Assembly: GCF_030499575.1 (NCBI RefSeq)
Contig: NZ_JASTLC010000001.1
Coordinates: forward strand, 6,038,001 to 6,102,000
From: Streptomyces sp. DG2A-72
GTDB taxonomy: Bacteria; Actinomycetota; Actinomycetes; Streptomycetales; Streptomycetaceae
Reading direction: 5' to 3'
Length of the DNA stretch: 64,000 nt
Of this stretch, positions 1 through 64,000 are shown one piece after another. The notes under the pieces were generated by a model that ran no database searches, was not told where the DNA came from, and worked only from the letters and a program-made list of their open reading frames with translations. The translations under genes were made by a program, and so were the position numbers. The stretch's first letter is position 1. Each line of letters opens with the position of its first letter.

Positions 1-510
1 CCGTTGGAAGTCCAGCGCCACATCATGTCCCCAGGGCCGGTCGTGGTGCCGGGGCTCGTCGCCGATCTGGAAGGCGATCAGGAGGTGGCCGCCCGGTGCC
101 AGGACGCGCCGGAACTCGTCGAAGAGGGAGGGGAGTTCGTTCACAGGGGTGTGGATGGAGGAGTACCAGGACACGGCGCCCGCGAGCGAACCGTCGGGTA
201 GGTCCAGCTCCAGCATCGAGCCCTGCTCGAACCGCAGCCCCGGATTCTCCCGCCGGGCGATCGTGAGCATCGACTCCGACAGGTCGAGCCCGAAGACGGA
301 CAGTCCGAGGGAGGCGAGGTGGGCCGTCACACGCCCCGGCCCGCAGCCCAGGTCGGCCACGCGACCGCCTGCCCCCACCAGTTCCGCGAACCCGGCGAAC
401 ACCGCCCGGTCCAGTGGCTTGGCCAGTTCGGCACGGAAGAGGTCGGCGTAGTCCTCGGCGATGGCGTCGTAGAAGGTGCGTGTGGCGGTGAGGAAATCGG
501 CTTCGGTCAT
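1..510 (-). CDS. Class I SAM-dependent methyltransferase (3' end beyond the window)
   Basis: The gene starts at ATG 510 on the minus strand and runs off the left edge, so about 170 residues are visible and the C-terminus is missing. The protein reads MTEADFLTATRTFYDAIAED and then has a glycine-rich SAM-binding motif I (VADLGCGPGR, about residues 50-59), an acidic motif after it (FGLDLSES) and a post-motif region typical of the methyltransferase 11/25 folds. The substrate cannot be told. It is separated from azlD by about 30 bp on the same strand, so it may lie downstream in the same transcript. The class is well supported by the visible motifs. Any narrower name would be a guess. Confidence 0.85.
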   Translation of the reverse strand, partial: MTEADFLTATRTFYDAIAEDYADLFRAELAKPLDRAVFAGFAELVGAGGRVADLGCGPGRVTAHLASLGLSVFGLDLSESMLTIARRENPGLRFEQGSMLELDLPDGSLAGAVSWYSSIHTPVNELPSLFDEFRRVLAPGGHLLIAFQIGDEPRHHDRPWGHDVALDFQR

Positions 511-541
511 GGCCGCGGACCCTACCGACCCCCACTGACAC

Positions 542-856
542 TCACCCCACACCCGCCGCCCGCAGCACCGCCGTCGTGGCCGCCGCCCCCAGCACGACCA
601 CCACGAACGGCGCCCGGCGCCACGCCAGTACGCCCGCCACCAGCACCCCACTCGGCCGCGCCCACCCCGCGAAGTCCCCGCTCTCGGTCAGCGCGCCGGT
701 CGCCAGCAGCGCGGTGAGCAGGACGATCGCGCCGGCCGACATCAACTCCTGGACCTTCGAGGGGAGTTCGATACGTCCGTAAAGAACCGGTCCCACCAGC
801 CGGAAGGCGTACGTCCCCACCGCCAGCGCCAGGATCATCGCGACCGTCGTGCTCAT
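542..856 (-). CDS. azlD: AzlD-type branched-chain amino acid transport subunit
   Basis: This 104-residue membrane protein has about four hydrophobic segments and the AzlD-family start (MSTTVAMILALAVGTYAFRL) with the basic RLVGPVLYGR loop. AzlD is the small partner of AzlC; the pair forms an exporter for branched-chain amino acids and analogues, as in Bacillus AzlCD and Corynebacterium BrnFE. Its ATG overlaps the TGA of azlC by four bases (ATGA), which points to translational coupling and equal synthesis. Transcription probably starts in front of azlC, beside the divergent XRE regulator. I infer the substrate from the family only. Confidence 0.9.
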   Translation of the reverse strand: MSTTVAMILALAVGTYAFRLVGPVLYGRIELPSKVQELMSAGAIVLLTALLATGALTESGDFAGWARPSGVLVAGVLAWRRAPFVVVVLGAAATTAVLRAAGVG

Positions 857-1539
857 GCCGCTGCCCGCCTCCGTCCGTATACGAAGAGCCCGGCGAGCGC
901 GAACAGCACCGGCACCCCGGCGGGGACGGCGGGGGTCACCGCCAGTGCCACGACCGCGCCGAGCACGGCGGCCCGTCGTACGCCCGCGTCCTTGCGCAGG
1001 GCGGGCAGTACCAGCGCCACCAGGACGGCGGGGAAGGCGGCGTCGAGGCCGTACGTCGCCGTGTCGCCGAGCGCGCTTCCGGCGAGCGCGCCCGCGAGGA
1101 CGCCGGTGTTCCAGGCGGCGAACAGGCCGAGGCCGTTCACCCAGAATGCCGTCCGGTGTCGTACCGGATCGGGCTGGGCGAGCGTGAAGGCGACCGTCTC
1201 GTCGGTGACGAGGTGGGCGCCGAGGAAGCGGGCGAACCGGCTCCGGCTGCCGAGGACGTCCGCCACGGCCAGGCTGAAGGCCGCCGTCCGGGTGTTCAGG
1301 AGCAGCCCGGTCGCCGCCGCGGCGAACGGCCCGCCCCCGGCGAGCAGTACGCCGACCGCGCTGAACTGCGCCGAGCCCGCGTACACGACCAGCGACATCA
1401 CCACCGGCACCCAGACGGGCAGCCCGCCGGCCACGGAGACCGCGCCGAAGGAGACGCCGACGACACCGCTCGCCAGCCAGACGAGGGCGCTGTCGCGCAC
1501 CAGAGGTGCCATCATCGGTGTTCGGAGTAGCGAACGCAT
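853..1539 (-). CDS. azlC: AzlC family amino acid exporter, large subunit
   Basis: The protein is about 228 residues, with some six membrane segments and the AzlC signature VVYAGSAQFSAVGVLLAGG in the first third, where the family has a conserved AGxxQF element. It is the large subunit of an AzlCD exporter for branched-chain amino acids. I place the start at ATG 1539. An in-frame GTG at 1557 would add six residues (MFILEN) but lies only five bases from the palindromic operator at 1562-1589. Neither start has a strong ribosome-binding site. The gene is divergent from an XRE-cupin regulator, the usual arrangement for AzlCD control, so repression by that neighbour is likely. Confidence 0.9.
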   Translation of the reverse strand: MRSLLRTPMMAPLVRDSALVWLASGVVGVSFGAVSVAGGLPVWVPVVMSLVVYAGSAQFSAVGVLLAGGGPFAAAATGLLLNTRTAAFSLAVADVLGSRSRFARFLGAHLVTDETVAFTLAQPDPVRHRTAFWVNGLGLFAAWNTGVLAGALAGSALGDTATYGLDAAFPAVLVALVLPALRKDAGVRRAAVLGAVVALAVTPAVPAGVPVLFALAGLFVYGRRRAAA

Positions 1540-1561
1540 GTTTTCCAGGATGAACACCTGG

Positions 1562-1589
1562 ACGTTCGTTCGTCAAGCCGAACGAACGT
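1562..1589. promoter_or_regulatory. Perfect 11-bp inverted repeat, probable operator between azlC and the XRE gene
   Basis: The sequence ACGTTCGTTCG, a six-base spacer TCAAGC, and CGAACGAACGT form a perfect inverted repeat. A further partial copy CGAACGA lies at 1600-1606, just ahead of the XRE start, and CGAACG at 1531-1536 lies at the azlC start. The location in the 80-bp divergent spacer suggests that the XRE-cupin protein binds here and controls both its own gene and azlCD. This is inference from position and symmetry. Confidence 0.7.
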
Positions 1590-1621
1590 GCCTGTAGAGC
1601 GAACGATGGGAAGTGAGCCGT

Positions 1622-2170
1622 ATGAGCGAGCCCCTTGCGTGGATCGCCGCCTCCCTGCGCCGCGAGCGCACCCGGGCCGGGCTGTCGCTGTCCGAGCTGG
1701 CCAAACGGGCGGGGATCGCGAAGTCCACGCTGTCCCAGCTGGAGACGGGCAGCGGAAACCCCAGCGTGGAGACGCTGTGGGCGCTGGGCGTCGCACTCGG
1801 GGTGCCGTTCAGCGCGCTGGTGGAGCCGCCGGCTTCGGCCGTTCAGGTGATCCGGGCGGGCGAGGGGCCCACGGTCGCCTCCGAACGGGCGGACTACGTG
1901 GCCACCCTGCTCTCCGCCAGCCCGCCCGGCGCCCGGCGGGACATCTACCACCTGCGCGCGGAACCGGGCCCGGCCCGGGATTCGGAGCCGCACATTCCGG
2001 GGAGCGTGGAGCACTTGATCGTCAGCACGGGCCGGGTGAAGGCGGGGCCCCGGGGTGAGGAGGTCGAGCTGGGGCCCGGCGACTACATGTCGTACCGCGG
2101 GGATGTGCCGCACTCGTACGAGGCGCTGGCAGTCGGGACGACGTTCGTGCTGGTCATGCAGCACGTGTGA
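1622..2170 (+). CDS. XRE-cupin transcriptional regulator
   Basis: The protein has 182 residues. Residues 8-62 form an HTH_3/XRE domain (SLSELAKRAGIAKSTLSQLE is the recognition helix region), and residues from about 110 to the end form a cupin-type beta barrel (PGDYMSYRGDVPHSYEA). This is the PuuR/SutR-like architecture, in which the cupin senses a small ligand. ATG 1622 is preferred over GTG 1613 because GGAAG lies eight bases upstream of it. The gene is divergent from azlCD with a perfect palindrome in the spacer, so it is probably the local regulator of amino-acid export. The ligand is not known; a branched-chain amino acid is plausible. A terminator hairpin follows at 2188-2220. Confidence 0.9.
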   Translation: MSEPLAWIAASLRRERTRAGLSLSELAKRAGIAKSTLSQLETGSGNPSVETLWALGVALGVPFSALVEPPASAVQVIRAGEGPTVASERADYVATLLSASPPGARRDIYHLRAEPGPARDSEPHIPGSVEHLIVSTGRVKAGPRGEEVELGPGDYMSYRGDVPHSYEALAVGTTFVLVMQHV

Positions 2171-2187
2171 GGTCCAGGGCAAAAGGC

Positions 2188-2220
2188 AGGAGCCCCGCTG
2201 CCTTGCGGCACGGGGCTCCT
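2188..2220. terminator. Bidirectional terminator hairpin between XRE regulator and csp
   Basis: AGGAGCCCCG at 2188-2197 pairs with CGGGGCTCCT at 2211-2220, and TGCC/GGCA continue the stem inside the loop, leaving a small apical loop. It lies 18 bases past the XRE stop and before the stop of the convergent cold-shock gene, so it can serve both. There is no long U-tract, which is normal in Streptomyces. Confidence 0.8.
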
Positions 2221-2272
2221 TGGGTACTGCTATCTGTTCCGGATCAAAGCACCAGGCTCCGAGGCCGAAGAC

Positions 2273-2476
2273 TCAGACGGGGGTGACGTTCTCCGCCTGC
2301 GGGCCCTTCGGGCCCTGAGTGACGTCGAAGGAGACCTGCTGGTTCTCCTCCAGCGAGCGGAAGCCGCTCGCATTGATCGCGGAGTAGTGAACGAAGACGT
2401 CGGGGCCGCCGCCTTCTTGGGCGATGAAACCAAAGCCCTTTTCGGCGTTGAACCACTTCACGGTTCCGGTAGCCAT
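2273..2476 (-). CDS. CspA-family cold-shock / RNA chaperone protein
   Basis: The 67-residue protein starts [18 protein letters not shown] and has both nucleic-acid-binding motifs of the cold-shock domain: RNP1-like KGFGFI and RNP2-like VFVHYS. These small OB-fold proteins bind single-stranded RNA and DNA in the cytoplasm and melt RNA structure. AAGGAGG sits at good spacing upstream of ATG 2476. About 150 bases of untranslated leader are implied if the proposed promoter at 2633-2660 is right. Streptomyces carry several paralogues, so I give no numbered symbol. Confidence 0.97.
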
Positions 2477-3631
<1,155 letters not shown>

Positions 3632-3691
3632 GTGCGTCCGGACCAATAGGCTGCCGGGGACTGCAGGCGTACACGGGGGAGAGGGGGCGCC

Positions 3692-5314
3692 ATGCAACCG
3701 CTCGACGTCGACGAACCCACCGCCGTGGGTCCCTACCGGCTGCTCGGCCGGCTCGGCTCCGGCGGCATGGGGCGGGTCTATCTGGGCCGAAGCTCCGGCG
3801 GCCGCACGGTCGCGGTGAAGATCGTGCACCCGCACTTCGCCCTCGACGAGGAGTTCCGCGCCCGCTTCCGGCGCGAGGTCGATGCCGCGCGCCGGGTGGG
3901 CGGCGCCTGGACCGTGCCGGTACTGGACGCCGACCCCGACGCGCGGGTGCCATGGGTGGCCACCGCGTATGCGGCGGGCCCCTCGCTGAGTGCGGCGATC
4001 GCGGACGGAGGTCCGCTGCCGCTGCATTCGGTACGGGCCTTGGGTGCGGGTCTGGCCGAGGCGCTGGCGGCCGTGCACGAACTGGGGCTGGTCCACCGGG
4101 ATGTGAAGCCGTCGAATGTGCTGCTCACCCTCGACGGACCGCTGCTGATCGACTTCGGCATCGCCCGGGCCACGGACGGCACGGCGTCCCTCACTTCCAC
4201 CGGCGTCTCGATCGGCTCGCCCGGCTATATGTCGCCCGAGCAGATCCTCGGCAAGGGCGTCACGGGTGCGGCGGACGTCTTCTCGCTGGGAGCCGTGCTG
4301 GCGTACGCGGCGACGGGTGAGCCGCCGTTTCCCGGTGACTCGTCGGCGGCACTGCTCTACAAGGTCGTACACGAAGAGCCCGAACTCGGCTCCCTGACCG
4401 GTGACTTGCGGGAGCTGGTGGCGGCCTGTCTCGGGAAGGACCCGGGGGCGCGGCCCTCGCCGGGTGAGGTGGCCCGGCGACTGGCTCCGGAGGGCGCGGC
4501 CCGGCTGGTCGCGGGCGGGTGGCTGCCGGGAGCGCTCGTGGAGCAGGTGAGCCGGGGTGCCGTACAGCTGCTGAACCTTGAGGCGGCGGGGGATGTGGCG
4601 TCGGGGCCGGTGGGGTTCAGTAATCCGTCGGTGGGGGAGTTCGGGCCGCCGCCGGTCATGCCGTCCGTCGCTCCGCCGGCTTCCGTGCCCGAGCCGCGTG
4701 ACGCCGAGCCGGCGGTGCCTCCGCAGCAGCCCGGCAAGCTCTCCGTCTCCGTGGCGGCGACCTCGGCGCCGGGTGACGGTGGGCGGGGTCGGAAGGTGAG
4801 CTGCACGGTGGCTCTTGCGGTCGCGGGGGCGCTGGCGGCGGTGACGGTGGGGTCGGTGTTCGTGTTCGACCTGTTGCCGGGTGACGACAACGGGTCGGAC
4901 GCGGCGGGCGGTTCACCGTCCAGTTCGGCGTCCGGCGAGGCGCCGGGTGACAGTGACCCGACCGCCGTACCCGCCGCCTACATCGGCACCTGGGAAGGCC
5001 AGGCCACCGGACTCGGCGGCAGCCTCCCCATGGGCACCTTCCGTGTCACCATCCACAAGGCGGACGTGGGCGAGGAGTTGGGGACTCTTCGGCAGACCGA
5101 TCCGGTAGGCCTCGTCTGTAATGACGTACTGACCCTGAAGAGTGTGTCCGCGAAGCAGATCGTGGCGACGTCGGTGGGGGCGAAGGGCAATCACGCGGGG
5201 TGCAGTCAGGCTGCCGCGACGGTGCGGATCACTCCGGTCGGGGACGATCTCACCTATCGGTCGGACAGCGCGGAGTCGGGGAATCCGACGGCCCGGATGT
5301 CGAAGATCAATTAG
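3692..5314 (+). CDS. Membrane-anchored Ser/Thr protein kinase (PASTA-less)
   Basis: The 540-residue protein has an N-terminal Hanks-type kinase domain (about 12-265), a Pro/Ser-rich linker, one membrane helix at about 371-393, and an outer domain of about 145 residues. The catalytic set is complete: glycine loop GSGGMG 22-27, Lys43, HRDVKPSN 135-142, DFG 154-156 and SPE in the activation segment. It phosphorylates Ser/Thr on cytoplasmic targets, probably in response to something bound by the outer beta-rich domain, which has two cysteines that could pair. That outer domain has no PASTA repeats and I do not recognise it. GGGGGAGAGGGGG precedes ATG 3692. The gene appears monocistronic, about 60 bases after mqnA, with TAGGCT at 3647-3652 as a possible -10. 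Confidence 0.95.
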   Translation: MQPLDVDEPTAVGPYRLLGRLGSGGMGRVYLGRSSGGRTVAVKIVHPHFALDEEFRARFRREVDAARRVGGAWTVPVLDADPDARVPWVATAYAAGPSLSAAIADGGPLPLHSVRALGAGLAEALAAVHELGLVHRDVKPSNVLLTLDGPLLIDFGIARATDGTASLTSTGVSIGSPGYMSPEQILGKGVTGAADVFSLGAVLAYAATGEPPFPGDSSAALLYKVVHEEPELGSLTGDLRELVAACLGKDPGARPSPGEVARRLAPEGAARLVAGGWLPGALVEQVSRGAVQLLNLEAAGDVASGPVGFSNPSVGEFGPPPVMPSVAPPASVPEPRDAEPAVPPQQPGKLSVSVAATSAPGDGGRGRKVSCTVALAVAGALAAVTVGSVFVFDLLPGDDNGSDAAGGSPSSSASGEAPGDSDPTAVPAAYIGTWEGQATGLGGSLPMGTFRVTIHKADVGEELGTLRQTDPVGLVCNDVLTLKSVSAKQIVATSVGAKGNHAGCSQAAATVRITPVGDDLTYRSDSAESGNPTARMSKIN

Positions 5315-5579
5315 CGGTTCCCGCTTCAGGGCATCTTTTGTCTACCTTTTAGTAACGCCCTGTTCGGCAAACTCCGGTGCACGTATCCGAAATTCTTCCC
5401 CACAGTTCCTCATGTCACACAACCATTCCTGTGGAGCGCTCATCTAAGACGGCGAATCACCCGCAAATCTCCGGAGGCTTGCCGAGAATGGTTAGTCCGA
5501 GCCTGCCCTTGGCCGGTTCCCTGAGCGGAAGTGGCGCTGCTCACAGGAACACGGTCCGCCGACCGGACAGGGACAGGGT

Positions 5580-8234
5580 GTGAACCAGACCACCCGTCTC
5601 GAACGGACGGAACAGGCGACCCCGGCAACGCCGTCGACCGGAGCCACGCACGGAACCCCGACGCGGCTCCGCCTCCGCCTCCGTCTGCCCCGCCGCCCCG
5701 CCGGCCCGGCAGGCCCCGCCGCGCTGCTGGCGGCGGCCCTCACCATCGCCGTCCTGTGCGCCGGCGACATCATCGCCCGCAGCTACCCCTTCGGCTTCCG
5801 CACCCGCAACGTCAACGACCTCGGCAACCAGTACGTACCCTTCCACGCCCACCTGTGGGACCTGCTGCACGGGCGGGCCGACGGCGGCCTCTTCGTCAAC
5901 TGGCAGTCCGGGTACGGCTCCAGCTTCCTGCCCGACCTCGGTACGTACGTCAGCAGCCCGTTCGCCCTGCTCGTGGGGGTGTTCCCGCGGGACGAGATCG
6001 ACCTCGCGGTGTATGTGATCACCCTGCTGAAGGTGGCCTCGGCGGGGGCCGCGATGGCCTGGCTGCTGCTCAGGATGCGCCCCGGCCGCTGGTGGGCCGC
6101 GGGGCTGCTGGGAGCGTCGTACGCCCTGTGCGGCTGGACGCTGGCGACGTCCATCTACAACACGATGTGGCTCGACGGCCTTCTCGCCCTGCCGCTGCTG
6201 TGCCTGGTCGGCGAGTGGGCGCTGAACGACCGGCGCCGGGCGCTCGGCGTGGTCATCGTGGCGCTCGCCTGGATCGCCAACTTCTACACGGCGTACATGG
6301 CCACGCTCGCCGCCGGTCTGGTGGTGCTGCTGCGGCTGTGGCTCGCGGACCTCGACCGGCGGCAGCGGCTCGCGGCGGCGGGCCGCGCCGTCCTGACCAT
6401 GGCGCTCGGCGTGGGACTGGCCGCGCCGCTCGTGGTCGTCGTCTACTTCGGCACCAAGCACGCCTACCCCGGTGTGGTCCGGACGTTCGTCCCCTCACCG
6501 ACGGAAGACATGGTGGCCCGGCTGCTGCCGACGACGTACAGCTTCGGTACGCCCGCCATCTACGTCGGCACCACAGCGCTGCTGCTCGCCCTCGCCCTGC
6601 CCTTCCACCGGAAGGTCCCGCGCCGGGTGCGCTACGGCTGGACGCTGCTCGCCGTCGCCGTCGCGCTGTCGTTCCAGTGGGGCCCGACCCACCTCCTCTG
6701 GCACGCCTTCTCCACCCCGAACGGCAGCTCGTACCGCCAGACCTTCGTGCTCTGCGGGATGCTGGTGATCGCCGCGTGGCACGCGCTGGCGTACGGCCCT
6801 CCCGGCCGCCGCGCGTTGGCCGCGGCGGGCGGACTGCTGGCGCTGATCATCGCCGTCGCGAGCCGCAGCGCGCTGACGGACCGCTCCTTCGTCCTGCCGC
6901 TCACCCTGCTCGCCGCCGCGGGCGCCCTGTGCGGGCTGGTGCTGCTCGCCCGCCACGACAGTGGGCGCAAGACGGTACTCGCCGGACTGGCCGTGACCCT
7001 GCTCATCGGCACGCAGGTCGGTGAGGCCACCGCCACCTCCGCCGTCGCCACCCGGCTGCGCTTCGGGCACCTCGACGACTACGCGCCCTGGGGACCGCGG
7101 CAGCAGCAACAGGCGGACGCGATCGCCGAGGCCGACGGCTGGCCCAAGTACCGGACCGACCCGGGCCGGGAGCAGACCGTCGGCAACGACCCGCTGATGG
7201 TGGGCGGTCAGGGCGCCCAGTACTACAGCAGCCTGACCTCCGACGTCCTCAGCCGCACGCTCATCGCCCTCGGAGACGGCTACACCTCGCGCGGCCGCAA
7301 CATCCAGAGCCTGGACAACGCCGTCACGGACGCGATCTTCTCCGTCGGCGCACGGGTGCACTCACCGCCGGACCCGCATCAGGGCTGGTTCCCGCAGGAC
7401 GGCACCAAGGTGACCGTGTCCCGGGAGGACGTGCCGCCCCTGGTGACGGTGCGGCCGACCGCCGGCGCGAACGTCTCCGCCTTCGGGCCGTCGCCGTACC
7501 GCAACCAGGAACTGCTGCTGGGCGCCCGGGTCTACACCGTGCCGCCCATCACGGTCCGCACCCCCGCCGGGAAGCCGCCGCCGCGCAGCTCCGACAGCCG
7601 ATCTGGCCTGCGGGTCAACGGTCCCGGCAGGTCGACGATCACCGCCACCTGCCAGGCCGGCAGCGAGGCGTACCTCTGGGCCCCGCACTTCTCGGGCACC
7701 GCGAGCATCACCGGGGCGCAGACCCCCGGGCGGTTCCGCTCCGACCCCGGCACCAAGATCGCTGCGATAGAGCCCCTTGGCACGGTCCCGGCGTCCGGAC
7801 GGCTCCGCATCGAACTGTCCCCGAACCGGCCGGGCGTCGTCCCCGAGGGCGCGGTCGGCTGCCTGGACACCGGGCGCCTGCGCGCCGCCGTCGACCAGCT
7901 GAAAGCCACCGGCGCCACGAAGGTGTCCGTCTCCGACGGCACGATCCGCGCCGAACTGCCGCCCGGCAGCAAGGGAACCGCGGTCGTCGCGGCCCCGCGC
8001 ATCGCCGGCTGGCGCTGTGCGGCGGGTGACGCCGACGCCGTACCCGCGAAGCAGTACTACGGCCTGATCGCCGTCCCCCTGGACGGCTCCTCGACCAGTC
8101 TCACCTGCACATTCCATACACCGGGCCTGCGCCTGGGCGGAGCCGTCGGCGCCGCCTCCCTGCTGACCCTCATCGCCCTCAGCGTCCTCGCCGCGGTCAG
8201 ACGACGGCGCGCACACCACCACCCGAGCGCATGA
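5580..8234 (+). CDS. YfhO-family multi-pass membrane protein (extracytoplasmic glycosyl transfer)
   Basis: This 884-residue protein has a short basic cytoplasmic start, about a dozen membrane helices over the first 480 residues, a large outer domain, and a final membrane helix before RRRRAHHHHPS. Residues such as DLGNQYVPFHAHLWDLLHG soon after the first helix match the GT-C-like YfhO family. YfhO works with a CsbB-type transferase and a GtrA/GtcA flippase to put sugars on wall polymers outside the membrane, and exactly those two partners follow. The start is GTG 5580; no better start is seen. The acceptor polymer in this organism is not known. The family is clear and the role is inferred from context. 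Confidence 0.88.
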   Translation: MNQTTRLERTEQATPATPSTGATHGTPTRLRLRLRLPRRPAGPAGPAALLAAALTIAVLCAGDIIARSYPFGFRTRNVNDLGNQYVPFHAHLWDLLHGRADGGLFVNWQSGYGSSFLPDLGTYVSSPFALLVGVFPRDEIDLAVYVITLLKVASAGAAMAWLLLRMRPGRWWAAGLLGASYALCGWTLATSIYNTMWLDGLLALPLLCLVGEWALNDRRRALGVVIVALAWIANFYTAYMATLAAGLVVLLRLWLADLDRRQRLAAAGRAVLTMALGVGLAAPLVVVVYFGTKHAYPGVVRTFVPSPTEDMVARLLPTTYSFGTPAIYVGTTALLLALALPFHRKVPRRVRYGWTLLAVAVALSFQWGPTHLLWHAFSTPNGSSYRQTFVLCGMLVIAAWHALAYGPPGRRALAAAGGLLALIIAVASRSALTDRSFVLPLTLLAAAGALCGLVLLARHDSGRKTVLAGLAVTLLIGTQVGEATATSAVATRLRFGHLDDYAPWGPRQQQQADAIAEADGWPKYRTDPGREQTVGNDPLMVGGQGAQYYSSLTSDVLSRTLIALGDGYTSRGRNIQSLDNAVTDAIFSVGARVHSPPDPHQGWFPQDGTKVTVSREDVPPLVTVRPTAGANVSAFGPSPYRNQELLLGARVYTVPPITVRTPAGKPPPRSSDSRSGLRVNGPGRSTITATCQAGSEAYLWAPHFSGTASITGAQTPGRFRSDPGTKIAAIEPLGTVPASGRLRIELSPNRPGVVPEGAVGCLDTGRLRAAVDQLKATGATKVSVSDGTIRAELPPGSKGTAVVAAPRIAGWRCAAGDADAVPAKQYYGLIAVPLDGSSTSLTCTFHTPGLRLGGAVGAASLLTLIALSVLAAVRRRRAHHHPSA

Positions 8235-8271
8235 CCACCGCTCGCCGAACCTCACGGGGAGTACCCGAACC

Positions 8272-9255
8272 ATGCTGATCTCGATCGTCGCACCCTGTTA
8301 CAACGAAGAAGACGTCATAGGCCGGTTCCACGACGCGGTCCAGAAGATCGCGGAGGAACTCCTGCCGCTCGGCCACGACATGGAGTTCGTCTACGTCGAC
8401 GACGGCAGCCGCGACAGGACTCTTGAGGAGTTGCAGCGGCTGGCCGAACTCGACGCGCGCGTACGCTATGTCTCCTTCAGCCGGAACTTCGGCAAGGAGG
8501 CAGCCCTGCTCGCCGGTCTGCGCCACGCCTCGGGAGACTCCGTGATCGTCATGGACGCGGACCTCCAGCACCCGCCGGAGCTGATCCACCGCATGGTGGA
8601 ACTGCACGCACAGGGCTACGACCAGGTCATCGCCAAGCGGACCAGGACCGGCGACCGCATCACCCGCACGGTCACCGCCCGCCTCTACTACCGCCTCATC
8701 AACCGGCTCGTCGACGTCGAACTCGTCGACGGCGTGGGCGACTTCCGTCTGCTCTCCCGGCGTGTGGTGGACGCGATCGTGGACCTCACCGAGTACAACC
8801 GCTTCTCCAAGGGCCTGTTCGCCTGGGTGGGCTTCCCCAGCACCACCTTCGAGTACGAGAACGCCACCCGCGCCCACGGCAGCAGCTCCTGGAACTTCCG
8901 CAGCCTGCTCAACTACGGCCTCGACGGCCTGCTCTCCTTCAACAACCGCCCGCTGCGCGCCGCCCTCTACCTCGGCATGGCACTGCTCCTGTGCACGGGC
9001 CTCTACACGGCGTGGATCGTGGGCGCCGCGCTCATCAACGGAGTCGAGACCCCGGGCTATGTCACGATTATCACGGCCGTCACCGCTGCGGCGGCCATGC
9101 AAATGATCATGCTGGGGATCATCGGCGAATACACCGGGCGGATCTACTACGAGGTCAAGGGGCGCCCGCACTTCCTGGTGAAAGCGACGAACGTGGACCG
9201 AGCCCAGGACCCGGCACGGTGCGGCGGTAACCCGACCAAGGATCTCATTCCCTGA
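8272..9255 (+). CDS. GT2 polyprenyl-phosphate glycosyltransferase (GtrB/CsbB type)
   Basis: The 327-residue protein has a GT-A domain (about 1-230) with ISIVAPCYNEED, the donor-binding VDDGSRDRT and the metal-binding DADLQHPPE motif, followed by two membrane helices near 232-252 and 262-290. This is the DPM1/GtrB/CsbB layout. It transfers a sugar from a nucleotide donor to undecaprenyl phosphate on the inner face of the membrane. Its TGA overlaps the ATG of the GtrA gene (TGATG) and it follows the YfhO gene by 37 bases, so the three form an operon. The sugar cannot be told from sequence. Confidence 0.93.
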   Translation: MLISIVAPCYNEEDVIGRFHDAVQKIAEELLPLGHDMEFVYVDDGSRDRTLEELQRLAELDARVRYVSFSRNFGKEAALLAGLRHASGDSVIVMDADLQHPPELIHRMVELHAQGYDQVIAKRTRTGDRITRTVTARLYYRLINRLVDVELVDGVGDFRLLSRRVVDAIVDLTEYNRFSKGLFAWVGFPSTTFEYENATRAHGSSSWNFRSLLNYGLDGLLSFNNRPLRAALYLGMALLLCTGLYTAWIVGAALINGVETPGYVTIITAVTAAAAMQMIMLGIIGEYTGRIYYEVKGRPHFLVKATNVDRAQDPARCGGNPTKDLIP

Positions 9256-9683
9256 TGAGCAATTCCCTGACGAGCACGCGAACCGGAACCGATTCGGAGC
9301 CGCGCCCGATATCGGGCCAGATCGTCGTCTTCGCCGTCGTCGGTGTCATCAACACCGGCACGTACTACGGCTTTTACCTGCTGCTCCTGCCGCACCTTCC
9401 GTACATGGTCGCGCATCTCATCGCCTCCGGCCTCAGCATGATCGGATCCTTCTTCCTCAATACCCGGTTCACTTACCGGACGAGGCCGACCTGGCGGAAA
9501 TTCCTGCTGTTCCCCCTGACGAACGCGACGAGCTTCGTCATCACGACGGCAGGGGTGTACGTCATCGTCGACATCCTGCATGCCGGAAGCCGCTTCGCTC
9601 CGCTGATCGCGTCGATGGTGGCGATCCCGGCGACGTTCGTGGTGTCCCGGACGATCATGCTGCCGAAGGGCAGGCAGAGCTGA
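9255..9683 (+). CDS. GtrA-family small membrane protein, likely lipid-linked sugar flippase
   Basis: The protein has 142 residues and four membrane helices, beginning near QIVVFAVVGVINTGTYYGFY and including the family motif SFFLNTRFTYR. GtrA/GtcA proteins are thought to flip polyprenyl-phosphate sugars outward so that a partner can transfer them. It overlaps the GT2 stop by one base. It completes the YfhO-GT2-GtrA cassette. Confidence 0.9.
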   Translation: MSNSLTSTRTGTDSEPRPISGQIVVFAVVGVINTGTYYGFYLLLLPHLPYMVAHLIASGLSMIGSFFLNTRFTYRTRPTWRKFLLFPLTNATSFVITTAGVYVIVDILHAGSRFAPLIASMVAIPATFVVSRTIMLPKGRQS

Positions 9684-9720
9684 GGGTCCGGTAGAAGTGC
9701 CGCTGCCATACTGACTCCTT

Positions 9721-10452
9721 GTGATTGGCCTCCTCGTGATCGTCGCCGCGTTGTGGGGCGCGGTGACGGGTGCGCTGCTGCCCCGCGCGGCCTACCGCTT
9801 CGCCGTCCCGTCCGGGCAGGAGTGGCGCGAGCAGTGCCCCGGCGGGCATCCGATCCGGGGATGGGCCGGGCGGGCGCGATGCGCTCAGTGCCCGGATCCG
9901 ACGTACGGCCCTGCCACCACCACCCCCCTCCTCCCGCTCGCCACGGCCCTCGTCTGCGCCGCCCTCGCCGCCGCGACCGACACCCGCCCCGAAATCGCCG
10001 TCTGGCTCCTCCTCGCCCCCGTCGGCGTGCTCCTCGCGGTCGTCGACTTCCGGGTGCGGCGCCTGCCGGACGCGCTGACCCTCCCGCTCGCGGCGGCGGT
10101 ACTGGTCCTCCTCGGGCTGGTCGCGCTCGTCCCCGAACACACCGGGGACTGGCTCACCGCCCTGTTCGGCGCGCTGACGCTCGGCTGCGGCTACTTCGTC
10201 CTGTTCCTGATCAACCCCGGCGGCATGGGCTTCGGCGACGTCAAGCTGGCCCTCGGCATGGGCGCCGCGCTCGGCTGGTACGGCTGGCCGACCGTGATGC
10301 TCGGCACGCTCGCGGGGTTCGTGCTGGGGGCGCTCTACGGCGGTGCGCTCGTCGTCGCACGGAAGGCGGGCCGGAAGACGGCGATCCCGTTCGGGCCGTT
10401 CCTGATCGCGGGGGCGTATGCCGGGTTGCTGATCGGGGCGTACACGGCCTGA
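9721..10452 (+). CDS. Prepilin peptidase, A24 family
   Basis: The 243-residue protein has about seven membrane helices and the two catalytic aspartates of type IV prepilin peptidases, in VVDFRVRRLPD and in GFGDVK. The N-terminal cytosolic loop keeps part of the cysteine-rich domain (CPGGHPIRGW...RCAQC) but only three of the usual four cysteines, so zinc binding there is doubtful. Such enzymes cut the leader of pilin-like and Tad pilin proteins at the membrane. No pilin, ATPase or assembly gene lies in this window, so its substrates must be elsewhere. The start is GTG 9721, 37 bases after the GtrA gene. Confidence 0.93.
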   Translation: MIGLLVIVAALWGAVTGALLPRAAYRFAVPSGQEWREQCPGGHPIRGWAGRARCAQCPDPTYGPATTTPLLPLATALVCAALAAATDTRPEIAVWLLLAPVGVLLAVVDFRVRRLPDALTLPLAAAVLVLLGLVALVPEHTGDWLTALFGALTLGCGYFVLFLINPGGMGFGDVKLALGMGAALGWYGWPTVMLGTLAGFVLGALYGGALVVARKAGRKTAIPFGPFLIAGAYAGLLIGAYTA

Positions 10453-10524
10453 GGTCGGACGGACAAAGGCCCTGACGTAGGCTGGCCGGGTCCGTCCACA
10501 ACCCTTGACGAAAGGGACGCTCCG

Positions 10525-11724
10525 GTGACCGAGAAGGCCGACCTTCAGTCCGTCCTCGACCGTGCCGCCGAGGGTGGGCGGATCACCCCGGAGGAGGCGC
10601 TCGACCTCTACCGCGACGCCCCGCTCCACGCGCTCGGCGCCGCCGCCGACGCCGTACGCAAGCGCAGGTACACCGGGACCGAGCACATCGCGACGTACAT
10701 CATCGAGCGCAACATCAACTACACGAACGTCTGCGTCACGGCCTGCAAGTTCTGCGCCTTCTACGCACCTCCCAAGGACACGGCCAAGGGCTGGACCCGC
10801 GACCTCGACGACATCCTGCGGCGGTGTGCCGAGACGGTCGAGCTCGGTGGGACGCAGATCATGTTCCAGGGCGGCCACCACCCGGACTTCGGCGTCGAGT
10901 ACTACGAGCAGCACTTCTCGGCGATCAAGCAGGCCTTTCCGCAGCTCGTCATCCACAGCCTGGGGGCGAGCGAGGTCGAGCACATGGCCCGGCTCTCCAA
11001 GGTGAGCGTCGAGGAGGCGATCCAGCGCATTCACGCCGCCGGCCTCGACTCCTTCGCCGGTGCCGGCGCGGAACTCCTCCCCGCGCGCCCCCGCAAGGCC
11101 ATCGCGCCCCTCAAGGAGTCCGGCGAGCGCTGGCTGGAGATCATGGAAGCCGCGCACAAGCTGGGCGTGGAGTCGACGTCCACGATGCTCATGGGCACGG
11201 GCGAGACCAACGCCGAGCGCATCGAGCATCTGCGGATGATCCGTGAGGTACAGGACCGCACGGGCGGCTTCCGGGCCTTCATCCCGTACACCTACCAGCC
11301 CGAGAACAACCACCTGAAGGGCCGCACCCAGGCCACGCTCTTCGAGTACCTGCGGATGATCGCCATCGCGCGCCTCTTCATGGACAACATCGCCCACATC
11401 CAGGGCTCTTGGCTGACCACGGGCAAGGAGGTCGGCCAGCTCTCCCTCCACTACGGCGCCGACGACCTCGGCTCGATCATGCTGGAGGAGAACGTCGTCT
11501 CCAGCGCGGGAGCCAAGCACCGCTCCAACCGCCTGGAGATCATCGACCTGATCCGCAAGGCGGGACGCGTTCCGGCCCAGCGCTCGACCACGTACGAGCA
11601 CCTCGTCGTCCACGACGACCCGGCCAACGACCCCGTCGACGAGCGCGTCATGTCCCACATCTCGTCCACCGCGATCGAGGGCGGTACCGCACACCCCGAG
11701 CTGAAGCTCCTCGCCTCCAACTGA
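10525..11724 (+). CDS. mqnC: Cyclic dehypoxanthinyl futalosine synthase (radical SAM)
   Basis: This 399-residue radical SAM enzyme has the [4Fe-4S] motif CVTACKFC at 70-77 and the MqnC-specific surroundings NYTNVC and CAFYAPPKDTAKGW. It cyclises dehypoxanthine futalosine to the spiro/cyclic product in the futalosine route to menaquinone. The downstream motif GGTQIMFQGGHHPDFG and the final ENVVSSAG support MqnC rather than MqnE. GAAAGGGA lies ahead of GTG 10525. TAGGCT at 10478-10483 sits between the arms of an inverted repeat (GGACGGAC near 10457, GTCCGTCC near 10490) and may be its -10. A small imidazolonepropionase-like gene follows after seven bases, then menG. Confidence 0.96.
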   Translation: MTEKADLQSVLDRAAEGGRITPEEALDLYRDAPLHALGAAADAVRKRRYTGTEHIATYIIERNINYTNVCVTACKFCAFYAPPKDTAKGWTRDLDDILRRCAETVELGGTQIMFQGGHHPDFGVEYYEQHFSAIKQAFPQLVIHSLGASEVEHMARLSKVSVEEAIQRIHAAGLDSFAGAGAELLPARPRKAIAPLKESGERWLEIMEAAHKLGVESTSTMLMGTGETNAERIEHLRMIREVQDRTGGFRAFIPYTYQPENNHLKGRTQATLFEYLRMIAIARLFMDNIAHIQGSWLTTGKEVGQLSLHYGADDLGSIMLEENVVSSAGAKHRSNRLEIIDLIRKAGRVPAQRSTTYEHLVVHDDPANDPVDERVMSHISSTAIEGGTAHPELKLLASN

Positions 11725-11731
11725 CGTACGC

Positions 11732-12184
11732 GTGCTGACGATTCATGCGGCGGACGAGGTGCGCCTCGTCTGGGGGAGCGGGGACTCCGTCAAGGGCGGT
11801 GCCGTCGCGGTGGAGGGGGCGCGCGTCGCCGCGGTGGGGTCGCTCGCCGAGCTGACGGAGCGGTTTCCGGGTGCGCGGGTGCGGCAGTGGCCCGGCGGTG
11901 TGCTCGGGCCCGCGCGTGTCCACGACGGCCCCCTCCCGGACGCGCCGACACCGCGCGAACGGATTCACGCGGTGCTGAAGTCGGGGGCGGTGGCGGTGCT
12001 GGAGGAGCACGCCGACACCGCTGAACTTCGGGCGGCGGCGGCCCGGAACGACGTGGCCGTGCTGCCGCGCACGCGCCCGACGGCGATCACCGAGAACGGC
12101 CGGGCGGATTTGGCCGTGTTCGACGAGAAGGGCGAGTGCATGGCGACGGTGTGCGCGGGGCGTTTGGTGCACAGACGCCGTTAG
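11732..12184 (+). CDS. Imidazolonepropionase-like domain protein, catalytically stripped amidohydrolase relative
   Basis: The 150-residue protein looks like the outer composite beta domain of an amidohydrolase without the metal-binding barrel: an N-terminal strand set ([19 protein letters not shown]) and a C-terminal set ([27 protein letters not shown]). The HxH and other metal ligands of the barrel are absent. It begins at GTG 11732, seven bases after mqnC, and menG follows about 107 bases later, so it sits inside the menaquinone block. Its role is unknown. It may be a fixed truncated paralogue with a structural or binding role. The reading frame is intact. Confidence 0.8.
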
Positions 12185-12291
12185 GCCACCTCGACGACAT
12201 CCCGCTCGCCCAGGCCTTCTGGTCGGCCGTAGAAGAAGCCGAGGCTCCTCCCCCGGGCGGGTGCTGGGAGTCGTACTGCAAGAATGGGCCC

Positions 12292-12987
12292 GTGACCCGC
12301 GCCTCCCTGAACAAGCAGCCGCACGAAGTCGCCTCGATGTTCGACGACGTCGCGGAACGGTACGACCTGACGAACGACGTGCTGTCGCTCGGCCAGGACC
12401 GGGTGTGGCGCAAGGAGGTCGCCAGGGCCGTCGACGCCCGCCCCGCCCAGAAGGTGCTGGACCTGGCGGCCGGTACGGCGACGTCCTCGCTGCCCTTCGC
12501 CCGCACCGGCGCGTATGTCGTCCCCTGCGACTTCTCCCTCGGCATGCTCCAGGTCGGCAAGCGGAACCACCCGTGGCTGCCGCTGACCGCGGGCGACGCG
12601 ACGAAGCTGCCCTTCAGGGACGACGTGTTCGACGCCGTCACGATCTCCTTCGGGCTGCGCAACGTCCAGGACACGGATGGAGCGCTGCGCGAGATGTACC
12701 GGGTGACCAAGCCCGGCGGCCGGGTCGTGATCTGCGAGTTCTCGCACCCGACCTGGGCGCCCTTCCGCACGGTCTACACCGAGTACCTGATGCGCGCCCT
12801 GCCGCCGATCGCCCGCACGGTCTCCTCCAACCCGGACGCCTACGTCTACCTCGCCGAGTCCATCCGCGCCTGGCCCGACCAGCCCGCGCTGGCCGAGCGG
12901 CTGCGCAAGGCCGGCTGGTCGAGGGTGGCCTGGCGGAACCTGACCGGCGGGGTGGTCGCCCTGCACCGGGGCTTCAAGGAGAGCTGA
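12292..12987 (+). CDS. menG: Demethylmenaquinone methyltransferase
   Basis: This 231-residue UbiE/MenG enzyme methylates demethylmenaquinone with SAM, the last ring step of menaquinone synthesis. SAM motif I is [10 protein letters not shown] at 55-64, and the UbiE/MenG signatures ([17 protein letters not shown] near the N-terminus and [17 protein letters not shown] later) are present. The start is GTG 12292. An open frame extends upstream, but only this start gives the family N-terminus. It shares the region with mqnC and the menJ-like gene, which fits one quinone pathway. Confidence 0.95.
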
Positions 12988-13026
12988 GCTTCTTCATTTC
13001 CGGAGTGCCTCTCACCGGAGCATCTC

Positions 13027-13374
13027 TCACCGGATCACCTCGAAGGCGTCCCCCGGCGCGTCCAGTTCGCGTTGCATTCCGCCCGTCGGCGGATTCGGGA
13101 TCCGCGGCTCACGCACGCCCGCGCCTCCGCCGCCTTCGCCCTCACCCAGGTCGAACCACACGGTGACCACGGACCCGCGCGGCACCTCGACGCCGGGCAG
13201 CGGGTATTGCCGTACGACATAGTCGACGACAGTGAGATGGAAGTCGGGCCGGTCGGGTGCGGTCAGCAGCACTCCGTGTGCCTCTGCCGCCTCGCGCGCG
13301 TCCATGGCCATCAGACCGACCAGCTTTGGTACGCGCACTTCGCGCGTCTTGGGTGTTATGCGCACAGATGTCAC
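13027..13374 (-). CDS. Small PASTA-domain protein
   Basis: The 115-residue protein contains one PASTA-like module (VRVPKLVGLMAMDAREAAEAHGVLL...VVRQYPLPGVEVPRGSVVTVWF), followed by a Gly/Glu-rich tail. PASTA modules bind muropeptide or beta-lactam-like ligands when outside the cell, but this protein has no signal peptide or membrane helix, so it appears cytosolic and the ligand is unclear. The start is GTG 13374 or GTG 13365; the second has GGGGG at a better distance. It lies convergent to menG and in line with the GNAT gene on the same strand. Confidence 0.75.
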   Translation of the reverse strand: MTSVRITPKTREVRVPKLVGLMAMDAREAAEAHGVLLTAPDRPDFHLTVVDYVVRQYPLPGVEVPRGSVVTVWFDLGEGEGGGGAGVREPRIPNPPTGGMQRELDAPGDAFEVIR

Positions 13375-13452
13375 CCCCAGCGGTACAGGCAGGGTAACCG
13401 CCCGGGGGTGTCATCCGGAAGCATCAAGTGGCTTTCTGTAGCAGCCAGTTAC

Positions 13453-13965
13453 TCAGAGTTGCAAGTCGAGTCGGTAGCGGTGTCCCCGCTGCTTCGACAC
13501 CGGTGTCGTGTAGACCTCGGCGAGCTGCATGCCGAGCCGCTGCGTCACCGCGATCGACCGTGCGTTGTCGGCGTGCACCATCGCCACGACGCTCGGTACC
13601 CCGGCCGCCCGCACCCGCTCCAGCGTCATCTGCGCGGCGGCGGTGACGTAACCCCTGCCCCAGTACGCCCGCCCGAGCCGCCAGCCGATCTCGATCTCGC
13701 CCGTGGGGCCCCACTCCCGCTCCCACGGCTGGGCGCCGGTGAAGCCGATGACCTCGCCGGACTCGTCGACCATGGTCCACAGGCAGAAGCCGCGTTTGGC
13801 GTCGTGTCTGCGCTGGCGGGCGGTGAGTTCCTCGTACACCGACAGCTCGGCCGATCTGCCGCCGTGGAACTCCATGACGTCCGGGTCGTCGAAGATCCGG
13901 TGCCAGGCGAGGGCGTCCTCGTCGGTGGGGACACGGAGCCGTACCACGGGGAGTGCTCGGTTCAC
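13453..13965 (-). CDS. GNAT family N-acetyltransferase (RimJ/RimL type)
   Basis: The protein is 170 residues from GTG 13965, which has GAAGGG eight bases upstream. It shows the Acetyltransf_3 fold: LRVPTDEDALAWHRIFDDPDVMEF at the start, IEIGWRLGRAYWGRGYVTAAAQM with the acetyl-CoA pyrophosphate loop (GRGYVT), and NARSIAVTQRLGM. It acetylates a protein N-terminus or a small amine with acetyl-CoA; the substrate is unknown. An open frame runs far upstream without family similarity, so the long form is rejected. It is divergent from the menJ-like reductase. Confidence 0.9.
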   Translation of the reverse strand: MNRALPVVRLRVPTDEDALAWHRIFDDPDVMEFHGGRSAELSVYEELTARQRRHDAKRGFCLWTMVDESGEVIGFTGAQPWEREWGPTGEIEIGWRLGRAYWGRGYVTAAAQMTLERVRAAGVPSVVAMVHADNARSIAVTQRLGMQLAEVYTTPVSKQRGHRYRLDLQL

Positions 13966-14062
13966 GGGGCAGCCCTTCAGCCGGGTGATCAGTAACGCTG
14001 AATAGACTGCCCATGTCCAGTGCCCGTCGGCACGCAGATTGCGAACTTGGGGAGATCCCGCC

Positions 14063-15355
14063 GTGACCGAGCCCCTCTCCGAAAACACCGCCGATGTGAT
14101 CGTCGTCGGCGCGGGGCCATCCGGCTCCACGACCGCGTACTACCTGGCGAAGGCCGGACTCGACGTACTGCTGCTGGAGAAGACCAGCTTCCCCCGCGAA
14201 AAGGTGTGCGGTGACGGGCTGACCCCGCGCGCCACCAAGCAGCTCGTCTCGATGGGCATCGACATCTCGGAAGAGGCCGGCTGGCTCCGTAACAAGGGGC
14301 TCCGGATCATCGGCGGAGGTGTGCGACTGCAGCTGGACTGGCCGGATCTCGCCTCCTTCCCCGACTACGGCCTCGTCCGCAAGCGCGACGACTTCGACGA
14401 GCAGCTCGCCCGCCAGGCCCAGAAGGCGGGCGCCCGTCTGTACGAGCGCTGCAACGTCGGCGCCCCGATCATCGACGACCGCACGGGCCGGATCACGGGC
14501 GTGCACGCCAAGCTCGGCGACGCCGGGGAGAAGCGCGAGGTGACCTTCCACGCGCCGCTGGTGGTGGCCGCCGACGGCAACTCCACCCGCCTCTCCCTGG
14601 CGATGGGCCTGCACCGCCGCGAGGACCGTCCGATGGGCGTCGCGGTCCGCACGTATTTCGAGAGCCCACGCCACGACGACGACTACCTGGAGTCCTGGCT
14701 GGAGCTGTGGGACCGCCGGGGCCCGGGCGAGGACCGGCTGCTGCCGGGCTACGGCTGGATCTTCGGCATGGGCGACGGCACGTCCAACGTCGGGCTGGGC
14801 GTCCTCAACACCTCCGACTCCTTCAAGGAACTGGACTGGCGCGAGGTGCTGAAGGCATGGTGCGCGTCCATGCCGGAGGACTGGGGCTACACGCCGGAGA
14901 ACATGACCGGACCCATTCGCGGAGCCGCGCTGCCCATGGCCTTCAACCGCCAGCCCCACTACACACGCGGGCTGCTCCTCGTCGGCGACGCCGGCGGTCT
15001 GGTGAACCCCTTCAACGGCGAGGGCATCGCCTACGCCATGGAGTCCGGCCAGATCGCCGCCGACGTCATCGTGCAGGCGCACGCGCGTGCCACCCCGGCC
15101 CAGCGCGAGATCGCCCTCCAGCGCTACCCGCGCGTCCTCAAGGACACCTACGGCGGCTACTACACGCTGGGCCGCGCCTTCGTGAAGCTCATCGGCAACC
15201 CGAAGGTCATGAAGATCGCGACCCAGCGCGGCCTGACCCACCCGCTCCTGATGAAGTTCACCCTGAAGATGCTGGCCAACCTCACCGACCCGACCGGCGG
15301 CGACGCGATGGACCGGATCATCAACGGGCTGAGCAAGGTGGCGCCCAAGGCGTGA
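14063..15355 (+). CDS. Geranylgeranyl reductase family protein, probable menaquinone reductase (MenJ-like)
   Basis: The 430-residue flavoprotein starts at GTG 14063 with GGGGAGAT well placed upstream. It has the FAD dinucleotide motif VIVVGAGPSGS near residues 12-22, the family motif FPREKVCGDGLTPRA, and the second FAD motif LLLVGDAGGLVNPFNGEGIAYAMESG. Members saturate isoprene units. The mycobacterial MenJ reduces one double bond of the menaquinone tail, and Streptomyces make MK-9 with several saturated units. The location between menG and the nuo operon makes menaquinone the likely substrate. It could instead act on another polyprenyl lipid. Confidence 0.88.
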   Translation: MTEPLSENTADVIVVGAGPSGSTTAYYLAKAGLDVLLLEKTSFPREKVCGDGLTPRATKQLVSMGIDISEEAGWLRNKGLRIIGGGVRLQLDWPDLASFPDYGLVRKRDDFDEQLARQAQKAGARLYERCNVGAPIIDDRTGRITGVHAKLGDAGEKREVTFHAPLVVAADGNSTRLSLAMGLHRREDRPMGVAVRTYFESPRHDDDYLESWLELWDRRGPGEDRLLPGYGWIFGMGDGTSNVGLGVLNTSDSFKELDWREVLKAWCASMPEDWGYTPENMTGPIRGAALPMAFNRQPHYTRGLLLVGDAGGLVNPFNGEGIAYAMESGQIAADVIVQAHARATPAQREIALQRYPRVLKDTYGGYYTLGRAFVKLIGNPKVMKIATQRGLTHPLLMKFTLKMLANLTDPTGGDAMDRIINGLSKVAPKA

Positions 15356-16003
15356 TCAGCGCGCCTCGGCGTCCGATCGGGCGCTGAGTGCCTGGATGTT
15401 GGCGGCCCGGCGGGCGAACACCTCGTCCCGCCGGTCCGCCACCTGCCGCAGCGCCTCCTTTCGGTCCCGCCGGGAGAGCCGGTCCAGATACACCTGCCCG
15501 CCCACGTGATCGGTCTCGTGCGCCAGGCACCGCGCGAAGTACCCCGTCCCCTCGATCACGAGCGGCTCGCCGTCCTTGTCGACCCCGCGCACGACGGCCC
15601 GGTCCGGACGCGGTACGTCCATGACCGCGCCCGGCACCGACAGGCACCCCTCGCCCGCGTCGACCAGCCGTCGGTCCCCGGCGTCGAGCGCCTCCAGCAC
15701 CGGGTTGACGACATGCCCGACATGCCGGACTCCGTCGTCGTCCGGGCAGTCGTACACGAACAGGCGCAAACCGACCCCCACTTGATTCGCCGCCAGTCCC
15801 GCTCCGTCGGCGATGTACATCGTGAGGAACATGTCGTCGATGAGCGCGGCGAGATCGGGCCCGAACTCGGTCACGTCCCGGCACGGCTTGTGCAGCACCT
15901 CCTCGCCGACCTCGGTGATCCGCCGGACCGTGCCGCGCCGGGCCTCGGGCGCGAGCGGGGGGCAGGAGTCGACCGGCCTTCCCTGGAGGAAAACGCTCGG
16001 CAT
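15356..16003 (-). CDS. def: Peptide deformylase
   Basis: This 215-residue metalloenzyme removes the formyl group from N-terminal methionine of new proteins. All three deformylase motifs are present: GAGLAANQ at 67-74, EGCLS at 118-122 and HETDH at 162-166, whose Cys and two His residues hold the metal. ATG 16003 follows GAAGGAGA at good spacing; the longer frame to 16117 lacks family similarity. An N-terminal extension of about 25 residues precedes the core domain. Its stop directly abuts the stop of the convergent menJ-like gene. Streptomyces usually have several deformylases, so this may not be the housekeeping copy. Confidence 0.95.
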
Positions 16004-16102
16004 CGTGAACTCTCCTTCTGCTGCTGTCTGTTGTGAGGATGCTGTGGGTGGCCGGGATTCGGGGTTCCGGCCTCCGGCACCCCTCCCTACCCTCCCGTAT
16101 TC

Positions 16103-17914
16103 ATGACAACAGAACACACGCAGCAGCCCGGCCCCACCCGCAGACGCTTCCTCGCCGGCGCGAGCGCGGGCGTCGCCGGGGGAGTCGGTCTCTCCTTAGG
16201 AGCTGCCGGGGGCGCGTCCGCCGCCGCGCCCGGCAAGCGCGTCGCCGTCCTCGGTGGCGGGGTCTCCGGACTCAGCGCCGCCCACGAACTCGCCGAGCGC
16301 GGCTACGCGGTGACCGTCTACGAGTACTACGACGCCCTCGGCGGCAAGGCCCGCTCGATGCCGTTTCCCGGCACGGCGGCCGGAGGACGGCAGGACCTCC
16401 CCGCCGAACACGGCTTCCGCTTCTTCCCCGGCTTCTACCGCAACCTGCCGGACACGATGCGCCGCATCCCCTTCCCCGGCAACGCGAACGGCGTCCACGA
16501 CAACCTCCGCAGCGGCACCGAGGCCCTCTTCGCCCGCGAGGCCGGCCGCCCCGACCTGCACTTCCCGCTGCGCCGCCTCACCACCCCGCCCGCCCTCGGC
16601 GACCTCACCCCGTCCTGGATCCGGGACCAGATCCTCTCCGTCCTCGACCTCGGCACCCGCCTGCCCGCCCATGAGGCCGCCTACTACGCCGACCGGCTCC
16701 TCGTCCACCTCACCAGCTGCGAGGCCCGCCGCCAGGACCAGTGGGAGAAGACCTCCTGGTGGGACTTCATCCGCGCGGAGGAGATGAGCGAGGAGTACCA
16801 GACCGTCCTCGGCGTCGGCCAGACCCGCAACCTGGTGGCCACGCGCGCGGAAGTCGCCTCCACCCGCACCGTCGGCCGCGTCATCATCGAGGCCCTGCTG
16901 CTGTGGGGCCTCCTCGGCCGCGGCATGGACGGCGACGCCGACATCGACCGCGTCCTCAACGCCCCCACCAGCGAGGCCTGGATCGACCCCTGGGAGACAT
17001 ATCTGCGCTCCCTCGGCGTCGAATTCGTGCTGGGGACACAGGTCGAGGAGATCGTGTACGAGGCCGGCCGGGTGACCGGCGTACGGGTCTCCGCGCGCGA
17101 CGGCGGCCAGGACCGCACCGTCACCGCCGACCACTACATCTCCGCCCTGCCCGTCGAGCACGCCCGCCGCACCTGGGGTTCCGCCCTGCGCGCGGCCGAC
17201 CCGCAGCTCGCGCGCTGCGATGCGCTGCAGACGGACTGGATGGTCGGCGTGATGTTCTATCTGCGCACCCCGACGCCCGTCGTCAACGGGCACATCAACT
17301 GCCTCGACTCACCCTGGTCGGTGACGGCCGTCGGCCAGGCCCAGTTCTGGGACGGACGGGACTTTTCGGCCGACTACGGAGACGGCTGCGCGCACGACTG
17401 CCTGTCGGCCATCATCTCCGAGTGGGACAAGCCGGGCATCCTGTACGGCAAGACGGCCCGCGAGTGCACGCGCGAGGAGGTCGTCGCCGAGCTCTGGGCC
17501 CAACTGAAGGACGGCCTGAACGACTCCGGCAAGACGACGCTCACCGACGAGGACCGCCTCGGCTGGTTCATGGACCCGGCGGTGACGGGCCTGGGCGGCG
17601 GGAACCCGCAGAACCGCGAGCAACTCCTCATCCACCCCACGGGCACCCTCTACAACCGCCCCACGGCCCGCACGAAGGTGCCCGGCTTCTATCTCGCCGG
17701 CGACTACGTCCGTACGGACGTGGACCTGGCGACCATGGAGGGCGCCAACGAATCCGCGCGGCTGGCCGTCAACGCACTTCTCGACGCGGACAATTCGGAC
17801 GCCGATCGCTGTGAGATCCAGGAGCTGTTCCGCCCGCCGGAGATGGAACCGCTCAAACGCGTCGACGAGGTCCGCTACCGGCTGGGCCTGCCCAACACCT
17901 TCGACCTCGGCTGA
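16103..17914 (+). CDS. Tat-exported FAD-dependent amine-oxidase/phytoene-desaturase-like oxidoreductase
   Basis: The 603-residue protein begins with a twin-arginine signal ([19 protein letters not shown], cut near AAAPGK), then the FAD motif [21 protein letters not shown] and the downstream GGKARS of amine oxidases and desaturases. The C-terminal FAD motif is [34 protein letters not shown]. It is a folded, flavin-loaded protein exported by Tat. It resembles hydroxysqualene dehydroxylase and plant-type desaturase relatives, but no substrate can be assigned. Codon 32 is TTA (16196-16198), so translation should depend on the bldA leucyl-tRNA and be developmentally timed. It is divergent from deformylase and closed by the hairpin at 17938-17967. 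Confidence 0.88.
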
Positions 17915-17937
17915 ACGGGCCGCAGAACACCACCAGG

Positions 17938-17967
17938 AGGGCCGCTGCCCCGAGCGGCTGCGGCCCT
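17938..17967. terminator. Terminator hairpin between convergent FAD oxidoreductase and NlpC/P60 genes
   Basis: AGGGCCGC (17938-17945) pairs with GCGGCCCT (17960-17967) around a 14-base loop. It lies 24 bases after the FAD oxidoreductase stop and before the end of the convergent NlpC/P60 gene. Confidence 0.75.
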
Positions 17968-17995
17968 TCCGGTCGTACGTTTCCCTGTACGCGGC

Positions 17996-18802
17996 TCAGA
18001 GCACGCGCACCGCACCCGACGCCGGGTAGCCGGACAGGTCCTGGATCACCACGCCCTTGGAGGGGTTGGCCGCGTCCAGGTACTGGCCGTTTCCGATGTA
18101 GACGCCCACGTGGTACGCGGAGCCCTTGCCGCCCCAGTACAGGATGTCGCCCACCTGAAGGTTGGACAGGGAGACATCGGTGCCGGCCATCGACTGGTCC
18201 TGCGAAACCCGCGGAAGGTCCACGCCGACCTGCTTGAACGCGGCCTGCACCAGGCTGGAGCAGTCCCAGGCGTCGGGGCCGGAGGCCCCCATGACGTAGG
18301 CGTCGCCCACCTGTGCCTGGAGGAAGGAGATGACCGTCGCGACACTGCCGCTGGCCGGGGCGGACACCGAGGTGGAGGTGTCGGCCTCGGCGGAGAGCGT
18401 GGTCCGCTCGGCGGCGCGGGAGGCGGCGGCCTCGGCGGCAGCCCTGCGGGCCTCCTCCGCCTTCTGCTTGGCCTCGGCCTTCTTCTTCGCCTCGGCGAGG
18501 TCCTTCTTGGCCTCCTGGGCCGCCTCGGCGGCGGCCGCGTCACGCTCGGCCTGCAGCTCATAGGTGGCCGCGGCCAGCTGGGTGGCCTGTGCGGACTGCT
18601 CGACCTGAGCGGTCAGGTCGGCGGTGAGCGTGGGCAGTTCGAGCGTCTGTGTCACCGGCTCGGCCGCGTTCGCCGAAGCGGACGCGCCGGCCACTGCCAC
18701 GGTGCTGAGGATGCCACCGGCAACTCCGGCTCGCATCGCGACTGTCGACGTCGCGGTGCGGCGGGGCTTCCGGTGGCTGCGTATGTGAGCGGTGTGGGAC
18801 AT
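17996..18802 (-). CDS. Secreted NlpC/P60 (C40) peptidoglycan endopeptidase with coiled coil
   Basis: From ATG 18802 the protein has 268 residues: a basic start and signal peptide ending near ASANAAEP, an Ala/Lys/Glu-rich coiled coil (about 70-140), and a C-terminal NlpC/P60 domain. The catalytic Cys is in DAWDCSSLVQAAF and the His in SAYHVGVYIG. It cuts stem peptides of peptidoglycan outside the cell. Longer starts exist (ATG 18832, ATG 18859), and GGAGGAG just below 18832 makes the start uncertain. A Crp-type palindrome lies at 18847-18860. No c-di-AMP riboswitch is seen here, unlike the SLT gene at 44786. Confidence 0.93.
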   Translation of the reverse strand: MSHTAHIRSHRKPRRTATSTVAMRAGVAGGILSTVAVAGASASANAAEPVTQTLELPTLTADLTAQVEQSAQATQLAAATYELQAERDAAAAEAAQEAKKDLAEAKKKAEAKQKAEEARRAAAEAAASRAAERTTLSAEADTSTSVSAPASGSVATVISFLQAQVGDAYVMGASGPDAWDCSSLVQAAFKQVGVDLPRVSQDQSMAGTDVSLSNLQVGDILYWGGKGSAYHVGVYIGNGQYLDAANPSKGVVIQDLSGYPASGAVRVL

Positions 18803-18846
18803 GGGACTAACCGGTATCAGGGGCTCCTCCATACCTTCAAGAAACG

Positions 18847-18860
18847 TGTGGTGCGCCACA
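18847..18860. promoter_or_regulatory. Crp-type binding site TGTG-N6-CACA upstream of the NlpC/P60 gene
   Basis: TGTGGTGCGCCACA is an exact match to the GTG-N6-CAC pattern of Streptomyces Crp, symmetric over 14 bases (the central hexamer is also self-complementary). It is 45 bases from the likely start of the NlpC/P60 gene. Crp in Streptomyces links germination, growth and wall remodelling, which fits a wall hydrolase target. The assignment is by pattern only. Confidence 0.65.
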
Positions 18861-19423
18861 GTTGTTCAATCGGCGACTCGAATCCCGGGCGCGTCGCTCC
18901 TTATTGACGCCGTAACGGACATTGCGGACGGCCTCCATCCGGCCGGTGATCACGCCCTTTCTTCGTTACGTCCGAATTGCCCCCCACTTACCACTGGTTG
19001 GGACAGGTGGCCAACCCCGGTTCTCATCCGCCTCTCGTGGATGTGGCAGAGGTCACGCAACGGTTACGGAGTCGGGTGCGTCCTGCGCGCACACCTCCAC
19101 CGAATCCGCTCGTGAATGCGCGCACGCATCCACACCTCGCACCACCCCTCCCTCTGATGTGTGAACGCGGCCCTCTACCAAGGCCTCGCGTCCAGCGCGA
19201 ATTTGCATGCAAGGGAAGTCTCTTGATATGGAGACGCCACCTCTCAACTGCGTCGACGAGCGGAAATATCACCTCTGGTGATCACTCGGACGCTTCTCGT
19301 GTGAAGATCACCGCTCATCCGACTTCATGATCCTTCGTCAGGTGGTGGAGATCACAAAGCTTGTGCAATACCCCGTGTCGCAGATCACAGAGCCCCGGGC
19401 ATAAGATGCGAGGCAGTTGGGCT
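18861..19423. other. Long divergent control region between the NlpC/P60 gene and nuoA
   Basis: No convincing gene is present in this stretch, and the base composition is less GC-rich than the flanks. It holds GTGATCAC at 19278-19285 and three copies of AGATCAC at 19305, 19349 and 19382. The last belongs to TGTC-N6-CACA at 19376-19389, a one-mismatch Crp-like site. TAAGAT at 19402-19407 is a possible -10 for nuoA, with no clear -35. Confidence 0.5.
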
Positions 19424-19439
19424 TGTGACCTGCTTCACA
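19424..19439. promoter_or_regulatory. Rex operator (ROP) in front of the nuo operon
   Basis: TGTGACCTGCTTCACA matches the Streptomyces Rex consensus TGTGAACGCGTTCACA at both five-base arms and at 12 of 16 positions overall. It lies about 107 bases ahead of nuoA and just downstream of a possible -10 (TAAGAT, 19402-19407), a position suited to repression. Rex senses the NADH/NAD ratio and controls respiratory genes including nuo in Streptomyces, so the site has both sequence and context support. Confidence 0.85.
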
Positions 19440-19545
19440 TGTTCTCGATCTTCGCCGGGACGAGCGGGGTTCGTGGGACAGGTGAGGCGGGTGTGAACCC
19501 GACCAACCGCCAGCAGTCAGTGCCGACTGAGAGGAGCGAGGAGCG

Positions 19546-19905
19546 GTGAACGCGTATGCGCCCATCCTCGTACTGGGAGCCCTCGGGGCAGGCTTTGCGA
19601 TCTTCTCCGTGGTCATGGCCACGCTGATCGGTCCGAAGCGTTACAACCGGGCCAAGCTCGAGGCCTACGAGTGCGGTATCGAGCCGACCCCCACGCCGGC
19701 CGGCGGCGGGCGCTTCCCGATCAAGTACTACCTGACGGCGATGCTCTTCATCATCTTCGATATCGAGATCGTCTTCCTCTACCCCTGGGCCGTCACCTTC
19801 GACGCCCTGGGTGTTTTCGGGCTCGTGGAGATGCTGCTCTTCGTGCTCACCGTCTTCGTCGCCTACGCGTACGTATGGCGACGCGGCGGCCTGGAATGGG
19901 ACTGA
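19546..19905 (+). CDS. nuoA: NADH-quinone oxidoreductase subunit A
   Basis: The 119-residue membrane subunit has three helices and the conserved EAYECGIEP loop that lines the quinone-site entrance (the cysteine loop of ND3/NuoA), followed by RFPIKYYLTAMLFIIFDIEIVFLYPW. It is part of the membrane arm near the junction with the peripheral arm of complex I. The start is GTG 19546 with GAGGAGCGAGGAG upstream. It is the first gene of the 14-gene operon, which is read from a promoter governed by the Rex site. Confidence 0.97.
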   Translation: MNAYAPILVLGALGAGFAIFSVVMATLIGPKRYNRAKLEAYECGIEPTPTPAGGGRFPIKYYLTAMLFIIFDIEIVFLYPWAVTFDALGVFGLVEMLLFVLTVFVAYAYVWRRGGLEWD

Positions 19906-19918
19906 GGGGCCTTAACTC

Positions 19919-20469
<551 letters not shown>

Positions 20470-20473
<4 letters not shown>

Positions 20474-21225
20474 GCGACGCCAACGGCACCCACGGGGCGT
20501 CGAACGGGGTGAACCCGGAGAAGGACCTCGGTGCGGACAACCTCCCCGGCCAGCGCGGCGAGGGCGGTGAGGAGATCCGCGTCCAGCGCGGCATGTTCGG
20601 CGCCAACAACGGCGGCGACACCTCCGGGTACGGCGGCCTGGTCCGCTCGGTCCGGCTCCCGGGACCGGCGAGCCGCCCCTACGGCGGCTGGTTCGACGAG
20701 GTCGCCGACGAACTCGAGGGCGCGCTGGAGGAACAGGGCCTCCTCCCCGAGAACGCGATCGAGAAGACGGTCGTCGACCGCGGCGAACTCACCTTCCACA
20801 TCGAACGCGAGCACCTGCTCCGCGTCGCCCGCACCCTGCGCGACGACCCCGCCCTGCGCTTCGAGCTCTGCACCGGCGTGAGCGGTGTCCACTATCTCCA
20901 CGACAAGGGCCGCGAGCTGCACGCCGTCTACCACCTGCGCTCGATCACCCGCAACCGGCTGATCCGCCTGGAAGTCAGCGCCCCGGACGCCGACCCGCAC
21001 ATCCCGTCCCTGGTCTCCGTCTATCCGACCAACGACTGGCACGAGCGCGAGACCTACGACTTCTACGGCATCGTCTTCGACGGTCACCCGGCCCTGACGC
21101 GGATCATGATGCCGGACGACTGGCAGGGCCACCCGCAGCGCAAGGACTACCCCCTCGGCGGCATCCCCGTCGAGTACAAGGGCGCCCAGATCCCGGCTCC
21201 GGACCAGCGGAGGTCGTACTCATGA
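20470..21225 (+). CDS. nuoC: NADH-quinone oxidoreductase subunit C
   Basis: The 251-residue protein has a poorly conserved N-terminal extension of about 80 residues and then the 30-kDa subunit domain. The signature [41 protein letters not shown] and the final RKDYPLGG are all present. It belongs to the peripheral arm and packs beside NuoD and NuoB. NuoC is separate from NuoD here, unlike the fused enterobacterial form. It overlaps its neighbours by four bases on both sides. Confidence 0.97.
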
Positions 21226-22544
21226 GCACGCAGCACGCAACTCCGCGGGAGACCACCGAGGGCACCGTATATACGGTCACCGGTGGCGACTGGGACGAGG
21301 TCGTCCAGTCCGCGGCCCGCGCCGACGACGAACGCATCGTCGTCAACATGGGCCCCCAGCACCCCTCCACCCACGGAGTGCTCCGCCTGATCCTGGAGAT
21401 CGACGGCGAAACGGTCACCGAGGCCCGCTGCGGCATCGGCTACCTCCACACCGGCATCGAGAAGAACCTCGAGTTCCGCACGTGGACGCAGGGCACCACC
21501 TTCGTCACGCGCATGGATTACCTGACGTCCTTCTTCAACGAGACCGCCTACTGTCTCGCCGTCGAGAAACTCCTCGGCATCGAGGACCAGATCCCCGACC
21601 GGGCCACGATCATCCGGGTGCTCCTGATGGAGCTGAACCGGCTCTCCTCGCACCTGGTGTGCATCGCCACCGGTGGCATGGAACTCGGCGCCACCACGAT
21701 CATGATCTACGGATTCCGTGATCGTGAAATGATTCTCGACATCTACGAGCTCATCACGGGCCTGAGGATGAACCACGCGTACATCCGCCCCGGCGGACTC
21801 GCGCAGGACCTGCCGCCCGGCGCGGTGGACCACATCCGCGAGTTCGTGAAGAAGATGAAGAAGAACCTCCCCGAGTACGACAAGCTCGCCACCGGGAACC
21901 CCATCTTCAAGGCCCGTATGCAGGACGTCGGCTATCTCGACCTCTCCGGCTGTATGGCCCTCGGTGCCACCGGCCCGATCCTGCGCTCCACCGGCCTGCC
22001 GCACGACCTGCGCAAGACGCAGCCGTACTGCGACTACGACACCTACGACTTCGACGTCCCGACCACCGACACCTGCGACTCCTACGGCCGCTTCCTGATC
22101 CGCCTGGAAGAGATGCGCCAGTCGCTCCGGATCGTCGAGCAGTGCCTGGACCGGCTGCAGCCCGGACCGGTCATGGTCACCGACAAGAAGATCGCCTGGC
22201 CGGCCCAGCTCGCCCTGGGACCGGACGGGCTCGGCAACTCCCTCGACCACATCAAGAAGATCATGGGCACCTCCATGGAGGCCCTGATCCACCACTTCAA
22301 GCTGGTGACCGAGGGCTTCCGCGTCCCGCCGGGACAGACATACGCGGCAGTCGAGTCACCCAAGGGCGAACTCGGGGTGCACGCCGTCTCCGACGGAGGC
22401 ACCCGCCCCTACCGGGTCCACTTCCGCGACCCGTCCTTCACCAACCTGCAGGCCATGGCGGCGATGTGCGAAGGCGGCCAGGTCGCCGACGTCATCGTCG
22501 CCGTCGCGTCCATCGACCCCGTGATGGGAGGCGTCGACCGGTGA
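21222..22544 (+). CDS. nuoD: NADH-quinone oxidoreductase subunit D
   Basis: This 440-residue 49-kDa subunit forms the quinone pocket together with NuoB. The segment [23 protein letters not shown] contains the conserved quinone-headgroup histidine region, and [12 protein letters not shown] and the C-terminal [11 protein letters not shown] are typical. It reduces menaquinone in this organism. The ATG overlaps nuoC, and the TGA overlaps the GTG of nuoE (GTGA). Confidence 0.98.
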
Positions 22545-23413
22545 CCACCTCTTCTTCGGAGCGGGGCGTCAGCCTGGGCATGCCCGAACTGCCCGCGCCC
22601 GCCTACCCGGACGACGTTCGAGCCCGGCTGGAGACCGACGCGCGCGAGATCATCGCCCGCTACCCGGACTCCCGGTCCGCGCTGCTGCCGTTGCTGCACC
22701 TCGTCCAGTCGGAGGAGGGCCATGTCACGCGCACCGGGATGCAGTTCTGCGCGGACATGCTCGACCTGACCACGGCCGAGGTCACCGCGGTCGCCACCTT
22801 CTACACCATGTACCGGCGCAGGCCGAGCGGTGACTACCAGGTCGGCGTCTGCACCAACACGCTCTGCGCGGTGATGGGCGGGGACGCGATCTTCGAGGAG
22901 CTCCAGGAGCACCTCGGCGTCGGCAACGGCGAGACCACCGACGACGGCAAGGTCACCCTGGAGCACATCGAGTGCAACGCGGCCTGCGACTTCGCGCCGG
23001 TCGTGATGGTCAACTGGGAGTTCTTCGACAACCAGACCCCGGCCAGTGCCAGGCGTCTCGTCGACGACCTCCGCGCGGGACGCCCGGTCGAGCCCACGCG
23101 CGGGGCGCCGCTGTGCACCTTCAAGGAGACCGCCCGGATCCTCGCCGGCTTCCCCGACGAGCGGCCAGGAGCCGTCGAGGCAAGCGGGGGAGCGGGACCC
23201 GCTTCGCTGGTGGGCCTCCGCCTGGCCAGGGGAGAGACCGCACCCGCGCGCGTGGTCCATCCGCGGGAGGGCGGCCCGCACACCGAGCCGCAGGACGGTG
23301 CCGTACACGAGCCGTCACCCGCAGAACACCTGAGCTCGCACGACGCGCCGCAGGACACATCGGCATCCGACCCAGCCCACCCGGCCGGGCCTACCGCCGA
23401 GGAGGGGGAGTGA
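22541..23413 (+). CDS. nuoE: NADH-quinone oxidoreductase subunit E with long C-terminal tail
   Basis: The protein has 290 residues from GTG 22541. The thioredoxin-like domain (about 25-190) binds the [2Fe-2S] cluster N1a with cysteines in VCTNTLC and in [10 protein letters not shown]. The last 100 or so residues, after [15 protein letters not shown], are low-complexity and acidic with many His, Pro and Ala residues. This makes the protein clearly longer than the roughly 170-residue E. coli form. The tail is probably disordered. NuoE works with NuoF in the NADH-oxidising tip. Its stop overlaps the nuoF ATG (TGATG). Confidence 0.96.
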
Positions 23414-24759
23414 TGACCTTGGCACCGGAGATCAAGGACACAAGTCCGGAGAAGCTGCTCGCACCCGTGCTGTCGGCCTTCTGGGACGAGGACAGGTCCT
23501 GGACGCTGGACGTCTACCGAAGGCACGAAGGATACGAGGGGCTGCGCAAGGCACTCGCCATGTCGCCGGACGACCTCATCGCGTATGTGAAGGAGTCCGG
23601 GCTGCGGGGCCGCGGCGGCGCGGGATTCCCGACGGGAATGAAATGGCAGTTCATTCCCCAGGGTGATGGAAAACCGCACTATCTAGTTGTCAACGCCGAC
23701 GAGTCGGAGCCCGGAACCTGCAAGGACATCCCGCTCCTCTTCGCGAACCCGCATAGCCTCATCGAGGGCATTGTGATCGCGTGTTATGCCATCAGGTCGT
23801 CGCATGCCTTCATCTATCTGCGTGGTGAAGTCGTCCCTGTTCTGCGGCGGTTGCACGAGGCCGTGCGCGAGGCCTACGAGGCCGGCTACCTCGGCGAGAA
23901 CATCCTGGGCAGTGGCCTCGATCTCCAACTCACCGTGCACGCGGGCGCGGGCGCGTACATCTGCGGTGAAGAGACCGCACTGCTCGACTCGCTCGAAGGC
24001 CGCCGGGGTCAACCGCGGCTCCGTCCCCCCTTCCCTGCCGTCGCGGGCCTCTATGCGTGCCCGACTGTGGTGAATAACGTCGAGTCGATCGCGTCGGTTC
24101 CCGCCATCCTGAAAAACGGCAAGGACTGGTTCAGGTCGATGGGCAGCGAGAAGTCCCCGGGCTTCACGCTCTACTCGCTCAGTGGCCATGTCGCCAATCC
24201 CGGCCAGTTCGAGGGGCCGCTCGGCATCACGCTCCGCCAGCTCCTCGAAATGAGCGGCGGCATGCGGCCCGGGCACCGCCTCAAGTTCTGGACGCCGGGC
24301 GGGTCCTCGACGCCGATGTTCACCGACGAGCACCTCGACGTCCCTCTCGACTACGAGGGAGTGGGCGCCGCCGGTTCCATGCTCGGCACCAAAGCCCTGC
24401 AGTGCTTCGACGAGACGACCTGCGTGGTGCGGGCCGTCACCCGCTGGACCGAGTTCTACGCCCACGAGTCCTGCGGCAAGTGCACGCCGTGCCGCGAAGG
24501 GACGTACTGGCTCGTGCAGTTGCTGCGCGACATCGAGGCCGGCAAGGGCGTGATGAGTGACCTCGACAAGCTGAACGACATCGCCGACAACATCAACGGC
24601 AAGTCCTTCTGCGCCCTCGGCGACGGTGCCGCCGCGCCGATCTTCTCCTCGCTGAAGTACTTCCGCGAGGAGTACGAGCAGCACATCACGGGCCGCGGCT
24701 GTCCCTTCGACCCGGCCAAGTCGACGGCCTGGGCCGACCGCACGGAGGTGAACGCATGA
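23413..24759 (+). CDS. nuoF: NADH-quinone oxidoreductase subunit F (FMN/NADH site)
   Basis: The 448-residue subunit holds FMN, the NADH site and cluster N3. The NADH/FMN loop [16 protein letters not shown], the FMN-contacting [12 protein letters not shown], and the cluster ligands in [13 protein letters not shown] are all intact. It takes hydride from NADH and feeds electrons to the cluster chain. The stretch about 23640-24130 has more A/T at third positions (for example a CTA leucine codon) than its neighbours, a mild oddity. It overlaps nuoE by one base and nuoG by four. Confidence 0.98.
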
Positions 24760-27314
24760 CCGTGACCACCAACGCTCCCTCCGGAGGGGGAGAGGCGGCG
24801 GTCCCGCCGGAAGATCTCGTCTCGCTGACGATCGACGGCGTCGAGATCAGCGTGCCCAAGGGCACCCTGGTCATCCGGGCCGCCGAACAACTCGGCATCG
24901 AGATCCCCCGGTTCTGCGACCATCCCCTCCTCGACCCGGCCGGCGCCTGCCGCCAGTGCATCGTCGAGGTCGAGGGCCAGCGCAAGCCGATGGCGTCCTG
25001 CACGATCACCTGCACCGACGGGATGGTGGTCAAGACCCACCTCACCTCGCCGGTCGCCGAGAAGGCCCAGCACGGTGTGATGGAGCTGCTGCTCATCAAC
25101 CATCCGCTGGACTGCCCGGTCTGCGACAAGGGCGGCGAGTGCCCGCTGCAGAACCAGGCGATGTCGCACGGCAACGCGGAGTCCCGCTTCGAAGGAAAGA
25201 AGCGGACCTTCGAGAAGCCCGTCCCGATCTCCACGCAGGTGCTGCTGGACCGGGAGCGGTGCGTGCTGTGCGCCCGCTGCACCCGGTTCTCCAACCAGAT
25301 CGCGGGCGACCCGATGATCGAGCTGCTGGAGCGGGGCGCGCTGCAGCAGGTCGGTACCGGCGAGGGCGACCCCTTCGAGTCGTACTTCTCCGGCAACACC
25401 ATCCAGATCTGCCCGGTCGGTGCGCTCACCTCAGCGGCGTACCGCTTCCGCTCCCGCCCGTTCGACCTCGTCTCCTCGCCGAGCGTGTGCGAGCACTGCT
25501 CCGGCGGCTGCGCGACCCGCACCGACCACCGGCGCGGCAAGGTCATGCGGCGCCTCGCCGCCAACGACCCCGAGGTCAACGAGGAGTGGATCTGCGACAA
25601 GGGGCGCTTCGCCTTCCGGTACGCGCAACAGCGGGACCGGATCGACACGCCGCTGGTGCGCAACGCCGAGGGGGACCTGGTCCCCGCGTCGTGGCCGGAG
25701 GCCCTGCAGATCGCGGCTCAGGGGCTGCTCGCATCGCGCGGGCGCACCGGAGTCCTGACCGGCGGTCGTCTCACCGTCGAGGACGCCTACGCCTACAGCA
25801 AGTTCGCGCGCGTGGCGCTCGACACGAACGACATCGACTTCCGCGCGCGTGTGCACAGCGGCGAGGAGGCCGACTTCCTGGCCGCCCGGGTCGCCGGGCG
25901 CGGACGGGATCTCGACGGTACGGGCGTCACGTACACCGCTCTGGAGAAGGCGCCCGCGGTCCTGCTGGTCGGGTTCGAGGCGGAGGAGGAGGCGCCCGGC
26001 GTCTTCCTGCGGCTGCGCAAGGCCTGGCGAGGACATGGCCAGAAGGTGTTCGCGCTGGCCACGCATGCCACGCGCGGCCTGGAGAAGGCGGGCGGCACGC
26101 TGCTGCCCGCCGCTCCCGGCACCGAGACCGAGTGGCTGGACGCGCTGGCGAGCGGGGTCGGCCTGGAGGACGACGGTGCCAAGGCCGCCGAGGCGCTGCG
26201 CACCGAGGGTGCGGTGATCGTCGTCGGCGAGCGGCTGGCCGCCGTGGCGGGTGGACTCACCGCCGCCGCACGGTTCGCCACCGCGACCGGCGCCCACCTT
26301 GTGTGGATTCCGCGCCGGGCCGGCGAGCGGGGCGCGATCGAGGCGGGCGCGCTGCCGTCGCTGCTGCCGGGCGGGCGTCCGGCCACCGACCCGCGCGCGC
26401 GTGAGGAGGTCGCCGCGGCCTGGGGCGTCGCCGAACTCCCGCTCCGCTACGGCCGGGACACCGGCCAGATCGTCGAGGCCGCCGCCGGAGGCGAACTGCA
26501 GGCGCTGCTCGTCGCCGGCGTCGAGATCGCCGACCTGCCCGACCCGGCACGCGCGCGTGAAGCACTTCACGAGGTGGGCTTCGTGGTGTCACTGGAGATT
26601 CGGCCCAGCGAGGTCACCGAGCTCGCCGACGTCGTGCTCCCCGTCGCCGCGGTGGCCGAGAAGGCGGGCACCTTCCTCAACTGGGAAGGCCGGGCTCGCC
26701 TGTTCGAGGCCGCGCTCAAGCCCGACCACATGACCCGCACCCTCGCGCCCGCCGACGCGCGTGCGCTGCAGATGCTGGCCGACGCCATGGACGTACACCT
26801 GGGGCTGCCGGATCTGCGCACCGCGCGCGCGGAGCTGGACCGGCTCGGCGCCTGGGAAGGGCCGCGGGCCACCGAATCGCTGGAGGCCCGCCCGTCGCCC
26901 GACCACCACCCCTCATCGACAGGCTCCGCCTGGCACCTATCGACTGGCGTGTTGCCACGGCCGGCCGCCGGGGAGGCCGTGCTCGCAGGGCACCGGCTGC
27001 TGCTCGACCAGGGCCGTCTGCAGGAGGGCGACGAAGCGCTCGCCGGGACCCGGCACGCCGCCCACGCGCGCGTGTCGGCCGCGACGGCTGCCGAAGCGGG
27101 CGTCAAGGAAGGCGACCTCCTCGCCGTGACCGGTACCGCGGGAACGGTCGAACTACCTCTCAGGGTCACCGAGATGCCCGACCGAGTGGTCTGGCTCCCG
27201 CTGAACTCCACCGGCGGGGGCGTCGCCTCCGACACCGGGGCGCTGCCCGGCTCCCTGGTCCGCATCGGCCCGGCGACGCAACCGACCGAGGCCCCCAAGG
27301 AGGTGGAGGCATGA
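24756..27314 (+). CDS. nuoG: NADH-quinone oxidoreductase subunit G
   Basis: The 852-residue protein has an N-terminal ferredoxin-like [2Fe-2S] domain ([22 protein letters not shown]), the His-Cys cluster N5 region ([17 protein letters not shown]), a two-cluster segment ([13 protein letters not shown]...ICPVGALT), and a molybdopterin-oxidoreductase-like C-terminal half. The extra cluster N7 motif CEHCSGGC plus a later Cys (WICDKGRF) is present, as in actinobacteria and E. coli. It wires electrons from NuoF and NuoE toward NuoI. The C-terminal domain lacks molybdenum function in this family. Confidence 0.97.
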
Positions 27315-28675
27315 GCCGGTACCTCGCCGCTGAAGACCTCTCGATGTTCGGCCTCGACCCCTGGTGGCTGGTCGGCATCAAGGCGGTGTTCTGCTTCGCC
27401 TTCCTGATGGTGACCGTGCTGTTCTCCATCGTCTGGGAGCGCAAGGTCGTCGCCTGGATGCAGCTGCGCATCGGCCCCAACCGGCACGGTCCCTGGGGCA
27501 TGCTCCAGTCGCTCGCCGACGGCATCAAGCTGATGCTCAAGGAAGACCTCGTCGTCAAACGCGCGGACAAGGCGGTCTACGTCCTCGCGCCGATCGTCGC
27601 GGCCATCCCGGCCTTCATGGCGATCGCGGTGATCCCCTTCGGACCGGCCGGCAACGAGATCTCGATCTTCGGCCACCGCACCACGATGCAGCTCACCGAC
27701 CTGCCCATCGCGATGCTCTACATCCTCGCGGTTGCCTCGGTCGGCATCTACGGCATCGTCCTTGCGGGCTGGAGTTCTGGATCCACCTATCCGCTGCTCG
27801 GCGGTCTGCGCGCCTGCGCGCAGATGATCTCGTACGAGATCGCCATGGGCGCCGCGTTCGCCTCGGTGTTCCTCTACTCCGGGTCGATGTCGACCTCGGC
27901 GATCGTCGAGGCGCAGCAGGACCGCTGGTACATCGTCCTGCTGCCGGTCTCCTTCGTGATCTACATCGTGACGATGGTCGGCGAGACCAACCGCGCCCCC
28001 CTCGACATGCCGGAGTCCGAGGGTGACCTGGTCGGCGGCTTCAACACCGAGTACTCGTCGATCAAGTTCGCGATGTTCATGCTCGCCGAGTACGTGAACA
28101 TGGTGACGGTCTCCGCCGTGTCGGTGACGCTCTTCCTGGGCGGCTGGCGGGCTCCATGGCCGGTCTCCACCTTCTGGGAGGGTGCGAACCACGGCTGGTG
28201 GCCGATGCTCTGGTTCGTCGTCAAGGTCCAGTTGCTGTTGTTCTTCTTCATCTGGCTGCGCGGCACGCTTCCGCGGGTCCGCTACGACCAGCTGATGAAG
28301 CTCGGCTGGAAGGTCCTCATCCCGGTCTCCGTGGCCTGGCTGATGCTCGTCGCCACGGTGCGGACGCTGCGGAACGAGAACTACGACTTCGCCGACATCG
28401 CCCTGTACGTCGCCGGAGGCGTCCTAACGCTGCTGCTGCTTTCCTTCGTCGTCGACATGTTCCGCGAGAAGGCGAAGGCGGCCGAGCGGCCCACCGAAGA
28501 GCCCCCGGGCTTCGACCCGATGGCGGGCGGATTCCCCGTGCCGCCACTGCCGGGACAGGAGCTGCCGCCGGTGCCCCGGCGCCGTTCGCGCCGCGAGCGG
28601 GAGTTGATTGTCAGTGGTGGGTCGGATACTGCCAGTGACAGATCTCTGGATGGAAAGGAGGCGTCCGATGGCTGA
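27311..28675 (+). CDS. nuoH: NADH-quinone oxidoreductase subunit H
   Basis: This 454-residue membrane subunit (ND1) has eight or nine helices and the conserved quinone-channel loops [21 protein letters not shown] and [27 protein letters not shown]. It forms the membrane side of the quinone chamber. A charged, Pro-rich C-terminal tail of about 70 residues is longer than in E. coli NuoH. It overlaps nuoG by four bases and runs eight bases into nuoI. Confidence 0.98.
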
Positions 28676-29270
28676 GGAGCCCAAGGAGACCAAACCCGGT
28701 TTCCAGAACCCGGTGGCCGGCTTCGGCGTGACCTTCAAGGCCATGTTCAAGAAGCGGCTGACCGAGCAGTACCCGGAGCAGCAGAAGACCACCGCCCCCC
28801 GGTTCCACGGACGGCACCAGCTCAACCGCCATCCGGACGGCCTGGAGAAGTGCATCGGCTGCGAGCTGTGCGCCTGGGCCTGCCCCGCCGACGCGATCTA
28901 CGTCGAGGGCGCGGACAACACGGACGAGGAGCGCTACTCGCCCGGCGAGCGGTACGGCCGCGTCTACCAGATCAACTACGCCCGCTGCATCCTGTGCGGC
29001 CTGTGCATCGAGGCGTGCCCCACACGCGCGCTCACGATGACGAACGAGTTCGAGCTCGCCGACTCCAGCCGCGCCAACCTGATCTACACCAAGGAACAGC
29101 TGCTGGCCGGCCTCGACGACTCCATGGTCGACACCCCGCACGCCATCTACCCGGGGACGGACGAGCAGGACTACTACCGGGGCCTGGTGACGGAGGCCGC
29201 GCCCGGCACGGAGCGCCAAGTCGCCGTCTCCAAGGGAGAGAAGCCCAAGGACGAGGGGGTGGACGCGTGA
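28668..29270 (+). CDS. nuoI: NADH-quinone oxidoreductase subunit I (two 4Fe-4S clusters)
   Basis: The 200-residue subunit starts at ATG 28668, chosen because AAAGGAGG lies six bases upstream; the start is inside the end of nuoH. Two ferredoxin motifs bind clusters N6a and N6b: [12 protein letters not shown] and [12 protein letters not shown]. It passes electrons from NuoG to NuoB. A longer frame to 28608 exists but lies wholly inside nuoH. The stop overlaps the nuoJ GTG. Confidence 0.98.
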
Positions 29271-30085
29271 GCGCGCAGCTCGCCGCCTACTCCACCTCCA
29301 CCGGAGAGGCCTTCCAGTTCTGGGTCCTCGGCACCGTCGCGGTGCTCGGCGCCCTGTGCACCGTCTTCATGAAGAAGGCCGTGCACAGTGCGCTCTGCCT
29401 CGCCGGGACCATGATCATTCTGGCGGTGTTCTACCTCGCCAACGGCGCCTACTTCCTGGGCGTCGTGCAGATCATCGTCTACACCGGCGCGATCATGATG
29501 CTGTTCCTGTTCGTGGTGATGCTCGTCGGCGTGACGGCGGCGGACTCCCTGAAGGAGACCATCAAGGGCCAGCGCTGGCTGGCCCTTCTCTGCGGCCTCG
29601 GCTTCGGCATCCTGCTGGTCGCGGGCATCGGGAACGCCTCCCTGACGGAGTTCAACGGCCTGGCCCAGGCCAACGCGAACGGCAATGTGGAGGGCCTGGC
29701 AGCCCTCCTTTTCACCAAGTACGTCTTCGCCTTCGAAATCACCGGCGCCCTGCTGATCACGGCCGCCGTCGGCGCCATGGTGCTCACCCACCGCGAGCGC
29801 ACCGAACGGGCCAAGACCCAGCGCGAGATGTCCGAGCAGCGCGTGCGCGAGGGCAAGCACCTGCCGCCGCTGCCCGCGCCCGGCGTCTACGCCCGGCACA
29901 ACGCGGTGGACATCGCGGGCCTGCTGCCCGATGGCACGCCGTCCGAGCTCACCGTCAGCAAGACGCTGCGCGAACGCGGCCAGATCCGTGACGTGTCCAC
30001 CGAGGCGATCAACGACCTCAAGGCCCTGGAACAGCGCGCCGAGGACCGTCTGGAGCGCACGAACAGCGGGGAGGCGTCGAAGTGA
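29267..30085 (+). CDS. nuoJ: NADH-quinone oxidoreductase subunit J
   Basis: The 272-residue membrane subunit has five helices, including the ND6 hallmark [22 protein letters not shown] with its pi-bulge region. About 100 hydrophilic residues follow the last helix, a common actinobacterial tail that contains [23 protein letters not shown]. The start is GTG 29267, overlapping the nuoI stop. The subunit helps couple quinone reduction to proton pumping. Confidence 0.97.
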
Positions 30086-30381
30086 ACCCGGTCAACTACA
30101 TCTACCTCGCTGCCCTGTTGTTCACGATCGGCGCCACCGGAGTGCTGATCCGGCGGAACGCGATCGTGGTCTTCATGTGCGTCGAGCTGATGCTCAACGC
30201 CTGCAACCTCGCGCTCGTCGCCTTCTCCCGGATGCACGGCAATCTCGACGGCCAGATCATCGCGTTCTTCACGATGGTCGTCGCCGCCGCGGAGGTCGTG
30301 GTCGGGCTCGCGATCATCGTGTCGCTGTTCCGTTCCCGCCACTCGGCCTCGGTCGACGACGCCAGCCTGATGAAGCTCTAA
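30082..30381 (+). CDS. nuoK: NADH-quinone oxidoreductase subunit K
   Basis: The 99-residue three-helix subunit (ND4L) keeps the two membrane glutamates of the proton path, in [12 protein letters not shown] and in [12 protein letters not shown]. The start GTG 30082 overlaps the nuoJ stop by four bases. Confidence 0.98.
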
Positions 30382-30395
30382 GGGGTCGCTGAATC

Positions 30396-32360
30396 GTGGA
30401 GAACCTGATTGCGCTGCTGGTGGCGGCGCCTCTGCTCGGAGCGGCCGTACTGCTGTGCGGCGGCCGGCGGCTCGATGCCGTCGGCCACTGGATCGGGACG
30501 GTCCTCGCGGCCGTCTCCTTCGTGATCGGCGTGGTCCTCTTCGTCGACATGCTGGGGAAGGGCGCCGAGGAACGCGAACTCGGCCAGCACCTGTTCAGCT
30601 GGGTGCCGGTCGAGGGCTTCCAGGCCGACGTCGCCTTCCAGCTCGACCAGTTGTCGATGACGTTCGTCCTGCTGATCACCGGCGTCGGCTCGCTGATCCA
30701 CCTGTACTCGGTCGGGTACATGGAGCACGACGAGCGGCGCCGCCGCTTCTTCGGTTATCTGAACCTGTTCCTCGCGGCGATGCTGCTGCTCGTCCTCGCC
30801 GACAACTACCTGCTGCTGTACGTCGGCTGGGAAGGCGTCGGTCTGGCGTCCTACCTGCTGATCGGCTTCTGGCAGCACAAGCCCAGCGCGGCGACCGCCG
30901 CGAAGAAGGCCTTCCTGGTCAACCGGGTCGGCGACATGGGCCTGTCGATCGCGATCATGATCATGTTCACGACGTTCGGGACCTTCGCCTTCGGCCCGGT
31001 GCTCGGCAGCCACGAAGAAGAGGGCCTCGTCGGCGGCACCAGCGAGGCCACCCTCACCGGCATCGGGCTGATGCTGCTCCTGGCCGCCTGCGGCAAGTCC
31101 GCCCAGGTGCCGCTGCAGTCCTGGCTCGGGGACGCGATGGAGGGCCCGACCCCGGTCTCGGCCCTCATCCACGCCGCGACGATGGTGACCGCGGGCGTCT
31201 ATCTGATCGTCCGCTCCGGAGCGATCTTCAACGCCGCGCCGGACGCGCAGTTGGCGGTCACCGTGGTCGGCGCCGTCACGCTCCTGTTCGGTGCGATCGT
31301 CGGTTGCGCGAAGGACGACATCAAGAAGGCGCTGGCCGGTTCGACCATGTCGCAGATCGGCTACATGATCCTCGCCGCGGGCCTCGGCCCCATCGGCTAC
31401 GTCTTCGCGATCATGCACCTGGTGACGCACGGCTTCTTCAAGGCCGGGCTGTTCCTCGGCGCCGGCTCGGTCATGCACGGCATGAACGACGAGGTCGACA
31501 TGAGGAAGTACGGCGGCCTCAGGAAGTACATGCCGGTCACCTTCGTCACCTTCGGCCTCGGCTACCTCGCCATCATCGGCTTCCCGGGCCTGTCCGGCTT
31601 CTTCTCCAAGGACAAGATCATCGAGGCGGCGTTCGCCAAGGGCGGCACCGAGGGCTGGATCCTCGGCGGCGCGGCCCTGCTCGGCGCGGCCATCACGGCG
31701 TTCTACATGACGCGCGTGATGCTGATGACGTTCTTCGGAGAAGAACGCTGGCGGCACGCCAAGACGGCTTCCCCCGCCGAGCCGAGTGTGGAGCCCGCCG
31801 CCGAAACCCACGGCGAGCACGCGGAACCGCATCCGCACGAGTCGCCGAGGTCCATGACGATCCCGATGATCCTGCTGGCCGTCGGATCGGTGGCAGGCGG
31901 TGCCTTCTTCAGCATCGGCGACCGCTTCCTGCACTGGCTGGAGCCCATCACCGGGCACGACCACGGCCACTCGCCGATCAGCGCGGGAGCGGTCACGGGA
32001 GCGACCGTGGCGTGCATGGTCATCGGTGTCGCCCTCGCCTACGCGCAGTACGGCCGCCGCCCGGTCCCGGTCGCCGCCCCGCGCGGGTCGCTGCTCACCC
32101 GGGCCGCCCGGCGCGATCTGCTCCAGGACGACTTCAACCACGTCGTCCTGGTCCGCGGCGGCGAGCACCTGACGCGGTCCCTGGTGTACGTCGACCACAC
32201 CCTGGTCGACGGAGTCGTCAACGGCACGGCGGCCTCGGTCGGCGGCCTCTCCGGACGGATGCGCAGGCTGCAGAACGGCTTCGCGCGGTCGTACGCGGTC
32301 TCGATGTTCGGCGGCGCGGCGATCCTCGTCGCCGCGACCCTGCTGATGAGGGCGGTCTGA
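30396..32360 (+). CDS. nuoL: NADH-quinone oxidoreductase subunit L
   Basis: This 654-residue antiporter-like subunit (ND5) has more than a dozen helices, with the proton-path residues in [21 protein letters not shown] and in [19 protein letters not shown], and the long lateral helix near the end. A hydrophilic His/Glu-rich insert ([13 protein letters not shown]) lies in the last third. It is the distal pump of the membrane arm. The start is GTG 30396, 14 bases after nuoK, and nuoM begins six bases after its stop. Confidence 0.98.
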
Positions 32361-32365
32361 TACCG

Positions 32366-33937
32366 ATGTCCTTTCCACTGCTGACAGCGACGGCGGCGCT
32401 CCCGGCGATCGGGGCGATCGCCACGGCCGCCGTACCGGCCGCCCAGCGCACCGCCGCCAAGTGGCTGGCGCTGCTGGTCTCGTTGGCCACCCTCGGGCTG
32501 GCCATCACAACACTGGTGCGCTTCGATCCCGACGGTGACCGCTACCAGCTCACCGAATCCCACGCCTGGATCGCGGAGTTCGGGGTCCGGTACGAGCTGG
32601 GCGTGGACGGCATCGCGGTGGCGCTGATCGCGCTGACCGCTCTGCTGATCCCGTTCATCATTCTCGCGGGCTGGCACGACGCCGATCCGCTGGAGACCGG
32701 AAGCAGGCGCTGGCGGCCGACGCAGGGCTTCTTCGCCCTGATCCTGGCCGTCGAGGCGATGGTGATCCTCTCCTTCGAGGCCACCGACGTCTTCCTCTTC
32801 TACATCTTCTTCGAAGCCATGCTGATCCCGATGTACTTCCTCATCGGCGGCTTCGGGGACCGTGCCCACGAGCACGGCGAGAAGGTGGCATCGACGCAAC
32901 GGTCGTACGCGGCCGTGAAGTTCCTGCTCTACAACCTGGTCGGCGGTCTGATCATGCTGGCCGCCGTGATCGGCCTGTATGTGGTCGCCGGGAACTTCTC
33001 GCTCCAGGAGATCGCCGAGGCGCGGGCCAACGGCTCGCTCGACATGGCGACCAACACCGAACGCTGGCTGTTCCTGGGCTTCTTCTTCGCGTTCGCGGTG
33101 AAGGCACCGCTGTGGCCGCTGCACACCTGGCTGCCCAACGCGATGGGGGAGGCCACCGCTCCGGTCGCCGTCCTCATCACCGCGGTCGTCGACAAGGTGG
33201 GCACCTTCGCGATGCTCCGCTTCTGCCTCCAACTGTTCCCGGAGGCGTCGAAGTGGGCGACGCCCGTCATCCTCGTACTGGCGCTGATCAGCATCATCTA
33301 CGGGGCGCTGCTCGCCGTCGGGCAGCGGGACATCAAGCGCCTGGTGGCGTACGCGTCGATCTCGCACTTCGGGTTCATCATCATGGGCATCTTCGCGATG
33401 ACCAGCCAGGGCCAGTCGGGCGCGACGCTGTACATGGTCAACCACGGGATCTCGACGGCCGCGTTGATGCTGGTGGCCGGCTTCCTGATCTCGCGGCGCG
33501 GCTCGCGGCTCATCGCGGACTACGGGGGCGTGCAGAAGGTCGCTCCGGTCCTCGCGGGCACGTTCCTGATCGGTGGCCTGGCGACTTTGTCGCTGCCCGG
33601 ACTTGCCCCCTTTGTCAGTGAATTCCTGGTCCTGGTCGGCACGTTCGCGCGCTATCCGGTCATCGGGATCATCGCCACGTTCGGCATCGTGCTGGCCGCG
33701 CTCTACACCCTGGTCCTCTATCAGAGGACGATGACGGGCCCGGTGAAGGCGGAGGTCGCGGCGATGCCGGACCTCCGGGTGCGTGAACTCGTGGTCGTGG
33801 CCCCGCTGGTCGCGCTGCTGATCTTCCTGGGCGTCTACCCGAAGCCCGTCACGGACATCGTGAACCCGGCGGTCAAGCAGACCATGTCCGACGTAGAACA
33901 GAAGGATCCTCAGCCCGAGGTGGAGGCGGCCAAGTGA
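32366..33937 (+). CDS. nuoM: NADH-quinone oxidoreductase subunit M
   Basis: The 523-residue antiporter-like subunit (ND4) starts at ATG 32366. Key proton-path residues are in FYIFFEAMLIPMYFLIGG and in FAVKAPLWPLHTWLPNAMGEATAPVAVL. A much longer open frame that begins inside nuoL is only an overprinted extension. The stop overlaps the nuoN GTG by four bases. Confidence 0.98.
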   Translation: MSFPLLTATAALPAIGAIATAAVPAAQRTAAKWLALLVSLATLGLAITTLVRFDPDGDRYQLTESHAWIAEFGVRYELGVDGIAVALIALTALLIPFIILAGWHDADPLETGSRRWRPTQGFFALILAVEAMVILSFEATDVFLFYIFFEAMLIPMYFLIGGFGDRAHEHGEKVASTQRSYAAVKFLLYNLVGGLIMLAAVIGLYVVAGNFSLQEIAEARANGSLDMATNTERWLFLGFFFAFAVKAPLWPLHTWLPNAMGEATAPVAVLITAVVDKVGTFAMLRFCLQLFPEASKWATPVILVLALISIIYGALLAVGQRDIKRLVAYASISHFGFIIMGIFAMTSQGQSGATLYMVNHGISTAALMLVAGFLISRRGSRLIADYGGVQKVAPVLAGTFLIGGLATLSLPGLAPFVSEFLVLVGTFARYPVIGIIATFGIVLAALYTLVLYQRTMTGPVKAEVAAMPDLRVRELVVVAPLVALLIFLGVYPKPVTDIVNPAVKQTMSDVEQKDPQPEVEAAK

Positions 33938-35583
33938 GTACAGCAGTCGTCCACAGCCTGTGGACAACCGCGGCCGATCCGATCTCGAAGATCGAGTCGC
34001 CGAAGATCGAATACGGACAACTGTCGCCGACCTTGATCGTCGTCGGGGCGGCGGTGGTCGGGGTGCTGGTCGAGGCGCTGGTACCGCGCAAGGCCCGCTA
34101 CTACGTGCAGGTGTTCGTCTCCGTCGTGGCGCTGGTCGCCGCCTTCGCGGCGGTCGTCGCGCTCGCGGCGGACGGATACGGCACGACCCGCGCGGGCATC
34201 GCGGCGATGGGCGCCATCGCGGTCGACGGGCCGGCCCTGTTCTTGCAGGGCACGATCCTGCTCGCCGGTCTGGTTGGTCTGTTCACGTTCGCCGAACGGA
34301 GGCTGGACCCGGCGGCGCACGGCAACCGGGTCGACTCGTTCGCCGCGCAGGCCGCCTCCGTGCCGGGCAGCGACAGTGAAAAGGCCGCGGTCAAGGCGGG
34401 GTTCACCACCACCGAGGTGTTCCCCCTGCTGCTGTTCGCGATCGCGGGCATGCTGGTCTTCCCGGCGGCCAACGACCTGCTGACGCTGTTCATCGCCCTG
34501 GAAGTCTTCTCGCTGCCGCTGTATCTGCTGTGCGCGATCGCCCGCCGCAAGCGGCTGATGTCGCAGGAGGCCGCGGTCAAGTACTTCCTGCTCGGCGCGT
34601 TCGCCTCCGCGTTCACGCTGTTCGGCATCGCGCTGCTGTACGGCTACGCGGGCTCGGTGTCGTACGCGACGATCGCGCAGGTCGTCGACGGCACGGTCAC
34701 GAACGTCACCCCGGCGCTCGCGGACACCATGGGCAACGACGCGCTGCTGCTCATCGGCGCCGCGATGCTCGTGATGGGCCTGCTGTTCAAGGTCGGCGCT
34801 GTGCCGTTCCACATGTGGACGCCGGACGTCTACCAGGGCGCACCGACCCCGGTCACCGGATTCATGGCGGCGGCGACCAAGGTGGCCGCGTTCGGCGCGC
34901 TGCTCAGGATCCTGTACGTCGTGCTGCCCGGCCTGCGCTGGGACTGGCGGCCGGTCATGTGGGCGGTAGCGATCGTCACCATGCTCGGCGGTGCGATCGT
35001 CGCGATCACGCAGACCGACATCAAGCGGCTGCTGGCGTACTCGTCGATCGCGCACGCGGGCTTCATCCTCGCGGGTGTCATCGCGACCACGCCGGACGGG
35101 GTGTCGTCCGTGCTCTTCTATCTGGGCGCCTACTCGTTCGTGACGATCGGCGCGTTCGCGGTGGTCACGCTGGTACGGGATGCCGGTGGGGAGGCGACGC
35201 ACCTGTCCAAGTGGGCCGGTCTCGGGCGCCGTTCGCCGCTCGTGGCGGCCGTGTTCGCGGTGTTCCTGCTGGCCTTCGCGGGCATTCCGCTGACCTCCGG
35301 CTTCGCCGGGAAGTTCGCCGTGTTCAAGGCGGCGGCGGAGGGTGGCGCGGGCCCGCTGGTCGTGGTCGGTGTGATCTCGTCGGCGATCGCCGCGTTCTTC
35401 TACATCCGCGTCATCGTGCTGATGTTCTTCAGCGAGCCGACGCCCGAGGGCCCGACGGTCGCCGTGCCGTCGGTGCTGACGACGACGGCGATCGGCGTGG
35501 GAGTGGCAGTCACGCTGGTCCTCGGTGTGGCGCCGCAGTACTTCCTGGACCTGGCGAGCCAGGCGGGAGTGTTCGTGCGCTGA
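33934..35583 (+). CDS. nuoN: NADH-quinone oxidoreductase subunit N
   Basis: The 549-residue antiporter-like subunit (ND2) closes the operon. Motifs include [40 protein letters not shown] and [16 protein letters not shown]. Near the N-terminus, the codons for VHSLWTT contain an inverted pair of DnaA-box-like sequences (33947-33967). A perfect 25-bp hairpin follows ten bases after the stop. Confidence 0.98.
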
Positions 35584-35593
35584 ACCGATCCGG

Positions 35594-35648
35594 ACGCATA
35601 CAGCCGCCCGGCACCCCACGCTCTGGGGTGCCGGGCGGCTGTATGCGT
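35594..35648 (+). terminator. Perfect 25-bp hairpin terminator of the nuo operon
   Basis: The arms 35594-35618 and 35624-35648 are exact reverse complements over 25 bases (outer end ACGCATACAGCC, inner end GGCACCCCA) around the five-base loop CGCTC. The position ten bases after the nuoN stop and ahead of recQ makes it the operon terminator. Confidence 0.92.
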
Positions 35649-35768
35649 GAGGTGGCTGCTGTTCCGTGGGTCTCGGGGCGGGTGAAGCCTGTGGATAACT
35701 CCGACGGTGTCAGAGCGGGCCCCTATCGTGGAGGCAGTGGTCGAGGTACGGCGTACGGGGGCACAGCG

Positions 35769-37751
35769 ATGGGTGGGACGGGCGGGATCGGCGGGATGAC
35801 AGCGGTAGCCGGGAGCGAGGCGCTTGCCACGCTCCACAGGGTCTTCGGGTACGACAGTTTCCGCGGCGAGCAGGAAGCCGTCATCGAGCATGTCGTGGCC
35901 GGCGAGGACGCCGTCGTGCTCATGCCGACCGGGGGCGGCAAGTCACTGTGCTACCAGATCCCGTCCCTGGTCAGACCCGGTACGGGCGTGGTCGTCTCGC
36001 CGCTCATCGCGCTGATGCAGGACCAGGTGGACGCGCTGCGGGCGCTCGGTGTGCGGGCCGGGTTCATGAACTCCACGCAGGACTTCGACGAGCGCAGGGT
36101 GGTGGAGGCCGAGTTCCTGGCGGGCGAGCTGGACCTGCTGTATCTGGCGCCGGAGCGCCTGCGGCTGGATGCCACCCTCGATCTGCTCTCGCGCGGCAAG
36201 ATCGCCGTCTTCGCGATCGACGAGGCGCACTGTGTGTCCCAGTGGGGCCACGACTTCCGCCCTGACTATCTGGCCCTCTCCCTGCTCGGGGAGCGCTGGC
36301 CGGACGTCCCGCGGATCGCGCTCACGGCGACGGCCACACACGCGACACACCAGGAGATCACCCAGCGGCTGAACATGCCGACGGCCCGCCACTTCGTGGC
36401 GAGCTTCGACCGGCCCAACATCCAGTACCGGATCGTGCCGAAGGCCGACCCCAAGAAGCAGCTGCTGAGCTTCCTGCGCGAGGAGCACGCGGGCGACGCG
36501 GGCATCGTGTACTGCCTGTCCCGCAAGTCGGTGGAGTCGACGGCCGAGTTCCTGAGCCGCAACGGCATCGAGGCGGTGCCGTATCACGCCGGTCTGGACG
36601 CGGGCACGCGCGCGGCGCATCAGTCCCGGTTCCTGCGGGAGGACGGTCTGGTCGTGGTGGCGACCATCGCCTTCGGGATGGGGATCGACAAGCCGGACGT
36701 ACGGTTCGTCGCGCACCTGGATCTGCCGAAGTCGGTGGAGGGCTACTACCAGGAGACAGGGCGTGCGGGGCGGGACGGGCTGCCGTCCACAGCCTGGATG
36801 GCGTACGGGCTCAACGACGTCATACAGCAGCGCAAGCTGATCCAGTCCGGCGAGGGGGGCGAGGCGTTCCGGCGACGGGCCGCCGCCCACCTGGACTCGA
36901 TGCTGGCGCTGTGCGAGACGGCGCAGTGCCGCCGGGGCCAGCTCCTCGCCTACTTCGGTCAGGATCCCGATTTGGCGGGCTGCGGCAACTGCGACACCTG
37001 TCTGACCCCGCCGGAGACGTGGGACGGCACCGTCGCCGCGCAGAAGGTGCTGTCGACGGTGGTGCGGCTGCAGCGGGAGCGCGGGCAGAAGTTCGGCGCG
37101 GTGCAGATCGTCGACATCCTGCTGGGCAAGCGCACCGGCAAGGTGATCCAGTTCGACCACGACCAGCTGTCCGTGTTCGGCATCGGCGAGGAGCTGTCCG
37201 AGGGCGAATGGCGGGGCGTCGTACGGCAGTTGCTGGCGCAGGGGCTGCTCGCGGTCGAGGGGGAGTACGGCACGCTGGTGCTGACCGAGGCGAGCGGGGA
37301 GGTGCTGCGGCGGGAGCGGGAGGTGCCGCTGCGCAAGGAACCGAAGAAGCCGGTGTCCACGCGTACGACGTCGTCCTCGTCCGGCCGGGGCGACCGCAAG
37401 CCCAAGGCGGCGGTGGCCGAGCTGCCCGAGGAACTGCTGCCCGCCTTCGAGGCGCTGCGCGCGTGGCGCGCCGAGCAGGCCCGTGAGCAGGGTGTCCCGG
37501 CGTATGTGATCTTCCATGACGCCACCCTCCGGGAGATCGTCACGGTGTGGCCGACGTCGGTGCGAGGGCTCGGCGGTGTCAGCGGGGTGGGTGAGAAGAA
37601 ACTCGCGACGTACGGGGAGGGCGTCATCGGGGTGCTGGCCTCGCTGGAGGGCGGGGCGCCCGGCTCCGCTCCCGCGGTCGCCGGTGCAACGGGAGACGAC
37701 GACCACTGGCCCGAGATGGACGCGGAACCGGAGCCGGACGACTGGGGATAG
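35769..37751 (+). CDS. recQ: RecQ-family ATP-dependent DNA helicase
   Basis: The 660-residue protein has a DEAH helicase core with MPTGGGKS at 52-59 and DEAH at 151-154, then motif VI ([12 protein letters not shown]), the RecQ zinc-binding cysteines ([11 protein letters not shown]... and CGNCDTC), a winged-helix RQC region, and a C-terminal HRDC domain ([27 protein letters not shown]). It unwinds branched and recombining DNA 3' to 5'. ATG 35769 is the likely start; ATG 35796 is also possible, and an open frame running far upstream overlaps nuoN and is rejected. A single TGTGGATAA (35690-35698), a DnaA-box sequence, lies in its upstream region. The array of TGGYGYCA boxes begins nine bases after its stop. 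Confidence 0.95.
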
Positions 37752-37759
37752 GGGGCCTG

Positions 37760-37978
37760 TGACGCCGCAATGGCGTCACGTGGTGCCAGGTGGCGCCATC
37801 TGGTGCCTCGCGGTGCCATTCTGTGCGCCGAGGAGTGCATGAGGGCATGTGGTGCCGCGATTACTCAAGCGGGTGCCAGTGCGTTTCTGCAGGTCAGGGC
37901 GGATTCGGCAGGGCTCCGGGTCCAGGGTGTCATCTCACGGCTTGCATGTAGCGCCATTGTGGTGCCATGATGGCGTCA
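37760..37978. repeat. Ten-bp-periodic array of TGGYGYCA boxes upstream of a ribbon-helix-helix gene
   Basis: Eight-base boxes start at 37760 (TGACGCCG), 37771 (TGGCGTCA), 37781 (TGGTGCCA), 37791 (TGGCGCCA), 37801 (TGGTGCCT) and 37811 (CGGTGCCA); the last five are exactly 10 bp apart. Weaker copies are at 37850 (TGGTGCCG) and 37871 (GGGTGCCA). A second cluster at 37949 (TAGCGCCA), 37960 (TGGTGCCA) and 37971 (TGGCGTCA) has 11-bp steps and ends on the start codon of the regulator. The centre TGGCGCCA is a palindrome. One-turn spacing suggests cooperative binding on one face of the helix, as MetJ- and Arc-type proteins do, and so an operator for the gene at 37978. Confidence 0.8.
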
Positions 37979-38496
37979 TGGACCTCACGCCGTATGTCGA
38001 CACCCTCCGCCGTGAACTCGCGGTGGCCGCCGAAGCCGGCGGTGACGAAGCCCGCGAGCTGGCCGAGCGGCTCACGGCTCCCCTGGAGTCGGCGACCCGT
38101 CTGACGCTGCTCAATGTGCTCTCCGCCGCGATGGACGAGATCACCCGTGAACTCGCTCCCGGCTCGGTCGACGTACGGCTGCGTGGGCTCGACCCCGACT
38201 TCGTGGTGACACTGCCGTCGACCGACGACGGCACCCCCGCGGAGCCTGTCGCGCCCGTCGAACACCTCAGGGCCCCGGCTCCCGCCGACGGTGACGAGGG
38301 TGGCACCGCTCGCGTCAATCTGCGGCTGCCGGCGCACCTCAAGGCGCGTGCCGAGGAGGCCGCGAGCCGTGAGGGGCTGTCGGTCAACGCGTGGCTGGTG
38401 CGGGCCGTGTCGGCCGCGGTCGACGGTGGCGCCCGGCCGCATACGACGGAGAAGGTCAGGACCGTCGGACAGAGCTTCACGGGCTGGGTGCGCTAG
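37978..38496 (+). CDS. Ribbon-helix-helix (HicB/Arc-like) DNA-binding regulator
   Basis: From ATG 37978 the protein has 172 residues. The N-terminal 80 residues are an acidic helical domain of unknown fold. The C-terminal part carries a ribbon-helix-helix motif, TARVNLRLPAHLKARAEEAASREGLSVNAWLVRAVSAAVDGG, typical of HicB-type antitoxins and Arc/MetJ repressors. No toxin gene lies beside it, so it is more likely a plain regulator. The repeated 8-bp boxes that cover its upstream region and touch its ATG are the probable autoregulatory operator. A DUF4097 gene and a DrrAB-type exporter follow on the same strand and are likely its other targets. Confidence 0.82.
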   Translation: MDLTPYVDTLRRELAVAAEAGGDEARELAERLTAPLESATRLTLLNVLSAAMDEITRELAPGSVDVRLRGLDPDFVVTLPSTDDGTPAEPVAPVEHLRAPAPADGDEGGTARVNLRLPAHLKARAEEAASREGLSVNAWLVRAVSAAVDGGARPHTTEKVRTVGQSFTGWVR

Positions 38497-38607
38497 CCGG
38501 CCTCCGGCCCGCACTACCCAGCCCGCGCCACCAACACCCACACCACTTCACCCACACCACGTCCCACCAGCGGGGACACCCCAAAGACTCAAGAGGACGG
38601 GACAGCC

Positions 38608-39450
38608 ATGCCTTCTTTTGACACACCCGAACCGATTTCGGTCACGGCGCACGTGGGGGCCGGTTCCATCCAGTTCACCGCGGGCGACCGCCTCGACACG
38701 GTCGTCGAAGTGCGGCCCGGCGACCCGAAGAGGGACAAGGACGTGCGGGCCGCCGAGCAGACCGAGGTGACGTACGTCGGCGGCGTCCTGACCGTCAGGA
38801 CCAAGGAGCGCTACCTCATCGGGCCGTCCGGCTCCGTCAACGTGACGGTGGATCTGCCCACAGGATCGCGCGTCGACGTGACTGGCTCCTGGGTCCAGGC
38901 ATTTGGCGAAGGCCGGCTCGGCGAGGTCCATATGAAGACCTCGACCGGCGACGCCCGCTTCGATGAGACCGGACCGGTGCAACTGACCGTGTCCCACGGC
39001 TCGATCACCGTGGACCGCATCGAGGGCGACGCCGAGATCACCACCAACTCCGGCAACATGCGCGTCGGCCTCGTCGATGGCTCCGCCGTCCTGAAGAACT
39101 CGCACGGCACCACGACCGTCGGCACCGTGACCGGCGATCTGCGGGTGAACGGCACCAATGGTGGCATCGATATCGCGCGCGCCGCGGCGTCGGTCACCGG
39201 CACCTCGACCAACGGCCACCTTCGCATCGCCGAAGTCGCTCGCGGCGAGGTCCAGTTGGAGACCTCCAACGGTGCCATCGAGGTCGGCATCCGCAAGGGC
39301 ACCGCCGCCTGGCTCGACGTCAGCTCCAACCGTGGGCAGGTACGCAACACGCTCGCCGCGTCCGAGGCTCCGGAGCAGACCGAGGACACCGTCAAGGTCC
39401 GCGCACGGACCAACTGGGGCAACATCGACATCCGCCGCGCCAAGTCCTGA
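38608..39450 (+). CDS. DUF4097-family beta-helix-like protein
   Basis: The 280-residue protein is built from repeated short strands (SVNVTVDLPTGSRVDVTGS, GSITVDRIEGDAEITTNSGNMRV, GDLRVNGTNGGIDIARA), the pattern of DUF4097/adhesin-like beta-solenoids. It has no signal peptide or membrane helix. Its start ATG 38608 follows AAGAGGACGG. Members often lie beside envelope-stress regulators and ABC exporters in actinobacteria. Here it lies between the ribbon-helix-helix regulator and a DrrAB pair, with 112 and 76 base gaps. Its biochemical role is not known. Confidence 0.85.
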   Translation: MPSFDTPEPISVTAHVGAGSIQFTAGDRLDTVVEVRPGDPKRDKDVRAAEQTEVTYVGGVLTVRTKERYLIGPSGSVNVTVDLPTGSRVDVTGSWVQAFGEGRLGEVHMKTSTGDARFDETGPVQLTVSHGSITVDRIEGDAEITTNSGNMRVGLVDGSAVLKNSHGTTTVGTVTGDLRVNGTNGGIDIARAAASVTGTSTNGHLRIAEVARGEVQLETSNGAIEVGIRKGTAAWLDVSSNRGQVRNTLAASEAPEQTEDTVKVRARTNWGNIDIRRAKS

Positions 39451-39526
39451 GCGCCCCATCCTCAACACGCCCCATCTCAACACGCCCCATCCCCACCCCA
39501 CTCCAGCCTTCGAAAGGGAGGGCTCC

Positions 39527-40531
39527 ATGCCTTCATCTGTCATGCCCACGTCCAGGCGTGGCGGCGACGGTCCGCAGTCGCCCGCCGCCGTCTCCACCGT
39601 CGGTCTGCGCAAGTCGTACGGCGACAAGACCGTTCTCGACGGCATCGACCTGCGCATCCCGGCCGGTTCCGTGTTCGCGCTGCTCGGGCCGAACGGCGCC
39701 GGGAAGACCACCGCTGTGAAGATCCTGTCCACGCTCATCACCGCCGACGGCGGACAGGCCCAGGTCGCGGGCCACGACATCGCCGCCGAACCGCAGGCCG
39801 TGCGCGGCGCGATCGGTGTCACCGGGCAGTTCTCGGCCGTGGACGGGCTGATCACCGGCGAGGAGAACATGCTCCTCATGGCGGACCTGCACCACCTGTC
39901 CAAGTCCGAGGGGCGACGGGTCGCCGCCGAGCTGCTGGAACGCTTCGATCTCGTCGAGGCCGCGAAGAAGCCCGCGCAGAGCTACTCCGGCGGTATGAAG
40001 CGGCGGCTCGACATCGCCATGACGCTGGTCGGCAGTCCACGGATCATCTTTCTCGACGAGCCGACCACCGGTCTCGACCCGCGCTCCCGCCACAACATGT
40101 GGAGCATCATCCGCGAACTCGTCTCCGACGGGGTCACGGTCTTCCTCACCACCCAGTACCTGGAGGAGGCCGACGAACTCGCCGACCGCATCGCGGTGCT
40201 GAACGACGGCAAGATCGCCGCCGAAGGCACGGCCGACGAGCTCAAGCGGCTCATCCCCGGCGGACACGTCCGACTCCGCTTCACCGACCCGGCCGCCTAC
40301 CAGTCCGCCGCCACGGCGCTGCGCGAGGTCACCCGGGACGACGAATCCCTCGCCCTGCACATCCCCAGCGGCGGCAGCCAGCGCGAGCTGCGCTCCATCC
40401 TCGACTGGTTGGACTCCGCCGGCATCGAGGCGGACGAGCTGACCGTGCACACCCCCGACCTCGACGACGTCTTCTTCGCCCTCACCGGCTCGGCCGACGT
40501 CCCCAACCAGCCCAAGGAGAACGTCCGATGA
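39527..40531 (+). CDS. DrrA-type ABC exporter ATP-binding subunit
   Basis: The 334-residue protein has Walker A GPNGAGKTT at 54-62, the signature YSGGMKRRLDIAM, Walker B IIFLDEPTTGLDP, and the C-terminal extension seen in daunorubicin-resistance DrrA proteins (ending near DLDDVFFALTG). It drives export of a hydrophobic compound or lipid with the permease that follows. AAAGGGAGGG precedes ATG 39527. Its stop overlaps the permease ATG by four bases. The substrate is not known, and no biosynthetic genes lie nearby. Confidence 0.92.
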   Translation: MPSSVMPTSRRGGDGPQSPAAVSTVGLRKSYGDKTVLDGIDLRIPAGSVFALLGPNGAGKTTAVKILSTLITADGGQAQVAGHDIAAEPQAVRGAIGVTGQFSAVDGLITGEENMLLMADLHHLSKSEGRRVAAELLERFDLVEAAKKPAQSYSGGMKRRLDIAMTLVGSPRIIFLDEPTTGLDPRSRHNMWSIIRELVSDGVTVFLTTQYLEEADELADRIAVLNDGKIAAEGTADELKRLIPGGHVRLRFTDPAAYQSAATALREVTRDDESLALHIPSGGSQRELRSILDWLDSAGIEADELTVHTPDLDDVFFALTGSADVPNQPKENVR

Positions 40532-41319
40532 GCGCCCTCCCCCTCGCCGTGCGCGACTCGTCCACGATGCTGCGGCGCAATCTCCTGCACGCGCGCCGCT
40601 ACCCGTCCCTCACCCTGAACCTGCTGCTCACGCCGGTCATGCTCCTGCTGCTCTTCGTCTACATCTTCGGTGACGTGATGAGCGCGGGCATGGGGGGCGG
40701 CGGCGCGGACAGGTCCGAGTACATCGCCTACCTTGTGCCTGGCGTCCTGATGATGACCGTCGGCTCCACCGCGGTCGGCACTGCCGTGTCCGTCGCCATG
40801 GACATGAACGAGGGCGTCATCGCCCGCTTCCGCACGATGGCGATCCACCGCGGCTCCGTGCTCATCGGGCACGTTCTCGGCAGCGTGCTACAGGCGGTCA
40901 TGAGCGTGGTCTTCGTCGGCGCCATCGCCGTGGCCATCGGCTTCCGCTCCACGGATGCCACGGCCCTGGAGTGGATCGCGGCATTCGCCCTGCTCACGCT
41001 GTTCACCCTGGCGCTCACCTGGCTCGCGGTCGGGATGGGACTGGTCAGCCCGAACGCCGAGGCGGCCAGCAACAACGCGCTGCCGCTGGTCTTCCTCCCG
41101 CTCATCTCCAGCACCTTCGTCCCGATCGACGCGATGCCGGGCTGGTTCCAGCCGATCGCCGAGTACCAGCCGTTCACCCCGGCCATCGAGACCCTGCGCG
41201 GTCTGCTGCTCGGCAGCGAGATCGGCCACAACGGGTGGCTCGCCATCGCCTGGTGCCTCGCCCTCACCGCACTCGGCTACTTCTGGTCCAAGTCGGTCTT
41301 CAACCGCGACCCGAAGTAG
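40528..41319 (+). CDS. DrrB-type ABC-2 permease subunit
   Basis: The 263-residue protein has six membrane helices and the ABC-2 family features (VPGVLMMTVGSTAVGTAVSVAMDMNEGVIARFRTMAI and LPLVFLPLISSTFVPIDAMPGWFQPIAEYQPFTP). It pairs with the ATP-binding subunit, to which it is translationally coupled. The export direction and a drug-like or lipid cargo are inferred from the family. Its end is 24 bases from the convergent M56 peptidase gene. Confidence 0.92.
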   Translation: MSALPLAVRDSSTMLRRNLLHARRYPSLTLNLLLTPVMLLLLFVYIFGDVMSAGMGGGGADRSEYIAYLVPGVLMMTVGSTAVGTAVSVAMDMNEGVIARFRTMAIHRGSVLIGHVLGSVLQAVMSVVFVGAIAVAIGFRSTDATALEWIAAFALLTLFTLALTWLAVGMGLVSPNAEAASNNALPLVFLPLISSTFVPIDAMPGWFQPIAEYQPFTPAIETLRGLLLGSEIGHNGWLAIAWCLALTALGYFWSKSVFNRDPK

Positions 41320-41343
41320 CGGGGCCATCCCCCTCCGGTCCCC

Positions 41344-42285
41344 TTACGCCAACGCCGTCAACCCCGGGCCGAAAAGGATCAGCAGGGGCAGCAACGGCAC
41401 CAGCCCGGCCGTCGTCGTAGCGATGATCCTGCGACGGCGGCCCAGCCGTGGGCGGGGCTCAAGGAGCCGGTCCACGCGCTCGCCGAGCAGGCGGTGGCTG
41501 GATGCGCAGGAGAGGACGCCCCGGTGCTGGTTGAGCTCGATCAACGCCAGTGCGGTGGTCAGGTGGCCGCACCGGCGGGATGCCGTGTCATCGGCGGCGA
41601 GTTCGACCAGGCGGTGGGTCTGGTCGCAGAAGTGGGCGAAGAGCGGGATGCGGGGGAAACCGGTGGCGAGGGCGGTGGACAGGTGCAGCAGCCAGTCGTG
41701 GTGGGCGCGGGCGTGGTCGCGTTCGTGGGTGAGGACGGCGTCGAGCTGGTGGTCGGTCAGCCGGTGCAGGGCGCCGGTGGTGACGACCAGTTGGGGCGGG
41801 TTGCCGGGCATCCACCAGGCGTCGGGGTACTCGTCCTCGAGGACCAGAAGTGGACCGCGCGCGGCGGCACCCAGCCCGGCCGGAAGTTCGGGGGCGCGTT
41901 CCCGCAGATGCGCTCGGGTCTGGCCGCGGCGCCTGCGCGCCTCCACCAGCTCGCGGGCGAGCACAGCCGTCGTCCAGGCGGCTCCGCAGGCCAGCAGCAG
42001 GGTGAGGGCGGCGGCCCAGGCCGGGGCCGTGGACAGGTCGTACGCGGCGGTCACCGACGGTGGCGCGGGGGCGAAGACCCGGTCGCGGACGGTGTGGAAG
42101 ACGGCGGCCGTGCCCAGCACGAGCGCCGTCAGGCAGCACAGCAGCACGGTGGCGACCAGGCACTGCCACACCCACAGCCCGACCACGGGTTCCCGCTCCG
42201 GCCACACCGCCCCGGTCAGCGCACGCGGGACCGGCACGGCGGCCGTGAGGGCGACGACGCTCAGCAGGAGCAGGCAGACGGTCAT
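41344..42285 (-). CDS. M56-family (BlaR1-like) membrane zinc metallopeptidase
   Basis: The 313-residue protein has about four membrane helices with a cytosolic zinc site HERDH (LDAVLTHERDHARAHHDW) and a downstream acidic ligand region (LVELAADDTASRR). BlaR1/MecR1 and actinobacterial M56 proteins normally cut a BlaI-type repressor. No sensor domain follows the last helix here, and no BlaI/MecI gene lies on either side: only 171 bases separate it from the fumarylacetoacetase gene. Its substrate must therefore be encoded elsewhere. Confidence 0.88.
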   Translation of the reverse strand: MTVCLLLLSVVALTAAVPVPRALTGAVWPEREPVVGLWVWQCLVATVLLCCLTALVLGTAAVFHTVRDRVFAPAPPSVTAAYDLSTAPAWAAALTLLLACGAAWTTAVLARELVEARRRRGQTRAHLRERAPELPAGLGAAARGPLLVLEDEYPDAWWMPGNPPQLVVTTGALHRLTDHQLDAVLTHERDHARAHHDWLLHLSTALATGFPRIPLFAHFCDQTHRLVELAADDTASRRCGHLTTALALIELNQHRGVLSCASSHRLLGERVDRLLEPRPRLGRRRRIIATTTAGLVPLLPLLILFGPGLTALA

Positions 42286-42456
42286 GCCAGGGTCTCCGGA
42301 TCCTGGTCGGGAAGGCTGCGCTTCGGGAGGGGGTGCGGCTACTGGGCATCCCGCCCGCCGTAAGTATGACGGCGTTGGACGCCCGAGTCATGGCACAAGC
42401 ACCACCCGATCCCCGCGCCTGCCCCCTCCGGCCCCCCCCCGCGTCAGCTCTCCGCC

Positions 42457-43671
42457 TCAGCTCCCCGCCACAACCCGCCCCACAACCTCCCCCAACCCGA
42501 CCCGCACCCCGTCCGCCCCCGGCGCCCAAGCCGACAGCGTCACCACGTCCCCGTCCTCCAGGAACGTCCGCTTGCCGTCGGGGAGTTCCAGGGCGTCGCG
42601 GCCGTTCCAGGTCAGTTCCAGGAGGGAGCCGCGTTCGTGTTCGGCCGGGCCGCTGACCGTGCCGGAGCCGTAGAGGTCGCCGGTGCGCAGGGAGGCGCCG
42701 TTGACGGTCATGTGGGCCAGTTGCTGGGCGGCGGTCCAGTACATGGTGGAGAAGGGGGGCTCGGAGACCACATGGCCGTTGACGGCGACCGAGATGCGCA
42801 GGTCGTAGCCACCAGGCTCCTCCTGCGCATCGTCCAGATAGGGCAGCAACGCATGTGTCCGCTCCGGCGGCGCCACCCGCGCCTCCTCCAGCGCGTCCAG
42901 CGGCGTGATCCACGCCGACACCGACGTGGCGAAGGACTTGCCGAGGAACGGGCCGAGGGGGACGTACTCCCAGGCCTGGATGTCGCGTGCGGACCAGTCG
43001 TTGAGGAGGCAGAGGCCGAAGACGTGGTCCCGGAAGTCACCGAGCCCCACCGGTCGGCCCATCGGCGACGGCGTGCCCACCACGAAACCGACCTCCGCCT
43101 CGATGTCCAGGCGGACGGAAGGGCCGAAGACGGGCGCCGGATCGGCGGGGGACTTGCGCTGCCCGGACGGTCGTACGACATCCGTGCCCGACACGACCAC
43201 CGTGCCGGAGCGGCCGTGGTAACCGATCGGCAGATGCTTCCAGTTGGGGGTCAGGGAGTCGGGGGCGTCGGGGCGGAAGATACGGCCGACGTTCCGGGCG
43301 TGGTTCTCGGAGGCGTAGAAGTCGACGTAGTCCGCGACCTCGAAGGGGAGGTGCAGGGTCACCGAGGACAGGGGGTGGAACATCGGCTCGACGGTCTCCC
43401 GGTGGGACGGCACCGTCAGCCACGCCGTCAGCGCGCGCCGTACGTCCGACCAGGTGGTGCGGCCCGCGGCGAGCAGCGGGTTGAGGGTGGGCCGGGCGAG
43501 CAGGGGGGCGTACGGGGAGCCGAGCGCGTGCGCCGCCGCGCCCGCGTCGAGGACGTGGTCGCCGAGCCGGACCCCGACCCTCCGCTCCGTGGTAACGGCG
43601 GGGGAGAAGACACCGTACGGAAGGTTGTGCGGGCCGAAGGGGTCGCCCTCGGGGACATCGAAGGGGGGCAT
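42457..43671 (-). CDS. fahA: Fumarylacetoacetase
   Basis: This 404-residue enzyme splits fumarylacetoacetate to fumarate and acetoacetate, the last step of tyrosine breakdown through homogentisate. The N-terminal DVPEGDPFGPHNLPYGVF, the metal and active-site regions (DYVDFYASENHARNVG, LPIGYHGRSG, DIEAEVGFVVG) and LNDWSARDIQAWEYVPLGPFLGKSF are clear. I start it at ATG 43671, with GAGG nine bases upstream; longer starts lack similarity. The other tyrosine-pathway genes are not in the window. Confidence 0.96.
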   Translation of the reverse strand: MPPFDVPEGDPFGPHNLPYGVFSPAVTTERRVGVRLGDHVLDAGAAAHALGSPYAPLLARPTLNPLLAAGRTTWSDVRRALTAWLTVPSHRETVEPMFHPLSSVTLHLPFEVADYVDFYASENHARNVGRIFRPDAPDSLTPNWKHLPIGYHGRSGTVVVSGTDVVRPSGQRKSPADPAPVFGPSVRLDIEAEVGFVVGTPSPMGRPVGLGDFRDHVFGLCLLNDWSARDIQAWEYVPLGPFLGKSFATSVSAWITPLDALEEARVAPPERTHALLPYLDDAQEEPGGYDLRISVAVNGHVVSEPPFSTMYWTAAQQLAHMTVNGASLRTGDLYGSGTVSGPAEHERGSLLELTWNGRDALELPDGKRTFLEDGDVVTLSAWAPGADGVRVGLGEVVGRVVAGS

Positions 43672-43969
43672 GGGTGCTGCCTCGCTCTCGTGCGGTCCGT
43701 ATGCCAGGTGTGTCATGTGGTCGCGGCACACGTTACGGGGGCGAGGCCTGCTGCGGCAGCCGCAGGTCAGCGACGTCACCGAAGCCGTTCCGGACGGCGG
43801 CGGTGGCCTGCTGGAGGTGCCTTCGGGAAGGAGACGTCACGGCGTCACGGTGTCAGCCGGTCCAGGGGCGTCCCGAGGGAGTGAAACGGGGGCGCTCCGG
43901 CCCAAGTCGCCGTAGGAGGCGTCCTGTTCGCGTCGAGTCGGTGGGGCTTTCTGTCCGTATTCTCTGATC
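43672..43969. other. Divergent intergenic region fahA / HAD gene
   Basis: No gene is seen in these 298 bases. They include CTGCGG-CAG-CCGCAG near 43750-43765, a short hairpin, and a tandem pair of CGTCACGG at 43835-43842 and 43843-43850 followed by TGTCA. The second pattern could be a regulator site for either gene. Confidence 0.4.
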
Positions 43970-44782
43970 ATGGCCGCACCCATCGCATATTCACTCATCG
44001 CCACTGACCTGGACGGCACCCTGCTCCGGGGCGACGACACGCTCTCCGACCGGTCGCTCGCCGCGCTTGCGCAGGTGACGGCGTTCGGCGCCCGGCACTT
44101 GGTGGTGACGGGGCGGCCGGCCCCGAGGGTGCGGCCGTTGCTCGACATCCTCGGCTGCGGGGGGCTCGCGGTGTGCGGACAGGGCGCGCAGGTGTACGAC
44201 GCCGGCGCGGACCGTCTGCTGTGGTCCGTCACGCTGGACCGGGAGCTGGCCGAGACCGCGCTCGGCAAGATCGAGGCGGAGATCGGGCAGGTGTACGCCG
44301 CCGTCGACCAGGATGGCGTCGACGGGCTCACACTCATCGAACCGGGGTACCTGATGCCCCACCCGACCCTGCCCGCCGTACGCGTGGGGCGCCGCGACGA
44401 CCTGTGGTGCGCGCCCATCAGCAAGGTGCTGCTGCGTCATCCTGCCCTGTCCGACGACGAGTTGGCGGCGACGGCGCGCGCCGTGGTGGGTTCACTCGCG
44501 ACGGTCACCATGTCGGGGCCCGGGACCGTCGAACTCCAGCCATGCGGGGTGACCAAGGCGACCGGGCTCGCGCTGGCCGCCGAGCATCTGGGACTGGGAC
44601 CTGGGCAGACCGTCGCCTTCGGGGACATGCCCAACGACATCCCCATGTTCGACTGGGCGGCGCACGGCGTCGCCATGGCCAACGCCCATCCCGAACTCAA
44701 GGCGGTGGCCGACGAGATCACCCTCTCGAACGAGGACGACGGCATCGCCGTCGTCCTCGAACGTCTCTACCCGACGGGGTAG
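43970..44782 (+). CDS. HAD-superfamily (Cof-type) phosphatase
   Basis: The 270-residue protein has HAD motif I DLDGT at 13-17 (nucleophile Asp13), motif II in VVTGRP, and motifs III/IV in ISKVLL...VAFGDMPNDIPMFDWA. The C2B-type cap and the GDMPND ending mark the Cof/YbiV group of sugar-phosphate phosphatases. The substrate is not known. It ends three bases from the end of the convergent transglycosylase gene. Confidence 0.93.
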   Translation: MAAPIAYSLIATDLDGTLLRGDDTLSDRSLAALAQVTAFGARHLVVTGRPAPRVRPLLDILGCGGLAVCGQGAQVYDAGADRLLWSVTLDRELAETALGKIEAEIGQVYAAVDQDGVDGLTLIEPGYLMPHPTLPAVRVGRRDDLWCAPISKVLLRHPALSDDELAATARAVVGSLATVTMSGPGTVELQPCGVTKATGLALAAEHLGLGPGQTVAFGDMPNDIPMFDWAAHGVAMANAHPELKAVADEITLSNEDDGIAVVLERLYPTG

Positions 44783-44785
44783 TTC

Positions 44786-45268
44786 TCAGTACGCGCCGAA
44801 GACGTTGTCGATCGAGCCGTACCGCTGGAACGCGTAGTTGCAGGCGGCGGTGATGTTCGCGACCGGGTCGTACGGGTTGAACGCGGTGCCGGCCACGTGG
44901 TACGCCTCGAAGGTCGGGTCGATGACCTGGAGGAGGCCCTTCGACGGGGTGCCCGCGGCGGCGTTGGAGTCCCAGTTGTTGATGGCGGCCGGGTTGCCCG
45001 AGGACTCCCGCATGATGTTGCGGTAGATGCCGTCGTACGACCCGGGGATGCCGTTCTGCGCCATCACCTGGAGGGACGCCCGGATCCAGCCGTCGAGGGT
45101 GTCGGCGTAGCCCAGCGAGGTGGCGGTGGCGACGGTCGGGGTGGCCGCCGAGGCGCTGGTCGCGCCGATGACCGGCAGCGCGAGGACGGCGACGCCGGTG
45201 CCGGCGACGGCGACGGCGCGGGTGATGCGAGCGGTTCTGGTACGACGGTGCTTACCGGCTGCAGCCAT
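44786..45268 (-). CDS. Secreted SLT-type lytic transglycosylase controlled by c-di-AMP riboswitch
   Basis: From ATG 45268 (GAGAGGAAC upstream) the protein has 160 residues: a basic start, a signal peptide ending near ATSASAATP, and an SLT-like domain. The catalytic Glu is in RNIMRESSGNPAAINNWDSNA and the G(L)LQV motif is in SKGLLQVIDPTF. It cleaves glycan strands of peptidoglycan outside the cell. A ydaO-type riboswitch fills its leader (45284-45470), so its expression should fall or rise with c-di-AMP, the usual signal for osmotic and wall state. Longer upstream starts lie inside the riboswitch and are rejected. Confidence 0.94.
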   Translation of the reverse strand: MAAAGKHRRTRTARITRAVAVAGTGVAVLALPVIGATSASAATPTVATATSLGYADTLDGWIRASLQVMAQNGIPGSYDGIYRNIMRESSGNPAAINNWDSNAAAGTPSKGLLQVIDPTFEAYHVAGTAFNPYDPVANITAACNYAFQRYGSIDNVFGAY

Positions 45269-45283
45269 GGCGAAGTTCCTCTC

Positions 45284-45470
45284 CGGCGCCTGCGAGGTGA
45301 GCTGTCGGGTTCGGGCTGGGAGGTGCCCGGCCACACCCTGACGGACATGGCTTCACCCCGAGCCGTCCCGGCGCGGCGTCCGGTCCGGCGGCTTACCTGG
45401 GTCCCCCGCTCCTGCCGTGCGGTGAGTTGGTCAATGGGTCGCTCGGGCGGCGGCAGGATTCGGCGTCCGC
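45284..45470 (-). promoter_or_regulatory. ydaO/yuaA c-di-AMP riboswitch
   Basis: Read on the minus strand, the leader shows the conserved ydaO elements in order: GCCGAATCC near 45468-45460, GGAGCGGGGGACCC near 45412-45399, GGGGTGAAGCC near 45359-45349, and CCGAACCCGACAGCTCACC near 45314-45296. The closing stem pairs CGCC near 45466 with GGCG near 45288. The ribosome-binding site GAGAGG follows at once. This order and the conserved single-stranded boxes match the class known upstream of wall hydrolases in actinobacteria. Confidence 0.92.
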
Positions 45471-45483
45471 CCGACAGGCCGGG

Positions 45484-45513
45484 AACGTATGCGAGAGCAC
45501 ATGTCCGAAACAA
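45484..45513 (-). promoter_or_regulatory. Candidate promoter of the riboswitch-controlled transglycosylase
   Basis: On the minus strand TTGTTT (45513-45508) and TACGTT (45489-45484) are 18 bases apart, and a start about seven bases further on falls just before the riboswitch. Between this promoter and the CocE gene end at 45714 I see no further gene. Confidence 0.45.
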
Positions 45514-45713
45514 GCATCGGATTCACACATCGCACCTATTGACCTTGGTGTGGGGCGAATGTGCTGCTTGATCCTTTGCGGTTGCCAAGCTCAACTGGCC
45601 ATGGCGGAAGGCGGATCGGCGGATGCCTGTGTGTTTTCTGTGCAGGCCGGGACGTGAGTCAAGTCACGTGCGTTCGAAAGAATGGCAAAACGGGCAATCG
45701 GGCCAAGAGGGTT

Positions 45714-47702
45714 TTATCGACCGGCCGTTCGCGGGATGCGCTTCTCCCAGGTCCGATGGAAGATGACTTGGTCGCCCTCCGTGCAGATCACCTCGTCGGA
45801 GGCGGTGAAGTGGTCCCCGTCACAGCCGATCTCCGAGCGGCTGCGGACCGTGGTGTTCCAGCCCTGTTCCGGGCGGTGCAGCCGGATCGACCAGTCGGAG
45901 CGGGCGCGGGCCGACAGTGGGTCCGTCTCGTCGATCGTGTACGTCTCCAGCGCGTCCTCGGTGCACTCCAGTCCGTCGGGGTACACGCGTGTGCCGCCGT
46001 ACCGCGGGTCGACCTCAAGGCGCCACGCGCCCCGCGCGACGTCCCGCACCACCAGGCGCTCGGGGTGCGGCTCGTCGAGCGTGGCGGGGAAGTTGACGCC
46101 CAGCGGCTCGGCCTGCTCGGGCTCCTCGAAACGGATATTTCGGTCAAATTCCCGCTTTCGTACGGGCAGTTCGAGGAAGCTGCCCGCCGGGTCCAGGGTG
46201 AAGCCCGCCGCCGAGTCGGGCTGTGGCCAGATCCACGGCCAGTACGCGGAGGAGACGGCGAGCCGGATGCGGTGGCCGGGCGGGAAGGCGTGGCCGATGG
46301 CATTCAGCTCGATGGTCACCTCTTCGGTGGTGCCCGGCACCCACGGCACGGTTCGGTCGCGGCCCTGTCGTGCCGAGAGGTTCAGCGCTCCGCGCGTGAC
46401 CAGGGTCGACGAGCCGTCCGGCGCCATGTCACATACCCTCGCCACGACCTGCCCCCGCGGCGCCTCCGCGGTCACCCGCAGCCCCACCCGCGCCCGCCCC
46501 AGTACCCACGTCTCCTCGGCCACCGCGAACTCGAAGCACACCGACCGCGCGTCCTCCTCCCGCTGGTCCGGCGGCAGGTCGGCATCGTTGCCGATGGGGA
46601 GGAAACGGCCGGCGTCCACCCCGGTGTGCATCGGCGACCGTACGAGGACGGGGGCGCCCTGACAGGCGTACGTCACCGTCGTCACGTTCGGGGAGGGCCA
46701 CGCGGGCTCGCCGACCCAGCGGCCGGGCAGGGTGCCGTAGGCCGTGGCGGGGCGGTGGGAGTCGGTGACGTAGGCACGCAACAGGGTCTCGGGGAGCGCG
46801 CCCTTGCCCTTCAGCCAGTGGTCCCACCAGCGCAGCGTCTCCTGGAGGAACCCGATCGCCGGGCCGGGCGGCAGGTCGCGGTCGGGGTACTGGTGCGACC
46901 AGGGGCCGATCAGTCCTCGTACGCGATCGGACGGAAGGTGCTCGACGAGCCGCAGCACGCTGTCCCGGTACGGGTCGTGCCAGCCGCCCACCGCGAGGAC
47001 GGCCGCCTTGATCGCGCCGTAGTCCTCGCAGACGCTGCCATGGCGCCAGTACCGGTCCCGGGTCTGGTGGGCGAGCCAGGTGTGGACGAGGGGCTGGACG
47101 GCCTCCATGCGCTCGACCCACATCTCGCGCCAGGCCTCGCCGACGTACCGCGGATCGGGCGGCCGGGAGGCGAAGGCGAGCATGGTGGCGGCCCGGGCGT
47201 GCATGTCCGCGAGGACGGAACCTCCCATGTAGTGCACGTCGTTGTCATAGCGATCGTCCGTCGAGCAGACAGTCACGATCGCCTTGAGCGGCTCGGGCGC
47301 GAGGGCCGCGATCTGGAGGGAGTTGAAGCCGCCCCAGGAGATGCCGAACATGCCCACCTTGCCGTCGCACCAGGGCTGCGCCGCCAGCCAGTTGACCACC
47401 TCGACCCCGTCGGCCAGTTCCGTCACCGCGTATTCGTCGCCCGGCACGCCCTCACTGTTGCCGTGCCCGCGCACGTCGACCCGGACGGAGGCGTAGCCGT
47501 GGCCCGCGTACCAGGGGTGGCGCTGGAAGTCGCGCGGGGCGGTCCAGTCGGTCAGGCGGTACGGGAGGTATTCGAGGAGCGCCGGTACGGGCTCGTCGGT
47601 GAGCGGGCGCCACATGCGCGCGTACAGCAGGGTCCCGTCCGACAGGGGGATGCGGAGGTCGTCGTGAGTCGTCTCGTAGGGGAAGGGTGTACGGATGTTC
47701 AT
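45714..47702 (-). CDS. CocE/NonD-family alpha/beta hydrolase (peptidase S15-like)
   Basis: The 662-residue protein starts at ATG 47702, with GGGAGG seven bases upstream; a GTG at 47708 is too close to that site. Residues 1-330 form the hydrolase domain with nucleophile Ser in GMFGISWGGFNSLQ and His in GPWSHQYPD. From about 370 a jelly-roll domain of the CocE/X-Pro dipeptidyl-peptidase type follows (ELNAIGHAFPPGHRIRLAVSSAYWP). It hydrolyses an ester or acyl-peptide bond in the cytoplasm; no signal peptide is seen. The substrate is unknown. Confidence 0.92.
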   Translation of the reverse strand: MNIRTPFPYETTHDDLRIPLSDGTLLYARMWRPLTDEPVPALLEYLPYRLTDWTAPRDFQRHPWYAGHGYASVRVDVRGHGNSEGVPGDEYAVTELADGVEVVNWLAAQPWCDGKVGMFGISWGGFNSLQIAALAPEPLKAIVTVCSTDDRYDNDVHYMGGSVLADMHARAATMLAFASRPPDPRYVGEAWREMWVERMEAVQPLVHTWLAHQTRDRYWRHGSVCEDYGAIKAAVLAVGGWHDPYRDSVLRLVEHLPSDRVRGLIGPWSHQYPDRDLPPGPAIGFLQETLRWWDHWLKGKGALPETLLRAYVTDSHRPATAYGTLPGRWVGEPAWPSPNVTTVTYACQGAPVLVRSPMHTGVDAGRFLPIGNDADLPPDQREEDARSVCFEFAVAEETWVLGRARVGLRVTAEAPRGQVVARVCDMAPDGSSTLVTRGALNLSARQGRDRTVPWVPGTTEEVTIELNAIGHAFPPGHRIRLAVSSAYWPWIWPQPDSAAGFTLDPAGSFLELPVRKREFDRNIRFEEPEQAEPLGVNFPATLDEPHPERLVVRDVARGAWRLEVDPRYGGTRVYPDGLECTEDALETYTIDETDPLSARARSDWSIRLHRPEQGWNTTVRSRSEIGCDGDHFTASDEVICTEGDQVIFHRTWEKRIPRTAGR

Positions 47703-47916
47703 GGACACACCTCCCTACTTCCGAGTAAGTCGATAGATTTCCATTCTTTTCAGATGATCGAAAACATACCGGTCGTGATCCGATACCGCCCGTGCTGCAC
47801 GGGTGGGTGGGCATCGGTGATCGAAAGGTGACCGGATACGCTGACTTGAGTGATGGCAGCGACCTATCGACAAACCGTGTAAACGCCAGTGGACACCAGC
47901 AGACAGGAGACCCCTC

Positions 47917-48927
47917 GTGACCGTCGTCGGGCCGTTCGGGCTGAGCGTGCGGGACCAGGCTCTGGAAGCCGATGTCCAGGCCGGATTGACGGCTGTCGAG
48001 GAAGGGTTGCTCGAAGCCACCAAGAGTGAGGTCCCGTTCATCACCGAGGCCGCGCAGCATCTGGTGCGGGCTGGCGGCAAGCGGTTCCGGCCGCTGCTCG
48101 TGATGCTCTCCGCGCAGTTCGGGGACCCGTACGCACCGGGGGTCGTGCCGTCCGCCGTGGTCGTCGAGCTGACGCACCTCGCGACGCTGTACCACGACGA
48201 CGTGATGGACGAGGCGGCCGTACGGCGCGGGGTGCCCAGCGCGAACGTCCGCTGGGGCAACTCGGTCGCCGTGCTCACCGGCGACTTCCTCTTCGCGCGC
48301 GCCTCGCACACCCTCGCCGATCTCGGTCCGGAGGCGGTGCGGGTGCAGGCGGAGGCGTTCGAGCGGCTGGTGACCGGACAGATCCTGGAGACGGCCGGCC
48401 CGACGGACGGCCGGGATCCCGTCGAGCACTACCTGGACGTGCTGAGCGGGAAGACCGGGTCGCTGGTCGCGGTGTCGTGCCGGTTCGGGGCGATGATGTC
48501 GGGCGCCGACGAGACGGTGATCGACGTGCTGACGCAGTACGGGGAGCGGCTCGGGGTCGCCTTCCAGCTCGCCGACGACGTACTGGACATCGCGTCCGAC
48601 TCGCACGAGTCCGGGAAGACGCCGGGGACCGATCTGCGCGAGGGGATTCCGACGCTTCCGGTGCTGCGGCTGCGGGAGCGGGCGGCCCGGCTGGGGCTGG
48701 CCGAGGATGTCGCACTGTGCGAGCTGCTGGACTCCGACCTGAGTGACGACGCGCGGCTCGCGGAGGCGCTCGCCGGGTTGCGGGAGCATCCGGCGCTGGA
48801 GCAGGCGCGGCGGGACACGGTGCGGTATGCGGAGGATGCGCGGGCCGCGCTGGCTCCGTTGCCGGAGTGCGATGCCAAGGCGGCGCTGCTGGAGTTGTGT
48901 GACGCCGTGGTGCATCGGGCGGGCTAG
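47917..48927 (+). CDS. Long-chain polyprenyl diphosphate synthase
   Basis: The 336-residue trans-prenyltransferase has the first aspartate-rich motif HDDVMDE at 93-99 and the second QLADDVLDIASD near 217-228, plus the GGKRFRPLL motif near the N-terminus. The residues before the first motif are of the long-chain type. It joins isopentenyl units to make the C40-C50 tail used for menaquinone, which fits the mqn/men genes in this window. The start is GTG 47917. Product length and use in menaquinone are inferred. Confidence 0.9.
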   Translation: MTVVGPFGLSVRDQALEADVQAGLTAVEEGLLEATKSEVPFITEAAQHLVRAGGKRFRPLLVMLSAQFGDPYAPGVVPSAVVVELTHLATLYHDDVMDEAAVRRGVPSANVRWGNSVAVLTGDFLFARASHTLADLGPEAVRVQAEAFERLVTGQILETAGPTDGRDPVEHYLDVLSGKTGSLVAVSCRFGAMMSGADETVIDVLTQYGERLGVAFQLADDVLDIASDSHESGKTPGTDLREGIPTLPVLRLRERAARLGLAEDVALCELLDSDLSDDARLAEALAGLREHPALEQARRDTVRYAEDARAALAPLPECDAKAALLELCDAVVHRAG

Positions 48928-49074
48928 TTCCGGCGCTGGGCGGCGAGGGCTGGCGGCGTGACACAGGTCACATTGCTGGATTGCATCCAGACTGAGATCG
49001 CCTCTGTATTCATGCCCAGAAGCTGACGCGGGGGGCCTCGGCTGCACTCCGGGGAGGCAAAAAGAATTATGGGC

Positions 49075-49636
49075 ATGAACGCGACTACTCACTGCGCCGT
49101 AAGAGCCTGATCGTCATCGCTGTCGCGGTGGCCGCCGCCGGTGGTGTCGCCGCCGCGGTGATTCCCGCCTTCGCCGCCGGAGGCAACCGCGCCGACCATG
49201 CGGGGCACACCGGAGGCGGAGGCATCGTGAGCCAGAGCGGCACCGTGGCGCGCGGCAAGGGCGGAACCATTCTCGCCGCCAGTCTGCGGGGCGCGGGCGA
49301 GGTGCCCGTGCCTGAAGTTGGTAGGTTCAGCTTGCGCTGATTCGCCCTGAGTCGGCGTGTGAGCGGCTCACGCAGTTGCTCCAAGAGTGCAAGCCGGCCG
49401 AACCGACACCGGCTTGAGTTCAGGGTGACGGGTGGTCGCCGCTGGTGACCACCCCGCCCCTGTTCCCAACTCCGGTATGCCGCAGTGGATCGCGCCCGAC
49501 CGCAGCGCCGTCACCGGATCGGTCATCAGCAGGACGCCCAACGGCGACAAGAACATCCCGGAGCTGGACCTCAAGGCCACCCGGTGCCATCGTCGGCGTG
49601 CCCTACCAGGCGGACCACGTGTTCATCCAGGGCTGA
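49075..49636 (+). pseudogene. Decayed secreted-protein remnants: CHRD N-terminus and DUF3455 C-terminus
   Basis: ATG 49075 reads MNATTH and then stops, while the next frame carries a good signal peptide (SLRRKSLIVIAVAVAAAGG, then VIPAFAAGG) and a CHRD-like start (TILAASLRGAGEVPVPE) that ends at a stop near 49340, far too short. From about 49462 two further frames give MPQWIAPDRSAVTGSVISR and TPNGDKNIPELDLKAT and then, after a shift, GAIVGVPYQADHVFIQG, which resembles the DUF3455 domain with its middle missing. At least two frameshifts and a deletion are needed to join these. Sequencing error could explain one shift, not all. Confidence 0.65.
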
Positions 49637-49894
49637 TCCACGCACTGATCCACAACGAAGGGCGGCGTCTTCCCCGTGCGACCCCTACGGGTCGGGGGAG
49701 GCGCCGCCCTCGCATGTCATACCGCAGCAGTACGCGGAGTTGGCTCCGCAGGTTGACGTATACCTCCGGCGGATTTGGTCAACTGGAGACCACGGGAAAA
49801 CACCACTCCTCACCGATTCGGGTGAGAATGGCGGCTCAGGGTGGGACGAGTGCGATCAAGCGACAGCCGCCGCTACGACGGAGGTAAGGCACAC

Positions 49895-51124
49895 ATGGCA
49901 CCGTATGAATCCGACGACAGCACGACCGCCGGCGAGGTGGACGACCTCCGCGCCGGACGCCGCAAGGCCGCGCGGTACGTCGTTCCGGTCGCGGTGGTGG
50001 GCGTGGCGGCGGCGACGATCGGGCTCGTCCCGGCGATCGCCGACTCCGGCGACCCCGACCTGCCCAAGATCAGCGCACAGCAACTCATCGAGAAGATCGC
50101 CGCATCGGACGTGGAGCAGCTGTCCGGCACGGTGAAGATCAGCACGGACCTGGGGCTGCCGGACCTCGGCGGCCTGGAGAGCAGCCTGATGTCCGGGGCG
50201 ACGCGGTCGGGCGAGGGCTCGTCCGCCGACCCGAGCTCCAAGCTCATGGAGCTGGCGTCCGGCACGCACACCGTACGCGTGGCCGCCGACGGCCCGGACA
50301 AGCAGAAGATCTCGCTGCTTCAGAACGCCGCCGAGTACAGCCTGATCCACAACGGCAAGGACATCTGGGGCTACGACAGCGCGTCCAACGAGGTCTACCA
50401 CGGCACCGCATCCGAGAGCGCCGGCGGGAAGACGAAGGAAGACGTCCCGACCACGCCCCAGGAGCTCGCCGAGGAGGCCCTGAAGTCGGTCGACGACACG
50501 ACGTCCGTGACCGTCGACGGCACCGCCCAGATCGCGGGCCGGGACGCCTACCGGCTGCTCATCAAGCCGAAGGACTCCGGCTCCACGGTCGGGGCGATCA
50601 CCGTCGGGGTGGACGCGAAGACCGGTCTGCCGCTGAAGTTCACGCTGACCCCGGCGAGCGGCGGCGCCGCCGTGGTGGACGCGGGCTTCACCCAGGTCAC
50701 CTTCGCCAAGCCGGCCGCCTCCACCTTCGACTTCACCCCGCCCAAGGGTGCGAAGGTCACTGAGGAGGGCGACGTCGCGGCCGGGAAGCATGGCCAGGCT
50801 CCGGACAACTTCCGGACCCCGGACAACTCCAAGGCTCCGGACAAGCGGTCGGCGCCCGAGGGCGAGCCGAAGATCATAGGCGAGGGCTGGAACTCCATCG
50901 CCGTCTTCGAGACCGGCGGCGAGGGCATGCCCTCCGGCTCCGAGGTCGGCGGCGAGGTCGGCAGCTTCCTCAACTCGCTCGGCGACAAGGTGACCGGCAA
51001 GTTCGGCGAGGGCACGGTCTTCAAGACCCGCCTGGTCAACGCCCTGATGACGGACGACGGCAAGGTCTACGTCGGCACGGTCACGAAGGACGCCCTGGTG
51101 AAGGCGGCCAACGCGGCCAAGTAA
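49895..51124 (+). CDS. LolA-like/DUF2092 exported protein
   Basis: The 409-residue protein starts at ATG 49895, after GGAGGTAAGG. It has a short cytoplasmic segment, one signal-anchor helix (ARYVVPVAVVGVAAATIGLV) and an outer domain with the half-barrel pattern of LolA/LppX proteins (SDVEQLSGTVKISTDLGL, IWGYDSASNEVYH, ITVGVDAKTGLPLKFTL). A low-complexity stretch with repeated APDNxxxPDN lies near residue 310. Proteins of this type bind lipids or lipoproteins on the outer face. An ABC exporter follows after 62 bases, so it may hand its cargo to or from that transporter. Confidence 0.82.
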   Translation: MAPYESDDSTTAGEVDDLRAGRRKAARYVVPVAVVGVAAATIGLVPAIADSGDPDLPKISAQQLIEKIAASDVEQLSGTVKISTDLGLPDLGGLESSLMSGATRSGEGSSADPSSKLMELASGTHTVRVAADGPDKQKISLLQNAAEYSLIHNGKDIWGYDSASNEVYHGTASESAGGKTKEDVPTTPQELAEEALKSVDDTTSVTVDGTAQIAGRDAYRLLIKPKDSGSTVGAITVGVDAKTGLPLKFTLTPASGGAAVVDAGFTQVTFAKPAASTFDFTPPKGAKVTEEGDVAAGKHGQAPDNFRTPDNSKAPDKRSAPEGEPKIIGEGWNSIAVFETGGEGMPSGSEVGGEVGSFLNSLGDKVTGKFGEGTVFKTRLVNALMTDDGKVYVGTVTKDALVKAANAAK

Positions 51125-51186
51125 CAGCCGTACGCAGAACACTCGTACGCGAAGTACCGTACGCGTACGACGAATCGAGGGAGCCG

Positions 51187-52161
51187 ATGGACGAGCCACC
51201 CGCCACGGAGCCGGACACGGAGGGTGTTGGTGACGGGGTCATCCGGACCCGTGCGCTCACCAAGCGCTTCCGCGGCGGGCAGCTCGCCGTCGACGGTCTG
51301 GATCTGACCGTCCCGGCGGGCAGTGTCTTCGGCTTCCTCGGTCCGAACGGCTCCGGCAAGACCACCACCATCCGCATGCTGATGGGCCTCATCGAGCCGA
51401 CCTCCGGCACGGCACGCGTGCTCGGGCAGCCCATGCCCCGGGGCACGCGCGCCGTACTGCCGCACGTCGGCGCGCTGATCGAGGGGCCCGCGCTGTACGG
51501 CTTCCTCTCCGGCCGCGACAACCTCATCCGGTACGACGCCGCCGACCCGACCGCCGACCCGCGCACCCGGCGTGCACGCGTCGCGGCGGCGCTGGACCGG
51601 GTGGGCCTGACCGCAGCAGGGGGCAAGAAGGCGAAGGCGTACTCGCTCGGCATGAAGCAGCGGCTGGGTCTCGCCGCCGCGCTGCTCCAGCCCCGCCGTC
51701 TCCTCGTCCTCGACGAGCCGACGAACGGGCTCGACCCGCAGGGCATGCGTGAGATCCGTTCCCTGATCAGGGAGTTGGCCTCCGACGGCACGACCGTCTT
51801 CCTCTCCTCCCATCTGCTGGACGAGATCGAGCAGGTCTGCAGCCATGCCGCCGTGATGGCGCAGGGGAGGCTGATCACACAGGGCGCGGTGGCGGACCTG
51901 GCGGCCGGGACACGGGGCCGGCTGGTCGTCACCACCCCGGACACGGGCGACGCGGCCTGGGTGCTGAAGGAGCAGGGCGCCTCGGACGTCATCGTCGAGG
52001 ACGACCGAGTGACCGCGGAACCGCCCGAGCGTGATCTCGCCGAGGTGAACGCCGCGTTGGTGACGGCGGGGGTCCGGGTCCGCGGGTTCGGGGTCGAACG
52101 GGCTTCCCTGGAGGACGCGTTCGTGGCGCTGACGGGGGAGGGCTTCGATGTCGCAGGCTGA
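51187..52161 (+). CDS. ABC transporter ATP-binding protein
   Basis: The 324-residue protein has Walker A GPNGSGKTT, the signature YSLGMKQRLGLAAALLQ and Walker B LLVLDEPTNGLDP, with the H-loop in LSSHLLDEIE. It belongs to the CcmA/NatA group that pairs with ABC-2 permeases. It overlaps the permease gene by 14 bases and follows the LolA-like gene. The cargo is unknown; antibiotic- or lipid-type export is the usual role. Confidence 0.93.
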   Translation: MDEPPATEPDTEGVGDGVIRTRALTKRFRGGQLAVDGLDLTVPAGSVFGFLGPNGSGKTTTIRMLMGLIEPTSGTARVLGQPMPRGTRAVLPHVGALIEGPALYGFLSGRDNLIRYDAADPTADPRTRRARVAAALDRVGLTAAGGKKAKAYSLGMKQRLGLAAALLQPRRLLVLDEPTNGLDPQGMREIRSLIRELASDGTTVFLSSHLLDEIEQVCSHAAVMAQGRLITQGAVADLAAGTRGRLVVTTPDTGDAAWVLKEQGASDVIVEDDRVTAEPPERDLAEVNAALVTAGVRVRGFGVERASLEDAFVALTGEGFDVAG

Positions 52162-53047
52162 GCTGGTCGGGTCGGGCGAGCTCCAAGTTCCCCGGAAACA
52201 GAGCCCGTTGTGGACCTTCGGTCTCCTCCGCAGCGAGCTGGTGACGACGTTCCGGCGCTGGCGCACGCTCGCGCTCCTCGGTGTGCTGGCCGCCGTACCC
52301 ATCCTGGTCGGGATCGCCGTCAAGATCGAGACGAGCGACGGCTCGGGGGTCGCCGGAGGCGGTGGCGGTGGCGAGGGGCCCGCGTTCGTCTCGCAGATCA
52401 CCAACAACGGCCTCTTCCTGGTCTTCACCGCGCTGGCCGCGACGCTCCCCTTCTTCCTGCCCATGGCCATCGGCGTCATCGCGGGCGACGCGATCGCCGG
52501 TGAGGCCAATGCGGGAACGCTGCGCTATCTGCTCGTCGCCCCGGCCGGCCGCACCCGCCTGCTGCTCACCAAGTACGCGACCACGATGGTCTTCTGCCTG
52601 GTGGCCACCCTGGTGGTCGCGGCCTCGGCGCTCACGGTCGGCGCGCTGCTCTTCCCGCTCGGCGACCTCACGACGATCTCCGGAACCCAGATCGGCTTCA
52701 CCGAGGGCCTGGGCCGAGCCCTGCTGATCGCGCTGGTCGTCGCCGCGTCACTGACGGGCGTGGCGGCCCTCGGCCTGTTCGTCTCCACGCTCACCAACAG
52801 CGGCATCGCGGCGATGGCGACGACGGTCGGTCTGCTGATCACCGTCCAGATCCTCGACCAGATCCCGCAACTGCACGCACTTCAGCCGTACTTCTTCTCC
52901 CACTACTGGCTGTCCTTCGCCGACGTCATGCGCGACCCGATCTACTGGGACGACCTGGTGAAGAACCTCGGACTGCAAGGCCTCTACGCCGCGGTGTTCG
53001 GCGCAGCCGCCTGGGCGCGGTTCACGGCGAAGGACATCACGGCGTAA
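52148..53047 (+). CDS. ABC-2 type transporter permease
   Basis: The 299-residue protein has six membrane helices with an outer Gly-rich loop (SGVAGGGGGGEGP) between the first two. The typical motif GEANAGTLRYLLVAPAGRTRLLLTKY lies before helix 3. It forms the channel of the exporter driven by the preceding ATPase. It ends at a long hairpin region (53072-53157). Confidence 0.92.
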   Translation: MSQAELVGSGELQVPRKQSPLWTFGLLRSELVTTFRRWRTLALLGVLAAVPILVGIAVKIETSDGSGVAGGGGGGEGPAFVSQITNNGLFLVFTALAATLPFFLPMAIGVIAGDAIAGEANAGTLRYLLVAPAGRTRLLLTKYATTMVFCLVATLVVAASALTVGALLFPLGDLTTISGTQIGFTEGLGRALLIALVVAASLTGVAALGLFVSTLTNSGIAAMATTVGLLITVQILDQIPQLHALQPYFFSHYWLSFADVMRDPIYWDDLVKNLGLQGLYAAVFGAAAWARFTAKDITA

Positions 53048-53071
53048 GCGCTCCGCTGGAAGCGCAGTGAT

Positions 53072-53157
53072 GCTGTATCGACGTGCGGCTCCGCCGCGGG
53101 CGCGGGCCGGTGGGGGCTGGTCGCGCCCACGCGGCGGCAGCCGCAAATCGACACAGC
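53072..53157. terminator. Long imperfect hairpin between convergent genes, dispersed-repeat type
   Basis: The left arm 53072-53104 (GCTGTATCGACGTGCGGCTC...) pairs with few mismatches to the right arm 53122-53157 (...GAGCCGCA-like GCAGCCGCAAATCGACACAGC), leaving a loop of about 17 bases. A small GCCCC-TTAC-GGGGC hairpin follows at about 53162-53176. The position between the ABC permease and the convergent reductase makes it a two-way terminator. I recall closely similar elements between convergent genes across Streptomyces genomes. Confidence 0.75.
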
Positions 53158-53184
53158 CCCGCGCCCCTTACGGGGCACGAGGAG

Positions 53185-53766
53185 TCAGCCGTCGTACGGG
53201 AAGCGGGCGAGCGGCGCCTCCTGGGCGAAGAACGTCTTGGCTTGGGCGAGCGCCTCGGCGTCCTTCAGCACGTCACCGGGCTTGCTGCCGTTGCCGAGCA
53301 GGACTCCGCCGAAGCGCATCCCCATGTAGGCGGCCGAGTGGTTGAGGGTTCCGATCAGCGGGTCGGCGACCTCCCGCTCCTCGTGCGCGAGCGCGGTGAC
53401 GCCCCAGAGGGTGCGCCCGGCCAGCGTCGCCTTGAAGTCGAGGCCGGGGGTGCGCAGCCAGCCCGACCAGTAGTCGAGGTAGCGCTTGGTGGAGGCGGAC
53501 ACCGAGTACCAGTACAGCGGCGAGGCGATCACGATGTCCGTCGCCGAGAGCGTCGCGTCCAGCAGCAACCCCGTGTTGCCCTCCGTGGGGCGGACGTGGT
53601 CGCTGTCGTGCCGCAGATCCTCGAAGTCGGGCAGCGGCCGGGCGGCGAGGTCGATCCACTCCTGCTCGACGTCCGGGGGCAACTGCTCGGCGGCCTTGCG
53701 GGCCAGCAGTTCGGTGTTGCCCTCACTACGGCTGCTGCCCAGCAGGAACAGGAAACGGCGGCTCAT
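53185..53766 (-). CDS. NADPH-dependent FMN reductase / flavodoxin-fold NAD(P)H oxidoreductase
   Basis: The 193-residue protein starts at ATG 53766. It has the FMN-binding loop LLGSSRSEGNTELLARKAAEQL at the N-terminus and the second flavin loop ASPLYWYSVSASTKRYLDYW. It reduces quinones, FMN or azo/nitro compounds with NAD(P)H in the cytoplasm. Three palindromes in an AT-rich stretch (53802-53835) sit in its upstream region and suggest control by a TetR- or MarR-type repressor, although no such gene is adjacent. Confidence 0.9.
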   Translation of the reverse strand: MSRRFLFLLGSSRSEGNTELLARKAAEQLPPDVEQEWIDLAARPLPDFEDLRHDSDHVRPTEGNTGLLLDATLSATDIVIASPLYWYSVSASTKRYLDYWSGWLRTPGLDFKATLAGRTLWGVTALAHEEREVADPLIGTLNHSAAYMGMRFGGVLLGNGSKPGDVLKDAEALAQAKTFFAQEAPLARFPYDG

Positions 53767-53801
53767 GACATCCCCCACTTGGTCGGCGTACGACGGCTAC
53801 T

Positions 53802-53835
53802 TGCGTACGCAGTATATGCGCATACATTTAAATGT
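53802..53835. promoter_or_regulatory. Three palindromes upstream of the FMN reductase gene
   Basis: TGCGTACGCA (53802-53811), TATGCGCATA (53815-53824) and ACATTTAAATGT (53824-53835) are perfect palindromes within 34 bases, in an AT-rich patch unlike the flanks. They lie 36-70 bases ahead of the reductase start and just past the end of the amidase gene. Confidence 0.6.
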
Positions 53836-53842
53836 CCATGGG

Positions 53843-54973
53843 TCACTTGTACGGCGTCGGCCTCACCCGCAACCCAGCTCGCCCCTCCGCCTCCCGCGCC
53901 ACCCCCAGCAGCAACGCCTCCCGGCCGCGCGCCGCCACCAGCTGAAGCCCGACCGGACAGCCGTCGGCGCCGAAACCGGCCGGGAGGCTGAGCGCCGGGT
54001 GGCCGCTGAGGTTGAACGCCCAGGTGAGCGCCGTGGAGTAGCGGTCGCCCGGGCCGTCGTGGCTATGCGGCGGGTTCGGGGTCGTCGGGGTCAGCAGGAG
54101 GTCCGCGTCCGCGAAGAGGGCGTCGAGGCGGCGGTCGTTCTCCGCACGGAGGCGGTGGGCGGCGGTGGGGTCGGCGCCGGGGGTGCGGAGGGCGAGCCAG
54201 GCGGGAGCCGGGTCTTCGAGATGGAGGCAGGCTCCTGCGAGGCGTACGACGCCGGTCTTCGCGAGGTGCTGCGTCGCCGTACGGGCGATGGCGACGAGGT
54301 CCGGATCGGGGGCCGCGAAGCCGAGGTCGGGGGCCCAGACGGCGGTCGGTGCCGGTGCTTCGGAATCCGATGGCTGTTCCCCGGCCATGATCCGCCAGTA
54401 CGCCGCCGCATCCTCCGCACACCGCGCCAGCACCCCGGCCGCCATGAGCCCCGTACGGTCGGTGTTCGTCGTCTTCAGGCCGACGACCCCGCACCAGGCG
54501 GCGGGGATCCGTACCGACCCCGCCCCGTCGCTGCCGGTCGCCAGCGGCACCAGGCCCGCGGCCACCGCGACGGCGGACCCGGCGGAGGAGCCACCTGGGG
54601 TGCGGTCGGCGCGCCAGGGATTCACGGTACGGCCGTATGCGCCAAGTCCCCAGGTCTGCCAGGGAGTTCCGGGCCCGGGAACCGACGTGGCGCCCACAGG
54701 GACGCACCCGGCATCGATCAGCGGAGCCGCCGTACGCAGCCCGTGCCGCCGCCCCTTCACGCCGATCGGCACCCCGGCCAGCGGCAGCCGCTCGCCCGCG
54801 GCGACCCGTGCGTCCACCTCGCCCGCCCGCCGCAGCGCCTCCTCGCCCCACACCTCGACGAAGGCGCACAGCTCGGGCTCGGCATGCCGGATGCGCTCCA
54901 GCGACTCCGCTACGGCATCGACGGCGTGCAGCGCCCCCGACCGTACGGCGGCGGCGATCTCGGTGGCGGTCAG
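53843..54973 (-). CDS. Amidase signature family enzyme, probable CTG start
   Basis: The enzyme core has the Ser-Ser-Lys triad of amidase-signature hydrolases: Lys in GVPIGVKG, the cis-Ser in GGSSAGSAVAVAAG, and the nucleophile Ser in GSDGAGSVRIPAAW. At about 376 residues it is shorter than many family members. No ATG, GTG or TTG lies near the family start (LTATEIAAAVRSG). A CTG at 54973 overlaps the TGA of the upstream gene as CTGA and has GGAGG ten bases ahead, so I take it as the start; a GTG at 55063 would add 30 unrelated residues. It probably cleaves an amide or a Glu/Asp-tRNA-like substrate; the exact target is unknown. Confidence 0.85.
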   Translation of the reverse strand: MTATEIAAAVRSGALHAVDAVAESLERIRHAEPELCAFVEVWGEEALRRAGEVDARVAAGERLPLAGVPIGVKGRRHGLRTAAPLIDAGCVPVGATSVPGPGTPWQTWGLGAYGRTVNPWRADRTPGGSSAGSAVAVAAGLVPLATGSDGAGSVRIPAAWCGVVGLKTTNTDRTGLMAAGVLARCAEDAAAYWRIMAGEQPSDSEAPAPTAVWAPDLGFAAPDPDLVAIARTATQHLAKTGVVRLAGACLHLEDPAPAWLALRTPGADPTAAHRLRAENDRRLDALFADADLLLTPTTPNPPHSHDGPGDRYSTALTWAFNLSGHPALSLPAGFGADGCPVGLQLVAARGREALLLGVAREAEGRAGLRVRPTPYK

Positions 54974-55473
54974 CGAGTCCGTACCTCCGTGAGCCGCGCC
55001 AGGGCCGCGGTCTCGCGCGGTGGCGTCCCGCTCAGGTCGCCCAGGCGCCAGCTCTGCACCCACGGCACGCGGTACACGTCGATCACCGACTCGATCACCT
55101 TGACCTGCCGGGCGAGCGGGCGGGGCAGCCGGCCGGGGGCGTCCGCGACGAGGACGACGGCGTCGAGGTCGAGTCCCGGCGGGGCCTCCCCGCGTCGGAA
55201 GACCTCCACGACGTGCAGGGCGGACGCCAGGCCGGTCGCATGGGTGCGGGCGACGAGCAGCACCGACCGCGGATCATCGGGGCCGGGCCAGTCACGTCCG
55301 CAGTCCCGGCCTCCGTAGACGGTGGCCAGCGTGGAGACGCCCGCCCCGCCGTGCGTGCCGACCCAGGAGAAGCGCCGGGCCGCGGCACCGGGATGCGCGG
55401 GGCCCTCCGGCCCGGTCACGGCCACCGGGCCGCGGAGCCAGATCTCCGGTCCCTGCTGCACATCCGTCCGCAT
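54970..55473 (-). CDS. DUF6668-like protein with degenerate P-loop
   Basis: The 167-residue protein starts at ATG 55473 with GGAG upstream. Residues 36-50 read WVGTHGGAGVSTLAT, which resembles a MinD/ParA-type P-loop (GGxGxST) but lacks the usual lysine. The rest (SVLLVARTHATGLASALHVVEVFR, LDAVVLVADAPGRLPRPLARQVKVIESV) looks like the core of such an ATPase fold. Nucleotide binding is doubtful. It is coupled to the amidase and divergent from the Pro-rich protein. I place it in the actinobacterial DUF6668 group from memory. Confidence 0.7.
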   Translation of the reverse strand: MRTDVQQGPEIWLRGPVAVTGPEGPAHPGAAARRFSWVGTHGGAGVSTLATVYGGRDCGRDWPGPDDPRSVLLVARTHATGLASALHVVEVFRRGEAPPGLDLDAVVLVADAPGRLPRPLARQVKVIESVIDVYRVPWVQSWRLGDLSGTPPRETAALARLTEVRTR

Positions 55474-55740
55474 GCCCCACTCCGTCCTCCCGAGCCACCG
55501 ATCCCACCCCGCCTGCGCCGGCTCCACGACGGGGCGTGAGCTCTGGGACGAGGCTGTGACGCCATGGTGACGCGGGAACCGGGGGCGAGCGGAGAGACTA
55601 CTCAACAGTACGTGCACGACCGGATCTTGCTGTCGGGGGGCGCGGAAGCGGAGACCGCGGGGCGGGGGGCACCATGGAAACCGAACCCGTAGCCGAAGGC
55701 CCCGTCCGCGGACTACCCGGCACATCCGAGTGAGGGAACG

Positions 55741-58202
<2,462 letters not shown>

Positions 58203-58670
58203 TCACTGCACGCAGAACTCGTTGCCCTCGGGATCGGTCATCACCACCCACTCCCCGCCGGGCTCCTTCACCTCCCGCTGCACGCTCGCGCCCAGCCCTC
58301 GCAGCCGCTCGACCTCGTCCGCGCGCCGCCCCTTGCCGGGGTGCAGATCGAGGTGGAGCCGGTTCTTGACGGACTTGGCCTCGGGTACGCGCTGGAACAG
58401 CAGCCGCCGCCCAAGTCCGGCGCCGTTGTCCTCGTCGTAGGGATCGTCCTGATGCCGTACGCCGACCAGGTCCCGGAAGGCGAGCCGGGCGTGGAACTCG
58501 ACGGTCGCCTCGCGCGGCAGGGCGCCGAGTTCGAGGAGGCGCTCGATGAAGGCGTTGTTGTCCTCGACCTCGTAGTGGAGCGCGGCGGCCCAGAAATCGG
58601 CCTGGGACTGCGGGTTGGTGCAGTCGATGACGAGCTTCCAGTGGACGGGTGTGGGAGTGCTCTCAGTCAT
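58203..58670 (-). CDS. VOC-superfamily (glyoxalase/bleomycin-resistance-like) protein
   Basis: The 155-residue protein has two beta-alpha-beta units of the vicinal-oxygen-chelate fold (HWKLVIDCTNPQSQADFWAAAL near the start, and RLHLDLHPGKGRRADEVERLRGLGA...EPGGEWVVMTDPEGNEFCV at the end). It resembles the Glyoxalase_6 group, whose metal and substrate are often unknown. It lies 26 bases after an HxlR regulator on the same strand, so the two probably form one transcript. Confidence 0.88.
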   Translation of the reverse strand: MTESTPTPVHWKLVIDCTNPQSQADFWAAALHYEVEDNNAFIERLLELGALPREATVEFHARLAFRDLVGVRHQDDPYDEDNGAGLGRRLLFQRVPEAKSVKNRLHLDLHPGKGRRADEVERLRGLGASVQREVKEPGGEWVVMTDPEGNEFCVQ

Positions 58671-58696
58671 GAGTCCACTTATAGCCGCGCATCCGG

Positions 58697-59143
58697 TCAG
58701 TGGCTGTCCTGAACGGCCTCGGCCTCCCGCCGGTCGTACGCCGCCCGCGCCGCCGCGATCTCCTGCTGATGCTGTTCCGTCCACGTCACCAGTGACCGGA
58801 TCGTGGCGTGCAGCGTTCCGCCCAGCGGAGTGAGTTCGTACTCCACCCGTGGCGGGACGACCGGATGCACCGTCCGCTTCACCAGTCCGTCCCGCTCCAG
58901 CTGGCGCAGGGTCACGGTCAGCATGCGCTGGCTGATGCGGTCGATCTCGCGGCGCAGCTCGGTGAAGCGCAGCCGCCGGTTCTCCAGCAGGGCGATGACG
59001 AGCAGCGACCACTTGTCGGCCACTCGGTCGAGGATCTGCCGTACGTCGCAGCCCTCCCGGGTGTCCCACTGGAAGGGGTCGGTGTCGCCGTAGTCCACGG
59101 TGCTCTCGCAGTTACTCGGTGACTTTGAAGTGCCTTCTTCCAT
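58697..59143 (-). CDS. HxlR-family transcriptional regulator
   Basis: The 148-residue protein has the HxlR winged helix (CDVRQILDRVADKWSLLVIALL, RFTELRREIDRISQRMLTVTLRQLERDGLVKR). The Cys near the start of the domain (EGCDVRQ) is at the position that senses thiol-reactive electrophiles in some members. It is divergent from an MFS pump, and a spaced inverted repeat (59172-59209) lies between, so it probably controls the pump and its own transcript with the VOC gene. Confidence 0.9.
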   Translation of the reverse strand: MEEGTSKSPSNCESTVDYGDTDPFQWDTREGCDVRQILDRVADKWSLLVIALLENRRLRFTELRREIDRISQRMLTVTLRQLERDGLVKRTVHPVVPPRVEYELTPLGGTLHATIRSLVTWTEQHQQEIAAARAAYDRREAEAVQDSH

Positions 59144-59171
59144 GTCTCCCGATGCTGCCGCAGGCTGGGGG

Positions 59172-59209
59172 CGGTTACAAGAGGGAACCGACCCTCAGTT
59201 GCGTAACCG
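59172..59209. promoter_or_regulatory. Inverted repeat in the HxlR / MFS divergent spacer
   Basis: CGGTTAC (59172-59178) and GTAACCG (59203-59209) are exact inverted arms separated by 24 bases, within the 101-base spacer of the divergent pair. They are the best candidate for the HxlR operator. Confidence 0.55.
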
Positions 59210-59244
59210 TCTCACCTCTCCGTTCGCCTACCCGAGGAGACCCC

Positions 59245-60756
59245 ATGGGCACCCGCGCCTGGGCCCTGCTCTTAGTCCTCTGCGGAACGATCTTCCTGGA
59301 GGGCATCGACGTCGCCATGATGGCCGTCGCGATCCCGTCGATCCGATCCGATCTCGGCCTGTCCACGGGCACCGCGGCCTGGGTGATGAGCGGTTACGTG
59401 CTCGGTTACGCGGGCTTCACGCTGCTCGGCGGACGGGCCGCCGACCTGCTCGGACGGCGCCGGATGTTCCTTCTCTGGCTGACCGTCTTCCTGGTCTTCT
59501 CGGGCCTCGGCGGGTTCGCGACCGAGGGCTGGATGCTGGTCGTCGCCCGGTTCGTCACCGGTGTGTCGGCCGCGTTCATGACCCCGGCGGCGCTGTCGCT
59601 GATCACGACGTCGTACGAGGAGGGCCCGCAGCGCAACAAGGCCCTGCTGGTCTTCGCCGGGACGGCCGCGGGCGGCTTCTCGCTCGGCCTTGTCATCGGC
59701 GGCCTGCTCACCCAGCTCGGCTGGCGCTGGGTGTTCTTCGCGCCGGTGCTGCTGGCGGGCGCGCTGCTGGTCCCGGCGGTACGGCTGATTCCGCGGCAGG
59801 AGACGCCTCAGCGGGACACGGCGGAGCAGGGCGCACAGCGTCAGGAAACGTCTCAGCAAGACCCGCCGTCGAAGACCCGCCGCGGCTTCGACCTGTTCGG
59901 CGCGCTCACCGCCGCCGGCGCGATGCTGCTGGCCGCCTACACCGTCGTACGACTGGAGCACGCTCCGCACGGCTGGCCGCTGACCGTCGTGTCCGGTGCC
60001 GCCGCGCTGCTGCTGGCCGCTGCTTTCGTCGCCGTCGAACGCCGTAGTCCGGATCCGCTGGTGCGGCTCGGCATCCTGCGCAGCGGGGCGCTCGTCCGTG
60101 CCGACCTCGGGGCGCTGCTGTTCGTCGGCGCCTTCTTCGGCTTCCAGTTCGTGGTGACGCTGTACTTGCAGGAGCTGCGGGGGTGGTCCTCGCTGCAGAC
60201 CGCGATCGCCCTGGTGATCATGGGATGTGACATGGTCCTGGCCCCGACGCTCACCCCGAAGCTCGTTGCCCGCTACGGCAACGCCCGCGTGATCGTCGCC
60301 GGTTTCGCGCTCGCGGTCGTCGCGTACGGGCTGTTCCTGCCGGTCGGCATGGACTGGTCGTATGCGGCGATGTTCCCGACGCTGATCATCGCGGGCACGG
60401 CGTTCGCGCTGGCGTACGGGCCGTTGACCATCGCGGCGACGGACGGGGTCGCCGAGGAGGAGCAGGGGCTGGCGGGCGGGCTGCTGAACACGGCGACGCA
60501 GTTCGGCTCGGCGATCGGGATCTCGGCGGTGACCGCGGTCTACGGCTTGGCGTCGACCGGGTCGGGGCCGGAGGCCACGCTGTCCGCGTTCCGTACGGCG
60601 CTCTGGGTGCCCGTCGTGATGGTGGTGCTGGGCCTGTTGATCTCGGCCCTGACCCTGCGCGCCGCCCGCCAGGCGTCGGCGGTGAGCAGCGTCAGCGCCA
60701 GCCAGACCAGCGCGAACCCGGCCCAGCGCTCGGGCGGCATGGCCTCACGGAAGTAG
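59245..60756 (+). CDS. MFS transporter (DHA2-like drug efflux)
   Basis: The 503-residue protein starts at ATG 59245 after GAGGAGA. It has 12-14 membrane helices, the MFS motif A in GGRAADLLGRRRMF and motif C-like GLVIGGLLTQLGWRWVFF, which marks drug:proton antiporters. A soluble loop rich in Gln/Glu lies near the middle (ETPQRDTAEQGAQRQ). Codon 10 is TTA (59272-59274), so bldA control of translation is expected. The last 72 codons overlap the convergent RarD gene, and the tail after ALTLRAARQ is not family sequence. It is divergent from an HxlR regulator. Confidence 0.92.
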   Translation: MGTRAWALLLVLCGTIFLEGIDVAMMAVAIPSIRSDLGLSTGTAAWVMSGYVLGYAGFTLLGGRAADLLGRRRMFLLWLTVFLVFSGLGGFATEGWMLVVARFVTGVSAAFMTPAALSLITTSYEEGPQRNKALLVFAGTAAGGFSLGLVIGGLLTQLGWRWVFFAPVLLAGALLVPAVRLIPRQETPQRDTAEQGAQRQETSQQDPPSKTRRGFDLFGALTAAGAMLLAAYTVVRLEHAPHGWPLTVVSGAAALLLAAAFVAVERRSPDPLVRLGILRSGALVRADLGALLFVGAFFGFQFVVTLYLQELRGWSSLQTAIALVIMGCDMVLAPTLTPKLVARYGNARVIVAGFALAVVAYGLFLPVGMDWSYAAMFPTLIIAGTAFALAYGPLTIAATDGVAEEEQGLAGGLLNTATQFGSAIGISAVTAVYGLASTGSGPEATLSAFRTALWVPVVMVVLGLLISALTLRAARQASAVSSVSASQTSANPAQRSGGMASRK

Positions 60757-61556
60757 GCGACGCCGAGCAGGAACTGGAAGACGGGGGCCAGGTACTGCAG
60801 CAGGCCCAGCGTCGACAGGGGCACGCGGATCGCCGCCGCGCCGAAGCAGACCAGCGGCAGCGCGGTGACCACGCCGGTCGCGGCGAGCAGCGCCGCGTGC
60901 CCCGGGTCCTCGGTGGTGAACGTCGAGTCGCCCTGCGCGGCCAGCCACAGCAGATAGCCGAGGGCGGGCAGGAACTGGATCGCGGTCTCGGCGGTCAGCG
61001 ACTCCAGGCCGCTGAGGTTGACCTTCTTCTTCACCAGGCCGTAGGTGGCGAAGGAGAAGGCGAGGATCAGGGAGATCCACGGCGGCTGCCCGTATCCGAC
61101 GGTCAGGACGAGGACGGCGGCGAATCCGATGCCGACCGCCGCCCACTGCACGGGCCGCAGCCGTTCCTTCAGGAGCAGCACGCCCATCGCGATGGTGACC
61201 AGCGGGTTGATGAAGTATCCGAGGGAGGCCTCGACGACCCGGTCGTTGTTCACGGCCCAGATGTAGACGCCCCAGTTGACGGCGATGACGGCCGCGGCGA
61301 CCGAGACGAGTGCGAGCCGCCGCGGCTGCCGCAGCAGCTCTCCGGCCCACTTCCAGCGTCGTACGACGAGAAGCACCGCGGCGACGACGACGAAGGACCA
61401 CGCCATCCGATGGGCGAGGACCTCGAACGGATCGGCCGGCTTGAGCAGGGGGAAGTAGAGCGGGAACAGCCCCCACATCCCGTATGCCGCGAAGCCGTTC
61501 AGCAGTCCTATGCGCCGCTCACTCTTCGGCTCCCCGGTCACCGGCTCCTCCTTCAT
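60540..61556 (-). CDS. rarD: RarD/EamA-family permease
   Basis: The 338-residue protein has ten membrane helices of the DMT/EamA type. The RarD features GLLNGFAAYGMWGLFPLYFPLLK and AHRMAWSFVV are at the N-terminus. I start it at ATG 61556; ATG 61604 is possible but unsupported. The conserved domain ends near WLALTLLTADAW, and the following 40 or so hydrophilic residues are read through the 3' end of the convergent MFS gene. The substrate is unknown; the EamA group exports metabolites and amino acids. Confidence 0.92.
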   Translation of the reverse strand: MKEEPVTGEPKSERRIGLLNGFAAYGMWGLFPLYFPLLKPADPFEVLAHRMAWSFVVVAAVLLVVRRWKWAGELLRQPRRLALVSVAAAVIAVNWGVYIWAVNNDRVVEASLGYFINPLVTIAMGVLLLKERLRPVQWAAVGIGFAAVLVLTVGYGQPPWISLILAFSFATYGLVKKKVNLSGLESLTAETAIQFLPALGYLLWLAAQGDSTFTTEDPGHAALLAATGVVTALPLVCFGAAAIRVPLSTLGLLQYLAPVFQFLLGVAYFREAMPPERWAGFALVWLALTLLTADAWRAARRVRAEINRPSTTITTGTQSAVRNADSVASGPDPVDAKP

Positions 61557-61646
61557 GCGTCGCTCGCCCGCACGAAGGTAGCGCCGAACGCCCCTGTGTG
61601 TCATGCCCGTATCGGTATACGGTCATGACGCACAGGGCGTCAGGGC

Positions 61647-62501
61647 TCAGCCCTTGAGCGCGGCGGCGATCGCCTCGGACAGCGGGGCGGTCGGGCGGCC
61701 GGCCAGCCGGGACAGCTCGCCGTTGACGAAGCCCAGCTCGCCCTTCTCGATGGACTGGTCCACGCCGGCCAGGATCGCGGCGAGCGGCTCGGGCAGCCCG
61801 GCGCCGGTCAGGATCCCGATGAGAGCGTCGGCGGGGACGGAGTTGTAGGCGATCTCCTTGCCGGACTGACGGCTCAGCTCGGCCGCGTACTCGGCGAAGC
61901 TCCAGGCCGCGTCGCCGCTCAGCTCGTACGTCTTGTTCTCGTGCCCCTCGCCGGTCAGCACCCCGACGGCGGCGGCCGCGTAGTCGGCGCGCGAGGCGGA
62001 GGCGACCTTGCCCTCGCCGGCGGCGGCGACGACCGCGTTGTGCTCCAGCACCGGGGCGAGGTTCTCGGTGTAGTTCTCGTGGTACCAGCCGTTGCGCAGC
62101 AGCGTGTAGGGCAGGCCGGAGGCGAGGAGTACGTCCTCGGTGGCGCGGTGGTCGTCGGCGAGCGCGGCGGTCAGGCTGCCGGGGGCGCTGGTGTAGGCGA
62201 GGAGCGCGACACCGACGGCCTTGGCGGCATCGATGACGACCTGGTGCTGGCCGACGCGGCCCTTGTCGAACTCGTTGCCCGAGATGAGCAGCACCTTGTC
62301 GCCGGCGGCGAACAGGCCGTCGAAGGTCTCCGGAGCGTTGTAGTCGGCGACCGCGATCTTCACGCCGCGGGCTGCGAAGTCGGCCGCCTTCTCCGGGGTG
62401 CGGACGACGGCGGTGATCTGGTCGGCCGGGACCTTCTCCAGCAGCTGCTCGACGACGTGGCGGCCGAGGTGTCCGGTGGCTCCGGTGACAACGATGCTCA
62501 T
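61647..62501 (-). CDS. NmrA-like/SDR family NAD(P)H-quinone oxidoreductase
   Basis: The 284-residue protein starts at ATG 62501 with AAGGAG nine bases upstream. It has the Rossmann motif VVTGATGHLGRHVVEQLL and the family segments ITAVVRTPEKAADF and YTSAPGS, with a final domain like QorB/YtfG quinone reductases. It uses NADPH to reduce quinones or a similar electrophile. It is divergent from an HxlR regulator, the usual QorR-type pairing. Confidence 0.92.
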   Translation of the reverse strand: MSIVVTGATGHLGRHVVEQLLEKVPADQITAVVRTPEKAADFAARGVKIAVADYNAPETFDGLFAAGDKVLLISGNEFDKGRVGQHQVVIDAAKAVGVALLAYTSAPGSLTAALADDHRATEDVLLASGLPYTLLRNGWYHENYTENLAPVLEHNAVVAAAGEGKVASASRADYAAAAVGVLTGEGHENKTYELSGDAAWSFAEYAAELSRQSGKEIAYNSVPADALIGILTGAGLPEPLAAILAGVDQSIEKGELGFVNGELSRLAGRPTAPLSEAIAAALKG

Positions 62502-62529
62502 GATGAAGAACTCCTTGTGGGGTGCGTTG

Positions 62530-62586
62530 GCACTAACCCTAGGGGATGCACTAACTCTCCATAAGTACCCACTTTGAAGTAAGGTA
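62530..62586. promoter_or_regulatory. Direct repeats in the quinone-reductase / HxlR divergent spacer
   Basis: GCACTAACCCT (62530-62540) and GCACTAACTCT (62548-62558) repeat with an 18-base step, followed by two copies of AAGTA (62563-62567 and 62578-62582). All lie in the 90-base spacer and are low in GC compared with the flanks. They are candidate promoter and HxlR-binding elements. Confidence 0.55.
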
Positions 62587-62591
62587 CCGGC

Positions 62592-62978
62592 ATGGCAGTA
62601 ACCGAATGGCACCCCGACGGCGCGACGATGTGCCCGTACCGCCTGGTCCTGGAGCACGTCACCAGCAAGTGGGGCGTCCTGGTCCTGATCCAGCTCCTCG
62701 ACGGCCCGCACCGCTTCAGCGAACTGCGCCGCGCGATCAGCCAGGTCCGCCAGGTCAGCGAGAAAATGCTCACGCAGACCCTGCAGACCCTGGAGCGCGA
62801 CGGCATGGTCCACCGCGAGGCCCGGCCGGTGATCCCCCCACGCGTCGACTACTCCCTCACCGGCCTCGGCCGCGAGGCCGCGGAACAGGTGCGCGACCTC
62901 GCGCTGTGGACGCAGAAGCGGATGGACGCGGTGCAGGAGGCGCGGGATGCGTATGACGCGGCGAAAAGGCAGGCCTGA
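62592..62978 (+). CDS. HxlR-family transcriptional regulator (QorR-like)
   Basis: The 128-residue protein is a winged-helix HxlR regulator: MCPYRLVLEHVTSKWGVLVLIQLL and RFSELRRAISQVRQVSEKMLTQTLQTLERDGMVHRE. The single Cys of the family N-terminus (TMCPYR) is kept, as in redox-sensing QorR. It likely represses or activates the divergent quinone reductase. Confidence 0.93.
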   Translation: MAVTEWHPDGATMCPYRLVLEHVTSKWGVLVLIQLLDGPHRFSELRRAISQVRQVSEKMLTQTLQTLERDGMVHREARPVIPPRVDYSLTGLGREAAEQVRDLALWTQKRMDAVQEARDAYDAAKRQA

Positions 62979-63216
62979 GCAGGGATGATGCATACGGTCG
63001 TGGCCGGCTGACGCGCATGCGGGCGGCGCTCGAAGGGCACACATATGTCGGGGCGTTGGTCGACATGCGAGACACGTCCTTCGATGCGCCCCCTCTCCGC
63101 CTCCCGCGCTTGCTTGTGCCGCCGGGCACGCTGGGAAGGGGTGTCACGCCCACTGTGTGCCGACCCGCGCCCCACCCGTCGGTGCACGGACACCAGATCC
63201 AGAGGGATGTCTTGAC

Positions 63217-63780
63217 ATGGCCACACAGACACCGGTCGCGATAGGGCGAAGTATCGGTTCTGCAGTAGCTGCGGGGTTCGGCCTCTTACGGGAATCGCTC
63301 ACCCGTGGGACCCGCCGCCGACGCCAGGAGGAAATCCTGCTGGACTTGCTCCGGCAGCTCGCGTTGATGACCGAGGAGGTCCATCGGGCGAACCTGATCC
63401 AGGAACACCGCATCACCATGGAGCAGATGAACCGGACCATCGACGATCCCTCCCTGGCTGACGCCCGCAGCACGCTGGCCGGGGTCTCCGAGGCCAGACG
63501 CCGACAGATGATCTTCGCCAACGGGCAGTACGCGTCGCTCCTGCTGGCCTATCGCGTCGGAACGTTCGAGTGGAGTGAACTTCTGGGCCACTTGAGGATT
63601 CTGTGCCGCAACGACATCTTCGCCGAGTACTGGGACCGCACGGCCGAGCATCGGCGCAGCCTGCCCGGCGACTCCCTGGAACGGCGGTTGGGCAAGGTGA
63701 TCGACGGCATGCTGGAGGAACTGGCCGATGATCCGGACCGGTGGTGGGTCGTAGGGTCGGTCGATGCGGCACCCGAGTGA
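63217..63780 (+). CDS. DUF6082-type Streptomyces protein
   Basis: The 187-residue protein starts at ATG 63217 with GAGGG upstream. It has a short hydrophobic N-terminal stretch (IGRSIGSAVAAGFGLL), then a helical charged region (RRRQEEILLDLLRQLALMTEEVHRANLIQEHR) and a conserved C-terminal block (FANGQYASLLLAYRVGTFEWSELLGHLRILCRNDIFAEYW). I recognise it as the DUF6082 group, which has no known function. Codon 24 is TTA (63286-63288), pointing to bldA-dependent expression. Confidence 0.8.
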   Translation: MATQTPVAIGRSIGSAVAAGFGLLRESLTRGTRRRRQEEILLDLLRQLALMTEEVHRANLIQEHRITMEQMNRTIDDPSLADARSTLAGVSEARRRQMIFANGQYASLLLAYRVGTFEWSELLGHLRILCRNDIFAEYWDRTAEHRRSLPGDSLERRLGKVIDGMLEELADDPDRWWVVGSVDAAPE

Positions 63781-63890
63781 AAAATTTGTCAACACTGGCC
63801 CTCGCCGCACCACTTACGGGTGTGAAAATTGATCCGTGGGCATGAAGTTGTGAATGTGGCGAGTTTCCTGACCCGGCCGCCTACTCTTAA

Positions 63891-63910
63891 CCGGACGTCC
63901 TTACGTCCGG
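63891..63910. promoter_or_regulatory. Hairpin near the right edge of the window
   Basis: CCGGACGT (63891-63898) and ACGTCCGG (63903-63910) pair around the loop CCTT. It follows TACTCT (63882-63887), which could be a -10, and precedes a possible GTG start at 63930. It could be a 5'-leader hairpin, an operator or a weak terminator of the preceding gene. Confidence 0.4.
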
Positions 63911-63929
63911 ATCATGAAGAGGCCTCCGA

Positions 63930-64000
63930 GTGTTCAGCGAAACCCGTGCCGTCACCGTCGTCCGTCGCCTCGGAGACCCCCCTCGCACAAGGGGCAGCCA
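63930..64000 (+). CDS. Possible start of an unidentified gene, cut by the window edge
   Basis: GTG 63930 opens a frame (MFSETRAVTVVRRLGDPPRT) to the end of the sequence. The visible 23 codons are too few to identify and the ribosome-binding site is weak, so this may not be a gene. Confidence 0.25.
   Translation, partial: MFSETRAVTVVRRLGDPPRTRGS

Follow-up and report, generated by a model that had tools for sequence, protein, structure and literature searches.

Tandem two-fold boxes over a predicted leaderless start: a probable autoregulatory operator-promoter of a ribbon-helix-helix protein family in actinomycetes

Upstream of a gene for a ribbon-helix-helix (RHH) protein in Streptomyces sp. 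DG2A-72, 8-bp boxes recur at helical spacing in a distal and a proximal array, the latter keeping its register to the start codon in relatives from many actinomycete families. We consider it quite probable that the site combines operator and promoter and serves the autoregulation of an RHH repressor family present in those families. The RHH protein would bind the boxes and repress from them, and our confidence in binding is higher than in the reading as a whole. The window referred to below is the whole stretch of 64,000 nucleotides that was analysed, located at 6,038,001–6,102,000 of contig 1, and positions relative to the gene are counted from the A of its ATG.

Allowing at most one mismatch to TGGYGYCA, we found box matches at 37760 (minus strand), 37771, 37781, 37791, 37801 and 37811, followed by further ones at 37850, 37871, 37925, 37949, 37960 and 37971; five boxes of this region were exact on the plus strand (37771, 37781, 37791, 37960 and 37971). 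The first six (TGACGCCG, TGGCGTCA, TGGTGCCA, TGGCGCCA, TGGTGCCT and CGGTGCCA, in order of position) make up a distal array (37760..37818) with steps of 11, 10, 10, 10 and 10 bp. It is followed by two isolated boxes, TGGTGCCG at −128 (37850..37857), identified in the box scan, and GGGTGCCA at −107 (37871..37878), identified in the box scan and array analysis, then by GGGTGTCA at −53 (37925..37932) and by a proximal cluster formed by TAGCGCCA at −29 (37949..37956), TGGTGCCA at −18 (37960..37967) and TGGCGTCA at −7 (37971..37978). The array and the single boxes are annotated without strand. The steps of the proximal cluster are 11 and 11 bp, and the final base of its last box is the A of the ATG at 37978. 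The first-pass annotation had proposed both arrangements, six distal boxes, five of them with exact 10-bp steps, and a second cluster of three at 11-bp steps ending on the RHH start codon, and both were confirmed. Its view that the regularity exceeds chance held as well: 5 boxes follow one another at 10-bp steps, and 5,000 shuffles of the 294-bp upstream region that preserved dinucleotides never produced such a run of more than 2 (reached by 47 shuffles). Single boxes were not enriched across the whole window (196 matches with at most one mismatch versus 233 expected), and the proposed genome search for other arrays yielded a loose two-box pattern at four places of the own genome, two in the array and two outside it, the same number as with a reversed control pattern. 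Thus, the strict spacing alone carries information. As to the consensus, boxes stood at the positions annotated for TGGYGYCA; since the box is two-fold symmetric and exact distal boxes occur on both strands in relatives (TGGTGCCA 86 times, TGGCACCA 65 times), TGRYRYCA is the better description.

The relatives comprised loci L001-L181, called here the Streptomyces set, L182-L237 from other families, and L238-L315 from families f18, f38, f46 and f20. The first 237 loci yielded 235 with an RHH match, 231 with a usable start codon and 218 with distinct upstream sequences; the 78 later ones yielded 76 with a start and 69 that were new and distinct. Six members of the Streptomyces set (L093 and L097-L101) come from other families and were moved to these in the group split and the partner counts, while they remained with the Streptomyces set in the 218-locus register, distal-box, second-motif and neighbour analyses.

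Among the 218 distinct upstreams, which represent many actinomycete families, boxes with at most one mismatch to TGRYRYCA occupied all three positions −29, −18 and −7 in 156, two of them in 47, one in 4 and none in 11. All three were exact in 97 loci, and shifted registers (−60 to +39) never exceeded 3 loci. The distribution of three, two, one and no boxes was 120, 31, 1 and 8 in the 160 loci of the Streptomyces set proper and 36, 16, 3 and 3 in the 58 from other families. The box at −7 was present in 199 of the 218, most of the 15 loci with none or one box in register still had two boxes, displaced by one base or by a few, and at least two boxes lay within 45 bp of the start in 215 of the 218 and in 67 of the 69 further distinct loci. 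Within the 1.33 Mb of the 218 loci, every exact 11-bp triple (97/97) was found at an RHH start and every exact 10-bp triple (30/30) within 400 bp upstream of an RHH gene; per 46 nt, there were 3.05 boxes at RHH starts, 0.10 upstream of DUF4097 and 0.14 elsewhere. The boxes are conserved between families and most spacer bases are not. Loss of the boxes in relatives that keep the RHH gene, which the first-pass annotation had named as evidence against its proposal, was not what we found in these loci; their conservation favours an operator.

The distal array showed a different distribution. In the 166 loci from L001-L181, box pairs at distance 10 numbered 367 with one mismatch allowed, versus 0.9 expected from shuffles, and there were 2.64 exact boxes per locus upstream of −36 (0.10 in shuffles); a box with at most one mismatch was found at −128 in 32 of these loci and at −127 in 26. 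The 52 loci from L182-L237 had 0.92 exact distal boxes per locus and preferred a distance of 11 (16 pairs) over 10 (5 pairs). A strict 10-bp triple occurred as 15 clusters in 14 of 150 Streptomyces genomes, versus none for the reversed pattern, and 13 of the 15 clusters sat 53–382 bp upstream of an RHH gene. The other two (in genomes G084 and G103) are located within or next to simple repeats, and the 6 kb examined there gave no match to RHH, DUF4097 or DrrA. Most gene-holding genomes were without the strict exact triple, which 13 of the 91 possessed. Outside the Streptomyces set, distal boxes had no clear tie to the presence of the exporter gene drrA (1.24 versus 0.99 exact boxes per locus). 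A second conserved motif, TTTCTGCAGGTCAG (37884..37897, plus strand), was detected by scanning relatives for GCAG[CGT]TCA, which occurred 62 times in forward orientation in the 166 upstreams, 53 of them at −90 to −88. The motif around GCAGGTCAG lies between the two arrays (at −89/−88 in relatives) and is sometimes reversed in relatives.

A scan with a strict sigma-70 consensus returned no promoter at the RHH locus, and no terminators were found either; the promoter was read from conservation instead and is, hence, a prediction. The predicted −35 element, TTGCAT (37942..37947, plus strand; −36 to −31), is separated by an 18-bp spacer from the predicted −10 element, CATGAT (37966..37971, plus strand; −12 to −7), which bridges proximal boxes 2 and 3. 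In the 218 upstreams, T was found at −36 in 144, T at −35 in 205 and G at −34 in 143, together with A at −11 in 204 and T at −7 in 208, so that the recurring promoter-like pattern has TTG (−36 to −34) in the −35 element and CANNAT (−12 to −7) beyond the 18-bp spacer. This geometry places the predicted +1 on the A of the regulator ATG (37978), and the mRNA would be leaderless; a Shine-Dalgarno-like tetramer was present in only 2 of the 218 upstreams. In Streptomyces coelicolor, the −10 element of promoters reads TANNNT, and leaderless mRNAs arise from 21% of the primary starts (PMC4895711). From the spacer through the −10 element to the +1, the predicted promoter is taken up by proximal boxes 1 to 3, so that tandem boxes of fixed pitch cover what appears to be the regulator's own promoter. 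The −35 element occupies the slot that a box at −40 would take; farther upstream, a box was found at −51 (57) or −50 (15) among the 166 loci from L001-L181, close to the −53 box of the window. Rfam gave nothing above its gathering score at the locus.

The regulator is a protein of 172 amino acids encoded at 37978..38496 (plus strand), the predicted leaderless mRNA beginning at 37978. A longer open reading frame from 37849 was discarded as the RHH gene, because the ATG at 37978 is the one that aligns with the starts of the homologues examined. AlphaFold2 predicted the N-terminal domain (residues 1–80; 37978..38217, plus strand), with block means of 88–98, as helices 4–20 and 23–59 followed by a beta hairpin (63–78) with strands 63–69 and 72–78. 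Pfam scans of this domain were without match, Foldseek returned nothing at E 0.001 or below and VIA gave low-Z matches only; because the domain was not predicted alone, these empty fold searches do not establish a new fold. The RHH domain (residues 107–150; 38296..38427, plus strand) is a beta-alpha-alpha segment with alternate strand residues facing DNA, as in the Arc/CopG/MetJ superfamily, and its putative base-reading strand is R112-V-N114-L-R116, with R112 and R116 invariant among 74 aligned proteins. Among PDB sequences, the profile matched pArc (E 3e-4) and Arc (E 1e-3); with a threshold of E 1 there were 16 PDB matches, none of them MetJ. The alignment also delimited a tail (38431..38493, plus strand; pLDDT below 50) ending in TGWVR, in which G169 and W170 are nearly invariant. 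This C-terminal TGWVR, placed after a low-confidence linker, resembles a docking motif.

RHH matches at E 1e-3 or better were found in 91 of 150 genomes of the same genus, a few of them short and weak, and, at E 1e-10, in 138 of 394 genomes and 53 of 137 genera of the class, which we take to be Actinomycetes. In family f46, all 80 genomes and all 46 genera had the RHH gene at E 1e-15. Named holders include Streptomyces, Kitasatospora and Actinacidiphila and also Jiangella, Phytoactinopolyspora and Ruania; the nearest named proteins among the matches listed are from Streptomyces. The family amounts to at least 7,963 scored matches, and the database names among the matches listed are HicB family antitoxins, histidine kinases and hypothetical proteins; the labels 'HicB family antitoxin' and 'Histidine kinase' look wrong for this family. 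One locus (L073, 1501-2088) encodes a 196-aa protein with the RHH N-terminal part in frame with a C-terminal end that is DrrA-like by eye; the RHH strand is missing and the boxes are still upstream.

The putative base-reading strand aligns with the strand Q9-F10-N11-L12-R13 of P22 Arc, so that residue 114 falls in the Asn11 column. Among 174 protein columns, this one was the best predictor of box type, which depends on whether G3/C6 or A3/T6 forms the outer pair: its adjusted eta2 was 0.82 (next column, 0.53) in a balanced set of 154, and in the first set it had also ranked first, with 0.74 (next, 0.59). The balanced set combined the non-Streptomyces loci with 20 loci of the Streptomyces set hand-picked for variety and 12 random ones, identical N-terminal rows being counted once. 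Asn went with TGG half-sites in 72 of 75 loci and Thr or Ser with TGA half-sites in 77 of 79, with 16 ties assigned to TGA (13 Thr/Ser concordant, 3 Asn discordant); with the ties removed, the counts were 72/72 and 64/66. The exceptions were L071, with Thr, and L215, with Ser, which carry TGGCGCCA in box 1. The same association was seen between paralogues. From family f46 we sampled 20 genomes with a best-scoring copy 1 and then retrieved the second copy, and in all 20 the two copies differed in residue and box accordingly, copy 1 having Asn and half-sites TGG:TGA of 85:7 and copy 2 having Thr and a ratio of 25:88. On trees, residue 114 changed 5 or 6 times; with so few independent switches, independent-pair tests cannot reach significance, and indeed neither the first test (2 same, 0 opposite, 2 undecided) nor one with more rows (one usable pair) was significant. 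Within f46, at least eight columns followed the paralogue split closely and residue 114 was outside the eight best listed; within f18 it came fifth, nearly tied. The argument rests on the best of the 174 columns being a position known to touch DNA in Arc, where Gln9, Asn11 and Arg13 contact bases (PMC12645479). The RHH strand probably reads the boxes, with residue 114 tracking their type.

Downstream, on the plus strand, follow a DUF4097 (Toastrack) protein of 280 amino acids (38608..39450; Pfam PF13349, 42.1 bits, cut-off 22.9), a DrrA-type ABC ATPase (39527..40531; TIGR01188, 326 bits, cut-off 312) and a DrrB-type ABC-2 permease (40528..41319; PF01061, 90.8 bits) that overlaps the drrA stop codon (ATGA) and scores 70.8 with the narrower DrrB model TIGR01247, under its cut-off of 223. 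The last two, a DrrA subfamily ATPase and an ABC-2 permease, constitute a DrrAB-type exporter, and co-transcription probably runs through DUF4097 and DrrAB. Convergent with drrB, an open reading frame on the minus strand (41344-42285) has a HExxH-like stretch and perhaps encodes an M56-type membrane peptidase, judged by eye. Among distinct loci with at least 1.9 kb of downstream sequence, DUF4097 followed the RHH gene in 261 of 270 (144 of 148 in the Streptomyces set, 117 of 122 in the others), leaving nine without a match. DrrA was present in at least 123 of the 148 and at least 43 of the 122, both lower bounds since many loci cover only ~2 kb downstream. By residue, it was found in 150 of 190 Asn loci and 16 of 79 Thr/Ser loci, and in f46 in 22 of 30 copy 1 loci (about 2 kb covered) and none of 20 copy 2 loci (2.4–3.5 kb covered). 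The exporter is thus mostly, not only, associated with the Asn type, and we dropped the idea that DrrAB is exclusive to that branch. The first-pass annotation had DUF4097 and an exporter following the regulator under a multi-box operator driving all of them. The conserved register and the link between box and residue support a multi-box operator of the RHH gene; of the genes behind it, DUF4097 is near-constant, whereas DrrA is frequent rather than constant. Its recQ-to-DUF4097 region failed as a conserved unit; recQ was present in 1 of 60 full-length named loci and was rejected as part of the unit, which, given that this upstream neighbour is rarely kept, moves.

Some loci depart from this order. 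L067 has the RHH gene followed by DrrA and DrrB without DUF4097, and in L066 a transposase-like open reading frame, recognised by eye, stands ~0.7 kb behind the RHH start, in the expected place of DUF4097. Four distant RHH homologues (L223, L230, L231 and L237) keep the boxes and had no detected DUF4097; their partner may be too divergent or different.

The system resembles several known ones in part. As in Arc, of which two dimers occupy adjacent major grooves (PMC12645479), there would be about one dimer per turn. The Arc operator has 21 bp. Arc recognises TAGA boxes rather than palindromes (PMC12645479, PMC9731233); the window differs in its palindromic boxes, at least three of them, its extra N-terminal domain and its chromosomal operon. 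With MetJ it shares palindromic 8-bp boxes in tandem and the core GACGTC of the TGACGTCA type. This is the core of the met box, AGACGTCT, and MetJ boxes abut at a pitch of 8 bp. In the window, the pitch is 11 bp in the proximal array and 10 bp in the distal one, with spacers of 2–3 bp and an outer TG..CA. A neighbourhood of Toastrack/DUF4097, ABC and RHH genes in Actinobacteria has already been noted (PMC11237479); the parts of that survey available to us describe no operator, promoter or specificity residue, nor any RHH-DUF4097 pair without ABC genes.

We propose that RHH dimers would bind singly to the two-fold 8-bp boxes (TGRYRYCA), of which each helical turn offers one. The boxes at −29, −18 and −7 would cover the −35/−10 spacer, the −10 element and +1, with the box at about −51 often flanking the −35 element, and cooperative occupation along the helix would exclude RNA polymerase from the leaderless promoter. 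The regulator would thereby set its own level and that of the downstream genes, DUF4097 nearly always and DrrAB often. In Streptomyces, the distal 10-bp array might increase occupancy locally or allow the nucleoprotein complex to grow, and the pairing of Asn114 with TGG and of Thr/Ser with TGA might keep two paralogous circuits apart in one cell. The best candidates for the route of a release signal are the DUF4097 partner, the conserved N-terminal domain and the tail; as a guess, a signal linked to DUF4097 or the membrane might act through the N-terminal domain or TGWVR. A more ambitious combination, which we regard as tentative and rather doubtful, would join a one-residue code insulating paralogues to a DUF4097 receiver and a ParR-like filament. 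The Toastrack protein would bind the N-terminal domain or the TGWVR tail and take the RHH chain off the promoter, the 10-bp distal and 11-bp proximal arrays of Streptomyces would nucleate a single ParR-like filament, and its growth would set exporter output.

If the RHH protein acted on the boxes as an activator or architectural organiser, the distal array might loop or wrap the DNA and aid the polymerase, with the proximal boxes feeding back at high protein level. The unequal distal and proximal pitches of Streptomyces (10 and 11 bp) would suit such a role; moreover, AmrZ, also an RHH protein, both activates and represses (PMC3325190), and the ParR arrays of R1 bracket their own promoter (PMC5016525). 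We nevertheless find it unlikely, because only the proximal triple is near-constant across families, its position on the predicted −10 and +1 should exclude polymerase when occupied, and L182-L237 are poor in distal boxes (0.92 versus 2.64 per locus). That another regulator reads the boxes, the RHH gene being merely one target, seems very improbable. The conserved motif GCAGGTCAG does suggest additional factors at the locus; however, the boxes accompany the RHH gene from family to family whereas its upstream neighbour differs, and their type goes with the contact residue of the RHH strand even when two paralogues share a cell. A strict 10-bp array was found in 1 of 59 sampled Streptomyces genomes without an RHH match (E 1e-3), and there it adjoins a minisatellite-like tract.

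RHH antitoxins autoregulate, the public names among the matches listed include 'toxin-antitoxin system HicB family antitoxin', and the RHH segment barely reaches the Pfam HicB cut-off (21.2 bits, cut-off 21), all of which could recall a HicAB-like toxin-antitoxin module. Yet a search of the complete own genome with HicA_toxin (PF07927) was negative at E 1e-3, as the first-pass annotation anticipated in giving the regulator no toxin partner, while 7 of 14 control genomes were positive; 261 of 270 loci have DUF4097 next to the RHH gene, and PADLOC had no match for the RHH or the DUF4097 protein. The N-terminal domain of HicB is a partial RNase H-like one; the predicted order of two helices and a hairpin argues against such a domain here, although this is a model and fold searches are unable to rule a family out. 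We give this module hardly any weight. Even less credit goes to a centromere-like, parC-type site moving or tethering DNA. RHH dimers on ten-bp repeats form a superhelix in ParR/parC (pSK41, R1), and in R1 the par promoter lies between two repeat regions and is repressed (PMC5016525); the distal pitch is likewise 10 bp. But the window site is chromosomal, its proximal boxes lie inside the predicted promoter, and DUF4097, DrrA and DrrB follow in the operon instead of a ParM motor gene. Equally implausible is a drifting tandem repeat of no regulatory role. The two array matches away from RHH genes, in or beside simple repeats, would fit it, but conservation already contradicts it, the boxes being kept between families while most spacer bases are not; they also stand on both strands, in a fixed register to the start codon.

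An autoregulatory operator-promoter of an RHH repressor thus accounts best for the site. RHH autorepressors with tandem boxes are an already known kind; in the open-licence literature searched, none of the titles and abstracts listed dealt with this operator or regulator. As far as these searches show, what is new is an operator fixed on a predicted leaderless start across families, along with its two pitches and a residue-box code between paralogues. For at least 7,963 proteins of the family, this would mean a specific and testable function, namely local repression of a DUF4097 circuit. With an operator that keeps single-base register with promoter and ATG in many families, experiments could address directly whether an RHH array represses a leaderless promoter, and the Asn/Thr switch, with the 20 two-paralogue genomes as natural pairs, would provide a system for studying how RHH specificity evolves without crosstalk. 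The circuit would also offer an entry point to the molecular role of Toastrack proteins.
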